From the NCBI GenBank assembly GCA_001897355.1, contig MKST01000011.1, positions 105,870 through 169,869 on the forward strand: a stretch of DNA of 64,000 nt, written 5' to 3'. The stretch's first letter is position 1; each line of letters begins with the position of its first letter. The notes below the pieces were generated by a model. The model was given only the letters and a program-made list of their open reading frames with translations. It did not search any database and was not told the DNA's origin. Positions 1 through 64,000 of this stretch are shown here, one piece after another. This stretch comes from Solirubrobacterales bacterium 67-14. Its GTDB lineage: Bacteria > Actinomycetota > Thermoleophilia > Solirubrobacterales > 70-9. The translations under genes and the position numbers were made by a program.

Positions 1-944
1 GGAAGAAGGGGCGCTCAGGGAACCGGAACGTGATCGACATCCGCGGTGCCAAGAAGGGCGGCGGCGGAAGTGGCGGCGGGTTCGGCGGAATGGGTGGCCT
101 CGACGGTGGCGGCGGCCTACCGATCCCCGGCGGCAAGGGCAAGATCGGCGGTTTCATCGGCATCGTCGTCGTGCTGATCGTGATCGGCACCCAGGTGCTG
201 GGCGGTGGTTCCGGTTCCAGCAGCGGTTTCGACGTCGGTTCGATCCTGAACGGCGCCGGGCAGGTTCCGGGAGCGAACAACCCTTCCCCGATCCCGGCCA
301 GCGAGGATCCGGACGCGGACCTGAAGGACTTCTCCGCCTATGTCTTCACCGACGCCCAGCAGGTCTGGCGGCAGGCTTTCAAGAAGGATGGCCGGCCCTA
401 CAAGGACGCCCAGCTCGTGCTCTACTCCGGTGCGGTCAGCACCGGTGGCTGCGGCAACGCGACCTCGGCGGTCGGCCCCTTCTACTGCCCGGCCGACAAG
501 CGGGTCTACCTCGACCTCAGCTTCTACAAGCAGATGGAGAACCAGCTTTCGGCCGGGGGCGACTTCGCCTGGGCCTACGTGATCGCCCACGAGATGGGCC
601 ATCACGTCCAGAACCTGGGCGGCATCCGTGACGACGTCGCCCGGGCCAAGCGCCAGGACAGCGACTCGGCGAACGAGATCTCGGTCCGCAACGAACTGCA
701 GGCCGACTGCCTGGCCGGAGTCTGGGCCTCGACCGTCTTCGACCAGCTCGAATCCGGCGACCTCGACGAGGCGATAAACGCCTCGGAAGCGGTCGGCGAC
801 GACCGCCTCCAATCTCGCGGCGGCGGCTCAGTCAATCCAGACTCCTTCACCCACGGAACCTCCGAACAACGCCACCACTGGTTCCAAACCGGCTACGAAT
901 CAGGAGACCCAGCGGAGTGCGACACCTTCTCAGGCGATATTTAG
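1..944 (+). CDS. Neutral zinc metallopeptidase (YpfJ family), 5' end beyond window
   Basis: Membrane-anchored zinc metallopeptidase of the YpfJ/PF04228 family; its substrate is unknown. The zinc site HEMGHH is at about residues 187-192 counted from the GTG at 30, followed by the family motif ELQADCLAGVW. A Gly-rich N-terminus leads into one hydrophobic segment (about residues 40-56), so the catalytic domain should face outside. The first in-window start is GTG at 30, but the frame stays open to the window edge and upstream codons read KKGRSGNRN. That resembles the usual basic N-terminus of this family, so the true start probably lies left of base 1. Plus strand, convergent with era. Confidence 0.85.
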   Translation, partial: KKGRSGNRNVIDIRGAKKGGGGSGGGFGGMGGLDGGGGLPIPGGKGKIGGFIGIVVVLIVIGTQVLGGGSGSSSGFDVGSILNGAGQVPGANNPSPIPASEDPDADLKDFSAYVFTDAQQVWRQAFKKDGRPYKDAQLVLYSGAVSTGGCGNATSAVGPFYCPADKRVYLDLSFYKQMENQLSAGGDFAWAYVIAHEMGHHVQNLGGIRDDVARAKRQDSDSANEISVRNELQADCLAGVWASTVFDQLESGDLDEAINASEAVGDDRLQSRGGGSVNPDSFTHGTSEQRHHWFQTGYESGDPAECDTFSGDI

Positions 945-963
945 CCTACTGACGGTTCCCACA

Positions 964-1048
964 GGGTCCGGGGCGAGGGTGTCCCCCAAAAACCTCCGGA
1001 ATGAGGAGCGCAGCGACGGTTTTTGGGGGACACCCCCGCCCCGGACCC
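964..1048. terminator. 30-bp stem, 25-nt loop hairpin between convergent genes
   Basis: Bases 964-993 pair with 1019-1048 (29 of 30 positions; the exception is A/C). The loop, 994-1018, contains GGAATGAGGAGCGCAGCGAC. It fills the 119-nt gap between the metallopeptidase stop (944) and the era stop (1064), so a bidirectional terminator is the simplest role. It is much longer than a usual intrinsic terminator, and only short T/A runs occur, inside the stem. Confidence 0.6.
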
Positions 1049-1063
1049 CTCGACTAGGTCACG

Positions 1064-1999
1064 TCAATCAATGCCTAGGCGGTCGAGCATGTCTTCGTCC
1101 CGGCGCCACTTGCGCTTCACCTTGACCCGCAGGTCGAGGTGGACCTTGCCGCCCAGCTCCTTTTCGATGTCCTTGCGGGCGCCGGTGCCGATCTCGCCGA
1201 TCTTGAAGCCCTTCTTGCCGATCAGGATCTTCTTCTGTGAGTCGGACTCGACCCAGATCTCCGCATCGACCAGCCAGAGCCCGTCCTCGCGTTGGTCGAT
1301 CCGGGTGACCTTGACCTCGACCGAATGAGGAATCTCATCCCGGGTGCGGATCAGGGCCTGGCCGCGGATCAGCTCGGCCAGCAGCAGCTCGCGGGGCTGG
1401 TCGGAGTGGTCTTCCGGCGGGTAGAGGTACGGACCCTCGGGGACGATCGAAGCGAGATGGGCGGCGAGTTCGGGAACCCCTTCCCCGGTCTTGGCGCTGA
1501 CCGGGAAGACTTCGTCCACCCCTTCCAGTCCGGCCGCTTCGATCAGGACCGGGACTATGTTCCGACCCAGCCGGTCGGCCTTGTTGACGGCGCAGATGAT
1601 CGGTAACGATCCTTCGCCCTTGCGGGCCTTGAGCAGGATGCTGGCGATGAAGCGGTCCCCCGGGCCGACCCCCTCTTCCCCGTTGATCACCAGCAGAGCG
1701 ACATCGGCGCCGGCCAACTCGCCCTCGACCGTCTTCTGCATGCGGCTGGTCAGTTCGTCACGGGGCCGTTGCACCCCGGGCAAGTCGACCAGGACCAGCT
1801 GGGTGCCGGCCTCGAGGTCGGTGGCGACACCACGGATCGCGCGGCGGGTGGTCTGGGGCCGGACCGAGGAGATCGCGACCTTGGCCCCGACGATCGAGTT
1901 GACCAGGGTGGACTTGCCGACGTTGGGCCGGCCGGCCAGGCCGACGAAGCCGGAACGGGTGCCCGAGCCAGGTTCCAGGCCGGCCTGTTCGTCAGTCAA
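1064..1999 (-). CDS. era: GTPase Era
   Basis: Ras-like GTPase that binds 16S rRNA near its 3' end and helps 30S maturation. G1 GRPNVGKS is at residues 23-30, G3 DLPG at 72-75, G4 NKAD at 139-142. A C-terminal KH domain carries IGKKGFKIG around residue 250. The length (311 aa) is normal. The start is a TTG at 1999 that overlaps the end of ybeY by 8 nt, so translation is probably coupled. Last gene of the yqeY-phoH-ybeY-era cluster, a common arrangement of ribosome-maturation factors. Confidence 0.97.
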
Positions 2000-2390
2000 T
2001 CTCGGCCTCCACGGTCATCCGGGGTTCGATCCCCAGCCCGGTGACGATCCGGTCCTGGAGGTCGAGCATCTCGCCCTGGTCGCTCTCGTGATCGTATCCG
2101 CAGAGATGGAGCACGCCGTGCACCGCGACCTCGGTCTCGTCGACCGAGAACTCCGGGCAGATGAACACGTCCCCGAGCTCGACCGGGCCCTGTCCTTCGT
2201 CCTCGTCCATCGGGAAGGAGAGCACGTCGGTGGCCTTGTCCTTGCCGCGATGCTCGCGGTTCAGTTCGCGGATCCGATCTTCGCCGACCACTTCGATCGC
2301 GAGATGTCCTTCCTTCATCCCGGCTGCTTCGAGCGTCGCGACCACCGCCGGACGGAAACGGTCCGGCACGTCGTCCAGTTCGAAGCTCAA
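1992..2390 (-). CDS. ybeY: Endoribonuclease YbeY (rRNA maturation)
   Basis: Single-domain metal-dependent RNase involved in 16S rRNA 3'-end processing and ribosome quality control. The zinc-binding signature [11 protein letters not shown] is at residues 91-101. At 132 aa it is short for the family, which runs about 150 aa. The TTG start at 2390 overlaps the phoH stop (TTGA overlap), and the stop overlaps the start of era. This gives phoH-ybeY-era one coupled translation unit. Confidence 0.95.
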
Positions 2391-3340
2391 CTGCCGCTTT
2401 CGCGTTCGGCGTGTTCGCCGTAGGCGGCGACGATGCGCTGCACCAGCCGGTGTCGTACGACGTCCTTGCCGCCGAAGCGGACGAACTTCACGTCCTCGAT
2501 CCCGTCGAGGATTTCCTTGACCACGACCAGGCCCGACTTGCTGTCGCGCGGCAGGTCGATCTGGGTCACGTCGCCGGTCACCACCATCTTCGAGTTGAAG
2601 CCGAGCCGGGTGAGGAACATCTTCATCTGCTCGGGGGTGGTGTTCTGGGCTTCGTCGAGGATCACGAAAGCGTCGTTCAGGGTGCGGCCGCGCATGAAGG
2701 CCAGCGGCGCCACCTCGATCACGCCCCGGTCGAAGTAGCCATTGACCCGGTCCGGGTCGAGCATGTCGTAGAGCGCATCGAAGAGCGGGCGCAGGTAGGG
2801 GTCGACCTTGGCCTGCAGGTCACCGGGCAGGAAGCCGAGGCTCTCCCCCGCTTCGACCGCGGGCCGGGTCAGGATGATCCGCTGGACCTCGCCCTCGATC
2901 AGGGCGGCGGCGGCCATCGCGACGGCGAGGAAGGTCTTGCCGGTGCCGGCCGGGCCGATCCCGAAGGTGACCGTGTTCTCGCGGATCGAGTCGACGTAGA
3001 GCTTCTGGTTGACCGTCTTCGGCACCACCCGCGTGTTGCGGTTGTGCCAGACCACATCGTCGAGCATCTCGGCCGGGCGGCGGGAGGACTGGATCGCGTT
3101 GGTGACCGAGTCGACGGTCGAGGGCTCGACTTCGTGGCCGCCCTCGATCAGGCCGATCATCTCGTCGACCAGGCGAGCCGCCTTGTCGTTCTCGGCGTCG
3201 TCGCCTTCGAGAGTGAGCTGGTTGCCGCGCAGGTGGACGCGGCTGGTGGTCCGGTCCCGAAGGGCCCGGAGGACCGAGTCCTCGGCACCGGCCAGGTCGG
3301 CCGCCACATCGTTGTCAAGGGTGAGGGTGCGTCGGGCCAT
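2387..3340 (-). CDS. phoH: PhoH family ATPase
   Basis: P-loop ATPase of the PhoH/PhoL family, usually linked to RNA metabolism next to ybeY. Walker A GPAGTGKT is at about residues 129-136, Walker B-like VILDEAQN near 205, followed by [12 protein letters not shown] chose the ATG at 3340 (MARRTL), 5 nt after the yqeY stop. A TTG at 3349 would add three residues and overlap yqeY. Neither start has a clear Shine-Dalgarno sequence, as expected inside a coupled operon. Confidence 0.93.
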
Positions 3341-3345
3341 AGGGT

Positions 3346-3777
3346 TCAACCAGCGAGCTGGTCGCGCACCTCCGTGCTGACTCGCTTGCCGTCGGCCCGG
3401 CCGGCCACCTTTTCCTTGAGCAGACCCATGACCTGGCCCATCTGCTTCTGTTCGGTGGCGCCGGTCTCGGCGATCGCTTCCCTGACCATCTCGGCGAGCT
3501 CTTCGTCGGTGAGCTGGGCGGGCAGGTAGGCGGTGATCAGTTCCGCCTCGAAGCGTTCGTCTTCGGCCTGCTCGTAGCGGCCGGCATCGGCATAGGCCTC
3601 GGCAGCCTCCATCCGCTTCTTGCGCTCACGCTGCAGGGCGCCGATCTCGTCGCCCTTCCCCAGCTTGTTCTCCTGCTGGAGGACGTCCTGGATCATGCGC
3701 AGCGCCGAGGCGCGCTTGCGGTCGCCGTCCTTGAGGGCGGCCTGCGCGTCGACCTTGATCTGTTCGGCTGCTGACAT
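3346..3777 (-). CDS. GatB/YqeY domain-containing protein
   Basis: YqeY-family protein of 143 aa. The family shares its helical domain with the tRNA-binding tail of GatB and is thought to assist tRNA-dependent amidotransferases, but its molecular role is not settled. The N-terminus contains a helical stretch with ASALRMIQDVLQQENK, and the C-terminal half has the family pattern GQVMGLLKEKVAGRADGK. First gene of the yqeY-phoH-ybeY-era cluster. A TACGCT -10 box 6 nt before its ATG suggests a leaderless transcript starts here. Confidence 0.88.
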   Translation of the reverse strand: MSAAEQIKVDAQAALKDGDRKRASALRMIQDVLQQENKLGKGDEIGALQRERKKRMEAAEAYADAGRYEQAEDERFEAELITAYLPAQLTDEELAEMVREAIAETGATEQKQMGQVMGLLKEKVAGRADGKRVSTEVRDQLAG

Positions 3778-3783
3778 ACCCCA

Positions 3784-3789
3784 AGCGTA
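3784..3789 (-). promoter_or_regulatory. -10 box TACGCT, leaderless start of the yqeY operon
   Basis: TACGCT ends 6 nt before the ATG at 3777, placing the predicted first transcribed base at the start codon. The same hexamer and spacing recur upstream of proA and the GNAT gene. Confidence 0.5.
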
Positions 3790-3855
3790 CCTGCCCGGTC
3801 CACCGGGACGGCTTCAGGACTGTGAAATCGGGCCGGCCGACGCCGGCCGGCGGCC

Positions 3856-4215
3856 TCATGACTCGTCGGGATCGCCGGTGGGTGGTTCGGCGTGGGACGT
3901 GCGGGGGCCGAAGGCGCTGTAGAAGACGATCCCGCCGGCGATGACCACGATCCCGTAGAGGAGCAGGATCCGATAGGTGGAGTTGACGACTCCGAGGCCG
4001 ACCAGGGTGATCCCGATCCCGGCCGCAAAGGCGAAGAAGTACCGGGGAGAACGCACCCCGCGCCAGATCAGGAAACCGGCCAGCAGGGCGGCCGGAATCC
4101 AGTCGAAGAAGCTGATCGGGGCGATGCAGCCGATCATGAAAAGCGCCCCAACCGCGAGCCAGCCGACGAACTTCGCGGCCGCCGCGTTGCGGGTGTTGTT
4201 TTGATCGTCCGCCAT
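3856..4215 (-). CDS. Hypothetical three-helix membrane protein
   Basis: I do not recognise a family. The 119-aa product has a polar N-terminus, three predicted membrane helices (about residues 15-35, 38-62 and 68-100, the last possibly two short ones) and a polar, Pro/Asp-rich C-terminal tail. Its ATG overlaps the murI stop as TGATG, so it is translated from the murI mRNA and coupled to it. The position downstream of glutamate racemase does not by itself indicate a wall-related role. Confidence 0.75.
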   Translation of the reverse strand: MADDQNNTRNAAAAKFVGWLAVGALFMIGCIAPISFFDWIPAALLAGFLIWRGVRSPRYFFAFAAGIGITLVGLGVVNSTYRILLLYGIVVIAGGIVFYSAFGPRTSHAEPPTGDPDES

Positions 4216-5027
4216 CAGACCTCGACTCTTTCGGCCCTTCCGGCCAGTGGTAGTTGCAGGAACCGGGTGCCGACTTCGACGAAGGCGTCGACCTCTCCGG
4301 TGACCAGAAAACGGTAATCACCTTCGGCCTGACCTTCTGCCAGCTCGCCGCGGATGGCCATCTCGCGCTGGATCGCCGCGGCAATCGCGTGGCCGGCGGT
4401 GACCAGGCTTACATCCCGCCCCAGCATGCGTTGCAGCATCGGAGCGACCAGCGGGTAGTGGGTGCAGCCAAGAATCAGCGTGTCCACGCCAGCCTCCCGG
4501 AGCGGCTGGCAATAGCCGCGCACGGTGTTGAGGACTTCCTCGTCAAAGGTCGGCCCCTGCTGGATGATCGGGGCGAGATCGGGGGCGGCGACCTCGGTCA
4601 CGGTCAGCGGCCGGCCGAGCGCGTCGAGAGCCCGGTGGTAGGCGCCACTGGCGACCGTGGCGGGGGTGGCGAGCACGCCGACCCGGCCATTGCCGCTGAT
4701 CGAGGCGGCGATCTCGGCCTCCGGACCGACCACCGTCACGACCGGCACTCCGGCCTGCGCACCCAGGGCGCGGATTTCCTCGCCGGCCGCGGCGGTGGCC
4801 GAGTTGCAGGCGATGACCAGCATCTTGACGCCACGCCCGAGCAACTCGGCGGCGATGGCGGCGGCCCGCTCCCGCAGTTCGTCGGCGCTCTTGGTGCCGT
4901 AGGGGAAGTGGCCGCTGTCCCCGAGGTAGAGGAAGTCCTCGGCCGGCAGCGAGACCAGGCATTCGTGCAGCACGGTCAGGCCGCCGACCCCGGAGTCGAA
5001 GACCCCGATCGGGAGACCGGGGCGCAT
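4215..5027 (-). CDS. murI: Glutamate racemase
   Basis: Cytoplasmic enzyme that interconverts L- and D-glutamate for peptidoglycan synthesis. The N-terminal signature is GVFDSGVGGLTVL. The two catalytic cysteines are C74 in CNSATA and C188 in GCTHYPL. The length (270 aa) is normal. The ATG overlaps the prmA stop by one base (TGATG) and the stop overlaps the next gene in the same way, which embeds murI in the hrcA-dnaJ-prmA string. That placement is less usual than proximity to wall genes. Confidence 0.96.
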   Translation of the reverse strand: MRPGLPIGVFDSGVGGLTVLHECLVSLPAEDFLYLGDSGHFPYGTKSADELRERAAAIAAELLGRGVKMLVIACNSATAAAGEEIRALGAQAGVPVVTVVGPEAEIAASISGNGRVGVLATPATVASGAYHRALDALGRPLTVTEVAAPDLAPIIQQGPTFDEEVLNTVRGYCQPLREAGVDTLILGCTHYPLVAPMLQRMLGRDVSLVTAGHAIAAAIQREMAIRGELAEGQAEGDYRFLVTGEVDAFVEVGTRFLQLPLAGRAERVEV

Positions 5028-5872
5028 CAGGCGAGCTCCCGGGCGAAGGTCAGCGAGCCCCAGTCTCCCATCGCACCGCGGCCGGTTTCGACCAGGCCAT
5101 GTGGTTCGAAGGCGGCCCGGACCCGGTCGTACTCGCTGGTCAGGAGACCGGAGCAGATCAGGGTCTCGGGCAGGTTGTCCGGGGCCAGTCCGGCAGCCAC
5201 TGCCTCGAGCAGCGGCGCGGTCAGGTTGGCGACGGTGGTCGGGGCGAGCCGCGGCAACCCGGCCTTCAGGTCGATTCGCTCGAACTTTGCCTCCACCCCG
5301 TTGACCTCGGCGTTCTCGCGGGCCGCCGCGACCGCGGCGACCTCGTGGTCGCAGCCCTCGAGCGGCTGCCAGCCGAGCTTGCCGGCGGCGATCGCCAGCA
5401 CCCCGGAGCCGCAGCCGAGGTCACTCAACGCCCCGAACGGGCCGCCCCGGCCGGCGATCTCGATCAGAGCCTCGATGCAGAGCCGGGTGGTCGGATGGGC
5501 GCCGGTGCCGAAGGCCTGGCCCGGATCGACCACGACTTCAGCCAGGTCTTCCCGCTCCGGTTCCCAGGGCGGCCGGATCCAGACCGCCGGGCCAGACTTG
5601 GGATCCCCGACCAGCAGCGGCTTGTGGAAGCTGCGCCAGCGGTCGGCCCAGTCGTCGGCGACCTCGGTCGCCTCGACCTCGACGGTGCCACCCGCGATCG
5701 TCACCGCTTCTTCCTCGCCGAGGTCGGGCAGCTCGCCTTCGGCCCCGTAGATCGCGTACTCGACGTAGCCGTCGCCGGCCACCTCTTCTACCCCGCCGGG
5801 CGCCAACACGGTCAATTCGGCCAGGACCAGTTCGGCCTGTTCCGGCTGGCACCGGACGGCGAGCCGGATCAA
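5027..5872 (-). CDS. prmA: Ribosomal protein L11 methyltransferase
   Basis: SAM-dependent methyltransferase that trimethylates ribosomal protein L11. The family signature [14 protein letters not shown] is near residue 116, and the SAM-binding motif I DLGCGSG is at 151-157. A motif resembling the family's NI/NL-A loop, [10 protein letters not shown], follows. The length (281 aa) fits. The start is a TTG overlapping the dnaJ stop (TTGA). dnaJ-prmA adjacency is common in actinobacteria and firmicutes and supports the call. Confidence 0.94.
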
Positions 5873-6984
5873 CCGAAAGCCCTGCGCATCCGCGAGAAGA
5901 TCCCCGACTCCTTCGGTTCGCGGTTCTCGTCGGTCAGCGATTCGTCCAGGTCGCCGGCCAGTTTCCTCTGCTCGTCGGTCAGGTTGCCCGGGATCACCAC
6001 GTTGAAGATGAAGCGATGGTCGCCGCGGCGGCGGGAGCTGCCGAGTCGCGGCAGCCCCTTGCCCTTGAGCCGGGCCTCGGCCCCGGGCTGGGTGCCGGCC
6101 GCGAGCTCGATCTCGTCTTCGCCGTCGAGCGTCTCCACCTCGACGCGATCGCCGATCATCGCCGCGGTCGCGTCGACCGGGACCACGGTGATCAGGTCCT
6201 GGCCGTCGCGGACCATGCCTTCCCGCTCGGCGACGATGACTTCGACGTAGAGGTCACCCGGGGGTGCCCCGGTCTCGCCCGCGTGGCCGGCCCCGGCGAT
6301 GCGGATCCGCTGGCCCGACTCGATCCCGGCCGGGATGTCGATCCGGTGCTTCTTGGCGCTGTGCTTGCGGCCGAGGCCGGAGCAGACCTTGCAGGGCTCC
6401 TCGGCGACGCGGCCGTCGCCGCCGCAGCGGTCGCACGGCGTCGCACGGACCATCTGGCCGAAGGCGGTGTTGGCGACGGTACGCAGCTCGCCGCTGCCGC
6501 CGCAACGGTCGCAGGTCTTGATCGGGGTGCCCGGCTCGGCACCGTTGCCGTGGCAGTGCTCGCAGTTGGCGACGGCCTCGAACTCGACCTCGCGACTGGT
6601 CCCGTCGAGCACGTCCTCGAGCTCGATCTCGACCTGGACGCCGATGTCGGCTCCCGGCGCGGGGCCACGCGAGCCGCCGAACCCCCCGCCGAAGAAAGCG
6701 CTGAACAGGTCGTCGATCGAACCGAATCCCTGGGCCTGGGACTGGTAGCCGCCGGAGCGCAGTCCGTCGTGGCCGAACTGATCGTATGTTTGGCGGCGCT
6801 CCTCGTCGGAGAGCACCTCGTAGGCCTCGGCCGCTTCCTTGAACTTCTCTTCGGCGTCCGGGTCGTGGTCGTTGACATCCGGGTGGAGTTCCCGGGCCAC
6901 CTTGCGGAAGGCCTTCTTGATCTCCGTCTCGGAAGCCTCGCGGGAAACCCCGAGGATCTCGTAGTAGTCGCGTTTTTCGCTCAT
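5869..6984 (-). CDS. dnaJ: Chaperone protein DnaJ
   Basis: Hsp40 co-chaperone that stimulates the DnaK ATPase and delivers unfolded clients. The J domain occupies residues 1-72 with HPD at 34-36. A short Gly/Phe-rich linker follows (about 80-110). The zinc domain begins at residue 141 with four CxxCxGxG-type repeats, then the C-terminal substrate domains. Product is 371 aa. The ATG at 6984 overlaps the hrcA stop (ATGA). The frame stays open far upstream through hrcA, but that stretch is antisense-type noise, not protein. No dnaK or grpE is nearby, so this is the hrcA-dnaJ type of locus. Confidence 0.97.
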
Positions 6985-8006
6985 GCGTCGTAGACGAACT
7001 CGAAGTAGCGGGAGAGCTCGCGGGCCGCTTCGCCGACACTGGCGATCGCCCGTTCGTAGTCCATGCGGGTCGGGCCGACCACGCCGACCGAACCGAGGTT
7101 GCGGTGGGCCAGGCCGTAGTTGGCGCCGATCACGCTCACCTCCTGCAGTTCCGGCTGCGGGTTCTCCTGCCCGATCCAGAGGAAGACGGAACGCTCGTCG
7201 ATGGCCGAGCGCATCATCCGCAGCACGGTCGCCTTCTCCTCGAGGGTGTTCATCAAGCGGTCGATGCGCGGCAGGTCGGCGGCCCGGCGCTGGTCGAGCA
7301 GGCGCGAGGCGCCGTCGACGTAGAGGGTGCCTTCGGGACTCTGTTCGAGGTCGACCAGGGCCGGCGAGAGTTGCTGGACGAAGGCGGCCTCGACCGGACC
7401 GAGGCTGGGGTCGCTCAGCTTGGAGGCGATGCGGCGCGCGCCCAGGTCGATTCCGGCCAGTGACTCGTTCAGGTAGCTCGACGCCCATTCGACCAGCCCG
7501 GGGTCTACGGCTGAGCTGAAGGTGAAGGCCCGGCGGGTGACGTCGCCCGCGGACGTGATCACGATCACCATCACGACTTCGGGCTGGAGAAGCAGAGCCT
7601 CGACCCGGTGGATCTTCGCCGTGCCGAGCGGCGGCGCGACGACCAAGGCGAGCAGGTCGGTCATCTGGGCCAACGCGGAGGTCGCTTCCTGCATCGCCTC
7701 GTCGACCTCGCGCCGCAAGTCGCTCAGGTCCAGGGTGCCCGTGGCACCGCTCCGGGTCACCGCTCGGGATTTCAGCGATTCGACGTATTGCCGGTAACCA
7801 AGGTCGGTGGGCACGCGCCCAGCTGAGGTATGGGGATGGGTCAGATACCCGCCGGCTTCCAGCGCCGCAAGCTCCGCCCGCACGGTCGAAGCCCCCCACT
7901 CCAACCGCGAATCCTCGGCAATCGCCTTCGAGCCCACGGGCCGGCCGGTCTCGCGATAAGCGTCGACCACCAGCCCAAGGATCAGTTCTTGGCGTTCAGA
8001 AAGCAT
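6981..8006 (-). CDS. hrcA: Heat-inducible transcription repressor HrcA
   Basis: Winged-helix repressor of chaperone genes that binds CIRCE operators. The product begins [17 protein letters not shown], the standard HrcA start. The HTH region with [13 protein letters not shown] follows, then a GAF-like and dimerisation domain. I used the ATG at 8006 (341 aa). A longer reading from 8054 adds 16 residues that do not fit the family and starts upstream of a TACAAT -10 candidate. It overlaps dnaJ. I found no clear CIRCE repeat next to it, so its target may be elsewhere. Confidence 0.93.
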
Positions 8007-8018
8007 CAGGAACCGCGA

Positions 8019-8024
8019 ATTGTA
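8019..8024 (-). promoter_or_regulatory. -10 box TACAAT upstream of hrcA
   Basis: TACAAT on the minus strand ends 12 nt before the chosen hrcA ATG (8006). This would leave a 5' UTR of only about 5 nt. No convincing -35 is visible. It argues against the longer hrcA reading. Confidence 0.35.
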
Positions 8025-8038
8025 TTTAGCGCCTGTTA

Positions 8039-8166
8039 CGGGCGGGTTCGGCATGGGCGCCGACGACGCAAGAAGTCGCTTCGTGAGACGAATCGTGAAT
8101 GACTACCGAACGATGCGACTTCGGTTCTTATCTCTGCCGAGGAGGCGGTCATGCCGAACCCGCCCG
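8039..8166. repeat. 128-nt compound inverted repeat between hadB and hrcA
   Basis: Outer arms 8039-8055 and 8150-8166 pair perfectly over 17 bp. Inside, 8072-8079 pairs with 8115-8122 (8 bp) and 8092-8096 with 8110-8114. Both neighbours are transcribed leftward, so it sits in the hadB 3' region just upstream of the hrcA promoter. It may terminate hadAB transcripts or be a dispersed palindromic repeat. Confidence 0.6.
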
Positions 8167-8176
8167 CCCACCGGAG

Positions 8177-8572
8177 CTACGGGTAGGAGATGTCGGCGGT
8201 GGCGTTGCGGATCACCTGGTTCTCACCCTGGGCGGCGATCAGGTCGAAGGTGACGTCGGAGCCGTCGGACTCGATCACCTCGCCCGATACCTCGATCTCG
8301 GTCTCCGGGGCGCTCATCCCGCGGAACTGGACCGAAAGCCGTTTCAGGGCGCGAGGATCTCCACCCGCTTCCTGGGCCGCGGCCTTGGCCACCAGCCCCA
8401 TCACGTAGAGGCCGTGAAGGATCGTGTTGGGCAGCCCGACCATCTGGGCGAACTCCTTGTCGATGTGGATCGGGTTGAAGTCACCGGAGGCACCGGCGTA
8501 GCGGTGCGGCAGGAACTTGTCCGGGGTGACCTTCAGCCCGGCGATCTTCTCGCCTTTTTCCTTCGCGCTCAT
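8177..8572 (-). CDS. MaoC-like (3R)-hydroxyacyl dehydratase subunit, HadB-like
   Basis: Hot-dog fold hydratase of 131 aa. The MaoC/hydratase-2 motif reads YAGASGDFNPIHIDKEFA, containing the catalytic Asp and His, followed by LHGLYVMGL. It resembles HadB, the catalytic partner of the mycobacterial fatty-acid dehydratase HadAB/HadBC, which removes water from 3-hydroxyacyl-ACP. It starts with a 4-nt ATGA overlap with the upstream HadA-like gene, so the two probably form a heterodimer. Whether its role is in fatty-acid synthesis or CoA-ester catabolism cannot be told from sequence alone. Confidence 0.85.
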   Translation of the reverse strand: MSAKEKGEKIAGLKVTPDKFLPHRYAGASGDFNPIHIDKEFAQMVGLPNTILHGLYVMGLVAKAAAQEAGGDPRALKRLSVQFRGMSAPETEIEVSGEVIESDGSDVTFDLIAAQGENQVIRNATADISYP

Positions 8573-9015
8573 TCTTCGATCCCCCTGACGATGTTGGTCC
8601 AGGTGGCCTTGCAGACGAGGTCACCGTTCTGGTTCTTCGACTCGGTCTCAAAGACGTAGAAGCCCTTGCCGTCCTTGGGGTAGATGTCCTTGCAGGTGGT
8701 GGTCGTGGTGATCAGGTCACCGGAGATCACCGGCTCACCCCACTCGAATTCCTGGCCACCGTGGACCATCGCGGCGAAGTTCATCGCCACATCCGGGTCG
8801 AAGAGCACCGGGCCCATCGCCCCGGCCGCGTAGACCACCACGAACATCGGCGGCGCGACGATCCCGCGATACCCGGCGGCCTTGGCCGCCTCGGCATCGA
8901 AATGGACCGGGTTCTCGATCTCCATCACCTGCGCGTATTCGCGGATCTTTTCCCGGCCTACCTCGTACTCGTAGGCCGGCCAGCTCTTACCAACGGCATC
9001 GGTCTTCAGCGCCAT
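8569..9015 (-). CDS. MaoC-type dehydratase N-terminal-domain protein, HadA-like
   Basis: A 148-aa hot-dog protein of the FAS1-like/MaoC N-terminal group. It has the hot-dog core (VHFDAEAAKAAGYRGIVAPP) and lacks the catalytic Asp/His pair seen in the downstream gene, as expected of the substrate-binding HadA/HadC subunit. It overlaps its partner by 4 nt. A TAGGTT box 6 nt before the ATG suggests the pair has its own leaderless promoter downstream of lepA. Assignment to the acyl-ACP dehydratase complex is by family and pairing. Confidence 0.82.
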   Translation of the reverse strand: MALKTDAVGKSWPAYEYEVGREKIREYAQVMEIENPVHFDAEAAKAAGYRGIVAPPMFVVVYAAGAMGPVLFDPDVAMNFAAMVHGGQEFEWGEPVISGDLITTTTTCKDIYPKDGKGFYVFETESKNQNGDLVCKATWTNIVRGIEE

Positions 9016-9021
9016 GCCGGA

Positions 9022-9027
9022 AACCTA
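9022..9027 (-). promoter_or_regulatory. -10 box TAGGTT, leaderless start of hadAB-like pair
   Basis: TAGGTT ends 6 nt before the ATG at 9015, within the 23-nt gap after lepA. The predicted transcript begins at the ATG. Confidence 0.4.
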
Positions 9028-9038
9028 TACCCGAGCGG

Positions 9039-10832
9039 CTACTCGTCGAGTTCGAGGACGGCCAGGAAGGCTTCTTGGGGCACTTCGACGCGGCCGACGT
9101 TCTTCATCCGCTTCTTGCCCTTCTTCTGCTTGTCGAGCAGCTTGTTCTTGCGGGTGACGTCGCCGCCGTAGAGCTTCGCGGTCACGTCCTTGCGGACCGC
9201 CTTGACCGTTTCGCGGGCGAGGATGTTCGCCCCGATCGCGGCCTGGACCGGGATGTCGAACTGCTGCCTGGGGATCGTCTTGCGGAGCCGGGAGACCAGC
9301 TCCTTGCCCTGGTTGTAGGCGAAATCCTTGTGGGTGATGACCGAGAGCGCGTCCACCCGGTCACCGGCCAGCAGGACGTCGACCTTGACCAGGTCCGAGG
9401 CGCGCAGGCCGATCGGCTCGTAGTCGAGCGAGGCGTACCCCCTGGTCGAGGACTTGAGGACGTCGAAGAAGTCGAGCACGATCTCGCCGAGCGGCAGGTC
9501 GTAGCGGATCTGGACCCGGGTCGGGCTGAGGTAGTCCATGTCCACGTGGGTGCCGCGACGGGACTGGCAGAGCTCCATCACCGGGCCGACGAACTCGGTC
9601 GGGGTGATCACCGTGGCCCTGATGTACGGCTCCTCGATCCGCTCGATCGAGCCGGGATCGGGCATCTGATTCGGGCTCGAGATCTCGGTCATGTTGCCGT
9701 CCGTCGTGTGGACCTCGTATCGCACGGTCGGGCTGGTGGCCATCAGCTCCAGGCCGTACTCGCGTTCCAGCCGTTCCCGCACGATCTCCATGTGGAGCAG
9801 GCCGAGGAAGCCGCAACGGAAGCCGAACCCGAGCGCCTCCGAGGTCTCCGGCTCCCAGGAGAGCGCGGCGTCGTTGAGGCCCATCTTGTCGAGGGCGTCG
9901 CGCAGGTCCTCGTAGCGGTCGGTGTCGATCGGGAAGAGCCCGCAGAAGACCATCGGCTTGACCTCGCGGTAGCCGGCCAGCGCCTCGGCGGCGGGATTCT
10001 CCAGGTTGGTGAGCGTGTCACCGACCCGTAGCTTCGAGACGTCCTTGATCCCGGTGATCACGTAACCGACCTCGCCGGTGCCGATCCCGTCCACCGGAGT
10101 CATCACCGGGCGGAAGAAGCCGATGTCATCGAGTTCGGCCTCGGTGCCGTTCTGCATCGCCAGCACCTTCCCGTGCTTCTTGAAGCTGCCGTCGACCATT
10201 CGCACATAGGCGATCACGCCGCGGTACTGGTCGAACTCGGAATCGAAGATCAGGGCACGGGCCGGCGCTTTCGGCTCGCCTTCCGGAGGTGGGATCCGGT
10301 CGACCACCGCCTCGAGCACGTCGATAACGCCTTCCCCGGTCTTGGCCGAGATGCGGAGGATGTCGTCGGGATCGACCCCGATCAGGTCGGAGACCTCGGC
10401 CGCGACCCGGTCCGGCTCGGCCCCCGGCAGGTCGACCTTGTTGAGAACGGGGATCAGTTCGAGACCGTTCTCGATCGCCAGGTAGGTGTTGGCCACGGTC
10501 TGGGCCTCGACGCCTTGGGCCGCGTCAACGACCAGTAGGGCGCCCTCGCAGGCCGCCAGCGAGCGGGAAACCTCGTAAGAGAAGTCGACGTGGCCCGGGG
10601 TGTCGATCAGGTGCAGGTGGTAGGTCACGCCGTCCGAGGCGGTGAACTCGACCCGTACCGCCTGGGCCTTGATCGTGATCCCGCGCTCGCGTTCGAGATC
10701 CATCGAGTCCAGCACCTGGGCCTGCATCTTGAGCGGGTCCACGGCCTTGGTCAGTTCGAGGATGCGGTCGGCCAGGGTCGATTTCCCATGGTCGATGTGG
10801 GCGATGATCGAGAAGTTGCGAATCAGTTCCAT
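9039..10832 (-). CDS. lepA: Elongation factor 4 (LepA)
   Basis: Ribosome-dependent GTPase related to EF-G that acts in translation under stress and in initiation or 30S biogenesis. The P-loop AHIDHGKS is at residues 11-18, the switch region has [10 protein letters not shown], then [12 protein letters not shown] and NKVDLPGA. The LepA-specific C-terminal domain ends the 597-aa product, which is full length. It lies 19 nt downstream of a large membrane-protein gene and upstream of hadAB. No strong promoter is obvious, so it may be read from the murJ operon. Confidence 0.98.
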
Positions 10833-10851
10833 GCGGGACAGAGCAGTATGC

Positions 10852-12939
10852 CTAGTTGGCGGCGCATGAGGCCCGCGACAGGGGGCCGTTCAACCGCAGA
10901 ACCGCTCCCCCGTCGACCCGGATCACATCCTCGACTGCCGGATCGCTCGATATCCAGGTCAATTCACGTGGTTGGGCCAGCTTCTGGCCTTCGCGGTCGA
11001 GGGTCAGGACGAGGTAGTCGTATCCCCCGGAGTTGGTCGCTTCGATGAAGTCGCGGCAGTTCTCAGCCTCGACGAAGCCGGCATGCGGCTTCTTGATGCC
11101 GATGTACTGGACATCGTTGTCCAGGTCCTCGCCCCAGAGGGGATATTGGCGGGTCGCGTTGGTACCGATCTTGGCACCCGATTCGCCATTCGCCCAGACG
11201 TAGGCCTCGGACAGCGCCGGGATCGTGAAATCCGGCGAGGCGTAGCGGTGGTCGAAGTAGTAACGCTGGACTCCCTGACCGCAGAGGATCAGGAAGACGA
11301 CCGCCGCGCCGGCAACCCCGACCAATGCCCAGCGGGTCGAGCGACCGGCGATGCGGTGTTGCTTCGAGCGGACTCTCCAAACCCCCAGCCCGACCAGGCA
11401 ACACAGCCAGGAGAAGAAACCCGCCGTGAAGGCCAGCAGCCACTCCTTCAGATCCCATTCGTGGCCGAAGGCGATCGTCACCGGCGCCAGGATCAGCAGC
11501 AGTCCGGTGACCAGCCAGCGGGCCTGGCCGCCGCGCTGGCCGACGCCGCTGCCCAGCAGGGCCAGGCAAACGGCAAGGGCCGGTGCCAGGTACCGCAGGC
11601 CGGAGACGAACCCGTTCGGCTCCCCGGCCGGGCCCGAGGCCGAGGTCGGGGCGACCAGCCAGGCAAGGACCAGGGCCAGGCCGACCGCCGCCCCGGTCCG
11701 CCGGGCCGGCCCCGACTTGCGGTCGAGGCAGAGCACCAGGCCGGCGACCGCAAGGATCCCGAGCAGGACCCAGCCGCTGCCGAACCCGTCCCCGAAGCCG
11801 GGCAGGAACCAGTGGCGGATCACGTCGGTGTCGGTCAGGTAGCCCCAGACCGAACCGGCGTCCCGCCCGCCCACGTCCTGGTTCGGGCCGGGCAGGGAAA
11901 GCGGCCCGATGTGGTTGATCCAAGGCAGCGGGTTGCCGGCGTTCACGAGGTTTCGCAGGTACCAGTAGCCGCCGCCCAGGAGCAGGGCGCCGCAGCCGGC
12001 CAACCCGTTGCGCAGTCGCCGTGAAGGTTCGGTCAGGACCACGATTCCGGCCAGCAGGACCAGGGCCGCGGGGATGAAGTTCACCTTGGTCCCGGCAGCC
12101 AGCCCGGCGGCCAAGGTGACGACCAGGGCCGGCCCGAGGGTGATCCGGCGCCCGCCGGCCGCCGCGTTGACCATCACGGCCAGGGCGGCCAGCAGGAAGA
12201 AGGTGCCGACCATGTCGTTGCGGGCCTCGCCGGCCTGGTCGGCCATCGCCGTCGAGCCGAGCACCAGGGCAACCCCGGCCAGCGAGACCGGAGCCGCGCC
12301 GTAGGGACGGCCTATGCACCAGGCAGCGACCAGGCAGCCGCCGAACCAGCCGAGGTTGAGGAAGATCGAAAGCAGGTCCGTCCCGAAGGCCATCATCCCC
12401 AGCGAGTGGATGACCTCGGAGTTCTGCGGATAGAACCAACTGAGGAATTGAGGCGCCAGGTAATGGAGACTCCAGGTGTCGCCGTTGAGGGCGATCCCGG
12501 CGGCGAAGGGACCGTGGTACCAGGTGGAATCGAAACCGGTCATACTGGTGCCGAGGCGGATCGAGACGCCGGCCACGAAGGCGCCGAGGGCGCCGGCGGC
12601 GATTGCGGTCCCGACCGCGGTCAGGCCCGGCGAGGCCGGAACCGACACCAGCCCGGGCCTGGCCCGGGCGGCCGGCAGGCTTTCCCGCCAACGCCACAGG
12701 GCGGCCGCGACAACCACCGAGAGGAGGAGCCAGCTCCAGCCGGTCAGCAGGCCGAAGGTGCCCAGGACCAGGGCCGGGCCGATCGCCGCCCCGACCGCGA
12801 GCAGGCCGGTCGCGACCCAGGCCACCGGCCCGTCCCATCCCGGCAGCAGCCGCGAACGCAAGACACACCCGGAAACCAGGATGCAGGCGAGGCCGGCCAG
12901 GCTGGCGAGACAGCCGACCAGGTACGCGCCGAAGCTCAC
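10852..12939 (-). CDS. Large polytopic membrane protein, GT-C-like
   Basis: I do not recognise the exact family. The 695-aa product has about a dozen or more hydrophobic helices covering residues 1-540. After the first helices comes an acidic external-loop motif, [14 protein letters not shown]. It ends in a soluble domain of about 150 aa. This layout fits GT-C-fold lipid-phosphate-sugar glycosyltransferases, which carry an acidic residue in the first large loop and a soluble C-terminal domain. The GTG start overlaps the murJ stop (GTGA). Coupling to the lipid II flippase suggests a cell-envelope function, which is inference. Confidence 0.7.
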
Positions 12940-14864
12940 GAGCGCCGCCGGACCAGTGCCGCGATCTGGTCGAGCTCGGGCACCCGCAACAGCTGGCAGA
13001 CGGCGACGTAGGCGATCCCGCCCAGACCGAGCCCCGCCCCGAGCGAGATGACCTGGCCGGCCAGCCCGCGGCCGAGCGCCTCGTCGAGCAGATCCCAGAT
13101 CTCGTAGGAAACGCCGGCCAGGACGACGGAGGCGATCAGGATGCGGCCGCAGGAGAAGAGGAATCGGCCGAACTCGATCCCGCCGAGCCGGGTCCTCAGC
13201 ATCACGGTCTGGATCGTGACCGACACCGCGGTGGCGATCGCGGTGGCGGCGACGATGCCGGCCACCCCGAACGGCTTGTAGAGAAGGAAGGAACCGATCG
13301 CGGTAACGGCCAGGTTGGCACCGGAGATCCAGGTCGGTATCCAGGGCTTCTGCAGGCCGAAGAAGGTCCGGCTGAGCAGCAGGTACATGCCGTTGGTCGG
13401 CAGCGAAAAAGCGAACCAGAAGAGCGCGGTCGCCACGACCTGGGTCTCGGCCGCGTCGAACTCGCCGCGCTGGTAGACCAGCCGGATCATCGGCTCGCTC
13501 AAGACCAGGATCGACGCCGAGGCGGGGATCAGCACGAAGATGATCTGGCGCATCCCCTTGGCCAAGGTGGTCCTGAGCGAATCGAAGTCCTTGCGGCTGG
13601 CGAACCGGGCCAGGGTCGGGAAGAGCACGGTCGCGATCGCGACCGAGAAGATGCCCTGTGGCAACTGGTAGATGCGGAAGGCTTTGTCGATCGCCGCCGG
13701 CGCCTCGTCGTTGACCAGCGAACCGAAGAAGCTGTTGACCAGCAGGTTGAAGTTGATCAGGCCGAGGCTGAGCGTGACCGGGATCATCAGCAGCAGCACG
13801 CGCCGCACGTTCGGGTCCTTGAAATCGACCTTGAAGGTGAACTTGAACGGGGTGTTTTTCAGGTCCCAGGTCGGGATCAGGAGCTGGACCACAGTGCCGG
13901 CCACGACCCCGATCGCGTAGGCGTAGATCTGCTTGTCCTCAGGGAACAGCGGGACCGCCGCGATCACCACGGCGATGATCGTCAGGTTCCAGAACAGAGG
14001 CGAGATCGCGAAGGCGCCGAAGCGGTCGTAACTGTTGAGGATGCCGACCACGACACCGGTCACCCCGAGCAGGATCAGGATCGGGAAGAGGATCTGCGAG
14101 AGGACGACCATCAGGTCCTCGGTCGCGGCCGAGAAACCGGGGGCGAAGATCGGCATGACCAGGCCGGCCGCGAGGATGAAGAAGGCGGTGATCGCGCCCA
14201 GCACCATGGTCACCAGCAGGAGCAGGGTCGAGGCCATGCGGAAGGCCTCGCGGTACTTGCCCTTCTCGATCTGCTCGGTGAAGATCGGCACGAAGGCTGG
14301 CTGCAGGGCGGCGTCGGCGAAGAGGGCCCGGATCAGGTTCGGCACCTGGAAGGCGACCGTGAAGGCCGACATCGGGCCGCTGATCCCGAAGTAGCTTGCG
14401 GCGACCACCTCGCGGACCAGCCCTGCCACCCGGGAGGCGGCGGTGGCGATCGAGAAGAAGGCGGTCGAGCGGGCCAGCTTGCCCGGCTTGGCCGCTTTCG
14501 CGGGGCCGGCCGGGTGGGGCACCTCGACGGACCGACGAGCATCGCCGCCCCGCGTGGGTTCCCGCAGGACCGAGTCGCCCTGTGGCTTTTCAAGGAACGG
14601 CACCGGCGCGGATGCACCGCCTTCCTCGGAGATGCTGGCGGCGGTTTCGACCAACGCCTCCTCCCGGCTCGCCACGGGATCCGGTTCGCGAACCGGCTGC
14701 CTGGCCACGTTCTCGGCCTTTTCACTGGCCGAACGGATCGCTTCTTCCGCCGCGCGGGCGGCGGCTTCGAAGGGGTCGAGTTGGGGGTCAGAGGACGCGC
14801 TCAAGCTGGCAACGGTATAGTCGCTGGCCGCTCGTCGGCGGCGATCCTCCGCGAGCAACACCAA
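12936..14864 (-). CDS. murJ: Lipid II flippase MurJ with long N-terminal extension
   Basis: MOP-superfamily flippase that moves lipid II across the membrane for peptidoglycan assembly. Membrane segments begin near residue 130 (ASRVAGLVREVVAASYFG is the conserved first region) and run to the C-terminus with 13-14 helices. The first ~125 residues are polar, Ala/Glu/Arg-rich and probably disordered, unlike short classical MurJ N-termini. The start is uncertain: 14864 is the longest reading, and a TTG at 14804 is possible. It is divergent from rpsT, and both could share the region around 14816. Confidence 0.9.
   Translation of the reverse strand: MVLLAEDRRRRAASDYTVASLSASSDPQLDPFEAAARAAEEAIRSASEKAENVARQPVREPDPVASREEALVETAASISEEGGASAPVPFLEKPQGDSVLREPTRGGDARRSVEVPHPAGPAKAAKPGKLARSTAFFSIATAASRVAGLVREVVAASYFGISGPMSAFTVAFQVPNLIRALFADAALQPAFVPIFTEQIEKGKYREAFRMASTLLLLVTMVLGAITAFFILAAGLVMPIFAPGFSAATEDLMVVLSQILFPILILLGVTGVVVGILNSYDRFGAFAISPLFWNLTIIAVVIAAVPLFPEDKQIYAYAIGVVAGTVVQLLIPTWDLKNTPFKFTFKVDFKDPNVRRVLLLMIPVTLSLGLINFNLLVNSFFGSLVNDEAPAAIDKAFRIYQLPQGIFSVAIATVLFPTLARFASRKDFDSLRTTLAKGMRQIIFVLIPASASILVLSEPMIRLVYQRGEFDAAETQVVATALFWFAFSLPTNGMYLLLSRTFFGLQKPWIPTWISGANLAVTAIGSFLLYKPFGVAGIVAATAIATAVSVTIQTVMLRTRLGGIEFGRFLFSCGRILIASVVLAGVSYEIWDLLDEALGRGLAGQVISLGAGLGLGGIAYVAVCQLLRVPELDQIAALVRRRS
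14816..14821 (+). promoter_or_regulatory. Candidate -10 box TATAGT for rpsT
   Basis: TATAGT, preceded by CGG, lies 49 nt before the rpsT ATG. The opposite strand reads TATACC, so a murJ promoter could overlap. No convincing -35 is seen. Confidence 0.3.
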
Positions 14865-14870
14865 TCAATC

Positions 14871-15131
14871 ATGGCCAACATAGCCTCACAGAAAAAGAGA
14901 ATCCTTCGCACCGAGCGTGAGCGCGTCGAGAACCGGCGGCTTACTTCTGCGATCAAGACTTACTTCAACCGCCTCGAGAAGGCCGCTGAAGGTGACGACG
15001 CCGACGCGGTCAAGGCCGAGCATCGCGCTCTGGTCTCCCGCATCGACAAGGCGGTCCAGAAGGGCGCGATCCATCGCAACAACGGCGCCCGGAAGAAGGC
15101 TCGCGCTTCGCGCATCGCTTCTTCCTCTTAA
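14871..15131 (+). CDS. rpsT: 30S ribosomal protein S20
   Basis: Primary 16S rRNA-binding protein of the small subunit. The 86-aa product starts MANIASQKKRI and has the usual basic helical content (NRRLTSAIKTYFNRLEKA, HRNNGARKKARASR). It is the 3' end of a very long plus-strand frame that runs antisense through murJ. Only this last part is a gene, starting at the ATG at 14871. It is one of the few backbone genes on the plus strand, and holA-rpsT-murJ adjacency is typical for actinobacteria. Two hairpins follow its stop. Confidence 0.97.
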   Translation: MANIASQKKRILRTERERVENRRLTSAIKTYFNRLEKAAEGDDADAVKAEHRALVSRIDKAVQKGAIHRNNGARKKARASRIASSS

Positions 15132-15140
15132 CTGCAAGTC

Positions 15141-15208
15141 GGGCGGGTCCGACCCGCCCTCCCAGTTGAACCCGCCGGCCCACAGCGACAAATGATGGAT
15201 GGGCCGGC
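15141..15208. terminator. Two hairpins between rpsT and holA
   Basis: Stem 1 pairs 15141-15148 with 15152-15159 (8 bp, 3-nt loop). Stem 2 pairs 15174-15182 with 15200-15208 (9 bp, 17-nt loop). They occupy the gap between convergent rpsT (stop 15131) and holA (stop 15234). No long U-tract follows either stem. Confidence 0.55.
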
Positions 15209-15233
15209 TCTGCTGGAAGAGTCTCCGCATTGC

Positions 15234-16238
15234 CTACTCGGTAGCAGCCAGCAGGGCGAGATCCAGGGCCAGTTCGTCTGGGTATTCGGCGCCTCCGCGG
15301 GTCCAGACTTCTAGGTCGGCCATCGCGATTGCCGCGTTGCGCATCGCTTCGACCGTGGTACCAGAGAGTGAGTTGATCAGCCGTCGGGCGACGAACGGCG
15401 GCACCCCCAGCTCCCTTTCGAGCCGGGACGGGTCGGCCCCGTCCTCGAGCTTGACCAAGGCCTTGTGGGCCCGTCGGATCGAGGTCGTGGTTGTGTAGAC
15501 CGTGCTGCCGGCGGTCGCGCCCTGGGCGAGCAGTTTCTCGGCCACGGCAATCATGTCTCCCCGCTCACCCGAGATCACCGCATCTCCGAGCGCGAAGCTG
15601 CTGGTCTCGGAGGTGTCGGCGACCATCTCCTCCAGGTCTTCGACGTCGACCATGCCCCCCGGCCCGGCCCAGAGTGCCAGCCGGTCCAGTTCTGCGCCCA
15701 GCCGGGGCAGGCTTTCGCCCATCCGGGCGATCATGAACCGAGCCGCCTCCGGGGTGAGTTCGAACTCCCGGGCTGCCGCGCCTTCGATCAGGTAGACCGG
15801 CAACCGGGCGCCCTCGGGCGCCTCGTAGTTGAGGGTCTCGCCGCCGATCTTCTTCACCGCATCAGCGATCCCGGCCGGCACCTTGCCCCTGGCGATCAGC
15901 ACCACCGTGGTTTCCTCCGACGCGGCGAGCAACGCTTCGGCGACCGCGGCCGCTTGGTTCTTGCCCCACTTCTCGATCGGGTCGGCCAGCAGGTAACGCC
16001 GTCCCGGCATCAGCGAAAGGGCACCGATCGATGCCGCCAAGCCCTCCGCGTCGGGGCTGCCTCGACCATCGGCCGGCTCGAATACTTCGAGGCCGCCTAC
16101 CCCGCTTTCGTTCTCGGCCCGCTGCCGCAGCCGCGTACGCGCCTGGTCGATCTTGGCGCTGTCACTGCCGTGGATGAGATAGGCGGGCTTCACGTATCCA
16201 TTCTCGCCGATCGGTCGGCGGAGCCGCCCGACCGTCAC
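15234..16238 (-). CDS. holA: DNA polymerase III subunit delta
   Basis: Clamp-loader delta subunit that opens the beta sliding clamp. The family N-terminus PAYLIHGSDSAKIDQARTRL is followed by a delta-type AAA+ fold that lacks a functional P-loop, and by the C-terminal collar helices (SIRRAHKALVKLEDG). The reading starts with a GTG at 16238 overlapping the comEC stop (GTGA) with a good GGAG 8 nt upstream. A second GTG at 16193 would start exactly at the conserved VKPAYLIHG and cannot be excluded. Third gene of comEA-comEC-holA. Confidence 0.93.
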   Translation of the reverse strand: MTVGRLRRPIGENGYVKPAYLIHGSDSAKIDQARTRLRQRAENESGVGGLEVFEPADGRGSPDAEGLAASIGALSLMPGRRYLLADPIEKWGKNQAAAVAEALLAASEETTVVLIARGKVPAGIADAVKKIGGETLNYEAPEGARLPVYLIEGAAAREFELTPEAARFMIARMGESLPRLGAELDRLALWAGPGGMVDVEDLEEMVADTSETSSFALGDAVISGERGDMIAVAEKLLAQGATAGSTVYTTTTSIRRAHKALVKLEDGADPSRLERELGVPPFVARRLINSLSGTTVEAMRNAAIAMADLEVWTRGGAEYPDELALDLALLAATE

Positions 16239-18544
16239 TCGCCGGTCTCCACTCGCCAGGAGTTGCCGTCGAGGACGATCGAGATGGTGCCGTCCTGGTC
16301 TGTGCGGCGGGTTTCGACCCGGTCGGCCGAGAGTTCGTTCAGGACATCCGGCACCGGGTGTCCGTAGCGGTTCCCTTCGCCGACCGAGATCACCGCCAGG
16401 CGGGGATGTGATTCGTCGAGCAGTTCGGGCAGGCCGGCGTCTTCGCTGCCGTGGTGCGAGACCTTGAGCACATCGATCGGTCCCGGGTGCATCGGCACCG
16501 ATTCGGCTTCGGCGTCGCCGGTCAGCAGCATGCGGAAGTTCCGCCAGCGGAGGAGGGCGACGATCGAGCGGAGGTTGGTCTCGGCCTCGTCGGCAGCCGC
16601 CGGGGCCGGATCCTCCTCGGGCGGCGGCCAGAGGATCTCCAGGCTCAGGTTGCCGTCGCTGACCTTTTCACCTGCCGCCACCCGGTCGAGTTTCGCGCCG
16701 GATCGCCGGGCCAGGGCAAGGAGTTCGGGCGGTGCTCGGTCGAAGAGGAAGCGGTCGGCCGGGATCCGCCCGAAGAGGTCGAGCAGGCCACCGTAATGGT
16801 CGAGGTCGGGGTGGGTCAGCAGCGCCGCGGCAAGGTGGTCTACGTCGGCGGATTCGAGTGCCCCGGCCAGGTCGCCGCCGGGCGGGCCACCGTCGATCAG
16901 GATCGGATCGGCTTCCGCCGGCCGAATCAGGATCGCGTCACCCTGGCCGATGTCCAGCACCTCCACCCTCGCCCCGCCCGGCGGTGGCGCATCGAGGTGG
17001 CGGCGACCACCGCCGACCAGACCGGGCAGAAGCAGGACCGCGGCCAGCAGTACGAGCACCGCGCCGGGGATCCAGCGACTCGGCCTTACCGGTACCGACG
17101 AAGTCCGCCAAAGGCGCAGGACCACGAGGACCGCGCCGGCCAGGAGAGCCGTGACCAGTACCAGGGTCTGGACGCTGCCGATCCGGAGTACGACCACCGC
17201 CCAGCCGGGACGGCCGAACCATGCGGCCACCTGGGCGATCCAGGCCAGGCAGACCGAGCCGGCCAGGTTGAAGGGGGCCGCCAGCACGGGGCTGACCTGG
17301 CCGACCGCGACCGCGATCATTCCCAGCCACATCGAGGGCGCCACGGCCGGCATCGCCGCCAGGTTGGCGGCCAGGGTGCCGACCGGCAGCTGCTCGAAAT
17401 GGAAGACGACGAGTGGCGCGGTGGCCACGGTCGCGGCCAGCGTCACCGCTATCCCCTCGGCCAGGGCATGCCTCCACCCGGCCTCACCAATCATCGACCC
17501 GATCCGGAGCTGAAACGGCCGGGCCAGCAGCATGATCCCCACCACGGCCGCGAAACTGAGCTGCCAGCCGATGTCCGCGGTGGACCGGGGGTTGAGCGCC
17601 AAGGTGACCAGAGCGGCCAGGGCGAGGGCATAGACGCGCGAGGGAGCCCGGCTCGCCCCTGCCGCGACCAGCCCGGCGATGCCCATAACCCCGGCCCGCT
17701 GGATCGAAGGCCCACCCCCGGCCAGGGGAACGTACAAGAGGACCAGGACCGCGATCGCCAGCAGCCGGGCCCGCGGGCCGAACCCGAGCAGGGCGAGCAG
17801 CGGCATCGCCAACAGCGCCAGCAGAACCACGTTCTGCCCCGACACGGCCAACAGGTGGGTCAGCCCGGAGTTGCGGAAGTCGTCAACGGTGCCTGGGTCG
17901 ACGTCGCCGTCGTCGCCGAGGACGAAGCCACGCGAGAGCGCCGCCTCACGCTCTGGGACGGCTACCGCGAGCACCGCGAAGGCCCGGTTGCGCAACCGGT
18001 CGACCACCCCGGCGACTCCGCCTCGAGCCGTGCCGTTCGGGCGCAGCCGGTCAGCCCGCAACACCATCGCCACTCCCTTTGTCCGCAGGTTGCCCCGCAT
18101 CCAGTCCGGGGCGGGTTCGAGCCGGCCGTGGACCTCCATTCCAATGCCCGGCACGATCCCTTCGGCCCGCCCCGAGGGAACCTCGACCAAAACCCTTCCC
18201 CGCCCCGAATCGAAGGTGAAGCGGGCCGTTCCCTTCGATTCGGATGGCGACTCGATCGCAAATCCGGACAGGACCGCCGGCCCCGGCTCGGCCCTCAGGG
18301 CACCGGCATCGATCGCCGTCAGCCTCGCCTCTCCGACCAGCATCCCCGCCAGGGTCGCGGCGAGGGCGACCAGTACCAGCGAGCCGCCACGGAGACGGCC
18401 TCGGTCGACGAACAGCGCTGCGGCCAGGACCAGGGCCACCACGGGTTTGAGCCAGCCCCCGCCCGCCGGCGAGAGCGGCGAGAAGGCCAACCCGATCGCC
18501 CCACCCACCGCGACGGACAGCCGCCAGTCGGCGGCGATTCTCAC
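16235..18544 (-). CDS. comEC: DNA internalization/competence protein ComEC
   Basis: Inner-membrane channel for single-stranded DNA uptake. At 769 aa it shows an N-terminal OB-like external domain (about residues 60-170), the multi-helix Competence domain (NSGLTHLLAVSGQNVVLLAL is the signature region near 230), and a C-terminal metallo-beta-lactamase domain from about residue 525 (VLDIGQGDAILIRP, THPDLDHYGG, KVSHHGSED). The metal-ligand motif HPDLDH is intact, consistent with a nuclease role. GTGA overlap with comEA indicates coupling. No pilus genes are in this window. Confidence 0.95.
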   Translation of the reverse strand: MRIAADWRLSVAVGGAIGLAFSPLSPAGGGWLKPVVALVLAAALFVDRGRLRGGSLVLVALAATLAGMLVGEARLTAIDAGALRAEPGPAVLSGFAIESPSESKGTARFTFDSGRGRVLVEVPSGRAEGIVPGIGMEVHGRLEPAPDWMRGNLRTKGVAMVLRADRLRPNGTARGGVAGVVDRLRNRAFAVLAVAVPEREAALSRGFVLGDDGDVDPGTVDDFRNSGLTHLLAVSGQNVVLLALLAMPLLALLGFGPRARLLAIAVLVLLYVPLAGGGPSIQRAGVMGIAGLVAAGASRAPSRVYALALAALVTLALNPRSTADIGWQLSFAAVVGIMLLARPFQLRIGSMIGEAGWRHALAEGIAVTLAATVATAPLVVFHFEQLPVGTLAANLAAMPAVAPSMWLGMIAVAVGQVSPVLAAPFNLAGSVCLAWIAQVAAWFGRPGWAVVVLRIGSVQTLVLVTALLAGAVLVVLRLWRTSSVPVRPSRWIPGAVLVLLAAVLLLPGLVGGGRRHLDAPPPGGARVEVLDIGQGDAILIRPAEADPILIDGGPPGGDLAGALESADVDHLAAALLTHPDLDHYGGLLDLFGRIPADRFLFDRAPPELLALARRSGAKLDRVAAGEKVSDGNLSLEILWPPPEEDPAPAAADEAETNLRSIVALLRWRNFRMLLTGDAEAESVPMHPGPIDVLKVSHHGSEDAGLPELLDESHPRLAVISVGEGNRYGHPVPDVLNELSADRVETRRTDQDGTISIVLDGNSWRVETGE

Positions 18545-19182
18545 GGCGTCAGCGCCGCCCGTAGCGATTCCATGGTCGCCGGGCCGATGCCACTGATCTG
18601 GTCGAGCTCATCGACCGAACCGAGCCCGCCCTGCGAGTCCCGGAACTCGAGGATCTTCTGCGCCGTGACCGGCCCGATCCCCTCGATCTCTTCTAGCTGC
18701 TCCTGGGTCGCGGTGCCGAGACTCACCGGAGCCTGGAGTCCGGCGCCGGCCGTCGCCCCGCTCCTCGACGACGAGGCCATTGACGCGCCGACCCCTGAGG
18801 GGACCACGACCTGCTGGCCGTCGCTCAGGGTCGCGGCCCGGTTGATCGCACCGACCATCGCCTGTTTCGTGACCCCGCCCGCCCTGGCGATCGCGTCGAT
18901 CACCCGGGCGCCCTGGCCGAACCGGTAGACGCCCGGCTTTCGTACCGCCCCGGCGACGTCGACGATCAGTTTGCGACTGCCGCCGCTGACCTGGAAGCTT
19001 CCTTCTGCCGTCGAAGTCCCGCCTCCGTCGTCACCGGGGTCGGATGCCCCGGCGGCGCTCCCCGCACCTGCCCCGAAAGCCTCGGACTTGGACTTTTCGC
19101 CGTGGATCGAGTTCAGCCCGACCAGGACCAGCACCGCGCCGACGGCGAGGTAGACGAGCAGTTGTCCGTTGATCCGGGGCAT
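18541..19182 (-). CDS. comEA: Competence protein ComEA, helix-hairpin-helix
   Basis: Membrane-anchored DNA receptor for transformation. One N-terminal transmembrane helix (about residues 8-24) is followed by a Gly/Ser/Ala linker. Next is a SLBB domain (DVAGAVRKPGVYRFGQGARV near residue 75), a second linker, and a C-terminal pair of HhH motifs (IEGIGPVTAQKILEFR and ISGIGPATMESLR). The length (213 aa) is typical. It is first gene of comEA-comEC-holA, downstream of leuS, an arrangement seen across actinobacteria. Confidence 0.95.
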   Translation of the reverse strand: MPRINGQLLVYLAVGAVLVLVGLNSIHGEKSKSEAFGAGAGSAAGASDPGDDGGGTSTAEGSFQVSGGSRKLIVDVAGAVRKPGVYRFGQGARVIDAIARAGGVTKQAMVGAINRAATLSDGQQVVVPSGVGASMASSSRSGATAGAGLQAPVSLGTATQEQLEEIEGIGPVTAQKILEFRDSQGGLGSVDELDQISGIGPATMESLRAALTP

Positions 19183-19277
19183 GCCCCGAAAATGCCACGA
19201 AAAACCTCACACGTGGCTCTACAGGTGCAACGATTCTGTGACGTCAGCGCCTGGAACGGTCCCGCTAGCCGAGCTAC

Positions 19278-19314
19278 GTTCGACTTACTAGGCCATAGCA
19301 CTAGTAAATCGAAC
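19278..19314. terminator. AT-rich hairpin after leuS
   Basis: Arms 19278-19291 and 19301-19314 pair over 13 of 14 bases with a 9-nt loop. The stem is AT-rich for this genome. It lies between the leuS stop and comEA, so it probably ends leuS transcripts, although no U-tract follows on the minus strand. Confidence 0.5.
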
Positions 19315-19331
19315 CTATTTCCTCCGCTGGC

Positions 19332-21833
19332 CTAGCCGGGCTTGACGACCAGGTTGACCAGCTTGCCGGGGACCACGATCTCCTTGACGATCGTCATCCC
19401 TTCGAGGTGGCGGGCGACGTTCTCGGCCGCCTTGGCCGCCGCGAGGATCTCCTCTTCCGGGGCGCCGTCGGCGACCTCTATCCGGTCGCGGACCTTGCCG
19501 CCGACCTGGACCACGATGGTCACCGTTTCGGACTTCAGCATCTCCGGGTCGGCCTCGGGCCAGGCGGACTCCCAGACCCGCCGGCCTGTCACCTGCTCGA
19601 AGACCTCGGCCGCGAGGTGCGGGGCGAAGGGCTGGATCAGCGAAGCTGCGGTCGCGGTCGCGAAGCGCACCGCCTCGGCCTCGTCGCCACCGGCCGCAAG
19701 CAGACCGTCCTTGACCCGGTAGATCTCGTTGACCAGCTCCATCACCGCGGCGATCACCGTGTTGAACTGGAAGCCGCGGTTGAAGTCCGAGGTTACCTTC
19801 TCGATCGCCCAGTGGGCCTTGGCCCCGACCTCGCGGGCCGGACCGTCAAGACCGTCGGGCAGGGCTGCCGCTGCCGGTTGGCCGGTCGCGGCCAGTTCCT
19901 CGCCGAGGCGCCAGAGCCGGGCCAGGAAGCGGTGGACGCCTTCCACCCCTTCGTCGGTCCAGTCGCCGGAACGCTCCGGCGGGCCCATGAAGCAGACATA
20001 GGTGCGGGCGGCGTCGGCCCCGTGGCGGGCGACGATCTCGGAGGGGCTGACCGTGTTGCCCTTCGACTTCGACATCTTCGCCCCGTCGCGGGTGATCATC
20101 CCCTGCGTGAAGAGGTTGGCGAAGGGCTCGACCACGCCGACGTGGTCCATGTCCTTGAGCGCCTTGGTGAAGAAGCGGGCGTACATCAGGTGCAGGATCG
20201 CGTGCTCGACTCCCCCGATGTACTGGTCGACCGGCATCCAATGATCCGCGGCCGCCCGCTCCCAGGCGGCCTCAGAGTTCTTGGAATCGAGGTAGCGCAG
20301 GAAGTACCAGGAGGAGTCGACGAAGGTGTCCATGGTGTCGGTCTCGCGTTCGGCTGCGCCGCCGCAGTTCGGGCAGGTCGTCTCGACCCAGTCGGTGGCC
20401 GCCGCCAGCGGGCTCTTGCCCTTCGGGGCGTAGTCGTCGATCTCCGGCAGCCGGACCGGCAACTGGTCCTCGGGCACGGGCACCATCCCGCACTCGTCGC
20501 AGTAGACGATCGGGATCGGGGCGCCCCAGTAGCGCTGGCGGGAGACCAGCCAGTCGCGCAGCCGGAAGTTGACCGCGGCCTCGCCGCGGCCCTCCAGCTT
20601 GAGCCAATCGACGATCTCGGCGTAGGCCTCGCGGTTGTTCATACCGTCGAAGCGGCCGGAGCCGGTCATCGGACCGTCGCCGCTGTAGGGCAGTCCGTGC
20701 TCGTCTCCCCCGTCCTCGGGCTCGCCTTCGATCACCCGCTTGACCGGCAGGTCGAACACCTGCGCGAACTCGTAGTCGCGCTGGTCGTGACCGGGCACGG
20801 CCATGATCGCGCCGGTGCCGTAGTCCATCAGCACGTAGTCGGCGACGAACATCGGGATCTCCTCGCCGTTGACCGGATTGGTCACGGTGCGGCCGAGCGG
20901 CACGCCCGTCTTCGGCCTTGCCTCGTCCCCGCGTTCGGCGACCGAGGCCCGGCCGACGCTGTTCACGTACTCGCGAACCTCATCCTCGACCTCGGTGCCT
21001 TCGATCAGCTGGTCGAGATAGGGATGCTCGGGCGCCATCACGAAGAAGGTCGCGCCGAAAAGGGTGTCGGGCCGGGTCGTGAAGACCGGGAAGTCGAGGT
21101 TGGCCGAATCGCAGCGGAAGGTGACTTCGGCACCCTCGGAACGGCCGATCCAGTTCTTCTGCATGGTGATCACATGCGGTGGCCAGGACTCCAGCTCGTC
21201 GAAGTCGTCGAGCAGTTGCTGCGCGTATTCGGTGGTCTTGAAGAACCACTGCCTCAGGTTGCGGGTCTCGACCTCGGTGCCGCAGCGTTCGCAGCGGCCG
21301 TCGACGACCTGCTCGTTGGCCAGCACGGTCGCGTCCTTCGGGCACCACTGGACCGGCGCCTGTGTGCGGTAGGCGAGGCCGCGCTCGAAGAGCTGGAGGA
21401 AGATCCATTGGGTCCAGCGGTAGTACTCGGGGGTGTGCGTCGCGAGCTCCCGGGACCAGTCGATCGAGACTCCCCAATCGGCGAACTGCTTGCGGAAGGA
21501 GGCGATCGAGCGTTCGGTCGCGACCAGCGGCGGCTCGCCGGTCTTGATCGCGTTGTTCTCGGCCGGCAGCCCGAAGGAGTCGAAGCCCATCGGGTGGATC
21601 ACTTCGAAGCCGTTGCGGCGCCGGAAATGGGCGATCGCATCGCCGAGCGAGTAGCACTTGAGGTGGCCGACATGGGGCTCGCCAGAGGGGTAGGGCAGCA
21701 TCTCGAGCACGTAGCTCTTGGGCTTCTCCGGATCGAAACCCTCCTGGCCCGGATTCGGCACCTCCCAGGTGCCTTCATCAGCCCAGACCTGCTGCCACTT
21801 GCCCTCGATCGCCCGAGGCTCGTACCGACTCAT
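19332..21833 (-). CDS. leuS: Leucine--tRNA ligase
   Basis: Class I aminoacyl-tRNA synthetase that charges tRNA-Leu. The HIGH-type motif HVGH is at residues 54-57, a CxxC pair (RCERCG) lies near 185, the CP1 editing domain is present, and KMSKS reads MSKSKGN near 590. The 833-aa length is normal for bacterial LeuRS. A TAGACT box 7 nt before the ATG predicts a leaderless transcript. The upstream gap is too short for a T-box leader, and none is seen. Confidence 0.98.
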   Translation of the reverse strand: MSRYEPRAIEGKWQQVWADEGTWEVPNPGQEGFDPEKPKSYVLEMLPYPSGEPHVGHLKCYSLGDAIAHFRRRNGFEVIHPMGFDSFGLPAENNAIKTGEPPLVATERSIASFRKQFADWGVSIDWSRELATHTPEYYRWTQWIFLQLFERGLAYRTQAPVQWCPKDATVLANEQVVDGRCERCGTEVETRNLRQWFFKTTEYAQQLLDDFDELESWPPHVITMQKNWIGRSEGAEVTFRCDSANLDFPVFTTRPDTLFGATFFVMAPEHPYLDQLIEGTEVEDEVREYVNSVGRASVAERGDEARPKTGVPLGRTVTNPVNGEEIPMFVADYVLMDYGTGAIMAVPGHDQRDYEFAQVFDLPVKRVIEGEPEDGGDEHGLPYSGDGPMTGSGRFDGMNNREAYAEIVDWLKLEGRGEAAVNFRLRDWLVSRQRYWGAPIPIVYCDECGMVPVPEDQLPVRLPEIDDYAPKGKSPLAAATDWVETTCPNCGGAAERETDTMDTFVDSSWYFLRYLDSKNSEAAWERAAADHWMPVDQYIGGVEHAILHLMYARFFTKALKDMDHVGVVEPFANLFTQGMITRDGAKMSKSKGNTVSPSEIVARHGADAARTYVCFMGPPERSGDWTDEGVEGVHRFLARLWRLGEELAATGQPAAAALPDGLDGPAREVGAKAHWAIEKVTSDFNRGFQFNTVIAAVMELVNEIYRVKDGLLAAGGDEAEAVRFATATAASLIQPFAPHLAAEVFEQVTGRRVWESAWPEADPEMLKSETVTIVVQVGGKVRDRIEVADGAPEEEILAAAKAAENVARHLEGMTIVKEIVVPGKLVNLVVKPG

Positions 21834-21840
21834 GGCGCCG

Positions 21841-21846
21841 AGTCTA
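21841..21846 (-). promoter_or_regulatory. -10 box TAGACT, leaderless start of leuS
   Basis: TAGACT ends 7 nt before the leuS ATG at 21833 on the minus strand, so the predicted transcript starts at the ATG. Confidence 0.5.
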
Positions 21847-21863
21847 TTTCGACGGCAACGACA

Positions 21864-21898
21864 TTGAAGTTCTCAGTCGTATCGACCGAAAACTTCAA
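21864..21898. terminator. Hairpin between the VOC dioxygenase gene and leuS
   Basis: Arms 21864-21871 and 21891-21898 (8 bp) enclose a smaller GTCG/CGAC stem. It lies upstream of the leuS -10 box and downstream of the VOC gene stop, so it probably separates the two transcripts. Confidence 0.4.
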
Positions 21899-21927
21899 GG
21901 TCGATGCCGCGAGCCCCGGTCAGCCGG

Positions 21928-22920
21928 CTACGGGCGCCACTGGCTGACGTCGGGGATCGGCCGGAGGTTCGGCTCGACCTGCTCCCGGACCGCCTCGAAG
22001 TCGGGCGGCAGCGAGAGCCGCTCGCCGAGGTGTTCCGGATCCTCGTCCGTGGCGAAGCCGGGCCCGATCGTGGCGATCTCGAACAGGATGCCGCCCGGTT
22101 CACGGAAATAGAGAGCCTTGAAGTAGAAGCGGTCGATCACCGGGGTGATGTAGAGCCCGGTCGCCGCCACTTTTTCGCGCCAATCGGAATGCTCGTCCAG
22201 CGGCGAGGCCCAGGCGATGTGATGGACCGTCCCCGCCCCGGGGATCGCCCGCTCGGCCGGCGGCTCGTCGAGGAAGTAGAAGCCGTTGCGGGCCTCGAAC
22301 CCCTCCCCCGCCTGGCCGCTCAGGTGCCACCGGTCGTCGCCCTCGTCCTCGAAACCGAGCACCAGCCCCAGCACCTGACGGGTCACTTCCGGGTTGCCGG
22401 AGAAGGCGCGGGCACCATGGAATCCCTGGATCGCATGCTCGGCCGGAACCTCGGCGTGGGCCGCGACCAGCGGCGCGTCGGGGCCATCGTAGACCAGGAT
22501 CTCGTGGGTCAGGCCCTCTGGATCCTGGAACATCAGGGTGTCACCGTCGCCGGTCGGCCCGACCCCGTAGAACTCCGCGCCTTCATCGGCCGACCGCATG
22601 GTTTCGACCCCTGCCGCAGCGAGCCGATCGGCCCAGTAATCGAGCGATTCGGACGAACCGACCCGCCAGAGGATCCGGTGGATCATCCCGGCGCCCGCCC
22701 GACCCTCGCGTGAACCCGGGTACTCGAAAAAGGTGAGGTCGAAACCCGGGCTGCCCTTCTCGTCCCCGTAGAAGAGATGGTAGACCGAGGGATCGTCCTG
22801 GTTGACCGTCTTCTTGACCAGCCGCATGCCGAGCAGGCCTGCGTAGAACTCGACGTTGCCGGGCGCATCGCCTGTGATGCAGCTGATGTGGTGGACGCCG
22901 TTGAGGGTGAGTTCGCTCAT
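21928..22920 (-). CDS. VOC-family ring-cleaving dioxygenase (glyoxalase superfamily)
   Basis: Two-domain vicinal-oxygen-chelate protein of 330 aa related to MhqA/MhqO-type ring-cleaving dioxygenases. The first VOC domain opens with LNGVHHISCITGDA (metal His), and the second carries AGTVHHIAWASPLDE and ends with FREPGGILFEIATIGP (metal Glu). The substrate is probably a hydroquinone or catechol, by family only. I start at the ATG at 22920 rather than the longer frame from 22992. The shorter start has a TATCGT box 6 nt upstream and matches the domain boundary. Divergent from the SRPBCC gene. Confidence 0.85.
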   Translation of the reverse strand: MSELTLNGVHHISCITGDAPGNVEFYAGLLGMRLVKKTVNQDDPSVYHLFYGDEKGSPGFDLTFFEYPGSREGRAGAGMIHRILWRVGSSESLDYWADRLAAAGVETMRSADEGAEFYGVGPTGDGDTLMFQDPEGLTHEILVYDGPDAPLVAAHAEVPAEHAIQGFHGARAFSGNPEVTRQVLGLVLGFEDEGDDRWHLSGQAGEGFEARNGFYFLDEPPAERAIPGAGTVHHIAWASPLDEHSDWREKVAATGLYITPVIDRFYFKALYFREPGGILFEIATIGPGFATDEDPEHLGERLSLPPDFEAVREQVEPNLRPIPDVSQWRP

Positions 22921-22926
22921 GGGTTC

Positions 22927-22932
22927 ACGATA
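22927..22932 (-). promoter_or_regulatory. -10 box TATCGT, leaderless start of VOC dioxygenase
   Basis: TATCGT ends 6 nt before the ATG at 22920. It supports the shorter gene start. Confidence 0.45.
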
Positions 22933-22957
22933 CCCAGGCGACATCACCGGTCCGGGA

Positions 22958-22963
22958 TAGCAT
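22958..22963 (+). promoter_or_regulatory. -10 box TAGCAT, leaderless start of SRPBCC gene
   Basis: TAGCAT ends 7 nt before the ATG at 22971. It lies 25 nt from the divergent VOC -10 box, so polymerases at the two promoters would compete. Confidence 0.45.
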
Positions 22964-22970
22964 CCGGGGC

Positions 22971-23417
22971 ATGGGAATCCTTGAAGCCTCACGTACCGTC
23001 GAGATCGACGCGCCCAAGTCCGATTGCTACGCGATCATCGCCGACCTGCCTTCGACCCCGGAGTGGCAGGAGTCGATGAACTCGCTCGAGGTTCTCGAAA
23101 CGGACGGCGAGGGGCGGGCCACCCTGGTCGAGATCAAGTCCGACGCCAAGGTGCGGGAAGTCACCTCGAGGGTCGCTTTCGAGTACCAGCCGGAGGACGG
23201 CATGACCTGGGAGCAGACCAAGGGCGACCTCAAGTCGATGACCGGCAGCTGGGTGCTGGAGGACCTGGGCGACGGAAAGACCCGGGCCATCTACTCGCTG
23301 AAGGGCGACACCGGACGCATGCTGGGGCTGCTGATCAAGGGTCCAGTCCAGGACAAGCTGAAGGAATGGCTGACCAAGGACGCGGCCGAGGGCCTCAAGG
23401 AACGCGCCGAAGGCTGA
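22971..23417 (+). CDS. SRPBCC (polyketide cyclase/START-like) protein
   Basis: A 148-aa protein with the START/SRPBCC helix-grip fold. It begins EASRTVEIDAPKSDCYAIIA, the standard first strand and helix, has PSTPEWQESM in the following helix, and ends in a long amphipathic C-terminal helix that would close the ligand cavity. These proteins bind hydrophobic ligands, and no catalytic residues can be assigned. It is divergent from the VOC dioxygenase and convergent with agmatine deiminase. A functional link with the dioxygenase is possible but unproven. Confidence 0.85.
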   Translation: MGILEASRTVEIDAPKSDCYAIIADLPSTPEWQESMNSLEVLETDGEGRATLVEIKSDAKVREVTSRVAFEYQPEDGMTWEQTKGDLKSMTGSWVLEDLGDGKTRAIYSLKGDTGRMLGLLIKGPVQDKLKEWLTKDAAEGLKERAEG

Positions 23418-23433
23418 ACGCCAAGGCGCCGGT

Positions 23434-24423
23434 TCAGATCGCCGGCACCTGCTGCGTGATGCAGTGGATGCCGCCCCCGCCCAGGGCGAGGGTGCGTCCG
23501 TCGATGCCGACCGCTTCACGGCCCGGGTATAGCCGCGCCAACATTTCCAGCGCCTGGGCATCCATGTCTGGGTCGATGCCGCTGACCGGGACGATCAAGG
23601 CTCCGTTGGCGACGTAGAAGTTGGTGTACGGGACCACGATCGATTCGCCGTCCCGTTCGATCCGCGGCAACAGGTCCAGCTCGACCACCTCGACCCCGGC
23701 GTCGCTCAGGATCCGCAGGTTGGCCTGGGCATTCTCGAAGTTCGGGTCTCCCTCCGGCGCCGTCTGGAGCAGCGCCTTGCCGGACTCGTAGAAGGCGCAA
23801 ATGTTGTCGACGTGGCCGTCGGTGTCGCCGTCCTCGACCAGTCCCTGGCGGAGCCAGATGAACTGGTCGATGCCGAGCTTCTCCGCCAGTTCGGCGGCGA
23901 TCGCGTCACGGTCCAGACCCGGGTTCCGGGTCGGGTCGAGCAGGCACTGCTCGGTCGTGGCCAGGATCCCCTCGCCGTTGACCGCGATCGAGCCGCCCTC
24001 CAGCACCAGGTCGGAAGGGATCCGCTCGATCCCGAGGTGTTCGAGGATGCGCCGGGAGATCGCAGCATCCGCGTCGTAGGGCGTGAAGGCCTCGCCCCAG
24101 GCGTTGAAGACGAAATCCACCCCGGCCCGCTTCCCCTCGCCGGTGACGAAGATCGGGCCGGAATCGCGCAGCCAGGAATCGTCGATCGACGCCTCGAATA
24201 TCTCGACGTTCTCGGCCGGCACCCGGTTCCGGGCGTCGGCCGCGTGTTCCGGGGCAACCACGAGCAGCACCGGTTCGAACTCGCTGATCGCCGCGACCAC
24301 CTCGGCGTGGGTGTCACGTGCCTCGTCGATCGTCGTCCCCCGCCAAGCCTCTTCACGCTGGGGCCAGGCGACCAGGGTCATCTCGTGGGGCGTCCATTCA
24401 GCGGGCATCCGGAGGTCGCTCAT
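23434..24423 (-). CDS. aguA: Agmatine deiminase / peptidyl-arginine deiminase family
   Basis: Guanidine-modifying enzyme that converts agmatine to N-carbamoylputrescine and ammonia. The N-terminal signature is MPAEWTPHEMTLVAWPQR. The family motifs LEGGSIAVNGEG and DGHVDNICAF (acid and His) are present, and the catalytic C321 lies in GGGGIHCITQQ. The length (329 aa) is typical. No putrescine-pathway partner (aguB, speA) is adjacent, so the physiological substrate is inferred from family. A TACACT box 6 nt before the ATG predicts a leaderless transcript. Confidence 0.92.
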   Translation of the reverse strand: MSDLRMPAEWTPHEMTLVAWPQREEAWRGTTIDEARDTHAEVVAAISEFEPVLLVVAPEHAADARNRVPAENVEIFEASIDDSWLRDSGPIFVTGEGKRAGVDFVFNAWGEAFTPYDADAAISRRILEHLGIERIPSDLVLEGGSIAVNGEGILATTEQCLLDPTRNPGLDRDAIAAELAEKLGIDQFIWLRQGLVEDGDTDGHVDNICAFYESGKALLQTAPEGDPNFENAQANLRILSDAGVEVVELDLLPRIERDGESIVVPYTNFYVANGALIVPVSGIDPDMDAQALEMLARLYPGREAVGIDGRTLALGGGGIHCITQQVPAI

Positions 24424-24429
24424 GTGGCG

Positions 24430-24435
24430 AGTGTA
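24430..24435 (-). promoter_or_regulatory. -10 box TACACT, leaderless start of aguA
   Basis: TACACT ends 6 nt before the aguA ATG at 24423. Confidence 0.45.
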
Positions 24436-24447
24436 TCCCCAGTTCGC

Positions 24448-24476
24448 TTGTCTGCTTCCGGGCCGCCGGGTAGGCT
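24448..24476 (+). promoter_or_regulatory. Sigma-70-type promoter for secreted NTF2-like gene
   Basis: A TTGTCT -35 at 24448-24453 and a TAGGCT -10 at 24471-24476 are separated by 17 nt. Unlike most promoters here it leaves a leader of about 33 nt with a GGGAGA Shine-Dalgarno before the ATG at 24516. Confidence 0.5.
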
Positions 24477-24515
24477 CGCCTGACCGACCTCCACCTACCG
24501 ATCACTGGGAGACCC

Positions 24516-25019
24516 ATGGAAGCCTTGACCCCGCGCTTCACGCGCCGACTCGCACTCGCATTGACCGCCGCCCTGCTGGCCTTGGCCCTGATCGCCGGCC
24601 CGTCCCAGCTCGTCAACCAGGCACCCGCCGCCAAGGCCAAGTCGGGCGTGCTCAGAGGGTGGCCGTCCAAGCAGCGGATGGCGACCGAGTTCCTGCGGTT
24701 GCTCAAGAACGAGGACACCGCGGGCCTCAAGCGCTTCCTCGACCCGGCCTTCCTGCTCCAGCGCGGTGACGGCAGCTACCTGAACAAGTCCGAGTACCTG
24801 AAGGATCCCTCCGAGGTCGCCGCCTTCAAGGTGAAGGACATCGTCGCCACCCACCACGGTGACGTGCGGGTCTTCCGCTTCGACGCGAAGACCGACCAGA
24901 TCGTCAACGGCAATCAGGTCCCGGGGGTCTGGATCCCTCGCCTCTCGACCTTCAAGAAGACCGGCAAGGTCTGGCGCCTGATCTCCCACGCCAACTTCCT
25001 GCCCCCGCCCACCTCGTAG
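24516..25019 (+). CDS. Exported NTF2-like/SnoaL-type protein
   Basis: A 167-aa protein with a basic N-terminus, a hydrophobic signal segment (about residues 12-31, LALALTAALLALALIAG) and an Ala-rich cleavage region near AAKAKS. The mature part looks like a small cone-shaped NTF2/DUF4440 fold: a helix with ATEFLRLLKNED, then RFLDPAFLLQRGDGSYLNK, then three strands ending VWRLISHANF. It is probably exported. Function unknown. The plus-strand gene is inserted between aguA and the tRNA-Ala gene and has its own leadered promoter. Confidence 0.75.
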   Translation: MEALTPRFTRRLALALTAALLALALIAGPSQLVNQAPAAKAKSGVLRGWPSKQRMATEFLRLLKNEDTAGLKRFLDPAFLLQRGDGSYLNKSEYLKDPSEVAAFKVKDIVATHHGDVRVFRFDAKTDQIVNGNQVPGVWIPRLSTFKKTGKVWRLISHANFLPPPTS

Positions 25020-25029
25020 AGCCAAAAAC

Positions 25030-25055
25030 AAAGACCCCGCCTTGGCGGGGTCTTT
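25030..25055. terminator. Bidirectional intrinsic terminator
   Basis: A GC stem flanked by A and T tracts (25030-25040 with 25045-25055, short TTGG-type loop). It has T runs on both strands, so it serves both the NTF2-like gene on plus and tRNA-Ala on minus. Confidence 0.88.
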
Positions 25056-25059
25056 TTCA

Positions 25060-25132
25060 TGGAGCTACCCGGGATCGAACCGGGGACCTCTTGCATGCCA
25101 TGCAAGCGCTCTGCCAGCTGAGCTATAGCCCC
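25060..25132 (-). tRNA. tRNA-Ala (anticodon GGC)
   Basis: A 73-nt cloverleaf on the minus strand. The acceptor GGGGCTA pairs with TAGCTCC with one G-U, with discriminator A. The D arm is GCTCAGCTGGCAGAGC. The anticodon stem CTTGC/GCAAG holds the loop ATGGCAT, giving anticodon GGC after T33. The T arm is CCCGGTTCGATCCCGGG. CCA is not encoded. It lies 26 nt after rsfS and ends at the bidirectional terminator. Confidence 0.97.
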
Positions 25133-25158
25133 TCAAGGGACGAAGAATCTTACCGAGA

Positions 25159-25545
25159 TCAGGCGGCCGAGGCTGACTTGTCGTCGGCGTGGTCGAGACC
25201 GAGCTCCACGCGTGGAGCTTCGTGCCAGAGGTCTTCGAGGTCGTAGCGGCTGCGGGCCTCCTCGGTGAAGATGTGGAGGACGCAGTCGAGGTAATCGAGC
25301 ACGGTCCAGCCGACGTCACCGGAACGGTCCGGGTTGACGGGCAGGAGCGAGCGCTCATGCTTGAGTCGCAGGTGGACCTCGTCGGCGATCGCCTCGGCCT
25401 GCCGCTCGTTGCGGGCCGTGCAGATCACGAGGTAGTCGGTGTAGGTGACCAGCTCGCGCATGTCGAGACAGACGATGTCCTCGCCGAGCTTCTCATCCAC
25501 CAGCCGGGCGATGTCCCGGCTCAGGTCTTCACTGCTAGCTGCCAT
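25159..25545 (-). CDS. rsfS: Ribosomal silencing factor RsfS
   Basis: Small factor that binds L14 on the 50S subunit and blocks subunit joining when nutrients are low. Family motifs: IVCLDMRELVTYTDYLVICT near residue 25, RNERQAEAIADEV, and GWTVLDYLDCVLHIF. I start at the ATG at 25545 (128 aa). An ATG at 25557 would add MKIC. Either start lies inside the 3' end of nadD, so translation is coupled. The nadD-rsfS pair is highly conserved. Confidence 0.94.
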   Translation of the reverse strand: MAASSEDLSRDIARLVDEKLGEDIVCLDMRELVTYTDYLVICTARNERQAEAIADEVHLRLKHERSLLPVNPDRSGDVGWTVLDYLDCVLHIFTEEARSRYDLEDLWHEAPRVELGLDHADDKSASAA

Positions 25546-26143
25546 ACAGATCTTCATTGTCGATCATTTCCGCCACCTCATGCGGTACCAGATGTTTCCA
25601 GGGACGATTCGAAGCGACCCTTTCCCTGACCAGGGTCGAGGAAATCTCGACTCGGGGCATCTCGAAGAACTCGAGACGGTCGACCGCGCCGAGGCTTTCG
25701 AATGCCTCGGTGACTGCCTGCCGCGCGACATCGGAGCGGGGCGCGACCGCAAATTTGGCCAGCTCCAGAACCCGCTCCGGGCGGTGCCATCCCCCCACCC
25801 CGAGCGCGGCGTCCGAGCCGGCGAGGAAGTAGATCTGGCTGTCCGGGTTCAGGGATCGGATCTCTTCAAGGGTGTCACATGTGTAGGACGGACCCTCCCG
25901 TTCCACCTCGGCAGCCGAGACCTCGAGGCCCTCTTCGGAGCCGAAGGCCGCCTCGGCCAGGGCCATCCGCACCGGTGCCGGCGGCGAACCGGACGTGTCC
26001 TTGTGCCAGGCCTCACCGGTCGGCACGACGATGGTCCGTTCCAGGCCCAGCCGCCAGCCGGCTTCGGCCAGCAGCACCTCGTGGCCCAGGGTCGGCGGGT
26101 TGAAGGAGGATCCGAAGACCCCGATCCTGGAACCCGCATCCAC
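25535..26143 (-). CDS. nadD: Nicotinate-nucleotide adenylyltransferase
   Basis: NAD biosynthesis enzyme that adenylates nicotinate mononucleotide. The nucleotidyltransferase motif GSSFNPPTLGH is at residues 11-21 (the usual HxGH His is replaced by Thr-Leu-Gly-His, a variant worth noting), and the ISSTxxR motif reads ISSTLVRERV near 175. The length (202 aa) is normal. It starts with GTG one base after the proA stop and overlaps rsfS, giving proA-nadD-rsfS. Confidence 0.94.
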   Translation of the reverse strand: MDAGSRIGVFGSSFNPPTLGHEVLLAEAGWRLGLERTIVVPTGEAWHKDTSGSPPAPVRMALAEAAFGSEEGLEVSAAEVEREGPSYTCDTLEEIRSLNPDSQIYFLAGSDAALGVGGWHRPERVLELAKFAVAPRSDVARQAVTEAFESLGAVDRLEFFEMPRVEISSTLVRERVASNRPWKHLVPHEVAEMIDNEDLYGS

Positions 26144-26144
26144 G

Positions 26145-27410
26145 TCAGCCGCGGACCTGTCCTTCGCCGCGGACCACGTACTTGATCGTGGTCAGCTCCC
26201 GCAGGCCGACCGGGCCGCGGGCGTGGAGCTTCTGGGTGGAGACGCCGATCTCGGCGCCCATGCCGTACTCGAACCCGTCGGTGAAACGGGTCGATGCGTT
26301 GACGTAGACCGCCGCCGAATCGACGCCCTGGGCGAAGAGGTCCCCGGCCTGGGTGTTGTCGGTGACGATCGCGTCGGAATGGCCGCTGCCGTGGCGGTTG
26401 ATGTGCTCGATCGCCTCTTCGAGGCCGTCGACCACCCGCACCGCCAGTTTCAGGTCGAGGTACTCGGTGTCCCAGTCCTCGGCCGTTGCCGCGCCGACCG
26501 CGGTCTCACCGGCGTTCTCGCGGGCCGCCTCGTCGCCGACCAACTCCACCCCGCCCTCGGCCAGTTCGGCCAGAGCCGGGGGCAGGAAGGCGGCGGCGAC
26601 CTCGGAATCGACCAGCAGCGTTTCCGCCGCGTTGCAGACGCCGGGGCGTTGGACCTTCGCGTTGTAGGCGACCGCCCGGGCCATCTCCAGGTTGGCGTCG
26701 GAGTGGACGTAGACGTGGCAGATCCCGGCCGCGGCGAAGATCACCGGCACGGTCGCAACCTCTTCCAGGGTCTTCTTCAAGCCTTCCCCGCCGCGCGGGA
26801 TCAGGAGGTCGACGACCCCGTCCTGAGTGGCCAGGTCGGCGATCGACTCGCGGCCGCCGCCGACCGACATCACCACCCCGTTCTCGGGCAGCGCGGCTTC
26901 GGCCAGCCCGGCCCGGACCACCTCGGCCAGGGCCGTGTTGGTGCGTTCGGCGTAGCTGGAGCCCTTGAGCAGGATCGAGTTGCCGGACTTGATGGTCAGG
27001 GCGGCGCAGTCGATGGTCACGTTGGGGCGCGCCTCGTAGACCACGGCGACCACTCCCAGCGGCACCCGGATCTTGTTCAGCTGAAGGCCGTTCTCGAGTG
27101 TGCTGGTTTCCAGCACCTCACCGACCGGATCGTCGAGCGAAGCCACTTCGCGGACGCCCGCCGCCATCGCCTCGACCCGTTCCGGGGTCAGCGTGAGCCG
27201 GTCGGTCAGCGCCTTCGAGAGACCCTGGGCCCGTTCGTCGGCCAGGTCGGCCGCATTCGCCTCCAGGATCGCCTCGACCGACTCGCCGAGCCCACGTGCG
27301 ATCGCCTCGAGAGCCTGGTTCTTGACCTCGGTCGGTGCCGCGGCCATCGCCCGGGCGGCGGACTTGGCGGTGATCGTGTCGGTGGCTATGTCGGTGGCGG
27401 TCGCTTCCAT
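26145..27410 (-). CDS. proA: Gamma-glutamyl phosphate reductase
   Basis: Second step of proline synthesis: NADPH-dependent reduction of glutamyl-5-phosphate to the semialdehyde. The catalytic cysteine lies in QRPGVCNAAETLLVD. Cofactor-domain motifs include VYEARPNVTIDCAAL and GNSILLKGSSYAERTN. I start at the ATG at 27410 (421 aa), not the longer frame, because a TACGCT -10 box sits 6 nt before it. Its usual neighbour proB is 3.5 kb upstream, separated by two inserted genes on the other strand. Confidence 0.96.
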   Translation of the reverse strand: MEATATDIATDTITAKSAARAMAAAPTEVKNQALEAIARGLGESVEAILEANAADLADERAQGLSKALTDRLTLTPERVEAMAAGVREVASLDDPVGEVLETSTLENGLQLNKIRVPLGVVAVVYEARPNVTIDCAALTIKSGNSILLKGSSYAERTNTALAEVVRAGLAEAALPENGVVMSVGGGRESIADLATQDGVVDLLIPRGGEGLKKTLEEVATVPVIFAAAGICHVYVHSDANLEMARAVAYNAKVQRPGVCNAAETLLVDSEVAAAFLPPALAELAEGGVELVGDEAARENAGETAVGAATAEDWDTEYLDLKLAVRVVDGLEEAIEHINRHGSGHSDAIVTDNTQAGDLFAQGVDSAAVYVNASTRFTDGFEYGMGAEIGVSTQKLHARGPVGLRELTTIKYVVRGEGQVRG

Positions 27411-27416
27411 AAATGA

Positions 27417-27422
27417 AGCGTA
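27417..27422 (-). promoter_or_regulatory. -10 box TACGCT, leaderless start of proA-nadD-rsfS
   Basis: TACGCT ends 6 nt before the proA ATG at 27410. The need for a private promoter fits the separation of proA from proB. Confidence 0.5.
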
Positions 27423-27441
27423 CCTGCTCGGACCCAACTGC

Positions 27442-27470
27442 TTGACCGGCACGCGCGCGGGCGTTAGCTT
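27442..27470 (+). promoter_or_regulatory. Promoter of the ELWxxDGT gene pair
   Basis: A TTGACC -35 at 27442-27447, a 17-nt spacer, and TAGCTT -10 at 27465-27470. The leader of roughly 22 nt carries GGGGAAG before the ATG at 27500. It is divergent from the proA promoter. Confidence 0.5.
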
Positions 27471-27499
27471 CGGAGTGACACTGCTGCTACTGGGGAAGC

Positions 27500-29209
27500 A
27501 TGCACCAAGCCGGGCCTACAGCGAAGCTCCGAATCGTCGCGATATCGCTAGCGATGCTCGTTGCGGCGCTGGTCTTCGCATCTCCCTCCGGCGCCGCTCT
27601 CGTTCCCCGCTTGGCGCTCGACGTCGTGCCCGGCCCCAGCGGGGCCTACCCGTTCGACGCGACCGAGCTGGACGGCGCGCTGCTCTTCTCCGCCCAAGCG
27701 GACAGCGGCAACGAGCTCTACGGCACCTCGGACGGCAAGTCGGCAAGACTGGTCAAGGATCTCCTCCCCGGTCCGGATAGCGGCGATCCCGGCCAGTTCG
27801 TCCGCTTCGGCGGCTTCGTCTACTTCCTCGCGTACGGGGAGAACACGGGCTACGAGATGTGGCGGACCGACGGACAGAACACAACCTTGTTCGCCGACCT
27901 GGTCCCGGGCCCGGACGAGAGCCAGATAGACGACCTGACCGTGGTCGGGGGCACGCTCTACTTCACCGCCCGCCTGCCGACCACGGGGACCGAGCTCTGG
28001 AAGACCGATGGGACAACGACCAAGATGGTCCAGGACCTGGAACCCGGGGTGGACGGTTCCGACCCCGAAGACCTGACGCCCTTCAACGGCCAGCTCTACT
28101 TCACCGCCGAAACGGCGGCGGCCGGCGAAGAGGTCTTCCGGACCGACGGCAACACGATCAACCTGGTCTACGACATCGAGCCGGGAAGCTCTTCGAGCTC
28201 ACCCGATGACCTGGCGGTGTTGGGATCCCACCTCTACTTCAGCGCCTACCAGACAGGCACCAGCCGGGAGCTGTGGCGAACCGACGGGACCACGACCGCG
28301 CTCTGGTCCGACATCTACCCGGGTGCCGGCTACGGCAGTCCGGACAACCTCGTCGCCTCCGGCAACCGTCTCTTCTTCGCCGCCGAAGACGGCACCCACG
28401 GCGAGGAGCCCTGGTCGACGGACGGAACCACCACCGCGATGGTCGCCGACATCGCCACGGGAACTAACGGTTCCGACCTCGAGAACATGGCGCCCTTCGG
28501 CGACGGGCGGGTCATCTTCAATGCCGAGGATCTCACCCACGGAGAAGAGCCCTGGGTCGCCGACGGCACCCACGCCAACCTGGTGGCCGACATCTGGCCT
28601 GGCGAAGAGGATTCCAGTCCCGACGGTTTCTTCTATCTGGACGGAACCTCATATTTCCGCGCCGAGGACGAGCAGCATGGATCCGAGCTGTGGGCGACGA
28701 ACGGGACCGGGGCGACGCTGGTCAAGGACATCCTGCCGGGCACGGACGGTTCCTCACCCCGGGAATTCTTCCCGTACCAGGGTGCGACCTGGTTCACCGC
28801 CGACGACGGCACTCACGGCCGCGAGTTCTGGAAGCTGATCCCGCCCGACGAGACGGTCACGATCAGCGCTCCGGCCCGCCTCCGGTTCCGGCCGAGCGGC
28901 CGGGCCGACCTGAAGCTGAGATGCCCGACCAGCGAGATCACCGGCCCCTGCTCCGGCAAGTTCACCTTGGCGACGAAGTCAAAGGTCCGGTTCCGGGGCA
29001 AGCGGAGGGTGGTCGCTTTCGCGAAGGGAAGCTTCCGGGCCGCCGCCGGACAGACCGACACGGTGATCGTGCGCATCGGTGCGGCCAAGCGACGGCTGCT
29101 GAAGAAGGTGGCCAAGGCCCGCAAGCTGACCCTGACCGCAAGGGTCAACGACCAAGCCGGAAACTCGGCTCGGGTGAAGATCCCGGTCAAGGCGGTGGCG
29201 CCGAGATGA
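27500..29209 (+). CDS. Exported ELWxxDGT-repeat protein 1
   Basis: A 569-aa protein with a signal peptide (hydrophobic segment about residues 10-30, then SPSGAA). Nine repeats of 45-48 aa follow, each with a core like TELWKTDGT, a D-[IL]-x-PG turn and an LYFxA strand, covering about residues 45-450. Such repeats probably form a beta-propeller. The last ~110 residues are a basic module with two cysteines in LKLRCP and GPCSGK and a Lys/Arg-rich end. Function unknown, and cell-surface attachment is plausible. It overlaps the paralogue downstream by 4 nt (ATGA), so the two are one operon inserted between proB and proA. Confidence 0.85.
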   Translation: MHQAGPTAKLRIVAISLAMLVAALVFASPSGAALVPRLALDVVPGPSGAYPFDATELDGALLFSAQADSGNELYGTSDGKSARLVKDLLPGPDSGDPGQFVRFGGFVYFLAYGENTGYEMWRTDGQNTTLFADLVPGPDESQIDDLTVVGGTLYFTARLPTTGTELWKTDGTTTKMVQDLEPGVDGSDPEDLTPFNGQLYFTAETAAAGEEVFRTDGNTINLVYDIEPGSSSSSPDDLAVLGSHLYFSAYQTGTSRELWRTDGTTTALWSDIYPGAGYGSPDNLVASGNRLFFAAEDGTHGEEPWSTDGTTTAMVADIATGTNGSDLENMAPFGDGRVIFNAEDLTHGEEPWVADGTHANLVADIWPGEEDSSPDGFFYLDGTSYFRAEDEQHGSELWATNGTGATLVKDILPGTDGSSPREFFPYQGATWFTADDGTHGREFWKLIPPDETVTISAPARLRFRPSGRADLKLRCPTSEITGPCSGKFTLATKSKVRFRGKRRVVAFAKGSFRAAAGQTDTVIVRIGAAKRRLLKKVAKARKLTLTARVNDQAGNSARVKIPVKAVAPR

Positions 29210-30888
29210 AGCGGATGCTCGCGATCCTCACTGCGTCTTTCCTCCTGTTGGCCGGGGTCGCCGCCCAGGCCGACGCGGCGCTCCCCCAGGCGGATCTCTT
29301 CGAGGACGTCAACCCGGGGCCGAGCGGCTCCCACGTGGGGGCCTTCCTCCCGATCGGCGATCGGTTCTGGACTTCCGCCGACTCGGGTCAGACGGGCCGT
29401 GAACCCTGGCTGTTGGATGACGGCAAGCTCAGCCTGATTTCCGACATCTCGCCGGGGCTCGGGTCTTCGGACCCCGGGCCGAGCGCGGAACTGGGTGGGT
29501 TCATCTACTTCTCTGCCACCGACCCCGATCACGGGATGGAACTGTGGCGGTCGAACGGCACCACCACCGAACTGGTCAAGGACATCGAGCCCGGACCGTC
29601 GAGTTCGTTTCCCGCGCAGCTGGTCCGGGCGGGAAACCGGATCTTCTTCTCCGCCGGAGACTCGACCAACGGCCGGGAGCTCTGGCAGGTCGACGGCGGC
29701 GTCGCGACTCTGGCCACTGACATCTACCCCGGCCTCGGTTCGTCCTCCCCGTCCTACCTGACCGCCTTCCAGGGGAAGGTCTATTTCTCCGCCTACACTC
29801 CGACCCACGGCACGGAGCTGTGGTCGAGCGACGGTGTGACCACCAGCGAGGTCTCCGACATCTACCCCGGTTCGGCGTCTTCCCAGCCGACCAACCTGAC
29901 CGTCGCCGGCGGGCTCCTCTACCTGGCGGCCGGAGAAGGGGTCTCCGGCAATGAGCTCTACAAGAGCAGCGGCGGCCCGCCGACGCTGGTCAAGGACATC
30001 GAGCCCAGCGCCACCTCGTCCTACCCGGACCAGATGGCCGCAATCGGCGGCAAGCTCTTCTTCCGGGCCCAGAACGCGACCTCCGGCTCGGAACCGTGGA
30101 TCTCGGACGGGACCACGACTACACAGATCATCGACCTCGCACCCGGCCCCGAGTCCTCTTACGCGGCCAACTTCACGGAGATGGGAGGTACGGTCTACTT
30201 CTCTGCCCTCATACCGGATTCCGGCTCCAGGCTCTTCCGTACGGACGGGACCACCGTGCAGTTGGCGACCGATCAGTTCCCCGACGACTCGCGCGGCATC
30301 TACGGGCTGAAGGCAACCGGCGGACGACTCTATTTCGCGATGAATATTCCCGCCACGGGATATGAGCCCTGGGTCTTCGACCAGACCGGCGTCCACATGG
30401 TGCGGGACATCCTGGCCGGCCCCGAGGGGTCGGGCCCGACCGGCTTCACCGAGTACGGCGACGGTGTCATCTTCGGCGCCGACGATGGCATCCACGGATC
30501 CGAGCCCTGGCTGATCCACCCCGACCGGGAGGTCAAGGTCACGCTGCTCGGCTCCAGACTGGGCGTTTCGAAGAAGGGGTTCACCGGGCTGAAACTGGCC
30601 TGTCCAGGGAACGAGGCCAACGGGCCGTGCAGCTCGAAGATCTCGGTCACGACCCGCAAGCCGGTGCGGGTTCGCGGCAAGCGCCGCAAGGTGACCCTTT
30701 CGCGCAAGTCGATCCAGGTGCTGCCCGGGAACACAGGCACCGCCCGCCTCACTTTCAGCCGCAAGAACATCCGGCTGCTCAGGCGCTCCCCCGCGGCCCG
30801 CCGGGTCCTGATCACGGTCAAAGCCGCCGACAACGCCGGCAACGAGCAGACGATCAAGAAGAAGTACAGACTGGGTCGGCCCGCCTAG
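29206..30888 (+). CDS. Exported ELWxxDGT-repeat protein 2 (paralogue)
   Basis: A 560-aa paralogue of the upstream protein. It has a signal peptide (KRMLAILTASFLLLAGVAAQ, residues 2-21). Nine ELWxxDGT-type repeats follow, some degenerate (MELWRSNGT, NELYKSSGG, SRLFRTDGT). It ends with the same C-terminal basic module with LKLACP and GPCSSK. The true start is the ATG at 29206, which overlaps the previous stop. The frame is open further upstream but that part is noise. Its stop TAG shares the palindrome CTAG with the stop of proB on the other strand. Confidence 0.87.
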   Translation: MKRMLAILTASFLLLAGVAAQADAALPQADLFEDVNPGPSGSHVGAFLPIGDRFWTSADSGQTGREPWLLDDGKLSLISDISPGLGSSDPGPSAELGGFIYFSATDPDHGMELWRSNGTTTELVKDIEPGPSSSFPAQLVRAGNRIFFSAGDSTNGRELWQVDGGVATLATDIYPGLGSSSPSYLTAFQGKVYFSAYTPTHGTELWSSDGVTTSEVSDIYPGSASSQPTNLTVAGGLLYLAAGEGVSGNELYKSSGGPPTLVKDIEPSATSSYPDQMAAIGGKLFFRAQNATSGSEPWISDGTTTTQIIDLAPGPESSYAANFTEMGGTVYFSALIPDSGSRLFRTDGTTVQLATDQFPDDSRGIYGLKATGGRLYFAMNIPATGYEPWVFDQTGVHMVRDILAGPEGSGPTGFTEYGDGVIFGADDGIHGSEPWLIHPDREVKVTLLGSRLGVSKKGFTGLKLACPGNEANGPCSSKISVTTRKPVRVRGKRRKVTLSRKSIQVLPGNTGTARLTFSRKNIRLLRRSPAARRVLITVKAADNAGNEQTIKKKYRLGRPA

Positions 30889-31973
30889 GCCAAGACGAAG
30901 TAGTCGCGGTGGATCAGTTCCTCCGCCGCCTGAGGCATCAGTTCGAGCACTTCGGCGCTCTTCATGCCCTTGATCCGGTCGGCCTCGCCGGCCGAGTAGT
31001 TGGCGATTCCCTTGCCGATGACCGTGCTGCCGGCAACCACCTCCACCGCGTCGCCGGCCTCGAAGGCGCCCTCGATCGCGGTCACCCCGACCGGCAGCAG
31101 ACTCGAGCCGCTCTTTCTCAGGACGCGGGCGGCGCCGTCGTCGACCACGATCCGCCCGGCGACCGGCTTGGCGTACCGGAGCCATTGCTTGAAGGCCGGC
31201 GCGTCGCTGCGCATCGCCCGGAAGCAGGTTCCGGTCGGCTCACCGGCGGCGGCGCTCGCCAGGGTACCGTCGACGGTCCCGTTGCAGATCCTCACCTCGA
31301 TGCCGGAGCCGCTGGCCATGCCCGCCGCAGCGACCTTGCTGCGCATGCCGCCGGTGCCGAAGGCCGAGGTCCGGTCGCCGATCTCCATCGAGTCCAGTTC
31401 GGCCGGGTCGCTCACCTCCTCGATCAGGCTTGCTTCCGGGTCGTGGGACGGATCGGCCGTGTAGACGCCGTCGGTATTGGTCAACAGGACCAGTAGCCGC
31501 GCCTCGAGCATGATCGCCACCTGGGCAGCGAGGAAGTCGTTGTCGCCGAAGGTGATCTCGTCGGTGGCCGTGGTGTCGTTCTCGTTGATCACCGGCACCA
31601 CACCCCAGTCGAGCAGCCGGCGCAGGGTCTGGCGGGCGTTTACGTAGGTGGTCCGGTTGGCGACGTCGGAAGCGGTCAGCAGCACCTGCGCGGCGGCCGC
31701 CTCACCGGCCTCCAGCCGGGTTTCGTACTCACGGAAAAGCGAACCCTGGCCGACCGCCGAGGCGGCTTGCAGTTCGTCGATCGCCCGCGGCCTTGCCTCC
31801 AGCCCGAGCAGCCGGATGCCCCGGGCGATCGAACCCGACGTGACCATGACCAGCGATTCCCCACCTCGCCTCAGCGCAGCGGCCTGCGCACAGACGGAAT
31901 CGAGAACCTCGGTCCGCAGGCCCCCGTCATCCGCCGAAACAATCGACGATCCAAGTTTCACCACCAGAGTCAT
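30885..31973 (-). CDS. proB: Glutamate 5-kinase
   Basis: First committed step of proline synthesis: ATP-dependent phosphorylation of glutamate. The amino-acid kinase domain covers residues 1-260 (VVKLGSSIVS, VTSGSIARGIRLLG, NENDTTATDEITFGDND, GTGGMRSKVAAAG). The C-terminal PUA domain (about 275-355) starts VDDGAARVLRKSGSSLLP. The length (362 aa) is typical of PUA-containing enzymes, which are feedback-inhibited by proline. It lies 8 nt downstream of obgE, so it is read in the obgE transcript rather than with proA. Confidence 0.97.
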   Translation of the reverse strand: MTLVVKLGSSIVSADDGGLRTEVLDSVCAQAAALRRGGESLVMVTSGSIARGIRLLGLEARPRAIDELQAASAVGQGSLFREYETRLEAGEAAAAQVLLTASDVANRTTYVNARQTLRRLLDWGVVPVINENDTTATDEITFGDNDFLAAQVAIMLEARLLVLLTNTDGVYTADPSHDPEASLIEEVSDPAELDSMEIGDRTSAFGTGGMRSKVAAAGMASGSGIEVRICNGTVDGTLASAAAGEPTGTCFRAMRSDAPAFKQWLRYAKPVAGRIVVDDGAARVLRKSGSSLLPVGVTAIEGAFEAGDAVEVVAGSTVIGKGIANYSAGEADRIKGMKSAEVLELMPQAAEELIHRDYFVLA

Positions 31974-31981
31974 AAGGAGCC

Positions 31982-33343
<1,362 letters not shown>

Positions 33344-33598
33344 TTACTCCGCAGGAGTAACGGAGATGGTGCGACCGCGGCGGCCGGGCTTGAACTCGAC
33401 CGTGCCGGGGCGGGTGGCGAAAATGGTGTGGTCGCGGCCGAGGCCGGTGCCGTCGCCGGGCCAGAACTTGGTGCCGCGCTGGCGGACGATGATCTCGCCG
33501 CCGGAGACGGTTTCGCCGGCGAAGACCTTCACCCCGAGCATCTTGGGGTTCGAGTCACGGCCGTTCCTCGAGGATCCGAGTCCTTTCTTATGCGCCAT
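33344..33598 (-). CDS. rpmA: 50S ribosomal protein L27
   Basis: Large-subunit protein whose N-terminus reaches the peptidyl-transferase centre. The 84-aa product begins [17 protein letters not shown] with the usual core ending in [11 protein letters not shown]. No N-terminal cleavage extension is present, unlike firmicutes. Its ATG lies 11 nt inside the 3' end of rplU, so translation is coupled. A terminator follows. Confidence 0.98.
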
Positions 33599-34136
33599 CG
33601 GTGTCCTCCTTCTTCGTCGCCGGCTTCTTCGCGGCGGGCTTCTTGGCGGCCGGCTTCTTCGCGGCTGCCTTGGTTTCAGTCTTGGTTTCGGCCTTGGCGG
33701 CGGGCTTCTTCGCCGCCGGCTTCTTGGCCGGGGCCTTCTTCTCGGCGGTTTCCGCCTTGGCCTTGGTCTCGGCCTTCGGCTTCTCCTCCGCCTTGCCGGC
33801 TGCGGCCTTCTTCGGCGCGGCCTTCTTGGCGCCGCCTCCGAGCGAGGTCACTTCCAGCTTCGTCAACTCGGCCCGGTGGCCGGCCCGACGGCTGTAGCCC
33901 TTCTTCGGCTTGTACTTGAAGACCTTGATCTTGTCGCCGCGGAGATGCTCGGTGACGGTCGCCTCGATCTTGATCTTCTCAAGGCCCTTTGCGTCAACGA
34001 CGATTTCCTTGTCCTTGAACAGGACCGGCTTCAGCGCGACCTTGTCGCCCGCTTCGGCCTTCAGGCGATCAACGACCAGGACCGAGCCCTGCTCGACCCG
34101 GTACTGCTTGCCACCACTTTCAACAACCGCGTACAT
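33588..34136 (-). CDS. rplU: 50S ribosomal protein L21 with long Lys/Ala/Pro tail
   Basis: Large-subunit protein that binds 23S rRNA. Residues 1-105 are normal L21 ([29 protein letters not shown]). The remaining ~77 residues are a disordered tail built from AKKPAAK-type repeats, like histone H1 or mycobacterial HU tails. Total length is 182 aa against about 103 for ordinary L21. I use the ATG at 34136 (MYAVVE), not the ORF start 12 nt upstream. The tail overlaps the start of rpmA. Confidence 0.96.
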
Positions 34137-34207
34137 GTTTGAACTCAAATCCTTGTCTGGTCTCTAAGACGTAAGTCTTCTCAGCCTTCAGTCGGCGGGA
34201 CTGAGGA
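34137..34207 (-). promoter_or_regulatory. rne-rplU spacer with two hairpins
   Basis: This 71-nt spacer holds a 6-bp stem right after the rne stop (34188-34193 with 34199-34204) and a 5-bp stem (34166-34170 with 34175-34179). They could be an RNase processing site or an r-protein leader for rplU-rpmA. No U-tract suggests termination. Confidence 0.3.
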
Positions 34208-36214
34208 TCAACTGCCGGCGTCGGCCTTCTTGCGACCACGCCTGCGTCGTCCGCGCCTCAGGCCGAACGGGCCGGATTTTACCGGTTTGTCCTCTTTTTC
34301 ACCGTCTTCGTCCTTTTTCGGCGCAGATTCGGCTTCCGGCTTGGGCTTGCCCCCGCCGTCGGACCTCTTCCTCTGACCGTCCCCGGAGCGTTTCTCCTGG
34401 GTATCGGCCTCTCCGCCGGCCTTCTTCTGCTGGCTCGCCCGGCCGCTGCCGGAACCGTTCTTCTTCGCGGCCGGCTTCTTCTTCGCCTCCTCGGGCTGGG
34501 CTTCCTCGGGCAGCAGCTCGGCCACCGCCGAGGCCCGCTCGACCGACTCGATCCGCACCATCTTGCGTTCACCGACCACGTTCGCGGCCCCGGTGATGCT
34601 GATGATGTACGAGTCGATCCGGGCGATCGCGTCGTCGGCGTTGTACATGTGCGGCTCCTCGACCTTGACGAAGACCTCTTCGCCCGGGCGGAAGGGCAGT
34701 GCCCTTTCCTCGATCGTCTTCTTCTCACCGGACTCGATCAGCTCGAAGTTGTCGATCGCCAGCGCTTCCCCACCTTCGAAGTGGAACTGCTTGCCGGTCT
34801 CCTGCTCGAGCTCGAGCAGGCCGGAATCGGGATCGTTGAGCAGGGCCGCCACCTTCGGGTTGACCCGGATCAGGAAGGCCTCGTCCTGCTTGTGGTCGGC
34901 GGCGATCTCGTTCATCTTGCGCAGACCTTCGAGGGCCACCGTCTCGGCCGAGAGCACCACGCCCTCGCCTTCGCAGGTCGGGCACTGGACGGTGAGGATC
35001 TCCCTGACCCCGTCGGTGATGTTCTGACGGGTCATCTCGACCAGGCCCAGGGGCGAGATCTCGACCAGGTAGCTCTTCGACTTGTCGGCGTCGAGGGCGT
35101 CACGCAGGGTGCCCAGCACCTTGTCGCGGTTCTTGCCCTTGGCCATGTCGATGAAGTCGATGACGATGATGCCGCCGATGTCGCGCAGCCTCAGCTGGCG
35201 GACCACCTCGCTCGCGGCTTCGGTGTTGACCTTGGTGATCGTCTCCTCGAGGCCGCCCTTCCCGCGCCCGGTGAACGAGCCGGAGTTGACGTCGATCACG
35301 GTCAGCGCCTCGGTGTAGTCGATGATCAGGTAGCCACCGGAAGGCAGGTCGATGCGGCGACCGAGGGTCGAGTTGATCGCCTTCTCGATCTCCCATTTCT
35401 CGAACAGCGGCTTCTTGCCCTTGTAATGCTCGACTCCCTCGACCAGCTCCGGCGCGGTGCGCTGGAAGAAGCTGGTCACCCGGTCGAACTGCTTCTGGTC
35501 GTCGATGATCGCCTTGTCGAACTCGTTGAGGAAGACGTCACGCAGCACCCGCACCGGCAGGTCCTGCTCCTGGAAGACGAGCGAGGGCGCCTTGGCGTCC
35601 TTCTGCCGCTTCTCCAGCACGTCGTTGAGGCGGTGCAGGTAGGCGATCTCCCGGACGAAGTCGGCCTTCTTGGCGCCGTGGGCGGCGGTGCGGACGATCA
35701 GCCCACCGGGGCCGTCGTAGGTCCGGCTGACCATGCGGCGCAGGCGGTCGCGCTCCTTGTCACCGAGCCGGCGGCTCACCCCCACCCCGGAGCCGTTCGG
35801 CGCGTAGACCAGGTAGCGGCCGGCGATCGTCACGTTCATCGAGAGGCGGGCTCCCTTCGACTTGATCGGATCCTTGATCACCTGGACCAGGATCTCCTGC
35901 TTGGGCTTGATCAGCTCGTCGATCCGCCGGCCCTGGCCGCGGCCCCGGCGGGGAGCCTGCTGGCCGTCCGGCAGCAGGATCTCGTCGACGTGCAGGAAGC
36001 CGTTGCGCTCCAGGCCGATGTCGACGAAGGCCGCTTCCATCCCGGGCAGGACGTTGTCGACCTTGCCCAGGTAGATGTTCCCGACCAGGGAGCGGCCGCC
36101 CCGGCGTTCGATGTAGACCTCGGCGACCTCACGCTTTGACTTGACGGTCTTGGCCTCGAGCACGGCCACGCGGGTCTCGCCGCGGTCGGCCGAAACAACA
36201 ATCGTTTTTTTCAT
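34208..36214 (-). CDS. rne: Ribonuclease E/G family protein
   Basis: Endoribonuclease of mRNA decay and rRNA/tRNA processing. An S1 domain is near residues 38-125 (GNIYLGKVDNVLPGMEAAFV), then the RNase H-like and DNase I-like catalytic region (TVIDVNSGSF with the metal Asp, IIVIDFIDM). The Zn-link CPTCEGEG follows near 410. A basic, Ser/Lys/Arg-rich disordered tail runs from about 565 to 668. It lacks the N-terminal extension of mycobacterial RNase E. Followed by rplU-rpmA, a conserved order. Confidence 0.95.
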   Translation of the reverse strand: MKKTIVVSADRGETRVAVLEAKTVKSKREVAEVYIERRGGRSLVGNIYLGKVDNVLPGMEAAFVDIGLERNGFLHVDEILLPDGQQAPRRGRGQGRRIDELIKPKQEILVQVIKDPIKSKGARLSMNVTIAGRYLVYAPNGSGVGVSRRLGDKERDRLRRMVSRTYDGPGGLIVRTAAHGAKKADFVREIAYLHRLNDVLEKRQKDAKAPSLVFQEQDLPVRVLRDVFLNEFDKAIIDDQKQFDRVTSFFQRTAPELVEGVEHYKGKKPLFEKWEIEKAINSTLGRRIDLPSGGYLIIDYTEALTVIDVNSGSFTGRGKGGLEETITKVNTEAASEVVRQLRLRDIGGIIVIDFIDMAKGKNRDKVLGTLRDALDADKSKSYLVEISPLGLVEMTRQNITDGVREILTVQCPTCEGEGVVLSAETVALEGLRKMNEIAADHKQDEAFLIRVNPKVAALLNDPDSGLLELEQETGKQFHFEGGEALAIDNFELIESGEKKTIEERALPFRPGEEVFVKVEEPHMYNADDAIARIDSYIISITGAANVVGERKMVRIESVERASAVAELLPEEAQPEEAKKKPAAKKNGSGSGRASQQKKAGGEADTQEKRSGDGQRKRSDGGGKPKPEAESAPKKDEDGEKEDKPVKSGPFGLRRGRRRRGRKKADAGS

Positions 36215-36256
36215 GTTCTAAGTCGTTTTCCGTTCAGATTGGATGCCCTTGGATCA

Positions 36257-37444
36257 TCAGTTGATCCACGGGTTCCTCTGGGCGGCGTGCGACTCGATGT
36301 GAATGCTCTGCAGGACCCCGATCATCAGGAAGGTCGAGATGATCGCCGACCCCCCGTAGCTCATCAGCGGCAAGGGTATGCCGGTGATCGGCATGATGCC
36401 GAGGTTCATTCCCACGTTTACGAAGACCTGGAAGATGATCGCGGTGGCAATTCCAGCCGCGACCAGGGTTCCGTAGAAATTCTTCGAGAGCGTCATCAGA
36501 CGCAGCGCCCGCCAGAAGAGCAGGGCGAAAAGGGATAAGACCAGCGCCGCGCCGACGAATCCGTAACGCTCGGCGACCACGGCGAAAATGAAGTCCGTGT
36601 GCCGCTCGGGCACGAAGCCGAAACGGGACTGGGTGGCCTGGTTTCCTCGGCCGGTGGTTCCACCGGCTCCGATTCCGACCTTGGCCTGATTTTGCTGGTA
36701 GCCCGCGTCACCGATATCGGACGAAGGGCTGAGGAACGAAGTCAATCGTTCCGTCTGATACTCCTTGAGCACCGGGTGCCCGGCCGCCGGAAGGGCGACC
36801 AGGACGACGGCGACAAAAACTGCGAGGACGGCCCCGATCGCGGCCAGGTGCAGCCAGCGAACGCCGGCCGCGACCATGATCGCGAAAGTGATCGCGGCGA
36901 ACACCAGCGACGTGCCCAGGTCCTGAAGCAGGACCAGGCCAGTCGGCAGGAGGCCGAGCGCGAGGATGCGGATCGTCCTTTGACCTTCGGAGCCCCTGCG
37001 GGCGCCGTCGATCACGAATCCGGCCAGGGCAAGGATCAAAAGCAGCTTGCCCAACTCGGCCGGTTGGAAGGTGAAGAAAGGAAGTTCAAGTTGGTTCGTC
37101 GACCCGCGTGCGGCCACGCCGAAAGTGAACACCGCGAAAATCGAGGCGCACAAGAACGTGTAGATACCGACACGTAGTTCCCGGAAACGGGAATAGTCGA
37201 TGCGGGAGACGGCAATCATTCCGATGATTCCGACCAAACCATAAAGAGCCTGGCGCTGGACGTACTCCTGGGGTGCCCCGGCGATCACCGTGTTGGACGC
37301 TTCGTAGAGCGTGAAAAGGGAGCAGGCGATCAGGCCCAGAGCGGAAAAAGCCAGCCAGCCATCCATCCCGGCGAGTCCCACCCGCTCCAGCAGATTGACC
37401 CGCTGTTTCGGTGCGTGGCGCGGTAGCCGCGAGGATTCCATCAC
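36257..37444 (-). CDS. rodA: Peptidoglycan glycosyltransferase RodA
   Basis: SEDS-family polymerase that elongates glycan strands from lipid II together with a class B PBP. The 395-aa protein has about ten membrane helices and ends with the SEDS signature GIPLPLMSYGGSAII. The catalytic Asp region lies in the large loop after RHTDFIFAVVAE. The ATG overlaps the mrdA stop (ATGA). It is the last gene of mreC-mreD-mrdA-rodA, which identifies it as the elongation (RodA) rather than division (FtsW) member. Confidence 0.95.
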   Translation of the reverse strand: MMESSRLPRHAPKQRVNLLERVGLAGMDGWLAFSALGLIACSLFTLYEASNTVIAGAPQEYVQRQALYGLVGIIGMIAVSRIDYSRFRELRVGIYTFLCASIFAVFTFGVAARGSTNQLELPFFTFQPAELGKLLLILALAGFVIDGARRGSEGQRTIRILALGLLPTGLVLLQDLGTSLVFAAITFAIMVAAGVRWLHLAAIGAVLAVFVAVVLVALPAAGHPVLKEYQTERLTSFLSPSSDIGDAGYQQNQAKVGIGAGGTTGRGNQATQSRFGFVPERHTDFIFAVVAERYGFVGAALVLSLFALLFWRALRLMTLSKNFYGTLVAAGIATAIIFQVFVNVGMNLGIMPITGIPLPLMSYGGSAIISTFLMIGVLQSIHIESHAAQRNPWIN

Positions 37445-39312
37445 TCCACGCTCCCGGTTCCGCCGGAGACTGCATGGGCCTCCTTGCCGAAGTACGCCTG
37501 GAGTACCTGGAGAGCGACCGGGGCGGCGGTGTCAGCGCCGAAGCCGCCTTCTTCGACCGTGGCCACGACCGCGATCTTCGGGTTCGGGTACGGGGCGAGC
37601 ACCGCGTACCAGGCCTGGTCCGTCTCGTTGGCCCGCTCGGCCGTACCGGTCTTGCCGGCCACCTTGACCGGGAAGCCGCCAAAGACCTTGTACGAGGTGC
37701 CTTCCGGTGCTTGGGCCGCGTCGTGGAGGCCTTCCATGATCACCTGCCGGGCACTCGGGTCGATCGGGATCTGCCCGGCCACCTGCGGTTCCGCTTCGGA
37801 CTTGACCCGGCCCGCGGCGTCCTCGGTCTGGAGCATCAGTTGCGGCTTGAGCACGGTGCCGCCGTTGCCGAGCGCCGCGTAGGCGACCGCCAGCTGGAGC
37901 GGGCTGGCCTGGAGGTAGCCCTGGCCGATCGCCAGCTGGATGTTCTGCCCGATCACCCAGGGGTCGTAGTACTCGGGCTGTTCCTTGTGCGCCTCGTTGA
38001 GCCATTTCGGGGTCGGCACCAGGCCTTCCGACTCGCCCGGGATGTCGATCCCGGTCGCCTTGCCGAAACCGAAGTCGCCGGCCCAGTCCTGCAGCTGACG
38101 ACTCCCGTTCATCTCGGCCCCGAGCTTGTAGAAGTAGACGTCCGAGGAAACCTCGAGCGCCCGCCTCAGGTCGACCGGCCCGTGGGCTTCCTTGCCGGCA
38201 TTGTCGAACTCCTGGTCGGCGATGGTGATCGTGCCGGTGTCGTTGACCACCTCGTCTGGCGTGATGTACCCGCCGTCCAGCGCGGCAAGGGCGGTGAACG
38301 GTTTGAAGGTCGAGCCGACCGCGTACTGGCCGCCGATCGCGCGGTCGAAGAGCGGCGCGCCGTTGTTCTCGTCGTACAGGGCGTCGACCTGCTTCTGGGT
38401 CAGCGGGTGGGTGAAGATGTCCGGGTCGAAGGTCGGGTTCGAGGCCAGCCCGAGCACCTGCCCGTTGTTGACGTCAAGCGCGACGAAGGCACCCGGCAAG
38501 CCGACGCTCTGCAGCGAGCTCTCCCCCGCCTCCTGGACCTTCTCGTCGATCGAGAGCCGCACGCTCTGGCCCGGCTCGGGCAGGGTCGAAGGCAGTTGGC
38601 TGAGGACCTTTCCGGTCGAGTCGACCTGCAGCCTGGTGTCGCCCGGCTTGCCTCGTAGGACGTCATCGTAGGTCTGCTCGACCCCGGTCTTGCCCAGGGT
38701 GTCGCCTGCTCCCAGATCCTTGTCCGGGTTCTTTTCGAGGTCCTCGGCGGTGACCTCGCCGACGCTGCCGAGGATGTGGGCCGCCAGCAGCCCCTGTGGG
38801 TACTTGCGGACGAAGATCCGGTTGACCTGGACCTCGGGGAACTCGGCCTGATGCTCCTGCAGGTAGTAGACGATGTCGTCGTCGACGTCCTGGTCGAGCG
38901 TGATCGGGCTGCCCGGCGGGTCGTTCTTCTTCGTCTCGTAGACCTTCTTCCTGACCCAGTCGGCGCTATGCCCCAGCACCTTGCCGATCCGCGCGTAGAG
39001 CGCGCGCCGCTCGGCCACGCTGCTGGGGATCTCGATCGGATCGAGCTGCAGGGCCATGCTGGTCCGGTTGTCGACCAGGACATCCCCGTCCCGGTCGAGA
39101 ATCCGGCCCCGGGGGGCCGGAACCCGGACTTCACGGGTGCGGTTCTGGTTCGCCTCGGCCAGGTATTTGTCCCCGGTCACGATCTGCAGCGACCAGAGCC
39201 GGAAGAAGAGGACCCCGAGCATGATCAGGCCGATCGAGCCGATCACCATGAAGCGGCGTGAAGGCAGGCTCCGCTTCGATCTTGGCTTTGGTGCTAGGGG
39301 TTCGATCCTCAT
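37441..39312 (-). CDS. mrdA: Penicillin-binding protein 2
   Basis: Class B transpeptidase that crosslinks peptidoglycan during elongation as the partner of RodA. A membrane anchor is at about residues 23-45, followed by the PBP dimerisation domain (GRILDRDGDVLVDN). The transpeptidase has SxxK in GSTFKPF, the SxN position as SSD in EVSSDVYFYKLG, and KTG in VAGKTGTAERA. The length (623 aa) is typical. It overlaps mreD at the start and rodA at the end by 4 nt each (ATGA). Confidence 0.96.
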   Translation of the reverse strand: MRIEPLAPKPRSKRSLPSRRFMVIGSIGLIMLGVLFFRLWSLQIVTGDKYLAEANQNRTREVRVPAPRGRILDRDGDVLVDNRTSMALQLDPIEIPSSVAERRALYARIGKVLGHSADWVRKKVYETKKNDPPGSPITLDQDVDDDIVYYLQEHQAEFPEVQVNRIFVRKYPQGLLAAHILGSVGEVTAEDLEKNPDKDLGAGDTLGKTGVEQTYDDVLRGKPGDTRLQVDSTGKVLSQLPSTLPEPGQSVRLSIDEKVQEAGESSLQSVGLPGAFVALDVNNGQVLGLASNPTFDPDIFTHPLTQKQVDALYDENNGAPLFDRAIGGQYAVGSTFKPFTALAALDGGYITPDEVVNDTGTITIADQEFDNAGKEAHGPVDLRRALEVSSDVYFYKLGAEMNGSRQLQDWAGDFGFGKATGIDIPGESEGLVPTPKWLNEAHKEQPEYYDPWVIGQNIQLAIGQGYLQASPLQLAVAYAALGNGGTVLKPQLMLQTEDAAGRVKSEAEPQVAGQIPIDPSARQVIMEGLHDAAQAPEGTSYKVFGGFPVKVAGKTGTAERANETDQAWYAVLAPYPNPKIAVVATVEEGGFGADTAAPVALQVLQAYFGKEAHAVSGGTGSVE

Positions 39313-39902
39313 TGGAATGCCTCTGGTCCGTTTCCGGAGGGCGATTCGAAGTCATCGGCCCACTGATCGAGGTCGACGGGCCGCCGGCGGGTGGCCGGCT
39401 CGCGAATCAACGCTGGCCTGAGAACACGGTGAATCAGCGCGTAGAGCGGAATCGCCAGGAGAACACCATAGATGGCCTGCAGGATGAGGTCGGGCACCAG
39501 CGAGGCGCTGAGCGAGGAATCGGCCCCGATCACGACCGTGTAGAGCCCGAGGGCGAGATTCGACCCCAGGGTGGCGAGCCCGCAGGAAACGAGCACGGTC
39601 GGCCGGTCGACGAAGTCGCCGCGTTCACGGTAGATGCCGGCCAGGTAGCCGACCGCCATGAAGACCAGGCAGGCGCTGCCGAGCGGGCCATCGGTCAGGG
39701 CGTCACCGAAGAAGCCGAAGACGAAGCCGATGCTGGCCCCGATCAGGCTGCCACCGAGCAGGCCGAAGATCGCGGCGCAGGCCGGCAGGATCCACATCGA
39801 CGTGCCGAGCAGCTCGATCTGGGAGAAGAACGAGACCTGGAGGACCGTGAAGAGCAAGATCAGGCCGGCGATCCGGGCGGCCGTGCGGGTCGTGATGATC
39901 AT
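39309..39902 (-). CDS. mreD: Rod shape-determining protein MreD
   Basis: Polytopic membrane component of the elongasome, 197 aa with about five or six helices (RIAGLILLFTVLQVSFFSQI is the first). The ATG at 39902 overlaps the mreC stop (ATGA). The frame is open another 56 codons upstream, but that arginine-rich stretch runs inside mreC and is not protein. Assignment rests on hydrophobicity, size and position between mreC and mrdA. Confidence 0.88.
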   Translation of the reverse strand: MIITTRTAARIAGLILLFTVLQVSFFSQIELLGTSMWILPACAAIFGLLGGSLIGASIGFVFGFFGDALTDGPLGSACLVFMAVGYLAGIYRERGDFVDRPTVLVSCGLATLGSNLALGLYTVVIGADSSLSASLVPDLILQAIYGVLLAIPLYALIHRVLRPALIREPATRRRPVDLDQWADDFESPSGNGPEAFQ

Positions 39903-40747
39903 CCGCGGTTTCCTCCGGTCAGGATCTGCAGCAGGTCGAGGTTGCGCAGATCGGCGAACGGCCTCAGCTCGACCGATTGGATCGCTTCCCGTTCGTTGAT
40001 CGGGGCGCGGGTGATCTCGCCGATGCCGATGCCGCGTGGATAGAGCGAGGAAAGGCCGTCGCCGCGCCAACCCGAGGTGACCACGGTCTGTCCGCTGGAG
40101 ATGTTCTTCGTTTCGTCGAGGAACTCGAGGACCAGGGTTTGGGGATCCCCGACCTTGGCCCGGACCACGCCCTGGGCGCCGCTGGGCAGGACCATCGCGC
40201 TGACCGCGCTGGAACTGTCGGAGATCAGGCTGACCACCGACCCGGAACGGCTGACCGAGCTGATCCGCCCGACCAGCCCGTCGCCGCTGATCACCGGGTC
40301 GTTGACGGCCACCCCGTCCGCGGAGCCCGCATTGACGTTGACGGTCGTGTACCAGACGGTCGGCGAGCGGCCGGTCACGTTCACGGTCACCGGGTCATAG
40401 GAGTCGGGGATCTTCCCGTTTTCCTTCATGTTGACCAGCTTGCGCAGCTGCTGGTTGTCCTTCAAGGCGACCTGCCCGGCGACCGCCAGGCCACGGGCTT
40501 CTTCCAGTTCGCTCTGGAGCCGGTCTCGCTCGCCGCGGGCGTCCATCGTCTCGTCGAACCAGTTGACCAGGTCGCGGGCCGGTTTCAGCGCTCTCGAAGC
40601 GCCGTTGGTGATCGGGTCGAAGAAGGTGCCGAGGGGGCCGCCGACCCCGCCGGACCCGCTACCGAAGGTGAAGGTGAGCAGCACGAAAGCCAGCACGATG
40701 AGGCCGATCAGCACGGCACGGCGACGTCGGACTTGCTTGCGGTACAT
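39899..40747 (-). CDS. mreC: Rod shape-determining protein MreC
   Basis: Elongasome scaffold. A basic N-terminus (YRKQVRRRRAVLIGL) precedes one membrane helix at about residues 11-27. A coiled-coil stretch (about 65-105, RGERDRLQSELEEARGL) is followed by the twin beta-barrel MreC domain. The length (282 aa) is normal. It begins the mreC-mreD-mrdA-rodA operon. MreB, usually directly upstream, is not here: the upstream gene is maf, 169 nt away. Confidence 0.93.
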   Translation of the reverse strand: MYRKQVRRRRAVLIGLIVLAFVLLTFTFGSGSGGVGGPLGTFFDPITNGASRALKPARDLVNWFDETMDARGERDRLQSELEEARGLAVAGQVALKDNQQLRKLVNMKENGKIPDSYDPVTVNVTGRSPTVWYTTVNVNAGSADGVAVNDPVISGDGLVGRISSVSRSGSVVSLISDSSSAVSAMVLPSGAQGVVRAKVGDPQTLVLEFLDETKNISSGQTVVTSGWRGDGLSSLYPRGIGIGEITRAPINEREAIQSVELRPFADLRNLDLLQILTGGNRG

Positions 40748-40916
40748 GGTGGGTTCGGGCTCGGTTGGAGGGAATGGCGCGGCTCAGATGGCCGGAGCAC
40801 ATTTGCCCCGGAGGGGCGACTTTCTCACCTCGGCGAGAGGGCCGCATATCCGGAAAGGTCGCTGCGGGAAGGATTGCAGCGTCGGGCAAGCCTACCGAGG
40901 ACGCCTCAGGGGATCT

Positions 40917-41480
40917 TTAATCCAGTTCTGGAGCCAGATCGAGCATCAGACCCACGGGCAGGCCGATCACGTTGGCGACGTCGCCCTCGACCCCCGCCAC
41001 CAGCGCCGAACCCCGGCCCTGGATCGCGTAGCCCCCGGCCCTTCCCCGCCACTCGCCGCTGGCCAGGTACCGCTTGACCTCAGCCTCACCGAGCTCACGG
41101 AAGGCGACCTTCGATTCGGCGATGCCGGTCCGGACCCGCTCGGACTCCGGACCGACTATGGCGAGACCGCTGAGGACCCAGTGGCTGCGGCCGGAAAGCC
41201 GACCCAGGTACTGACGGGCCATCTCTTCGTCCTCCGGCTTCCCGATCACCTGCCCTTCGAGCACCACGTCGGTGTCGCAGCCGATCACCAGGCACCCCGG
41301 GGCCTCGTCCGCTATCGCCTTGGCCTTCAGCAGAGCGTTGGCCAGGACCACTTCGGCCGGGTCGCCCTCGACGATCTCCTCGACTCCCGAGACCCGCACC
41401 TCGAACTCGATCCCCAGCCGTTCGAGGATTTCCCGCCGTTGGGGCGAGCCGGAAGCGAGGATGACCTTGGCGTCGGGCAC
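40917..41480 (-). CDS. maf: Maf-like nucleotide pyrophosphatase
   Basis: Hydrolyses non-canonical or modified nucleoside triphosphates such as dTTP/UTP or m7GTP. The family start VILASGSPQRREILERLG is near residue 6, IGCDTDVV near 72 carries the metal-binding Asp, and RGRAGGYAIQGRGS is near 146. I use the GTG at 41480 (187 aa). The longer frame adds 36 unlikely residues that overlap tetR. It lies 17 nt downstream of tetR and is probably cotranscribed. Confidence 0.92.
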   Translation of the reverse strand: MPDAKVILASGSPQRREILERLGIEFEVRVSGVEEIVEGDPAEVVLANALLKAKAIADEAPGCLVIGCDTDVVLEGQVIGKPEDEEMARQYLGRLSGRSHWVLSGLAIVGPESERVRTGIAESKVAFRELGEAEVKRYLASGEWRGRAGGYAIQGRGSALVAGVEGDVANVIGLPVGLMLDLAPELD

Positions 41481-41497
41481 CGGCGCAGGATCGCAGA

Positions 41498-42061
41498 TCA
41501 GGCCGTGTCGGCAGCCCGGACCAGGGTCTCCATCGCCCGGATCGCCCGGTCGATCTCCGGTTCGGAGCGGACCGCGATGTTGCCCCACTCGTAGGCCATG
41601 CCGATCTGGGTGAGCACGTCGGCCAGCTCAGCCGCCTTCTCCCCCGTCCATTCCGGCCGGGTGCGTTCGATCTCGGTCTGGAGTTCGGCGGTTATCGCCG
41701 TGGATACGCCCGAGCCTGGCGCCAGCATCACGCGGAGGCCCAATTCAGGCTCGGTCTGGACCAAGTGCCTGAGCGGGGCGAAGCCGGCGGTGGTGACCAT
41801 GAAGCGGCGCATGCCATCGATCGTCCGCTGGAGCCCGTCGCCTTCGGCCTCTTCAATCGCTGCCCCGATCACCTCGACCACCATCTCGGAGAGCATCTCC
41901 GAGATCAGCGAGTCACGATCACCGACCCAGCGGTAGAGCGTGGTCCGGCCGATCCCCAACTCATTGGCCAGCGACTGCATGTCGATCCGCTCCCGGGCCA
42001 GGTAATGCCGCCTGGCCAGCCGCACCGCGTCGTCACGCCCCACTTTCTCAGAAACACCCAC
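41498..42061 (-). CDS. TetR-family regulator (QsdR-like)
   Basis: A 187-aa one-component repressor-type regulator. The N-terminal HTH region is MQSLANELGIGRTTLYRWVG (about residues 28-47), ending the usual TetR DNA-binding fold. The C-terminal half is an all-helical ligand/dimer domain ending in AIRAMETLVRAADT. The sequence style matches the QsdR group. It starts at a GTG with a TAGGAT box 6 nt upstream. It is divergent from the methyltransferase gene, and a perfect 22-bp inverted repeat lies between them, a candidate operator. The ligand is unknown. Confidence 0.88.
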   Translation of the reverse strand: MGVSEKVGRDDAVRLARRHYLARERIDMQSLANELGIGRTTLYRWVGDRDSLISEMLSEMVVEVIGAAIEEAEGDGLQRTIDGMRRFMVTTAGFAPLRHLVQTEPELGLRVMLAPGSGVSTAITAELQTEIERTRPEWTGEKAAELADVLTQIGMAYEWGNIAVRSEPEIDRAIRAMETLVRAADTA

Positions 42062-42067
42062 AGCCCA

Positions 42068-42073
42068 ATCCTA
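42068..42073 (-). promoter_or_regulatory. -10 box TAGGAT, leaderless start of tetR-maf
   Basis: TAGGAT ends 6 nt before the tetR GTG at 42061. Confidence 0.45.
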
Positions 42074-42097
42074 AGGCCGCCCCGGGACCCCAAGTCT

Positions 42098-42147
42098 CCG
42101 GGTGGGTCGGATTTCCGGCGCTCCGGCCGGAAATCCGACCCACCCGG
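42098..42147. promoter_or_regulatory. Perfect 22-bp inverted repeat between tetR and methyltransferase
   Basis: Arms 42098-42119 and 42126-42147 match at all 22 positions with a 6-nt centre. The region separates divergent genes, so a terminator role is unlikely. It ends 12 nt before the methyltransferase GTG. It may be an operator for the adjacent TetR, an RNA hairpin at the methyltransferase 5' end, or a mobile palindrome. Confidence 0.5.
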
Positions 42148-42159
42148 CAAACTGGAGAT

Positions 42160-42921
42160 GTGATCGACGATCTGGTCGAACAGCTGCGGGCCGCGGGTTC
42201 GGTCTTTGCCGAGGACGAGGCCCGCGTCCTGAGCGAATCGGCGGGCTCGCCGGCCGAGCTGGATTCGATGGTCCAGCGCCGGATCGGGGGCGAGCCGGTC
42301 CAGCAGATCGTCGGCTGGGCCGAGTTCTGCGGCCTGAAGATCCGGGTCGAACCGGGCGTCTTCCTGCCCCGCCCGCGCTCCGAGTTCCTGGTCGAGAAGG
42401 CGATCGGCCTCGGCCGGCGCGGCGCGAGCGTCCTCGATGTCTGCTGCGGTACCGGTGCCCTGGGCGTCGCGACGGCGATCGGGCTCGGCTCGACCGAGCT
42501 CCACGCCACCGACCTCGACCCGGTCGCAGTCCGCTGCGCGGCAGCCAACGTGGACGAAGTCGGAGGACGGGTCTATCAGGGCGACCTCTTCGAGCCGCTC
42601 CCCCGGTCTCTCCGTGGACGGGCCGACCTGTTGCTCCTCAACGCCCCCTATGTGCCGACCGCAGAGTTGCCGCTGATGCCGAGGGAAGCGAGGCTCTACG
42701 AGGAGACGATCACCCTCGACGGGGGCGACGACGGGCTCGACATCCAGCGCCGGGCAATCCTCGAAGCGCCGTTCTGGCTGGCGCCGGGAGCCCATCTGCT
42801 GGTCGAAACCAGCGACCTCCAAGCCGAATCGACCATGAGGCTGATGAAAGACGTCGGCCTGGCGATGACCCTGGCCACCTCGAACGAGTGGGGAGCCACG
42901 GTCGTGATCGGCCAAAAATAG
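42160..42921 (+). CDS. PrmC-like protein-glutamine N5 methyltransferase
   Basis: A 253-aa SAM-dependent methyltransferase related to PrmC/HemK. A short N-terminal helical domain is followed by VQQIVGWAEFCGLKIRV, SAM motif I VLDVCCGTGALGVA near 92, and the substrate motif NAPYVPT near 166. True PrmC carries NPPY, so this is the actinobacterial PrmC-related subgroup with unknown substrate. No release-factor gene (prfA) is adjacent. It starts at GTG 42160, 12 nt after the inverted repeat. Confidence 0.85.
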   Translation: MIDDLVEQLRAAGSVFAEDEARVLSESAGSPAELDSMVQRRIGGEPVQQIVGWAEFCGLKIRVEPGVFLPRPRSEFLVEKAIGLGRRGASVLDVCCGTGALGVATAIGLGSTELHATDLDPVAVRCAAANVDEVGGRVYQGDLFEPLPRSLRGRADLLLLNAPYVPTAELPLMPREARLYEETITLDGGDDGLDIQRRAILEAPFWLAPGAHLLVETSDLQAESTMRLMKDVGLAMTLATSNEWGATVVIGQK

Positions 42922-42936
42922 CTTCAGCGGGTGGAT

Positions 42937-43061
42937 GCCAGGGGCCTCCAGCCGTTCGCTGGCGAGGAGACAGGCCGGGAATGACCGCGATAGTACGCGG
43001 GTACGTGAAGCTGTCATTCCCGGCCGCCGACGAAGCCAGCGGGCGGCTGGTGGCTCCTGGC
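42937..43061. repeat. 125-nt two-stage imperfect hairpin between convergent genes
   Basis: Outer arms 42937-42963 and 43035-43061 pair at 26 of 27 positions if three G-U pairs are allowed. A symmetrical 9x9 internal loop follows, then inner arms 42973-42985 with 43013-43025 (13 bp, perfect) and a 27-nt loop. It lies between the methyltransferase and ndk stops and may terminate both. The G-U pairs suggest selection as RNA or single-stranded DNA. Confidence 0.65.
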
Positions 43062-43071
43062 GTCGCCCGGA

Positions 43072-43479
43072 CTAAATTCCCTCGGGGAACCAGATCGCGA
43101 TCTCACGCGCGGCGGACTCGTCGGAGTCGGAGCCGTGGACCATGTTGAAGGTGACCTCGAGGGCGAAGTCGCCGCGGATCGAGCCGGGGGCGGCCTCGAC
43201 CGGGTTGGTCGCGCCGATCAGTTGGCGGGCGGCGACGACGGCCTCGGGGCCTTCGAGCACCGCAGCGACCAGGGGACCGCCGGTGATGAAGTCGACCAGC
43301 TCGCCGAAGAAGGGCTTTTCCTTGTGCTCGGCGTAATGCTCGTTGGCGATCTGCTCGGTCGCGGTCAGCTTCTTGAGGGCGGCGATCCGGAGGCCCTTGC
43401 GCTCGAAGCGGGCGAGCACCTCGCCGGTGAGGGCGCGCTCGAAGGCATCGGGCTTGACCAGGATGAGGGTCTGGGACAT
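43072..43479 (-). CDS. ndk: Nucleoside diphosphate kinase
   Basis: Balances NTP and dNTP pools by phosphate transfer through a phosphohistidine. The 135-aa protein begins [22 protein letters not shown]. The catalytic His is in [10 protein letters not shown], and the nucleotide-binding region includes [17 protein letters not shown]. Its leader has a CGGAG Shine-Dalgarno, so it is not leaderless. It follows folC and two small membrane genes, as in other actinobacteria where folC-ndk are near each other. Confidence 0.98.
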
Positions 43480-43544
43480 GTCTAGTTACTCCGTTATGGG
43501 TTTATTGGTTTTCGGACCGGGCCTCGACGGACCCTGGCCCTGGG

Positions 43545-44291
43545 TTACTCGTCGCCGCGGTTGATCGGCTCGGGCGACTCGTCGTCGCCGACCGTGATCT
43601 TGCGTCGGGTAGAGCGCGGACTGCGGGTCGATTCTTCTTTGGACCCCGATGAACCCTTGACCTGCCGGGTCGGCTCTTCCGAGCGCTTCTCGCGGGAGGA
43701 GCGGCCTTCACGCGAAGAGGAACGGCCTTCTCCGGATGAGGATGAGGCCTCGGCCGGCGCCTTGCTGGAACGACGGCGCCGTTCTTCGCCCTCGGAGCGG
43801 GAAGGTTTGGACCGCTTCGACGAGCCGGAACGGGAGGACCGCTTCGGGGCGATCAAGGTCGTCTCGCAGTAAGGGCAGACCTTCCAGCCCAGGCCGACCG
43901 GCTTCGAGCAGGTCGGGCAGGGCTCCTTGAGCCGGGTGCGGCAGGCCGGACAGCGGATGAAGTCGCTCTCGACCGGCGAGCCGCATTTGTGGCAGGAGTT
44001 GTGCTTGAGGTGCCGCAACCGCATCTCGGACTCGCTGATGTCGGTCTCGCGTTCGCGGATGTCCTCGAGGAACTCCGGCGGGCGGAGGATCGTGTAGACG
44101 AGGGTGCCGACGAACGGGAAGAACGAGGCGGCGGTGGCGCAGCCGACCAGGAAGGGGTCGGCGATGCGGCGGCGGGCGTCGGTGAAGGTGAAGACGATGA
44201 GGGCGATCCAGATCGCGACCAGCATCAGGATCACCAAGGTGACGGCCAGGTTCAGGGCGGTGTTTTCAATTCCGAAGATGGCGAGAGGCAT
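43545..44291 (-). CDS. Membrane protein with double zinc ribbon and Ser/Arg-rich tail
   Basis: A 248-aa protein. Two predicted membrane helices (about residues 12-34 and 46-68) are followed by a helical linker. Two zinc ribbons come next, with ligands CHKCG, CPAC, CPTC and CPYC (about residues 99-146). The last ~95 residues are a disordered tail rich in Ser, Arg and Glu (SSRSGSSKRSKPSRSEGEE). No family is certain. The ribbons suggest a membrane-tethered binding or regulatory role, which is inference. It lies between folC and ndk, 6 nt after the small membrane protein gene. Confidence 0.82.
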   Translation of the reverse strand: MPLAIFGIENTALNLAVTLVILMLVAIWIALIVFTFTDARRRIADPFLVGCATAASFFPFVGTLVYTILRPPEFLEDIRERETDISESEMRLRHLKHNSCHKCGSPVESDFIRCPACRTRLKEPCPTCSKPVGLGWKVCPYCETTLIAPKRSSRSGSSKRSKPSRSEGEERRRRSSKAPAEASSSSGEGRSSSREGRSSREKRSEEPTRQVKGSSGSKEESTRSPRSTRRKITVGDDESPEPINRGDE

Positions 44292-44297
44292 GGCGTG

Positions 44298-44417
44298 CTA
44301 GAGGAACATCCTTCCGAATAGGTACCCGATGCCGAAGAAGACAAGGATCACGATCGCCACGACCGCAGCGACCAGCGCCATCATCGACAGCAATCGGGAG
44401 CCGGTCTGACGATTCAC
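44298..44417 (-). CDS. 39-aa single-pass membrane protein
   Basis: A short gene read from the GTG at 44417 with ACCAGG just upstream. The product starts MNRQTGSRLLS and has one strong hydrophobic helix (MMALVAAVVAIVILVFFGIG) ending in a short basic tail. A longer frame from 44522 adds arginine-rich residues that look like non-coding sequence overlapping the folC end. Spacing of 6 nt to the zinc-ribbon gene suggests cotranslation. Function unknown. Confidence 0.6.
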   Translation of the reverse strand: MNRQTGSRLLSMMALVAAVVAIVILVFFGIGYLFGRMFL

Positions 44418-44487
44418 CTGGTAATCGTGACATAACCGGCGGCGACCGAACCCTCTGACCCCGATTCTGAGATTCCTTGCCCGTCGA

Positions 44488-45741
44488 TCAGGCCGGGAAG
44501 GCGGCGCCCTCACCGGGGGCAAAGAGGAAATGGGAACCGGTGATGATCACCGCTCCGTCCCTTTCCAAAGCCATTTCACGAGCAATCGCAAGTGCCTCGG
44601 CCGGGCTTTCGGCGATCGTCGAATCGAGTTCCAGGCCGCTGGCCAGGGATCGCAGCTCTTTCGGGTCCCAGGCCCGGGCGCCCGGCCTTCCCCAGGCGGC
44701 CAGCGCCTTTTCCGGCAGACCGGTGAACACCGCCGCATCCAGCGAGCCGGCCAGCTCGGCCAGCATCCCGGGTGCGTCCTTGTCCGCCAAGACGCCGATC
44801 ACGCCGACCACCGGCGCCGCCCCGGTCAACTCCGGGAGCGACGAGGCCAGCGCCCGGGCACCGGCCGGGTTGTGGGCGACGTCGGCTAGCACCAGCGGGT
44901 TCTGGCCGATCTGCTCGAGCCGCCCGTGGATGACCAGCGAGGCGACCGCCTCCTCGGCCTTGACCCGTGAGACCTCACCGAGGAAGCAGGCCGCAGCCGC
45001 CTCCGCGACCGAGAAGTTGACCCGCTGGAAGCCGCCGATCCCGTGGATCCCGGCGGCGCCGGCCGCAACCGCGGCGGTGATCTCCCGCAGTTCACAGTCA
45101 CGCTCCCGCGCGGTCCGTCGCGCGAGCTCGCGCACTTCATCCGAGACCGGGCCGAGGATCAGAGTGGTCTCCGGGCGCAGCACCGCGAGCTTCTCGCCGG
45201 CGATCTCTGTTTCCGTCTCGCCCAGGAACTCGGTGTGGTCGAGGCCGATCGAGGTGAGGACGGTGGCCAGCGAATCGATCGAGTTGGTCGCGTCGAGGCG
45301 ACCGCCCAGGCCCGCTTCGATCGCCGCGACCTGGACCCCGGCCTCGGCCAGGGTCAGGAAGGCAGCGGCGGTGGCCAGCTCGAACTGCGTGACCTCCTCC
45401 CCGTCCAGCCGGGAATTGACCACGGCTGCTGCCTCGGCGGTCCGGCGCACGCATTCGGCAAAGAGCTCCGGCCGTTCGCGGCCGGAGACCACCACCCGTT
45501 CCGACCAGTGCGCCAGATGGGGCGAGAGCGAACTGCCGGCCCGGTAGCCGTGTGCCTCGCAGATCGCCGCGATCATCCTCGAGACCGAGGACTTGCCGTT
45601 GGTCCCGACCACATGGATAGAGGCGAAGGAATCCTGCGGGCGGCCCAGCTCATCGGAGAGCATCTCCATCCGCTCGAGTCCGAGCTTCCAGCCGATCGGC
45701 TCGAGGGAATTCAGATAGGCCTCGGCGTCGAAGCCAGCCAT
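44488..45741 (-). CDS. folC: Folylpolyglutamate synthase / dihydrofolate synthase
   Basis: Adds glutamates to folates (and may also make dihydrofolate). The Mur-ligase fold shows SIHVVGTNGKSSVSRMIAAI (P-loop, near residue 42), then AIEAGLGGRLDATNS and the ATP-binding DVAHNPAGARALASSL. The length (417 aa) is typical. It lies 5 nt after valS, the conserved valS-folC order, so both are probably one transcript. Confidence 0.95.
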   Translation of the reverse strand: MAGFDAEAYLNSLEPIGWKLGLERMEMLSDELGRPQDSFASIHVVGTNGKSSVSRMIAAICEAHGYRAGSSLSPHLAHWSERVVVSGRERPELFAECVRRTAEAAAVVNSRLDGEEVTQFELATAAAFLTLAEAGVQVAAIEAGLGGRLDATNSIDSLATVLTSIGLDHTEFLGETETEIAGEKLAVLRPETTLILGPVSDEVRELARRTARERDCELREITAAVAAGAAGIHGIGGFQRVNFSVAEAAAACFLGEVSRVKAEEAVASLVIHGRLEQIGQNPLVLADVAHNPAGARALASSLPELTGAAPVVGVIGVLADKDAPGMLAELAGSLDAAVFTGLPEKALAAWGRPGARAWDPKELRSLASGLELDSTIAESPAEALAIAREMALERDGAVIITGSHFLFAPGEGAAFPA

Positions 45742-45746
45742 GGCCC

Positions 45747-48293
45747 TCAGCCGAGTTCGGCCAGCTCGGCCTGGAGGCGCTCGACCTTTTCCCGTTCTTC
45801 GGCGACTACCTCGGCCGGCGCGTTCTCGACGAATCGTTCGTTCGCCAGTTTGCCCTCGATCTTCTTGAGTTCGGTCTCGACCTTGCCGCGGCGGGCCTCG
45901 ATCCGGGCCTTGACCGCATCCATGTCGAGTTCGTCCGAAGCCTGGATCCCGAATCCCGCGACCGTCGCGACCACCTCGCCTCCACCGGCGCCGATCTCGA
46001 CCCGGCCGAGCCGGGCGACGAACTCGGGGACCGAGGCGGCATCGCCGACGGCGTCGAGCACGACCTTGGGCGGCACGCCCGCCATGTCGCGCCAGCCGCG
46101 CAGTTGACGGGTCACGGCGATCGCCTGTCCGACCTCGTCCTCGACCGCTTCGCTGATCCGCGATGGGTCGGCTTCGGGGAAGGGATGGACGACCAGATGG
46201 CCTTCGCGGTAAGGGTGGTACTCCCAGATCGCCTCGGTCACGAAAGGCATGACCGGGTGCGCGAGCGCCAGGGTGCGCTCCAAGGTGTGGAGCAGCACCT
46301 GGGCGATCTCGGGGTCGCCGTCGTAGATCCGTGGCTTGGCGATCTCCAGGTACCAGTCGCAGAGGTCTGAGAAGACGAAGGAGTAGAGCTCCTGGGCCGC
46401 GTGCGCGAAGTCGTACTCGTTGATCAGGCGCGTGTAGGTCTCGACCGCCGATTCGAGCCGGGAGAGGATCCAGCGGTCTTCGAGGGCGATCGGGTCGGCC
46501 GGGACGGTGCGGTCGGCTGGCGCCCCGGTGTTGAGCAAGATCAGCCGCGAGGCGTTCCAGAGCTTGGTCGCCAGGTCTCGGCCCTGCTGGACCTTGGGGT
46601 CCGAGTAGCGCACGTCCTGGGTCGAGGACATGGCGAGCAGGCCGAAGCGCAGCGCGTCGGCCCCGTGCTCGTCGATCTCCTGCAGCGGGTCGATGCCGGT
46701 GCCGAGGCTCTTCGACATCCGGCGACCGTCGCGGGCCTGGATCACCGAGTGGACATAGACGTCGTGGAAAGGGACGTCGCCGGCGAACTCGATGCCGGTC
46801 ATGATCATCCTGGCGACCCAGAGGAAGAGGATCTCGCGGGCCGTGGTCAGGAAGTCGGTCGGGTAGAACGCCTTGAGCTCGGGCGTGTCGTCGGGCCAGC
46901 CGAGCGTCGCGAAGGGCCAGATCGCCGAGGAGAACCAGGTGTCGAGGACATCCTCGTCCTGGACCCAGCCTTCGCCTTCGGGCTCGGTCTCGCCGACGTA
47001 GGTCTCATCGCCGCGGTACCAGACCGGGATCCGGTGGCCCCACCAGAGCTGGCGGGAGACGCACCAGGGACGGATCTCGCGCATCCAGTTGAGGTAGACG
47101 CCCTTCCACTGGCCCGGGGCGATGTTGACGCGGCCGTCCTCGACCGCCTCGATCGCCGGCTTGGCGAGCTCGTCCATCTGGCAGACCCACTGCAGCGAGA
47201 TCAGCGGCTCGATCCGCTCGCCGGAGCGCTCCGAGAAGGGAACCGAGTGGACGTAATCCTCCTCTGCGCTCAGCGCGCCCTCTTCTTCCAGCGCCTTGAC
47301 CACCTCGACCTGGGCCTCGGCCACGGTCATGCCCTCGAAGCGCTCGCCGGCCTCGGCGGTCATACGACCGTCCTCCCCGATCACCGAGATCTCCTCCAGC
47401 CCGTGGCGACGGCCGATCTCGAAGTCGTTGACGTCGTGGCCGGGGGTGATCTTGAGGGCGCCGGTGCCGAACTCGATGTCGACGTGGTCGTCGGCGATGA
47501 TCGGCAGGCGGCGGCCGACCAGAGGGAGGATGCAGTGCTGGCCGACCAGATCCCCGTAGCGCTCGTCCTTCGGGTTCACGGCGACGGCGGTGTCGGCCAT
47601 CATCGTCTCCGGCCGCACGGTGGCGACGGTCAGCACCCGGTCGCTGCCTTCCACTGGATAGTCGATCGAGTAGAGCTTGTCGGTGACTTCCTCGTTTACC
47701 ACCTCGAGGTCCGAGATCGCCGACTGCGAGCCCGGATCCCAGTTGACCATGTAGTGGTCACGGTAGATGTAGCCCTTCTCGTAGAGCGAGCTGAAGATCT
47801 TGCGGACCGCGCGGGCGTAGCCGTCGTCGAGGGTGAAGCGCTCGCGCTCATAGTCGACCGAGGCGCCGATCCGCTTGTACTGCTCACGGATCGATCCGCC
47901 GAACTCTTCCTTCCACTCCCAGACGCGTTCGGTGAAGGCTTCGCGACCGATCTCGTGACGGCTTATGCCCTCTGACTTGAGCCGCTTCTCGACCACGGTC
48001 TGAGTGGCGATGCCGGCGTGGTCCATGCCGAGGATCCAGAGCGTGTTCTTGCCGCTCATCCGGTTCATGCGGACCAGCGCGTCCTGCATCGAGCCATTGA
48101 GCGCGTGGCCCATGTGGAGGACGCCGGTGACGTTCGGCGGCGGGATCGCGACCGAGTAGTTCTCGTCGGCCGTGCCGGTCGCGTCCGGGTGGAAGTAGCC
48201 ACCCTCCATCCACTCGGCGAAGATTCGCGCTTCAGACTCCCCTGGTTCCCACCGGGTGGTCTCTTCCAGCTTCTTACGGGCAGCTTCGTCCAA
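45747..48293 (-). CDS. valS: Valine--tRNA ligase
   Basis: Class I synthetase that charges tRNA-Val. The HIGH-type motif is in PPNVTGVLHMGHALNGS near residue 52. The editing domain is present, KMSKS reads RMSKSLGTG near 530, and a C-terminal coiled-coil tail runs from about 785. Product is 848 aa. The start chosen is the TTG at 48293. A TAAGAT -10 candidate lies 9 nt upstream. A slightly different start cannot be ruled out. Confidence 0.97.
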   Translation of the reverse strand: MDEAARKKLEETTRWEPGESEARIFAEWMEGGYFHPDATGTADENYSVAIPPPNVTGVLHMGHALNGSMQDALVRMNRMSGKNTLWILGMDHAGIATQTVVEKRLKSEGISRHEIGREAFTERVWEWKEEFGGSIREQYKRIGASVDYERERFTLDDGYARAVRKIFSSLYEKGYIYRDHYMVNWDPGSQSAISDLEVVNEEVTDKLYSIDYPVEGSDRVLTVATVRPETMMADTAVAVNPKDERYGDLVGQHCILPLVGRRLPIIADDHVDIEFGTGALKITPGHDVNDFEIGRRHGLEEISVIGEDGRMTAEAGERFEGMTVAEAQVEVVKALEEEGALSAEEDYVHSVPFSERSGERIEPLISLQWVCQMDELAKPAIEAVEDGRVNIAPGQWKGVYLNWMREIRPWCVSRQLWWGHRIPVWYRGDETYVGETEPEGEGWVQDEDVLDTWFSSAIWPFATLGWPDDTPELKAFYPTDFLTTAREILFLWVARMIMTGIEFAGDVPFHDVYVHSVIQARDGRRMSKSLGTGIDPLQEIDEHGADALRFGLLAMSSTQDVRYSDPKVQQGRDLATKLWNASRLILLNTGAPADRTVPADPIALEDRWILSRLESAVETYTRLINEYDFAHAAQELYSFVFSDLCDWYLEIAKPRIYDGDPEIAQVLLHTLERTLALAHPVMPFVTEAIWEYHPYREGHLVVHPFPEADPSRISEAVEDEVGQAIAVTRQLRGWRDMAGVPPKVVLDAVGDAASVPEFVARLGRVEIGAGGGEVVATVAGFGIQASDELDMDAVKARIEARRGKVETELKKIEGKLANERFVENAPAEVVAEEREKVERLQAELAELG

Positions 48294-48338
48294 GGTCCGC
48301 CGATCTTATTGAGGCCACCGCGACGGACGCTTCCGGCC

Positions 48339-48367
48339 TTGGCATTCTTCGGCATCAGCGCTACCTT
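48339..48367 (+). promoter_or_regulatory. Promoter TTGGCA-17-TACCTT, leaderless start of beta-helix gene
   Basis: The -35 TTGGCA is at 48339-48344 and the -10 TACCTT at 48362-48367 with a 17-nt spacer. The -10 ends 7 nt before the ATG at 48375. This is the clearest complete leaderless promoter in the window. Confidence 0.6.
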
Positions 48368-48374
48368 TCTCAGC

Positions 48375-50372
48375 ATGATCCAGGCACTTGGGGTTCGGAG
48401 GTTCGTACTTTTCGCTGCCGCGTTGGCGGCAACTGCCGTTGCGATGGCAGGGTGGTCTGCGAGCTCGAAGGCGGACGTCTACTGTGTAGCCGCCGCCAGC
48501 CAGCCGGGCTGTGACACGTTCAACGCCAGTCTCCAGACCGAGCTCTCGGCGGCCGCTATCCACCCGGGCCCCGACGAGGTCCAGGTCTATCCCGACACCT
48601 ACACCGGGAACTTCACCTACCAGAATCTCCTTAACTCAACCAACACGGTCGAGATCCGGGGCATGGGCACTCAGCCTTCCCAGACCGTGCTGAAGATCAG
48701 CAATCACACCGGCCTGGCGGACGCCCTTTCGATCAGCGCGCCGGCCGGCTCATCGGTTAACAACATCGAGTTCAGACTCGATGCGGATACGGACACCAAC
48801 AGCGACGCAGCCCTGGACGTCGCCGGCGAAAACGGTGGCAACGTCACGATCGAGGACGTCATGATCGACGGGCCTCATTCGTCCAATGCCACCGGCATCC
48901 GCTGCGGCAACTGCCTGGTCAAGGACTCGGCGATCGACCTGACCTCGGACGGCATGTACTCGAACTCAGGGGTGCGGCAGGACGGTGGTCCTGCCACAAT
49001 CGAGAACAGTTCGATCGTGGCCCACGATGGCTTCACCCACAGCAGCCCGAACGAGAGGTCGCTGATCGAGCGCAGCCGGATCACGGCTCACATCGGGGCC
49101 AGCACGGACGGCGGCTTCATCGACATCAGGGACAGCCTGATCAAGCTCGACGACCAAACTGGCGCGATCGGGGTCAACTTCTACAACGGCAATGCGGGTA
49201 CGTCTGCGATGGGCGGTGACCTCGACGGAGTCACGATCGTCAACGGCGCCGAAAACGGCGGCACTTACAGCTCGACCGGCATTAGAGCCCGGGTCGATGA
49301 TCCCGGGGAAAGCGTTGATGCCAACGTGACCAACTCGGTCATCTCAGGCTTCACCTATCCCTTCGGAGCGGCGATCAACCATTTTCAGGACGCGGACGAC
49401 ATGCTGAATCCGATCGGCGGGCCACTCAGTTTTACGATCGACTACTCGGCATTGAGCAGCGGAGCAGTCTCCCATGGCATTCCCGACGGCTATGTGCCGG
49501 GGCCGCACAACGTGGACCTGCTCAACGTCGACCCGGGCTACGTGAATCCAGCCAGCGACTTCTCCCCCGCTCCCGGGTCACCTTTGCTCGACGCCGGCAA
49601 CCCGGCCGATCCCGCGCCCGGCACGACCGACATCGACGGCAATCCCCGGGCCTGTCACGGAACGGACGCGGGCGTGATCCGGCGGGACATCGGCGCCTCC
49701 GAGCACCGGACCAAGGTCGGCGCCGACCTCGATGACTGCACCTACCCAGAGACCACGATTGACCACAGCTTTGATGGTGGATCATTCGGCTCGAACTACG
49801 TCGAGGTACCGATCGCCTCAAGCAAGCCGAACTCGGCTTTCTTCTGCTCGGTGGATGGTGGATCGGCTTCCCTCTGCAACGCGCCGCTGGGGCAGACCGG
49901 ACTGTTCAAGTCCACCGGCCTTTCGGATGGCGCCTTCACCCTCTCGGCGACGGCCCGGGACGAGTTCGGGAACATCGACCAGACCCCGGACCAGATCTCG
50001 TTCCAGCTCTACGACGGGACCGGCGAGACCTGCGCGACCAACCCGGAATTGCCCGGTTGCGACAAGTGCGAGAACAATCCCGCCGTCTGCCCCAAGCCGG
50101 ACAGGACCGCGCCGAAGGTGACCAGTGTCAAGGCTCCGAAGAAGACCAACGCGAAGCGAGTCAAGGTCCGCTTCAAGTCAAACGAGAAGGGCTCCACCTT
50201 CAAATGCCGCCTGAACAAAGGCAAGTGGAAGAAGTGCAAGTCACCGTGGAAGACCCCGAAGCTCCGCAAGGGCAGAAACGTGGTCAAGATCCAAGCGACC
50301 GACAAGGCCGGCAACAAGTCGAAGGTCGTAACGCGGACGATCAACAAGATTCCCAAGCAGCTGCCCCGCTAG
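48375..50372 (+). CDS. Exported parallel beta-helix protein with basic C-terminal module
   Basis: A 665-aa protein with a signal peptide (VRRFVLFAAALAATAVAMAG near residues 7-26). A right-handed beta-helix region follows (about 60-400) with short turns such as ATIENSSIVAHDG and SLIERSRITAHIG. A choice-of-anchor-Q-like segment (TDIDGNPRACHGTDAG near 420) comes next. The C-terminus has a domain that introduces PET-type repeats, then a basic Ig-like module with FKCRLNKGKWKKCKSP and a Lys-rich end. Such architectures are frequent in Solirubrobacterales, where the ligand is generally unknown. It is divergent from valS. Confidence 0.82.
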   Translation: MIQALGVRRFVLFAAALAATAVAMAGWSASSKADVYCVAAASQPGCDTFNASLQTELSAAAIHPGPDEVQVYPDTYTGNFTYQNLLNSTNTVEIRGMGTQPSQTVLKISNHTGLADALSISAPAGSSVNNIEFRLDADTDTNSDAALDVAGENGGNVTIEDVMIDGPHSSNATGIRCGNCLVKDSAIDLTSDGMYSNSGVRQDGGPATIENSSIVAHDGFTHSSPNERSLIERSRITAHIGASTDGGFIDIRDSLIKLDDQTGAIGVNFYNGNAGTSAMGGDLDGVTIVNGAENGGTYSSTGIRARVDDPGESVDANVTNSVISGFTYPFGAAINHFQDADDMLNPIGGPLSFTIDYSALSSGAVSHGIPDGYVPGPHNVDLLNVDPGYVNPASDFSPAPGSPLLDAGNPADPAPGTTDIDGNPRACHGTDAGVIRRDIGASEHRTKVGADLDDCTYPETTIDHSFDGGSFGSNYVEVPIASSKPNSAFFCSVDGGSASLCNAPLGQTGLFKSTGLSDGAFTLSATARDEFGNIDQTPDQISFQLYDGTGETCATNPELPGCDKCENNPAVCPKPDRTAPKVTSVKAPKKTNAKRVKVRFKSNEKGSTFKCRLNKGKWKKCKSPWKTPKLRKGRNVVKIQATDKAGNKSKVVTRTINKIPKQLPR

Positions 50373-50437
50373 ACCGGGGCGGTTCATCCACTCCGGGTGA
50401 TTCACCTTCGCCTCACCTTCTGAGAGAGTTCCGGGCC

Positions 50438-52501
50438 ATGGAGGGACTGAACCAGCCCGATGCGCACCGTCACCCGTGGCGACTCGGCACGCGCATCCTC
50501 GTCGTCGTCCTGATCGATGCCCTGGCCCTGCTGCTGATCGAGGCAGCCCTGCCGGGCTTCGACATGCACGGACGTTTCGCTGCCCTGCCGACCGCGCTCG
50601 GGGTCGGCTTCGTCAACGCCCTGATCTGGCCGGTCCTTTCCCGCTTCACGCTCAAGCTGAGCGTGCTGACGCTCGGGCTCTGGGGGCTCTTCCTCAACGC
50701 GCTGCTGGTCGGTCTCGCCCTGACGATCATGCCCTGGGTCAGGATCGCGGGCGTCACCGAGGGGATCGTGATCTCCTTCGCGATGGCGATCCTGACCTCG
50801 CTGCTCTCTTCCCTCTTCGCGATCGACGAGGACAGCACCTGGTACTACAACGTGGTTCGCGGCCAGCTCAAGCGCCGCGGCCAGGTGACCGAGACGGACG
50901 AGCCGGGCATCGTCTTCCTCGAGATCGACGGCCTCGCCCACGACGTGCTGCGGCGGGCGATGACCAACGGCAGCGCGCCGGCCATGGCGGCCTGGGTGCG
51001 CGACGGCTCCCACCGGCTCGAGGGCTGGGAAACCGACTGGTCCTCCCAGACCGGGGCGATGCAGGCCGGGATCCTCCACGGGAACAACCACGAGATGCCG
51101 GCCTTCCGGTGGTGGGAGAAGGAGAGCGGCCGCGCTCTGGTCACCAACCACCCGAAGGATGCCGCCGAGTTGGAAGCAAGGCAGTCAGACGGGCACGGGC
51201 TGCTGGCCGCCGATGGCGCCAGCCGGGCCAACATCCTCTCCGGCGACGCGCCCCACTCGATGCTGACCATGAGCACCGTGATGAAGCCGCGGGGCCAGAT
51301 CGGCAAGGACTACGCGGCCTACTTCGCGCGGCCGTACGGCGTGATCAAGACCTTCCTGCACACGATCGCCGAGATCTTCCGCGAACGCCGCGACAACATG
51401 CGCCAGGAAAAGACCGGGATCGAGCCGAAGATCGGCCGCTCGCGGGTCTACGCGGTGATGCGGGCCTGGGCGACCGTGATCCAGCTCGACCTGCAGGTGG
51501 CCGCCGTGGTCGGCGACATCCTCGCCGGGCGTCCCTCGATCTACACGACCTTCCTCGCCTACGACGAGGTCGCCCACCACTCCGGCATCGAGCGGCCCGA
51601 GACGCTCTCGACCCTGGCCCGGGTCGACCGCGAGATAGACCGCATCCGCCGGGTCGTGGCCGAGGCGCCCCGGCCTTACCACCTGGTCGTGCTCTCCGAC
51701 CACGGCCAGTCACAGGGGGCGACCTTCCTCCAGCGCTACGGCATGACCCTGGAGCAGGTGGTCGAAGAGGCGACCGGCAAGGAAGCGATCGGGACCGGCG
51801 AGGAGGGCGAACAGAACCCTCGCGCCTACATCACGGCGAGCGCCGAGGAGGCCAGCCACGAAGAAGGCGCGGTCGGCAGCGCCGCGAAGGCGGTCGCCAA
51901 ACGCGACTCGAACCGGGACGACCTCGGCCTCGAAGGAGGCCCGGACCAGCTGCCGGCGAGCCCGGACCACGGCAGGGAGATCCCCGAGCTCTCGGTCATG
52001 GCCTCTGGCAATCTCGGGCTGATCACCTTTCCCCGGGAGCCAGGACGCCTGACCTTGGAGCGGATCGAGGAGCTGTATCCGGGCCTGCTCGACGCCCTGC
52101 GGGAACATCCGGGAATCGGCTTCGTGATGGTCGACTCCGCAAACGGCGGGGTGGCGCTCGGGGCCGAAGGGGCCAATTGGTTCGAGATCGACGACGTCGA
52201 GGGAGTCGACCCGCTGGCCCCCTTCGGGCAGAATGCGATCCAGCATGTGCTGCGCACGCACCGCTTCTCGAACTGCCCGGACATCATGGTGAACAGCACC
52301 TGGTGGAGCGACATGGACGAGGTCGCCGCCTTCGAGGAGCTGGTCGGCTCACACGGCGGCATGGGCGGCACCCAGGCCCATCCCTTCGTGCTCCATCCGG
52401 TCGATCTCGCCTGGCCCGACGAACCGGTGGTCGGGGCCGAGGAGATTCACCGCGTGCTCAAGGGCTGGCTGCCGGACGGCGCAGGGACTCTCCCGGCCTG
52501 A
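50438..52501 (+). CDS. Fusion of phage-holin-4-like membrane domain and phosphodiesterase-type domain
   Basis: A 687-aa protein. Residues ~15-125 form four membrane helices of the Phage_holin_4_2/YvlD type (GFVNALIWPVLSRFTLKLSV, LSVLTLGLWGLFLNALLVG). From about 165 the alkaline phosphatase/type I phosphodiesterase superfamily domain begins: VFLEIDGLAHDVLRRAM (metal Asp), TGAMQAGILHGNNH with the Thr-Gly nucleophile position, FLAYDEVAHHSG, and VVLSDHGQSQG. The product is therefore a membrane-tethered phospho- or sulfohydrolase, possibly acting on lipid headgroups or wall polymers. The start is the ATG at 50438; longer frames run into the upstream gene. Its 3' end overlaps the MBL gene by 44 nt. 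Confidence 0.85.
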   Translation: MEGLNQPDAHRHPWRLGTRILVVVLIDALALLLIEAALPGFDMHGRFAALPTALGVGFVNALIWPVLSRFTLKLSVLTLGLWGLFLNALLVGLALTIMPWVRIAGVTEGIVISFAMAILTSLLSSLFAIDEDSTWYYNVVRGQLKRRGQVTETDEPGIVFLEIDGLAHDVLRRAMTNGSAPAMAAWVRDGSHRLEGWETDWSSQTGAMQAGILHGNNHEMPAFRWWEKESGRALVTNHPKDAAELEARQSDGHGLLAADGASRANILSGDAPHSMLTMSTVMKPRGQIGKDYAAYFARPYGVIKTFLHTIAEIFRERRDNMRQEKTGIEPKIGRSRVYAVMRAWATVIQLDLQVAAVVGDILAGRPSIYTTFLAYDEVAHHSGIERPETLSTLARVDREIDRIRRVVAEAPRPYHLVVLSDHGQSQGATFLQRYGMTLEQVVEEATGKEAIGTGEEGEQNPRAYITASAEEASHEEGAVGSAAKAVAKRDSNRDDLGLEGGPDQLPASPDHGREIPELSVMASGNLGLITFPREPGRLTLERIEELYPGLLDALREHPGIGFVMVDSANGGVALGAEGANWFEIDDVEGVDPLAPFGQNAIQHVLRTHRFSNCPDIMVNSTWWSDMDEVAAFEELVGSHGGMGGTQAHPFVLHPVDLAWPDEPVVGAEEIHRVLKGWLPDGAGTLPA

Positions 52502-53216
52502 GTACCTGGATCTCCAGGTCTGGCGCTTGCTCGGACATCTGCTGCTCGAACGCCCTGACCGGCTTTTCGAGCAAGGCGCCGCGGATGCCTTTCATCCCGA
52601 TCGGGAAGTAGGTGCCCCAGTGGATCGGCACCGTCACCGCGGGCCGGAGCGTGGCGGCGGCGATCGCCGCACCGCGCGGATCCATGTGGCCGGGTCCGAG
52701 TTTGTGCCCCCAGCCCCAGATCGGGAGCAGCGCCACTTCCAGCGTGTCGGCCAGTTCGGAGAGCCGCGGATGAAGGTCGGTGTCACCGGCGAAGAAGAGG
52801 CGCTGGCTCCCTTCGATCACGTATCCGAGCGCGTTGACCTCGGGCCCGAAGGGATGCCGCCGTCCGTCATGATCGGCCGGCACGGCGAGCACGGTGACCG
52901 GGCCCACCTCCGTCCCCTCTCCTTCCTGGAGCTCGATCACATCGCGGAAGCCGGCCTTCCGGATCAGCCCGGCGGCTCCCTCCGGCACGATGACCCGGGT
53001 CTCCGGGGCGAGGCGCTTCAGGCTGGGCAGGTCCAGGTGGTCGAAGTGGAGATGCGAGATCAGGACCGCGTCGATGCCCTCGACGAAGGCGGGGCCGGGA
53101 TCCTGGACATGCCGCCGCAGGTGAACCACCCGATTCCGGAACACCGGATCGGTGAGCAGCTTCACGCCATCGACTTCGATCAGGACGGTCGCATGTCCGC
53201 CCCAAGTCAGTTGCAC
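52458..53216 (-). CDS. MBL-fold metal-dependent hydrolase (UlaG-like)
   Basis: A 252-aa metallo-beta-lactamase-fold protein. Motifs: LTWGGHATVLIEVDGVKLLTD at the start, metal ligands in LISHLHFDHLD near residue 54, FAGDTDLHP near 142 and VPIHWGTYFP near 205. The family includes UlaG-type lactonases and NAPE-PLD-like phospholipases; the substrate is not determined. The GTG start abuts the clpX stop (TAAGTG), so it is translated from the clpX mRNA. Its last 44 nt overlap the convergent phosphodiesterase gene. Confidence 0.86.
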   Translation of the reverse strand: MQLTWGGHATVLIEVDGVKLLTDPVFRNRVVHLRRHVQDPGPAFVEGIDAVLISHLHFDHLDLPSLKRLAPETRVIVPEGAAGLIRKAGFRDVIELQEGEGTEVGPVTVLAVPADHDGRRHPFGPEVNALGYVIEGSQRLFFAGDTDLHPRLSELADTLEVALLPIWGWGHKLGPGHMDPRGAAIAAATLRPAVTVPIHWGTYFPIGMKGIRGALLEKPVRAFEQQMSEQAPDLEIQVLRPGESLRRPAASP

Positions 53217-54515
53217 TTATGCGGTCTGTTCCTCGCCGAAGGCGTCCTCGTCGTGCGGGTCGGCCACGACGCTGGGCTCGGTCACGAGCATCGGCGACTG
53301 GCCCTTCTCGATCGATTCACGGGTCACCACGCATTTGCTGACGTCATCGCGCGACGGCAGCTCGAACTGGACGTCGAGCAGGGAGTCCTCGATGATCGAG
53401 CGCAGTCCGCGGGCGCCGGTCTCGCGGACCAGCGCCTTGTCGGCGATCGCCTCGAGCGAGTCCTCGGCGAAGACCAGCTCGATCCCGTCGAACTCGAAGA
53501 AGCGCTGGAACTGGCGGACCAGGGCGTGCTTGGGTTCGGTCAGGATGCGGACCAGGTCGGCCTGGTCGAGCTGATGGAGCGCCGCGACGACCGGCAGGCG
53601 GCCGATGAACTCGGGGATCAGGCCGTACTCGACCAGATCCTCCGGCAACACCTGCTCGAAGAGCTCGCCGGGATCCTCGTGAGCGTCGTCGCTGACCACG
53701 GCGCCGAAGCCGATGCCCTTGTTGTCGACCCGCCGCTCGATCACCTTCTCCAACTCGGCGAAGGAGCCGCCGCAGATGAAGAGGATGTTGGTCGTGTCGA
53801 TGGTCAGGAATTCCTGGTGCGGGTGCTTGCGGCCGCCCTGCGGCGGCACCGAGGCAGTGGTGCCTTCGAGGATCTTCAGCAGGGCCTGCTGGACGCCCTC
53901 GCCGGAAACGTCCCGGGTCAGCGAAGGATTGTCCGCCTTGCGGGTGATCTTGTCGATCTCGTCGATGTAGATGATCCCGGTCTCGGCCTTGGCGACGTCG
54001 TAGTCGGCAGCCTGGATCAGCTTGAGCAGGATGTTCTCGACGTCCTCACCGACGTAGCCGGCTTCGGTCAGCGCGGTGGCGTCGGCGATCGCGAAAGGCA
54101 CGTTGAGGATTCGGGCCAGGGTCTGGGCGAGCAGGGTCTTGCCGCAGCCGGTCGGGCCGAGCAGCATGATGTTCGACTTCTGGAGTTCGACGTCGCCGTC
54201 GCCCTCCTCGGCCATGCGGACCCGCTTGTAGTGGTTGTAGACAGCGACCGAGAGGGCACGCTTGGCGGTTTCCTGGCCGACCACGTACTCGTCGAGTACG
54301 GAGTTGATCTCCTGCGGACGTGGCAGGCGGTCGAGGTCTAGCCCGGCCGGCGCCGAAGCGGAAACTGACTCCTCGTCGATGATCTCGTTGCAGAGATCGA
54401 TGCATTCGTCGCAGATGTAGACACCCGGACCGGCGATCAGCTTTTTCACCTGCCGCTGCGACTTGCCGCAGAAGCTGCAGAGCAGTTGCTCGTTGGTATC
54501 GGTCGGACCTGCCAT
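53217..54515 (-). CDS. clpX: ATP-dependent Clp protease ATP-binding subunit ClpX
   Basis: AAA+ unfoldase that feeds substrates to ClpP. An N-terminal C4 zinc finger ([15 protein letters not shown], residues 12-42) is followed by Walker A GPTGCGKT near 118, [10 protein letters not shown] near 153, and the RKH-type loop with [18 protein letters not shown]. The ClpP-contact IGF loop is present as the variant [10 protein letters not shown] region plus adjacent loop. Product 432 aa. It has a GGAGG leader. The partner clpP is 8 kb away, separated by inserted genes. Confidence 0.97.
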
Positions 54516-54669
54516 CTAGCCTCCGGGGTCAGGAGTGGGCTCGCTTGGTCCCACTCTAGAAGAAGCGCCGCCGCGACCCGCGAACTTCAGCCGCCGACGA
54601 CGTCGTTCCTCTTTACTGCGACCCTACCCCGGTCCCTGCCTCGGCAACAACGCGTGCAGCCGGGCCGGA

Positions 54670-54675
54670 TACGCT
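54670..54675 (+). promoter_or_regulatory. -10 box TACGCT, leaderless start of GNAT gene
   Basis: TACGCT ends 6 nt before the ATG at 54682. It is identical in sequence and spacing to the yqeY and proA boxes. Confidence 0.45.
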
Positions 54676-54681
54676 CGGGAT

Positions 54682-55128
54682 ATGACCGAGATCAGAGCTG
54701 TCACCGCGGAGGAGTTTCCCCAGTTCGAGCCTCTCTTCGTGGCCTATCAGGAGTTCTATGAGGTCGAGGACATCGACCCGGAACGAAACCGCGGGTTCTT
54801 CTCGAGGTTCCTCGGTGGCACCGACGACGGTTGGCTGCTCGGTGCCTTTGACGGCGACGAGGCCGTCGGGTTCGGCTGTTTCTACCGGACCATGAGCTCC
54901 CTCTCTGCCACCGATGTCGTCTTGTTGAACGACTTGTACGTCAATGAATCCGCACGTGGCCGGGGTGCCGGGCGCGCCCTGATCGAGGCCGGGGCAGAGC
55001 TCGCCCGCCAGGCCGGCGCCACCCATCTGGTCTGGGAGACCGCGCCCGACAACCACCGGGCCCAGGCGCTCTACGACACCACCGGTGCCGAAAAGTCGAC
55101 CTGGCTCGAGTACGAACTCGAGGTCTGA
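54682..55128 (+). CDS. GNAT-family N-acetyltransferase
   Basis: A 148-aa acetyl-CoA-dependent transferase. The GNAT core is seen as VGFGCFYRTMSS (beta4), LLNDLYVNESARGRGAGRAL with the pyrophosphate-binding motif R-G-x-G-A/G (about residues 89-108), and ETAPDNHRAQALYDTTGAE (motif B). The substrate is unknown. I start at the ATG at 54682 because a -10 box lies 6 nt before it and the domain begins there. The longer frame from 54535 is not supported. It is divergent from clpX. Confidence 0.9.
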   Translation: MTEIRAVTAEEFPQFEPLFVAYQEFYEVEDIDPERNRGFFSRFLGGTDDGWLLGAFDGDEAVGFGCFYRTMSSLSATDVVLLNDLYVNESARGRGAGRALIEAGAELARQAGATHLVWETAPDNHRAQALYDTTGAEKSTWLEYELEV

Positions 55129-55148
55129 GCCGACACCGCAACCTCCCC

Positions 55149-55200
55149 GCCCCTCCCGGGTTCTTTGTGACAGGTGAAACAAGAGCTTCAAGGGAGGGGC
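55149..55200 (+). promoter_or_regulatory. Hairpin that hides the Shine-Dalgarno of the 43-aa peptide
   Basis: Arms 55149-55157 and 55192-55200 pair perfectly over 9 GC-rich bases. The 3' arm GGGAGGGGC is the Shine-Dalgarno of the gene starting at 55205. A weaker inner stem (UUUGU with ACAAG) extends it. Translation should be off when folded, so a thermometer, riboswitch-like or antisense switch is possible. Confidence 0.55.
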
Positions 55201-55204
55201 TCGG

Positions 55205-55336
55205 ATGCTTCAAGTCAAACGCATACCTTCAGGTTCCGAAAGAAGTCCGGTCAGCATCAGGTACACGCTGATCGCAGTGGCGTTCGCAGGGGCCCTCTGC
55301 GCCTTCAGCCTGCTGGCACCGGGAGCTTTCGGCTAG
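55205..55336 (+). CDS. 43-aa single-pass membrane peptide
   Basis: A small gene with ATG 5 nt after GGGAGGGGC. The product is MLQVKRIPSGSERSPVSIR followed by one hydrophobic helix (YTLIAVAFAGALCAFSLLAP) and a short end, GAFG. A basic, Ser-rich N-terminus and one helix with a Cys fit a small membrane protein with the N-terminus inside. It is isolated on the plus strand and followed by a tetraloop hairpin (55342-55359) and a strong terminator. Evidence is its ribosome-binding site, its amino-acid pattern and its terminator. No family is known to me. Confidence 0.6.
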   Translation: MLQVKRIPSGSERSPVSIRYTLIAVAFAGALCAFSLLAPGAFG

Positions 55337-55341
55337 GGGAC

Positions 55342-55359
55342 GCCCGGCGCGAGCCGGGC
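55342..55359 (+). ncRNA. 7-bp hairpin with GCGA tetraloop in peptide mRNA 3' end
   Basis: 55342-55348 pairs with 55353-55359, closed by a GNRA-type GCGA loop. It lies between the peptide stop and the terminator and may stabilise the short mRNA. It is listed as an RNA structure, not as an independent gene. Confidence 0.35.
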
Positions 55360-55371
55360 CGGGGGATGAAA

Positions 55372-55412
55372 AAAGGGCCGCGACCACGCTCAAAGCGTGA
55401 TCGCGGCCCTTT
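55372..55412. terminator. Strong bidirectional terminator
   Basis: A 19-position stem (55372-55390 with 55394-55412, one mismatch) with a 3-nt loop is flanked by A6 on the left and TTT on the right. It ends both the peptide mRNA on plus and the membrane-protein gene on minus. Confidence 0.88.
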
Positions 55413-55465
55413 CAAGTGCGCTGATCCGGGGGCTCCCACCCGGACCGGCGCAAGTTTGCCACCCC

Positions 55466-56212
55466 CTAGACGGCGGGCGGCGGGCCGGCGTCCTCCTCGA
55501 CGACCACGGTCTCTTCGACCACGGCCACGCCGCCTTCTTTGAGCTCGACCAGCCGGTAGTAGAGGACCGTGGCGAGCATCGAAAGGTACGGGTAAAGCAA
55601 GATTCCGAGGATCAGCCCGACCAGGGCTCCGAGCCACCAGCTCGCCAGGCTGACCAGCACGGTCAATGCGGCGACGCCCCAGACGATGAGGATGGCCAGG
55701 ATGCCGACCGCCAGGATCCTCATCCGGTTGTCCCGGGTGAGCTCGGCGCTGCGGGACATCGAATCGAAGATGCCGCGGCCTTCGACCACCAGGGCCGGCA
55801 GCGACACGGCCAACACCAGCGCCACGATGACCCCGGGCACGATCAGGAGCACGAGCCCGACGCCGACCAGGATGCCGACGATGATCTCGAGCACGATGAT
55901 CGCCAGGATCCGCGGCCAGACCGAACCGAGCAGGTCGCCGATCGTGTAATCGACCTCACCGCTGGTCTCCACGTCTTGGACGATGCGGATCACGGAACCC
56001 ATCAGCCAGGCGCCCGCGACGAGCTGGACCAGCCGTCCGAGGAAGCTTCCGAGCCAGCCGTCCCCGAGGATGAACTGGATGATTGCTGCCGGAACCAGCA
56101 GCAACAGGGCAACCAGCCAGAACGTGCCGAATGCCTTCTGGTAGATCTCACCGGTCTGTTCGAAAACCCCACCAATGTCGAGATGACCGCCGGTACCGCT
56201 TGTACCACTCAT
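55466..56212 (-). CDS. Polytopic membrane protein, GPDPase-membrane-domain-like
   Basis: A 248-aa membrane protein starting MSGTSGTGGHLDIGGVFEQT with a good Shine-Dalgarno (GGAGGAG 8 nt upstream); a longer frame from 56266 is less likely. About six hydrophobic segments are spread between residues 28 and 220. Long helical loops carry GEVDYTIGDLLGSVWPRI and SMSRSAELTRDNRMRIL. This pattern matches the membrane domain found in some glycerophosphodiester phosphodiesterases and in DUF-type proteins; no catalytic motif is present. Acidic C-terminus (VVEETVVVEEDAGPPP). Role unknown. Confidence 0.75.
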   Translation of the reverse strand: MSGTSGTGGHLDIGGVFEQTGEIYQKAFGTFWLVALLLLVPAAIIQFILGDGWLGSFLGRLVQLVAGAWLMGSVIRIVQDVETSGEVDYTIGDLLGSVWPRILAIIVLEIIVGILVGVGLVLLIVPGVIVALVLAVSLPALVVEGRGIFDSMSRSAELTRDNRMRILAVGILAILIVWGVAALTVLVSLASWWLGALVGLILGILLYPYLSMLATVLYYRLVELKEGGVAVVEETVVVEEDAGPPPAV

Positions 56213-56338
56213 CGCTACTCCTCCTTCGGTTTTGCGGGAGGTCCCGCCATTTGGGCCTTTGCACACGACCCGCCGGATACCTTCCCGCGGGAAGAGGGCT
56301 TCACCCCCTAGGGATGAGGGAGCAGTTCTGGATGGGGA

Positions 56339-56344
56339 TATCTT
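56339..56344 (+). promoter_or_regulatory. -10 box TATCTT, leaderless start of DUF2252 gene
   Basis: TATCTT ends 6 nt before the ATG at 56351. Confidence 0.45.
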
Positions 56345-56350
56345 GACTCC

Positions 56351-57769
56351 ATGAAACGCGTTTCAGGCACCTCGACGCTGACCCAGGACTCACCCCATCT
56401 GACCGGCAAGGAGCTGCGCAAGCACGCCTCTCGGGAGAGCCACGCCGAGTGGACGCCGGAACCGGACCGGGATCCCATCGGGATCCTGCTGGCCCAAGGC
56501 GAGAGCCGGGTCCAGGACCTGCTGCCGATCCGGTACGGCCGGATGTCGGCCTCACCCTTCGCCTTCTACCGGGGCGGCGCCGCGATCATGGCGGCCGACC
56601 TCGCCCCCACTCCGACCACCGGCGTGCGGGTCCAGGCCTGCGGCGACGCCCACATCTCGAACTTCGGCGGCTACGCGGCCCCGGACCGCCGGCTGGTCTT
56701 CGACCTCAACGATTTCGACGAGACCCTGCCCGCCCCCTGGGAATGGGACGTCAAGCGGATGGCCGCCAGCGCGGTGATCGCCGCGCGGGAAAACGGGGCC
56801 GGCAAGAAGGCCGCCCGGAAGATCGTGCTGGCCGGGATGGCCCAGTACCGCGACGTGATGCGCCGGCTCGCCGGCCTCAGCTACCTGGACGTCTGGTACG
56901 CCCGGCTCGACGTCGAGCAGCTGGTCGAGATCCTCGAGAACGTCCATGGGGCCGACTCCGGCATCAACCTGCGCCGCGACATCGCGAAGGCCAGCCGCAA
57001 GGACAGCAGCCGCGCCCAGCGCAAGCTGACCGAGGAGACGAGCGACGGCGAGCCTCGCTTCGCCAGCCGCCCGCCGCTGCTGGTCCCCGCTTCCGAGCTG
57101 GCGGGGAACCTCGGGCTGACTGACCTGGACGCGATCAAAGGGCTGCTCGAGGGGTTGCTCCAGCAGTACGCGGACACGCTCCCGCCGGACCGTCAACACC
57201 TGTTCGGCCACTACCGGTTCGTGGACATGGCCCGCAAGGTGGTCGGAGTCGGGTCGGTCGGAACCCGGGCCTGGGTGCTGTTGTTCCTCTCCAACCGCCG
57301 CAAGGATCCGCTGGTCCTGCAAGTGAAGGAAGCCCAGGCATCGGTGCTCGCTCCCTACGCCGGCGCCTCGAAGTTCCGCCTCCAGGGCCGGCGGGTGGTC
57401 GAGGGGCAACGCCTGACCCAAGCGGCCAGCGACCTCTTCCTCGGCTGGGTGCGGGCCCAGGGGCCGGATGGCGAGGTCCGTGATTTCTACGTGCGCCAGC
57501 TCTGGGACGGCAAGCTCTCGGTCGACATCGATTCGCTCGAAGAGCGGGGGCTGAGCGAGTACGTGCGGGCCTGCGCCGGGGCGCTGGCACTCGCCCATGC
57601 CCGCACCGGCGACCGGGTCGCGATCGCCGAGTACCTGGGCAAGAACGACAGCTTCGACCAGGCGATCGCCGAGTTCAGCCTGCGTTACGCGAAACAGAAC
57701 AAGCAGGACTTCGAGGCGTTCACCGCCGAAATCGAATCGGGCAGGATCGAAGCCACCCCCGGCATCTGA
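56351..57769 (+). CDS. DUF2252 protein
   Basis: A 472-aa member of the DUF2252 family, common in actinobacteria. Conserved stretches include RYGRMSASPFAFYRGGAAIM, VQACGDAHISNFGGYAAPDR (metal/nucleotide-like Asp-His), VFDLNDFDETLPAPWEWDVK and VGVGSVGTRAWVLLF. The DxHxxNFG and ND(F)DE motifs look like the catalytic loop of aminoglycoside-phosphotransferase-type kinases, so a kinase-like fold is plausible. Substrate and role are unknown. A leaderless start is predicted. Confidence 0.9.
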   Translation: MKRVSGTSTLTQDSPHLTGKELRKHASRESHAEWTPEPDRDPIGILLAQGESRVQDLLPIRYGRMSASPFAFYRGGAAIMAADLAPTPTTGVRVQACGDAHISNFGGYAAPDRRLVFDLNDFDETLPAPWEWDVKRMAASAVIAARENGAGKKAARKIVLAGMAQYRDVMRRLAGLSYLDVWYARLDVEQLVEILENVHGADSGINLRRDIAKASRKDSSRAQRKLTEETSDGEPRFASRPPLLVPASELAGNLGLTDLDAIKGLLEGLLQQYADTLPPDRQHLFGHYRFVDMARKVVGVGSVGTRAWVLLFLSNRRKDPLVLQVKEAQASVLAPYAGASKFRLQGRRVVEGQRLTQAASDLFLGWVRAQGPDGEVRDFYVRQLWDGKLSVDIDSLEERGLSEYVRACAGALALAHARTGDRVAIAEYLGKNDSFDQAIAEFSLRYAKQNKQDFEAFTAEIESGRIEATPGI

Positions 57770-57783
57770 TCCCTGGTTGCCAA

Positions 57784-57789
57784 TACGAT
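57784..57789 (+). promoter_or_regulatory. -10 box TACGAT, leaderless start of adenosine deaminase-like gene
   Basis: TACGAT ends 7 nt before the GTG at 57797. Confidence 0.45.
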
Positions 57790-57796
57790 CCGGACC

Positions 57797-59212
57797 GTGA
57801 GATCCCGACCCGTCCTGCTCGCCGCCCTGTTCCTGCTGGCCGCCCTGCTGCTGCCGGTCACGGCCCCGGCGGGGGCTTCGGCAAACGTGGCCGGTGCGGC
57901 GAAGCGCCTGGACAACCTGCGCCAGAAGCCGGAACGGCTCCGGCAGTTCCTGCGCGGCATGCCGAAGGGGACCGACCTGCACACCCATCTATCGGGGGCC
58001 GTCTACGCGGAGGCGATGATCCGCTGGGGAGCAGAAGACGGCAAGTGCGTCGACACCATTACTTTCGTCTCGACCTTCCCGCCCTGCACCGGCGACCAGG
58101 TCCCGTTGAGCGACGCCCTTTCGAACACCCAGCTCTGGGACCAGATCCTCGCTGTCTGGTCGATGCGCGAGTTCCGCCCCGACGCCTTCTCCGGCCACAA
58201 CCACTTCTTCGCCACCTTCGACCTGTTCGGCTCGGCCTTCAGCGGCCGCCAGGGCGACGGGCTGGCCCAGGTCACCCAGCGGGCCGCCGACCAGAACGAG
58301 CAGTACGTCGAGCCGCTGATCACGCCCCAGTTCGGCGCGACCCTCGCCATCGCCAACCAGGTCGGCTACAACCCCGATTTCGCGGCGATGCGGCAGGCGA
58401 TGATCGACGCCGGGATCACCAACGCGATCCCGGCGGCCGGACTGACCGCTTCCAGCACCCTCAGCCGCCGGTCCGACCTCCAGGGCTGCGAGACCGACGA
58501 CCCGGACCCGGGCTGTGACGTGCTCGTCCACTTCGACGTCCAGGTGCTTCGCAACCAGCCGCCGGCCGTGGTCTTCGCCCAGCTGCTGTTCGGCTTCGAG
58601 CTGATGAAGGCCGACCCGAACTGGGCCGGCATGAACATGGTCCAGCCCGAAGATGCCGCCTACTCGACCTCGGACTACAACCTCCACATGCGGATGGTCA
58701 AGTACCTGAGCTCGGTCTATCCGGGCGAGAACGTAACCCTGCACGCGGGCGAGCTGGTGCCCGGCGTGGTGCCGCCCTCGGACCTGCGCTTCCACATCCG
58801 GCAGGCCGTCAACATCGCCGGCGCCGACCGGATCGGCCACGGAGCCGACCTGCGCTGGGAGCGGAACCCCGGCCAGATCCTGCGCAGCATGAAGAAAAAG
58901 GGAACCTGCCTCGAGGCGAATCTGACCTCGAACCAGCAGATCCTCCGGCTCTACGGCAAGCGTCACCCGATCCGCGACTACGTCAAGGCCGGGGTCAAGG
59001 TCACCCTCTCGACCGATGACGAGGGTGTCTCTCGCACCGACCTGACCGCCCAGTACGTGAAGGCGGTCCGGCAACACGGCTTCGGCTACCGCCGCCTCAA
59101 GAGATTCGCGACGGACGGCCTCCGCTGCGCCTTCCTCACCCCGGCCGAAAGGAAGGCCGCCCTGGCCGACCAGAAGCAGCGCTTCCGCAAGTTCGAATCC
59201 CGCTTCCCCTAG
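57797..59212 (+). CDS. Exported adenosine deaminase family protein
   Basis: A 471-aa adenosine deaminase-like enzyme with an N-terminal signal sequence (LLAALFLLAALLLPVTAPAG, about residues 7-26). Catalytic motifs are intact: metal-binding HTHLSGA near 57, LHAGE with the proton-shuttling Glu near 317, RIGHGADL near 347, and the metal Asp in STDDEG near 408. This predicts extracellular or periplasmic-side deamination of adenosine, like secreted ADGF/ADA2-type enzymes. It starts with a leaderless GTG. Its stop shares CTAG with the stop of the cyclase gene on the other strand. Confidence 0.87.
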   Translation: MRSRPVLLAALFLLAALLLPVTAPAGASANVAGAAKRLDNLRQKPERLRQFLRGMPKGTDLHTHLSGAVYAEAMIRWGAEDGKCVDTITFVSTFPPCTGDQVPLSDALSNTQLWDQILAVWSMREFRPDAFSGHNHFFATFDLFGSAFSGRQGDGLAQVTQRAADQNEQYVEPLITPQFGATLAIANQVGYNPDFAAMRQAMIDAGITNAIPAAGLTASSTLSRRSDLQGCETDDPDPGCDVLVHFDVQVLRNQPPAVVFAQLLFGFELMKADPNWAGMNMVQPEDAAYSTSDYNLHMRMVKYLSSVYPGENVTLHAGELVPGVVPPSDLRFHIRQAVNIAGADRIGHGADLRWERNPGQILRSMKKKGTCLEANLTSNQQILRLYGKRHPIRDYVKAGVKVTLSTDDEGVSRTDLTAQYVKAVRQHGFGYRRLKRFATDGLRCAFLTPAERKAALADQKQRFRKFESRFP

Positions 59213-59970
59213 TCGAGGATCGCCACGACGCGAGCCGGGGCGGCTGAGCCGCCGACCAGCTTCAGCGGGAAGCAGGCGACGGTGAAGCCGCGGGGCGGCA
59301 ACTGGTCGAGGTTGGCCAGGCGCTCGATCTGCGAGTAAGGGATGTCGGCCTGGTGGGCCTCCCAGAAGATCCCGGCCTCTCCCTTCTCCTTGGCCTCCTC
59401 GGCCTGTATCCAGAGCGGCCGATCCCAGCCCCAGGCGTCGATCCCCATCACCCGGACCCCACGGTCGTAGAGCCACTGGGTGGCGGCGGCGCTGACGCCG
59501 GGGCCATGGGCCATGTACTCGAGCGTGCCGAGGAAGCGGTCGCAGCCGGTCCGGACCAGGCAGATGTCGCGCTCGGCGATCTCGTGCCCGATCCGCTCGA
59601 GCTCGGTCTCGATGTCGGCGATCCCGATCACCTCGCCGTCCTCGCGCTCGTGGAAGTCGAGCAGGAAGCCGGGCCGGAAGAACCAGTCGAGCGGCAGCTG
59701 GTCGATCGTCTCGGCCGGTTTGCCCTGGATCGTCGAGTTGTAGTGCCAGGGAGCGTCGACATGGGTCGAGCTGTGGGTGCCGAGCAAGGTGAAGGTGTCG
59801 ACCGCCCAGCCCTCGCCGTCGCGGAGCAGTTCCGGGCCGACCCCGAACAGCGTCTCGATCTGCTTCGCGCCTTCCTCATGCGACGTGTAGTCGACGTCGA
59901 CTCGCACGACCTCAGGGGCGCCTTCCGGTCCCGGCTCGATCGGAGCCGATAGATCAATCAATCTGCTCAT
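59209..59970 (-). CDS. Cyclase / kynurenine formamidase family metal hydrolase
   Basis: A 253-aa PF04199 hydrolase. The signature reads GTHSSTHVDAPWH, with metal-binding His and Asp, near residue 64. DICLVRTGCDRF and VMGIDAWGWDRP follow. Members open cyclic amides or act on N-formylkynurenine; the substrate here is unknown, and no other tryptophan-catabolism gene is near. Its ATG is only 23 nt from the start of the divergent SDR gene, and its -10 overlaps the SDR -10. Confidence 0.88.
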   Translation of the reverse strand: MSRLIDLSAPIEPGPEGAPEVVRVDVDYTSHEEGAKQIETLFGVGPELLRDGEGWAVDTFTLLGTHSSTHVDAPWHYNSTIQGKPAETIDQLPLDWFFRPGFLLDFHEREDGEVIGIADIETELERIGHEIAERDICLVRTGCDRFLGTLEYMAHGPGVSAAATQWLYDRGVRVMGIDAWGWDRPLWIQAEEAKEKGEAGIFWEAHQADIPYSQIERLANLDQLPPRGFTVACFPLKLVGGSAAPARVVAILD

Positions 59971-59977
59971 GCCAGGC

Positions 59978-59983
59978 AGACTA
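59978..59983 (-). promoter_or_regulatory. -10 box TAGTCT for the cyclase gene
   Basis: TAGTCT on the minus strand ends 7 nt before the ATG at 59970. It shares 2 bp with the opposite-strand -10 box of the SDR gene. Confidence 0.5.
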
Positions 59984-59987
59984 GAGT
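59982..59987 (+). promoter_or_regulatory. -10 box TAGAGT for the SDR gene
   Basis: TAGAGT ends 6 nt before the ATG at 59994. It overlaps the cyclase -10 by 2 bp, so only one promoter can open at a time. Confidence 0.5.
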
Positions 59988-59993
59988 GCCTAC

Positions 59994-61016
59994 ATGACCG
60001 CGACTGATGGTGCGAAGGGGACGGTCCTGGTCACCGGGGGCTCCGGCTTCCTCGGTGGACGGGCGATCATCGACCTGCTCGAACGGGGCTACGAGGTGCG
60101 AACCACCGTGCGCAGCAAGGCCAAGGCGGCGCGGGTCGAGGAGAACATCTCGAACGAACTGGGCCGGCCGGCCGGGATCGAGTTCTTCGAGGCGGACCTT
60201 TCCAGCGACGAGGGCTGGGCTGAAGCGGCCACGGGATGCCGTTACGTCCTGCACATCGCCTCGCCCTTCCCTCCGGGCAAGCCGAAGGACCCACAGGAGC
60301 TGATCAAGCCAGCCGTCGAAGGCGCGACGCGGGTGATCAACGCCGCCCTGGACGCCGGGGTCGAACGGATCGTGATGACCTCGTCGGTCGCGGCGATCCG
60401 CGGCGGCGAGAACCAGGAGAACCGGCCCTACACCGAAGAAGACTGGACCGAGGTCGACGCGGTCGCCGTCTATCCCCAGTCGAAGACGCTGGCCGAGCAG
60501 GCCGCCTGGGAGCTGGTCGACGAAAGGGGCGAACGGGAGAAGCTGGCGGTGATCAATCCCAGTGCCATGCTCGGCCCGGTCATGCCCGACGATGACTCTT
60601 TCTCACTCGAAGGCATCCAGCGGCTGCTCGACGGGATGCCGGCCGTACCGGAGATCGGCTTCAGCTGGGTCGACGTGCGCGACGTTTCCGCCGCCCACAT
60701 CGCCGCGATGGAGAAGCCCGAGGCCGGCGGCCGACGCTACATCGTTTCCGGCCCCTTCCTCTGGCTGCTCGAGGTGTCCGAGATCCTGCGGGAAAAGGTG
60801 CCGGACCTGGCCCAGAAGGCGCCGACCCGCAAGGCCCCCAAGTTCATGGTCCGGATCATGGCCATCTTCGACCCGGGCGCCCGTGCCCTGATCCAAGACA
60901 TCGGCAAGCGCAACGACTTCGACACGACCCGGGCGAAAGAGGTCCTGGGAATCGAAGCCCGCCCGGTCGAAGAAACCATCGTCGACTGCGCCAAATCCCT
61001 CGCTACCCGAAGTTAG
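59994..61016 (+). CDS. Extended SDR, dihydroflavonol reductase/epimerase-like
   Basis: A 340-aa NAD(P)-dependent extended short-chain dehydrogenase. The Rossmann motif GGSGFLGGRAIIDLL is near residue 15, the catalytic Ser is in MTSSVAAIRGG, and YxxxK reads YPQSK near 160. The C-terminal substrate domain includes GFSWVDVRDVSAAHIAAME. It is most like dihydroflavonol-4-reductase-type reductases of bacteria, which act on aldehydes or ketones. The substrate is unknown. It is divergent from the cyclase gene and leaderless. Confidence 0.88.
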   Translation: MTATDGAKGTVLVTGGSGFLGGRAIIDLLERGYEVRTTVRSKAKAARVEENISNELGRPAGIEFFEADLSSDEGWAEAATGCRYVLHIASPFPPGKPKDPQELIKPAVEGATRVINAALDAGVERIVMTSSVAAIRGGENQENRPYTEEDWTEVDAVAVYPQSKTLAEQAAWELVDERGEREKLAVINPSAMLGPVMPDDDSFSLEGIQRLLDGMPAVPEIGFSWVDVRDVSAAHIAAMEKPEAGGRRYIVSGPFLWLLEVSEILREKVPDLAQKAPTRKAPKFMVRIMAIFDPGARALIQDIGKRNDFDTTRAKEVLGIEARPVEETIVDCAKSLATRS

Positions 61017-61022
61017 CGGTAC

Positions 61023-61120
61023 GCCGTGGGGTTGGGTAGGCATCGCCGGGACGGTCGCGGGCGGCATTCAGCCGCCCTCCCCCTTGAGCGTCCCGGACGA
61101 CGCCCACCCAACCCCACGGC
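61023..61120. repeat. 98-nt compound hairpin after the SDR gene
   Basis: Outer arms 61023-61041 and 61102-61120 pair at 18 of 19 bases. A second imperfect stem joins 61042-61052 with 61090-61101. A 7-bp apical stem joins 61059-61065 with 61071-61077. It lies in the gap between convergent SDR and M23 genes, 15 nt before copy A of the repeated element. Confidence 0.6.
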
Positions 61121-61135
61121 TACCCCAACCCGATC

Positions 61136-61260
61136 GGCTCGACTGCTCCTGCTGCCATGAGGGCAATCAAGTTCGTAGGCATCTCGGGGGATGTGCTCTT
61201 TCCGACTGCGTAGTCCCGCACCAAGGAAAGAGCACAACCCCCGAGGCCCAAAGCAACAGG
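61136..61260 (+). repeat. Covarying-stem element, copy A
   Basis: Parts in order: box GGCTCGACTGCTCCTGCT (61136-61153), 29 nt of spacer ending CAT, stem arm 61183-61203, 21-nt loop 61204-61224 starting GACTGCGTAGTCCCGCAC, stem arm 61225-61245 (20 of 21 paired), 7 nt, GCAACAGG (61253-61260). The same order and spacing occur in copies B and C. The loop can refold as GACT/AGTC or TGCG/CGCA. It sits in the 256-nt gap between the SDR and M23 stops. Confidence 0.8.
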
Positions 61261-61272
61261 CAAATCCGGGGA

Positions 61273-62082
61273 TCACCAATCCCAGGCGTTTACGAGCGGT
61301 TCGGGGTTGAGGAGCCTGCCGTGGGTTCGGATCTCGATGTGCAGGTGGCAGGGCGTGCTGGCTGCGTTGCCCGTCTGGCCGACCGAGCCGAGGCGGCGAC
61401 CGGCCCGGACCTTCTGGCCCTTGCGGACCGGGGGCGGACGGAGCATGTGGGCGTACTTGTAGGTCCGTCTCTCCCCCTCGCCTTTCAGCACGACGAAGTT
61501 GCCGTAGAGCTCCGGATCGTAGGCCCGCTTGAGGATGGTGCCGGCCCGTACCGCCACGATCGGGGTGCCGCAGGCGGCGGTGATGTCAAACCCCTCATGG
61601 GTGCGGCCGTCCACCCTGGGCGCACCGAACTCGCCGATGTAGCCCCGGGTGCCATGCGGCCCGTCGAGCGGGAATTCATGGGAGTGGAGCCGGATCCGGC
61701 CAACCCGCCTGAACGGCCCCCCGATCGGGCCGGCCACCACCTCGTAACGACCAGCCGGTGCGAGCCTCCCACCCTGGGTGAGGCCGTCCCAATAGATGTG
61801 GTGCCAGCGAACCGGCTTCAGCGAGCCGGTGACGACGCGCCGGACGGTCAGGCCGTTGCCTAGCTCCTTGACCCGGATCGCGATGTGGCGATTCTCCCTA
61901 CCGTTGAAGCGGAAGTGGAAGCGGATCGGGTCCACGGAGTACGGAATCGCCTGCTTGGGCGTCACGCCCCGGTCCAAGAGCCGGAACGGCTGCTTCGGCG
62001 CCGCTTGGGCCGGCCCTGCAAATGCGAGAGCCGCCACCAGGACGGTGACGGCTCCGGCGAAGCTGCGGCAGAAGCTGCTCAA
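61273..62082 (-). CDS. Exported M23-type (LytM) metallopeptidase
   Basis: A 269-aa secreted peptidase with a signal peptide (residues ~5-27, ending GPAQAA). A beta-sandwich region (about 35-135) precedes the LytM domain. Zinc ligands include HEGFDI near 163 and HLHIEI near 247. M23 enzymes cleave peptidoglycan peptide crosslinks, often during growth or division. The start is TTG at 62082 with GGCGGAAG before it, only 9 nt after clpP, so it is likely cotranscribed with clpP, an unusual partner. Confidence 0.85.
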   Translation of the reverse strand: MSSFCRSFAGAVTVLVAALAFAGPAQAAPKQPFRLLDRGVTPKQAIPYSVDPIRFHFRFNGRENRHIAIRVKELGNGLTVRRVVTGSLKPVRWHHIYWDGLTQGGRLAPAGRYEVVAGPIGGPFRRVGRIRLHSHEFPLDGPHGTRGYIGEFGAPRVDGRTHEGFDITAACGTPIVAVRAGTILKRAYDPELYGNFVVLKGEGERRTYKYAHMLRPPPVRKGQKVRAGRRLGSVGQTGNAASTPCHLHIEIRTHGRLLNPEPLVNAWDW

Positions 62083-62091
62083 GCTTCCGCC

Positions 62092-62676
62092 CTAACGATG
62101 CTCGATTACCCGGTCGATCAGGCCGTATGTGGTGGCCTCTTCGGCGCTCATGAAGTAATCGCGCTCGGTGTCGTGGGTGATCTTCTCGAGGTCCTGGCCG
62201 GTGTGCTTGGCGAGGATCTTGTCGAGCCGGCTGCGGGTGTCGATGATCTCGTTGGCGTGGATCTCGATGTCGGTCGCCTGACCCTGGAAACCGGAGGAGA
62301 CCTGATGGATCAGGATCTTCGAGTTGGGCAGCGACATCCGCTTGCCCGCAGCGCCGCCGGCCAGCAGCAGGGCGCCCATGCTCATCGCGATGCCGACGCA
62401 GATGGTCTGGACGTCGGGCTTGATGAACTGCATCGTGTCGTAGATCGCGAGGCCCGCGTAAACGGAGCCGCCGGGCGAGTTGATGTAGAGGCTGATGTCC
62501 TTCTCGGGATCCTCCGCATCGAGGTGGAGCAGCTGGGCCACCACCAGGTTGGCGATGTCCTCGTTCACACCGGTGCCGAGGAAGATGATGCGCTCGTTGA
62601 GGAGCCGGGAATAGATGTCGAACGAACGCTCTCCGCGAGAGGTCTGCTCGACGACCATGGGGACAAGTGGACTCAT
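62092..62676 (-). CDS. clpP: ATP-dependent Clp protease proteolytic subunit
   Basis: Serine protease core of the Clp degradation machine. The catalytic triad is visible: Ser before MGALLL in [14 protein letters not shown] (about residue 99), His in LIHQVSSG (about 124) and Asp in DTERD (about 173). The length (194 aa) is typical and no second clpP copy is next to it, unlike clpP1-clpP2 in many actinobacteria. A TAGGAT box 6 nt before its ATG predicts a leaderless transcript. Two copies of the covarying element lie upstream. Confidence 0.96.
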
Positions 62677-62682
62677 GCCGCA

Positions 62683-62688
62683 ATCCTA
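62683..62688 (-). promoter_or_regulatory. -10 box TAGGAT, leaderless start of clpP
   Basis: TAGGAT ends 6 nt before the clpP ATG at 62676, identical to the tetR box. Confidence 0.5.
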
Positions 62689-62756
62689 TAGATGCGATCT
62701 CCCCGACTCAGAGTCGTATGTAGTACCTGTTGCACCGGGCGTCGGGGCTGGTTTTA

Positions 62757-62881
62757 CCTGTTGCTCTTGGACTCGGGGTGTGGGGGTCTGCCTTTGTGCG
62801 GGACTACGCAGTCGGCAGACCCCCACACCCCGAGATGTGAGCGGAGCTGGCCGGTCTGCTTGGAGCAGGAGGAGTCGAGCT
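62757..62881 (-). repeat. Covarying-stem element, copy B
   Basis: Read on the minus strand: box AGCTCGACTCCTCCTGCT (62864-62881), 29 nt ending CAT, stem arm 62814-62834, loop 62793-62813 (same as copy C), stem arm 62772-62792 (all 21 pairs), 7 nt, GCAACAGG (62757-62764). The stem sequence differs from A and C at eight positions. A second GCAACAGG occurs at 62726-62733. Confidence 0.8.
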
Positions 62882-62905
62882 GATTCCCTGCCTCAAGGGC
62901 TAGGC

Positions 62906-63028
62906 AGCTTGACTGCTCTGGCTGGGTGGGGCCATTCCAGTTGATCCGCATCTCGGGGGTTGTGGTTTTTCCGACTGCGTAGTCCCGCACAAAGGAAAAG
63001 CCACAACCCCCGAGCCAGGTGCAACAGG
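62906..63028 (+). repeat. Covarying-stem element, copy C
   Basis: Parts: box AGCTTGACTGCTCTGGCT (62906-62923), 28 nt ending CAT, stem arm 62952-62972, loop 62973-62993, stem arm 62994-63014 (20 Watson-Crick pairs and one G-U), 6 nt, GCAACAGG (63021-63028). A second GCAACAGG is at 63051-63058, next to the tig stop. Confidence 0.8.
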
Positions 63029-63060
63029 TAAAAACAACCCCGAGGCCAGGGCAACAGGCG

Positions 63061-64000
63061 CTACTTGTCAGACTCCGCGTCAGCTTCGGTCGACTCGTCG
63101 TCCTCGTCGTCGCCGATTCCCCAGAGCTTCTTGTCGGTTTCTTCGGCAGACATCTCGGTGGCCTTGGCCGATTCGGCGATCACGTCCATCGCCTTGCGGA
63201 CCTTGATGTCAGCGGCGACCATCTCGTGGCGGCCGTCCCGCTTGAGGCGCTCGAGCAACTTCGCACCGGTGGTGCGCTCGTGGGAAGCGGCGTGTTCGAG
63301 TTCCTCGGCCATCTCCTCGTCGGTGACCTCGATGTCCTCGGCTTCCGCCACCGCGACCAGCACCGCCTCGCGGCGGATCTCCTGGTCGGCGTCGTCGAGC
63401 GACTCGTCGATGATCTCGTCGCGGGTCTTGCCCTGCATCTGCAGGTAGGTGTCCGGGTTCATGCCCTGACCGGCCATCTGCCGCTCGACCCGCTCCCAGC
63501 GCTCCTCGCCCCGGGCCCGGAGGATGTCCTCGGGGATCCCGACCTTGGCGTTGGCGACCGCGGCGTCGACCGCGGCTACCCGGAAGTCCTGTTCGATCCG
63601 CTGCTCGGCCGACTCGCCGAGCTTCTCGGCGATGTCCGCGCGCAGCTCCTCGAGCGTGTCGAACTCGGATGCCTCGGAGGCGAAGTCGTCATCGGCCTCG
63701 GGCATCTGCTTGACCCGGACCTCCTTGACGGTGACCGCGAAGTCGGCGTTCTGGCCGGCCAGCTCGGCGGCGCCGTACTCCTCCGGGAAGTTCACGTTGA
63801 CCTGGACCTCGTCGCCGGCCTTGGCGCCGATGATCTGCTCCTCGAAGTCATCGATCAACTGGCCGGAGCCGATCTCGATCGTGTGGTCGGTAGCCGAACC
63901 ACCCTCGAACTCGACCCCGTCGAGCGAGCCGACGAAATCGACCAGCACGTGGTCGCCCTCTTCGGCGGGGCGGTCGACCTGGTCGAGGCTGGCCATGCCT
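63061..64000 (-). CDS. tig: Trigger factor, N-terminus beyond window
   Basis: Ribosome-associated folding chaperone and peptidyl-prolyl isomerase. The window holds the FKBP-type PPIase domain (from VDRPAEEGDHVLVDFVGSLD) and the helical C-terminal chaperone arms, ending in an acidic tail (GDDEDDESTEADAESDK). The N-terminal ribosome-binding domain with GFRxGK is missing because the gene continues past base 64000; the frame is open to the edge. The ATG at 63996 is internal, not the start. tig precedes clpP, a conserved order. Confidence 0.95.
   Translation of the reverse strand, partial: GMASLDQVDRPAEEGDHVLVDFVGSLDGVEFEGGSATDHTIEIGSGQLIDDFEEQIIGAKAGDEVQVNVNFPEEYGAAELAGQNADFAVTVKEVRVKQMPEADDDFASEASEFDTLEELRADIAEKLGESAEQRIEQDFRVAAVDAAVANAKVGIPEDILRARGEERWERVERQMAGQGMNPDTYLQMQGKTRDEIIDESLDDADQEIRREAVLVAVAEAEDIEVTDEEMAEELEHAASHERTTGAKLLERLKRDGRHEMVAADIKVRKAMDVIAESAKATEMSAEETDKKLWGIGDDEDDESTEADAESDK

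Follow-up and report, generated by a model that had tools for sequence, protein, structure and literature searches.

Element H and its neighbours in the window

The stretch of DNA analysed here (the window) comprises 64,000 nt of contig MKST01000011.1 (positions 105,870 to 169,869, forward strand) from Solirubrobacterales bacterium 67-14. Around clpP, it contains three copies of a hairpin-bearing element, H, together with one copy of a second dispersed repeat, the P palindrome:

59994..61016, + strand: gene for an NAD-dependent epimerase, with P and copy A downstream
61022..61121, - strand: P palindrome, second dispersed repeat, often joined to H
61136..61260, + strand: copy A of element H (125 nt)
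61183..61203, + strand: hairpin A, 5' arm
61204..61224, + strand: hairpin A, loop GACTGCGTAGTCCCGCACCAA with a short apical helix
61225..61245, + strand: hairpin A, 3' arm
61273..62082, - strand: M23 peptidase gene, its stop codon 13 nt from the 3' end of copy A and facing it
62092..62676, - strand: clpP
62757..62881, - strand: copy B of element H, between tig and clpP, head-to-head with copy C
62772..62834, - strand: hairpin B (arms 62814-62834 and 62772-62792, loop 62793-62813)
62906..63028, + strand: copy C of element H, the tig stop codon lying 33 nt from its 3' end
62952..63014, + strand: hairpin C (arms 62952-62972 and 62994-63014, loop 62973-62993)
63061..63996, - strand: tig (trigger factor)

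The three copies had been described in a first-pass annotation, and their coordinates, strands and shared architecture were all borne out on re-reading the window. Copy A consists, in order, of a 5' box GGCTCGACTGCTC, a spacer, a box GTTCGTAGGCAT with GTAG inside, the hairpin and an end GCAACAGG. In each of the three hairpins, a 21-nt loop separates two 21-nt arms, whose complementarity is 95%, 100% and 95% in copies A, B and C, respectively; the loop reads GACTGCGTAGTCCCGCAC followed by CAA or AAA. The eight variable stem columns noted earlier are columns 8, 9, 12, 14, 15, 16, 17 and 19; the mismatch reported for copy A is A-A and the G-U pair reported for copy C is T-G, these being the imperfect pairs, one in each copy. 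Folding z-scores of -4.6 to -7.5 were obtained for the seven H copies folded. A retron-like reading, based on an apparent outer helix between CCTGTTGC and GCAACAGG, was rejected, as RNAalifold gives the main stem only and single folds pair the ends differently.

The P palindrome is present in the genome as 11 full or long copies and one short piece; seven are joined to H (P then H), and the four without H each lie 5-15 nt past stop codons. It folds into a 19-bp outer stem that encloses two helices (z of -10.9 for P copy L061), and ends resembling GTGGTYAC...GTCAACCRC, judged by eye, are common to about four P-H composites. No common theme was seen among the 15 flanking-gene proteins scanned. 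Positions 964-1048 of the window, in a convergent gap, hold a further gene-end hairpin whose loop, around GGAATGAGGAGCGCAGCGAC, is a recurring one; this type of hairpin is also found at L136 (4056-4142) and in a gap of congener G010 (L200).

The family in the genome and covariation of its stems

The genome to which the window belongs (G000, 3.23 Mb) was analysed together with 17 further genomes of the same Solirubrobacterales genus (congeners). With up to two mismatches allowed, the loop string has ten matches in G000, all exact, versus one for the reversed control, and a stem is present at all ten (one with a masked flank). A covariance model of the element, built from nine of these ten copies, retrieved 15 strong copies and one half copy; its other 11 rows in this genome are the reverse strands of the same copies (ten) and one weak match. 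Among the 15 copies, one is masked on its 5' side by an N stretch (L018, G000:C3, about 110622-110684) and in one about 58 nt are inserted into the loop (L023, G000:C11:100303-100489). The half copy (L034, G000:C1:59873-59995) is a 3' half of H at the end of an ORF.

The alignment of full copies (n = 16) begins with a 5' box RGCTCGACTKCTC, a variable spacer and, in most copies, a box GTTYGTAGGCAT; a stem of 19-21 pairs, the loop and then CCCARAGCAACAGG or a close variant follow. In ten of these copies GTAG, and in two GTGG, precedes the stem by about 4 nt on the 5' side; the remaining four have neither. A second loop, GACTGGGACTGTGCACACCAA, is found in four own-genome copies and also in L023, and the H copies of congeners have longer loops bearing a nested hairpin. 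The parts of the loop conserved across the family are GACT...(C)ACCAA, the short apical helix being less well conserved. The loop had been called nearly invariant, which is true among the window copies; across the family, it is constant within subtypes only.

Pairing is maintained in 97.8% of 324 stem cells in the 16 copies, with both-sided changes at 15 of 21 pairs, a number reached in none of 500 shuffles. This covariation agrees with the selection on paired structure proposed from the three window copies, and it exceeds both the shuffles (0/500) and slid controls in three sets: the full H copies and the H-type and sister hairpins described below.

Solo hairpins and a sister family

A wider covariance model brought in solo hairpins, in which the second loop sits on other stems. 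In G000, G001 (on two contigs), G013 (two in tandem) and G015, they follow a tautomerase gene (Pfam), such that solo hairpins with compensated stems have been retained at one gene pair across four species; another adjoins an RNase J gene in G011. In a set of 15 H-type hairpins limited to 21-nt loops (seven from full copies and eight solos), 94.7% of 375 cells are paired and double changes occur at 20 of 25 pairs (0/500 shuffles as high). Pairwise identity is 0.78 in the loop versus 0.51 in the stem. The apical helix of this set is paired in 85% of cells, and one pair out of the four is not formed in 9 of the 15 hairpins.

The hairpin model also matched a different loop, GACGACGTTTCGGGCCGAGGA, on unrelated stems. 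This sister loop is a near-invariant 21 nt, GACGACGTTTCGGG(C/T)CGAGGA, on freely varying stems. Searched by sequence alone (up to two mismatches), it has 30 matches, spread over 9 of the 18 genus genomes (G000:C2:142090-142158, G000:C5:185950 and 28 more; L143-L162, L176, L177 and L216-L222), and the reversed control has none. As no structure was used in this search, it is the cleanest test of kept pairing: 26 of the 30 matches form 16 or more of the 20 nearest pairs, and the other four are one cut by a contig edge (12/13 pairs), one degenerate (14/20) and two stemless (10/20 and 6/20). Among 399 genomes of the class, a further 13, all outside the genus, were matched, each with two mismatches, and the stem forms in none of the 13 (6-11 of 20 pairs). 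In an alignment of 18 sister hairpins, from which L145 (contig edge) and L150 (degenerate) were left out, identity is 0.97 in the loop versus 0.49 in the stem, and double changes occur at 19 of 20 pairs (0/500 shuffles).

Distribution

The full element has one covariance-model match in each of 3 of the 17 congeners. The hairpin model has matches in 6 of 50 genomes of the family, all from the same genus, and in 2 of 299 genomes drawn from the class. Outside the genus, the full model gave two weak matches only (G028, E 0.02; G067, E 0.04), which were excluded as members, as were L035 and L098 (inside a predicted gene); L079 was left unread. A combined loop pattern run over 84,980 genomes yielded eight matches in seven stretches, six of them in Solirubrobacterales MAGs; the two in other phyla (L116 and L118) are stemless and were read as chance. 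The pattern was absent from viral contigs, and blastn with copy A found nothing in plasmid and phage collections. The H family is, thus, narrow, with its supported members confined to one Solirubrobacterales genus. The covariance-model search proposed by the first-pass annotation did find further copies with paired stems, in the genome and in three congeners, but the family does not extend across Thermoleophilia.

No Rfam 15 family reached its gathering score at the loci scanned, in keeping with the earlier statement that no named family was known; the sub-threshold matches were to miRNA families, one snoRNA and isrG only. The two loop strings were absent from the open-licence PMC papers searched, and nothing was found on skipping-rope RNA in the same literature.

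Gain and loss of copies

The orthologous gap flanked by glycosyltransferase and zinc-ribbon genes could be read in 14 of the 18 genus genomes. G000 and G007 carry the element there in opposite orientations, as different subtypes, which implies independent gain. Judged by eye, the gap is nearly empty in G002, G004, G005 and G006 and has no evident hairpin in G013; the remaining seven genomes have different hairpins. In the regions upstream of clpP, some of which stop short of tig, the B/C pair is found in G000 only (1/17). Independent gain and high turnover are thus observed at the glycosyltransferase/zinc-ribbon and clpP-upstream gaps, the gaps of congeners not aligning, so that an exact empty site is unreadable. 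In G014, the gap corresponding to an H slot of G000 (L209) is occupied by another hairpin (GTTCTGGAGCCG...CGGCTCCAGAAC), present twice in tandem. Convergent-gap hairpins at L183 (4310), L186 (814), L189 (10433) and L196 (9811) share the apex TTGGCAA-CTA/TAT-TTGCCAA on different outer stems.

The RAYT-type transposase that had been suggested as a check did not appear: Y1_Tnp was found in none of the six genomes with H-type hairpins (73-96% complete), and a RAYT-driven REP was rejected on this ground. The only one of the 18 genus genomes with Y1_Tnp is G004, which is without H and has the sister loop (three matches, one with a good stem).

Strand bias of the imperfect pairs

Selection on the folded strand should tolerate G-T pairs on that strand and not A-C pairs; the same cells are reversed on the other strand. 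G-T exceeds A-C on the loop strand in 36 of 47 hairpins of both families and the reverse holds in none, in a count that, like the placement counts below, treats related hairpins as independent, making nominal p-values too small. The excess is seen in 12 of 21 H-type hairpins (reverse in none) and in 24 of 26 hairpins of the full sister set, with two ties (L176 and L216) and 46 G-T versus 3 A-C cells; a first sister set gave 17 of 19, again with no reverse case. The sets of 21 and 19 leave out L038 (one G-T, one A-C) and L150 (one G-T, two A-C). The recurring imperfect pairs sit at the 4th to 8th pair from the loop. When the 9th to 18th pairs alone are counted, a G-T excess is present in 8 of 21 H-type and 8 of 19 sister hairpins, and the reverse in none. 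The remaining mismatches are purine-purine in 12 of 12 cells of H-type hairpins and in 9 of 13 of the sister set. Read in the frame of H, the P palindrome has the opposite sign (A-C in five columns versus G-T in two). Near the 5' base of 42 hairpins of both families, GTAG occurs in 12 on the loop strand and in 2 on the other strand, and CGTC in 4 and 0, respectively.

Since G-T exceeds A-C on the loop strand and never the reverse, it is the fold of one strand that is kept, arguing for RNA or single-stranded DNA rather than a symmetric cruciform. The protein-binding cruciform offered by the first-pass annotation is at odds with this strand-specific tolerance of mismatches. Mutation confined to the stop-proximal arm could be an alternative source of the G-T excess.

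Placement relative to genes

According to simple codon-usage gene calls, all 15 own-genome copies are intergenic, lying in seven convergent, seven unidirectional and one divergent gaps; convergent gaps make up 35 of 230 background gaps of at least 30 nt, taken from the window and from 20 stretches at round coordinates. The 3' side of the copy faces an opposite-strand stop codon in 11 of the 15 (not in the other four), and in ten this codon is 3-55 nt from the 3' end of the element. Since the 3' side mostly faces such a stop, the strand that keeps the fold is usually antisense to the abutting gene: the downstream gene is antisense in 19 of 22 H-type rows and in 16 of 20 sister rows (three sense, one unknown). 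Hairpins with identical stems are merged into one row here, and rows are therefore fewer than copies. The upstream gene is on the same strand in 11 H-type rows, on the opposite strand in ten and unknown in one; the corresponding numbers for sister rows are 2, 13 and 5. Head-to-head pairs are formed by copies B and C in the window and are also present at L146 and at L159 in the sister family. A U-tract (at least five T in the 10 nt after the arm) follows none of 42 hairpins on the plus side and 2 of the 39 readable on the minus side, and as it is missing on both strands, the hairpin is no ordinary intrinsic terminator.

Possible roles of the folded strand

The explanation that we tentatively favour is that H, a dispersed repeat of REP-like character in this genus, works at the borders of transcripts as an RNA hairpin specific to one strand. 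The structured-RNA and REP-like options of the first-pass annotation are each right in part. Its starting points are the fold, strand bias, placement and turnover at one gap observed above. A role for the folded strand is suggested because this strand is biased and because solo hairpins have been conserved in place between species; that role would most simply be one of RNA at transcript borders, and we infer transcription, a loop-reading factor and the border function from this. The conserved signal would be the apical loop, with a stem of about 20-25 bp that need only pair, and the strand relevant for folding would be the one reading GACT...ACCAA in the loop. The RNA hairpin would lie at the border of transcripts running towards the facing opposite-strand gene, which may be read-through from an upstream convergent gene or antisense transcripts, and would end, protect or mark the transcript there. 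A putative trans-acting factor would read the loop and the imperfect pairs below it, and copies would be rapidly gained and lost via some dispersal mechanism. Where the upstream gene is antisense (13/20 sister and 10/22 H-type rows), this explanation would require an antisense or a short RNA.

A somewhat unlikely alternative is a non-autonomous mobile element of the REP type, acting through single-stranded DNA, in which an HUH or other transposase would read the folded strand. Such an element would explain why the folded strand keeps its fold and why copies land at gene ends, and the GTAG or GTGG 5' of the stem (ten and two of the 16 full copies), recurring imperfect stem pairs, head-to-head pairs and gain of one gap in opposite orientation in two species are all consistent with it. 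REPs with the same placement are described in excerpts of one study (PMC3733652), and excerpts of another (PMC8266576) describe that, for REPs in E. coli, one single strand and a stem bulge are recognized. However, no Y1_Tnp was found in the six genomes with H-type hairpins and the genus genome that has it lacks H, with the sister loop present, and mobility alone fails to explain why solo hairpins stay paired in place between species.

It is distinctly improbable that H is an ordinary bidirectional terminator or an mRNA-stabilizing hairpin, located in the mRNA to which the preceding stop codon belongs. The nearby facing stop codons and the over-representation of convergent gaps would fit, and a paper arguing for hairpin terminators calls poly-A/U trails not necessary, at least in a section title (PMC8355165). 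Read in that mRNA, however, A-C and C-C would predominate among the mismatches, whereas selection on that strand leaves the reverse; U-tracts are missing, and invariant loops across genomes would not be expected of terminators. Arm-to-arm template-switch correction can yield two-sided changes without function. The hairpins might, thus, be neutral palindromes kept perfect by template switching during replication and spread by recombination, as the existence of broken copies (the insertion in L023, the half copy L034) would allow; this is very unlikely, as it leaves unexplained both the bias of G-T over A-C and the stronger conservation of loop than stem. Local duplication around clpP, to which the occurrence of three copies inside 2 kb might have pointed, is refuted by the 12 more copies at other places in the genome, of which one is partly masked and another has an insertion, and by one each in three congeners, and has practically no probability left.

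The strand-specific RNA hairpin can be placed in a broader and rather doubtful scheme, in which the genus would possess a loop code made up of several families of hairpins, with free stems and with an invariant apical loop particular to each family. If this were true, the hairpins would mark, on the antisense strand, where genes end on their 3' side; a dedicated loop-binding factor would read these marks and stop or mark antisense transcription coming in, and the code would include H and the sister family as two of its words. Descriptions of palindromic repeats in bacteria usually rely on a base tag and a stem, whereas the conserved unit of the H family is the loop and its stems are nearly free. 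The count of G-T versus A-C pairs provides a testable handle on an RNA role, and the same strand test is applicable to other repeat families. Rapid turnover of gene-end hairpins within a genus is seen here at one gap.

Comparison with known systems

H resembles the structured RNA families of Rfam in its covarying stem and conserved loop, but the loci scanned are below every gathering score. It shares with intrinsic and bidirectional terminators a stable hairpin near stop codons, often in convergent gaps, and differs from them in having a U-tract on neither strand, a conserved loop with flanking boxes, and a fold maintained on the strand that is antisense to the neighbouring gene. The repetitive hairpin-forming elements of sponge mitochondria, as portrayed in excerpts of PMC2800124, have also invaded intergenic gaps repeatedly, with hairpins that differ between related genomes; these elements are mitochondrial and are likened to H by description, not by sequence.

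The REPs (GTAG and CGTC groups) and BIMEs offer further parallels. As far as excerpts of PMC3733652 describe them, they are extragenic palindromes in species- or genus-bound families, located near the 3' ends of unidirectional and convergent genes, forming dimers of opposite orientation and having subtypes with altered stems and loops; the CGTC group is presented there as being without a known dedicated transposase. H differs from GTAG-type REPs in that Y1_Tnp was not found in the six genomes with H-type hairpins. Its stem of about 20-25 bp compares with 6-13 bp in GTAG and 8-9 bp in CGTC REPs (figures from the same excerpts), and its 63-nt hairpin in a 125-nt element falls outside the short palindrome of 20-40 bp by which REPs are defined. 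H is further set apart from REPs by its outer boxes, its approximately 15 copies and the fact that its best-conserved part is the loop rather than a base tag.
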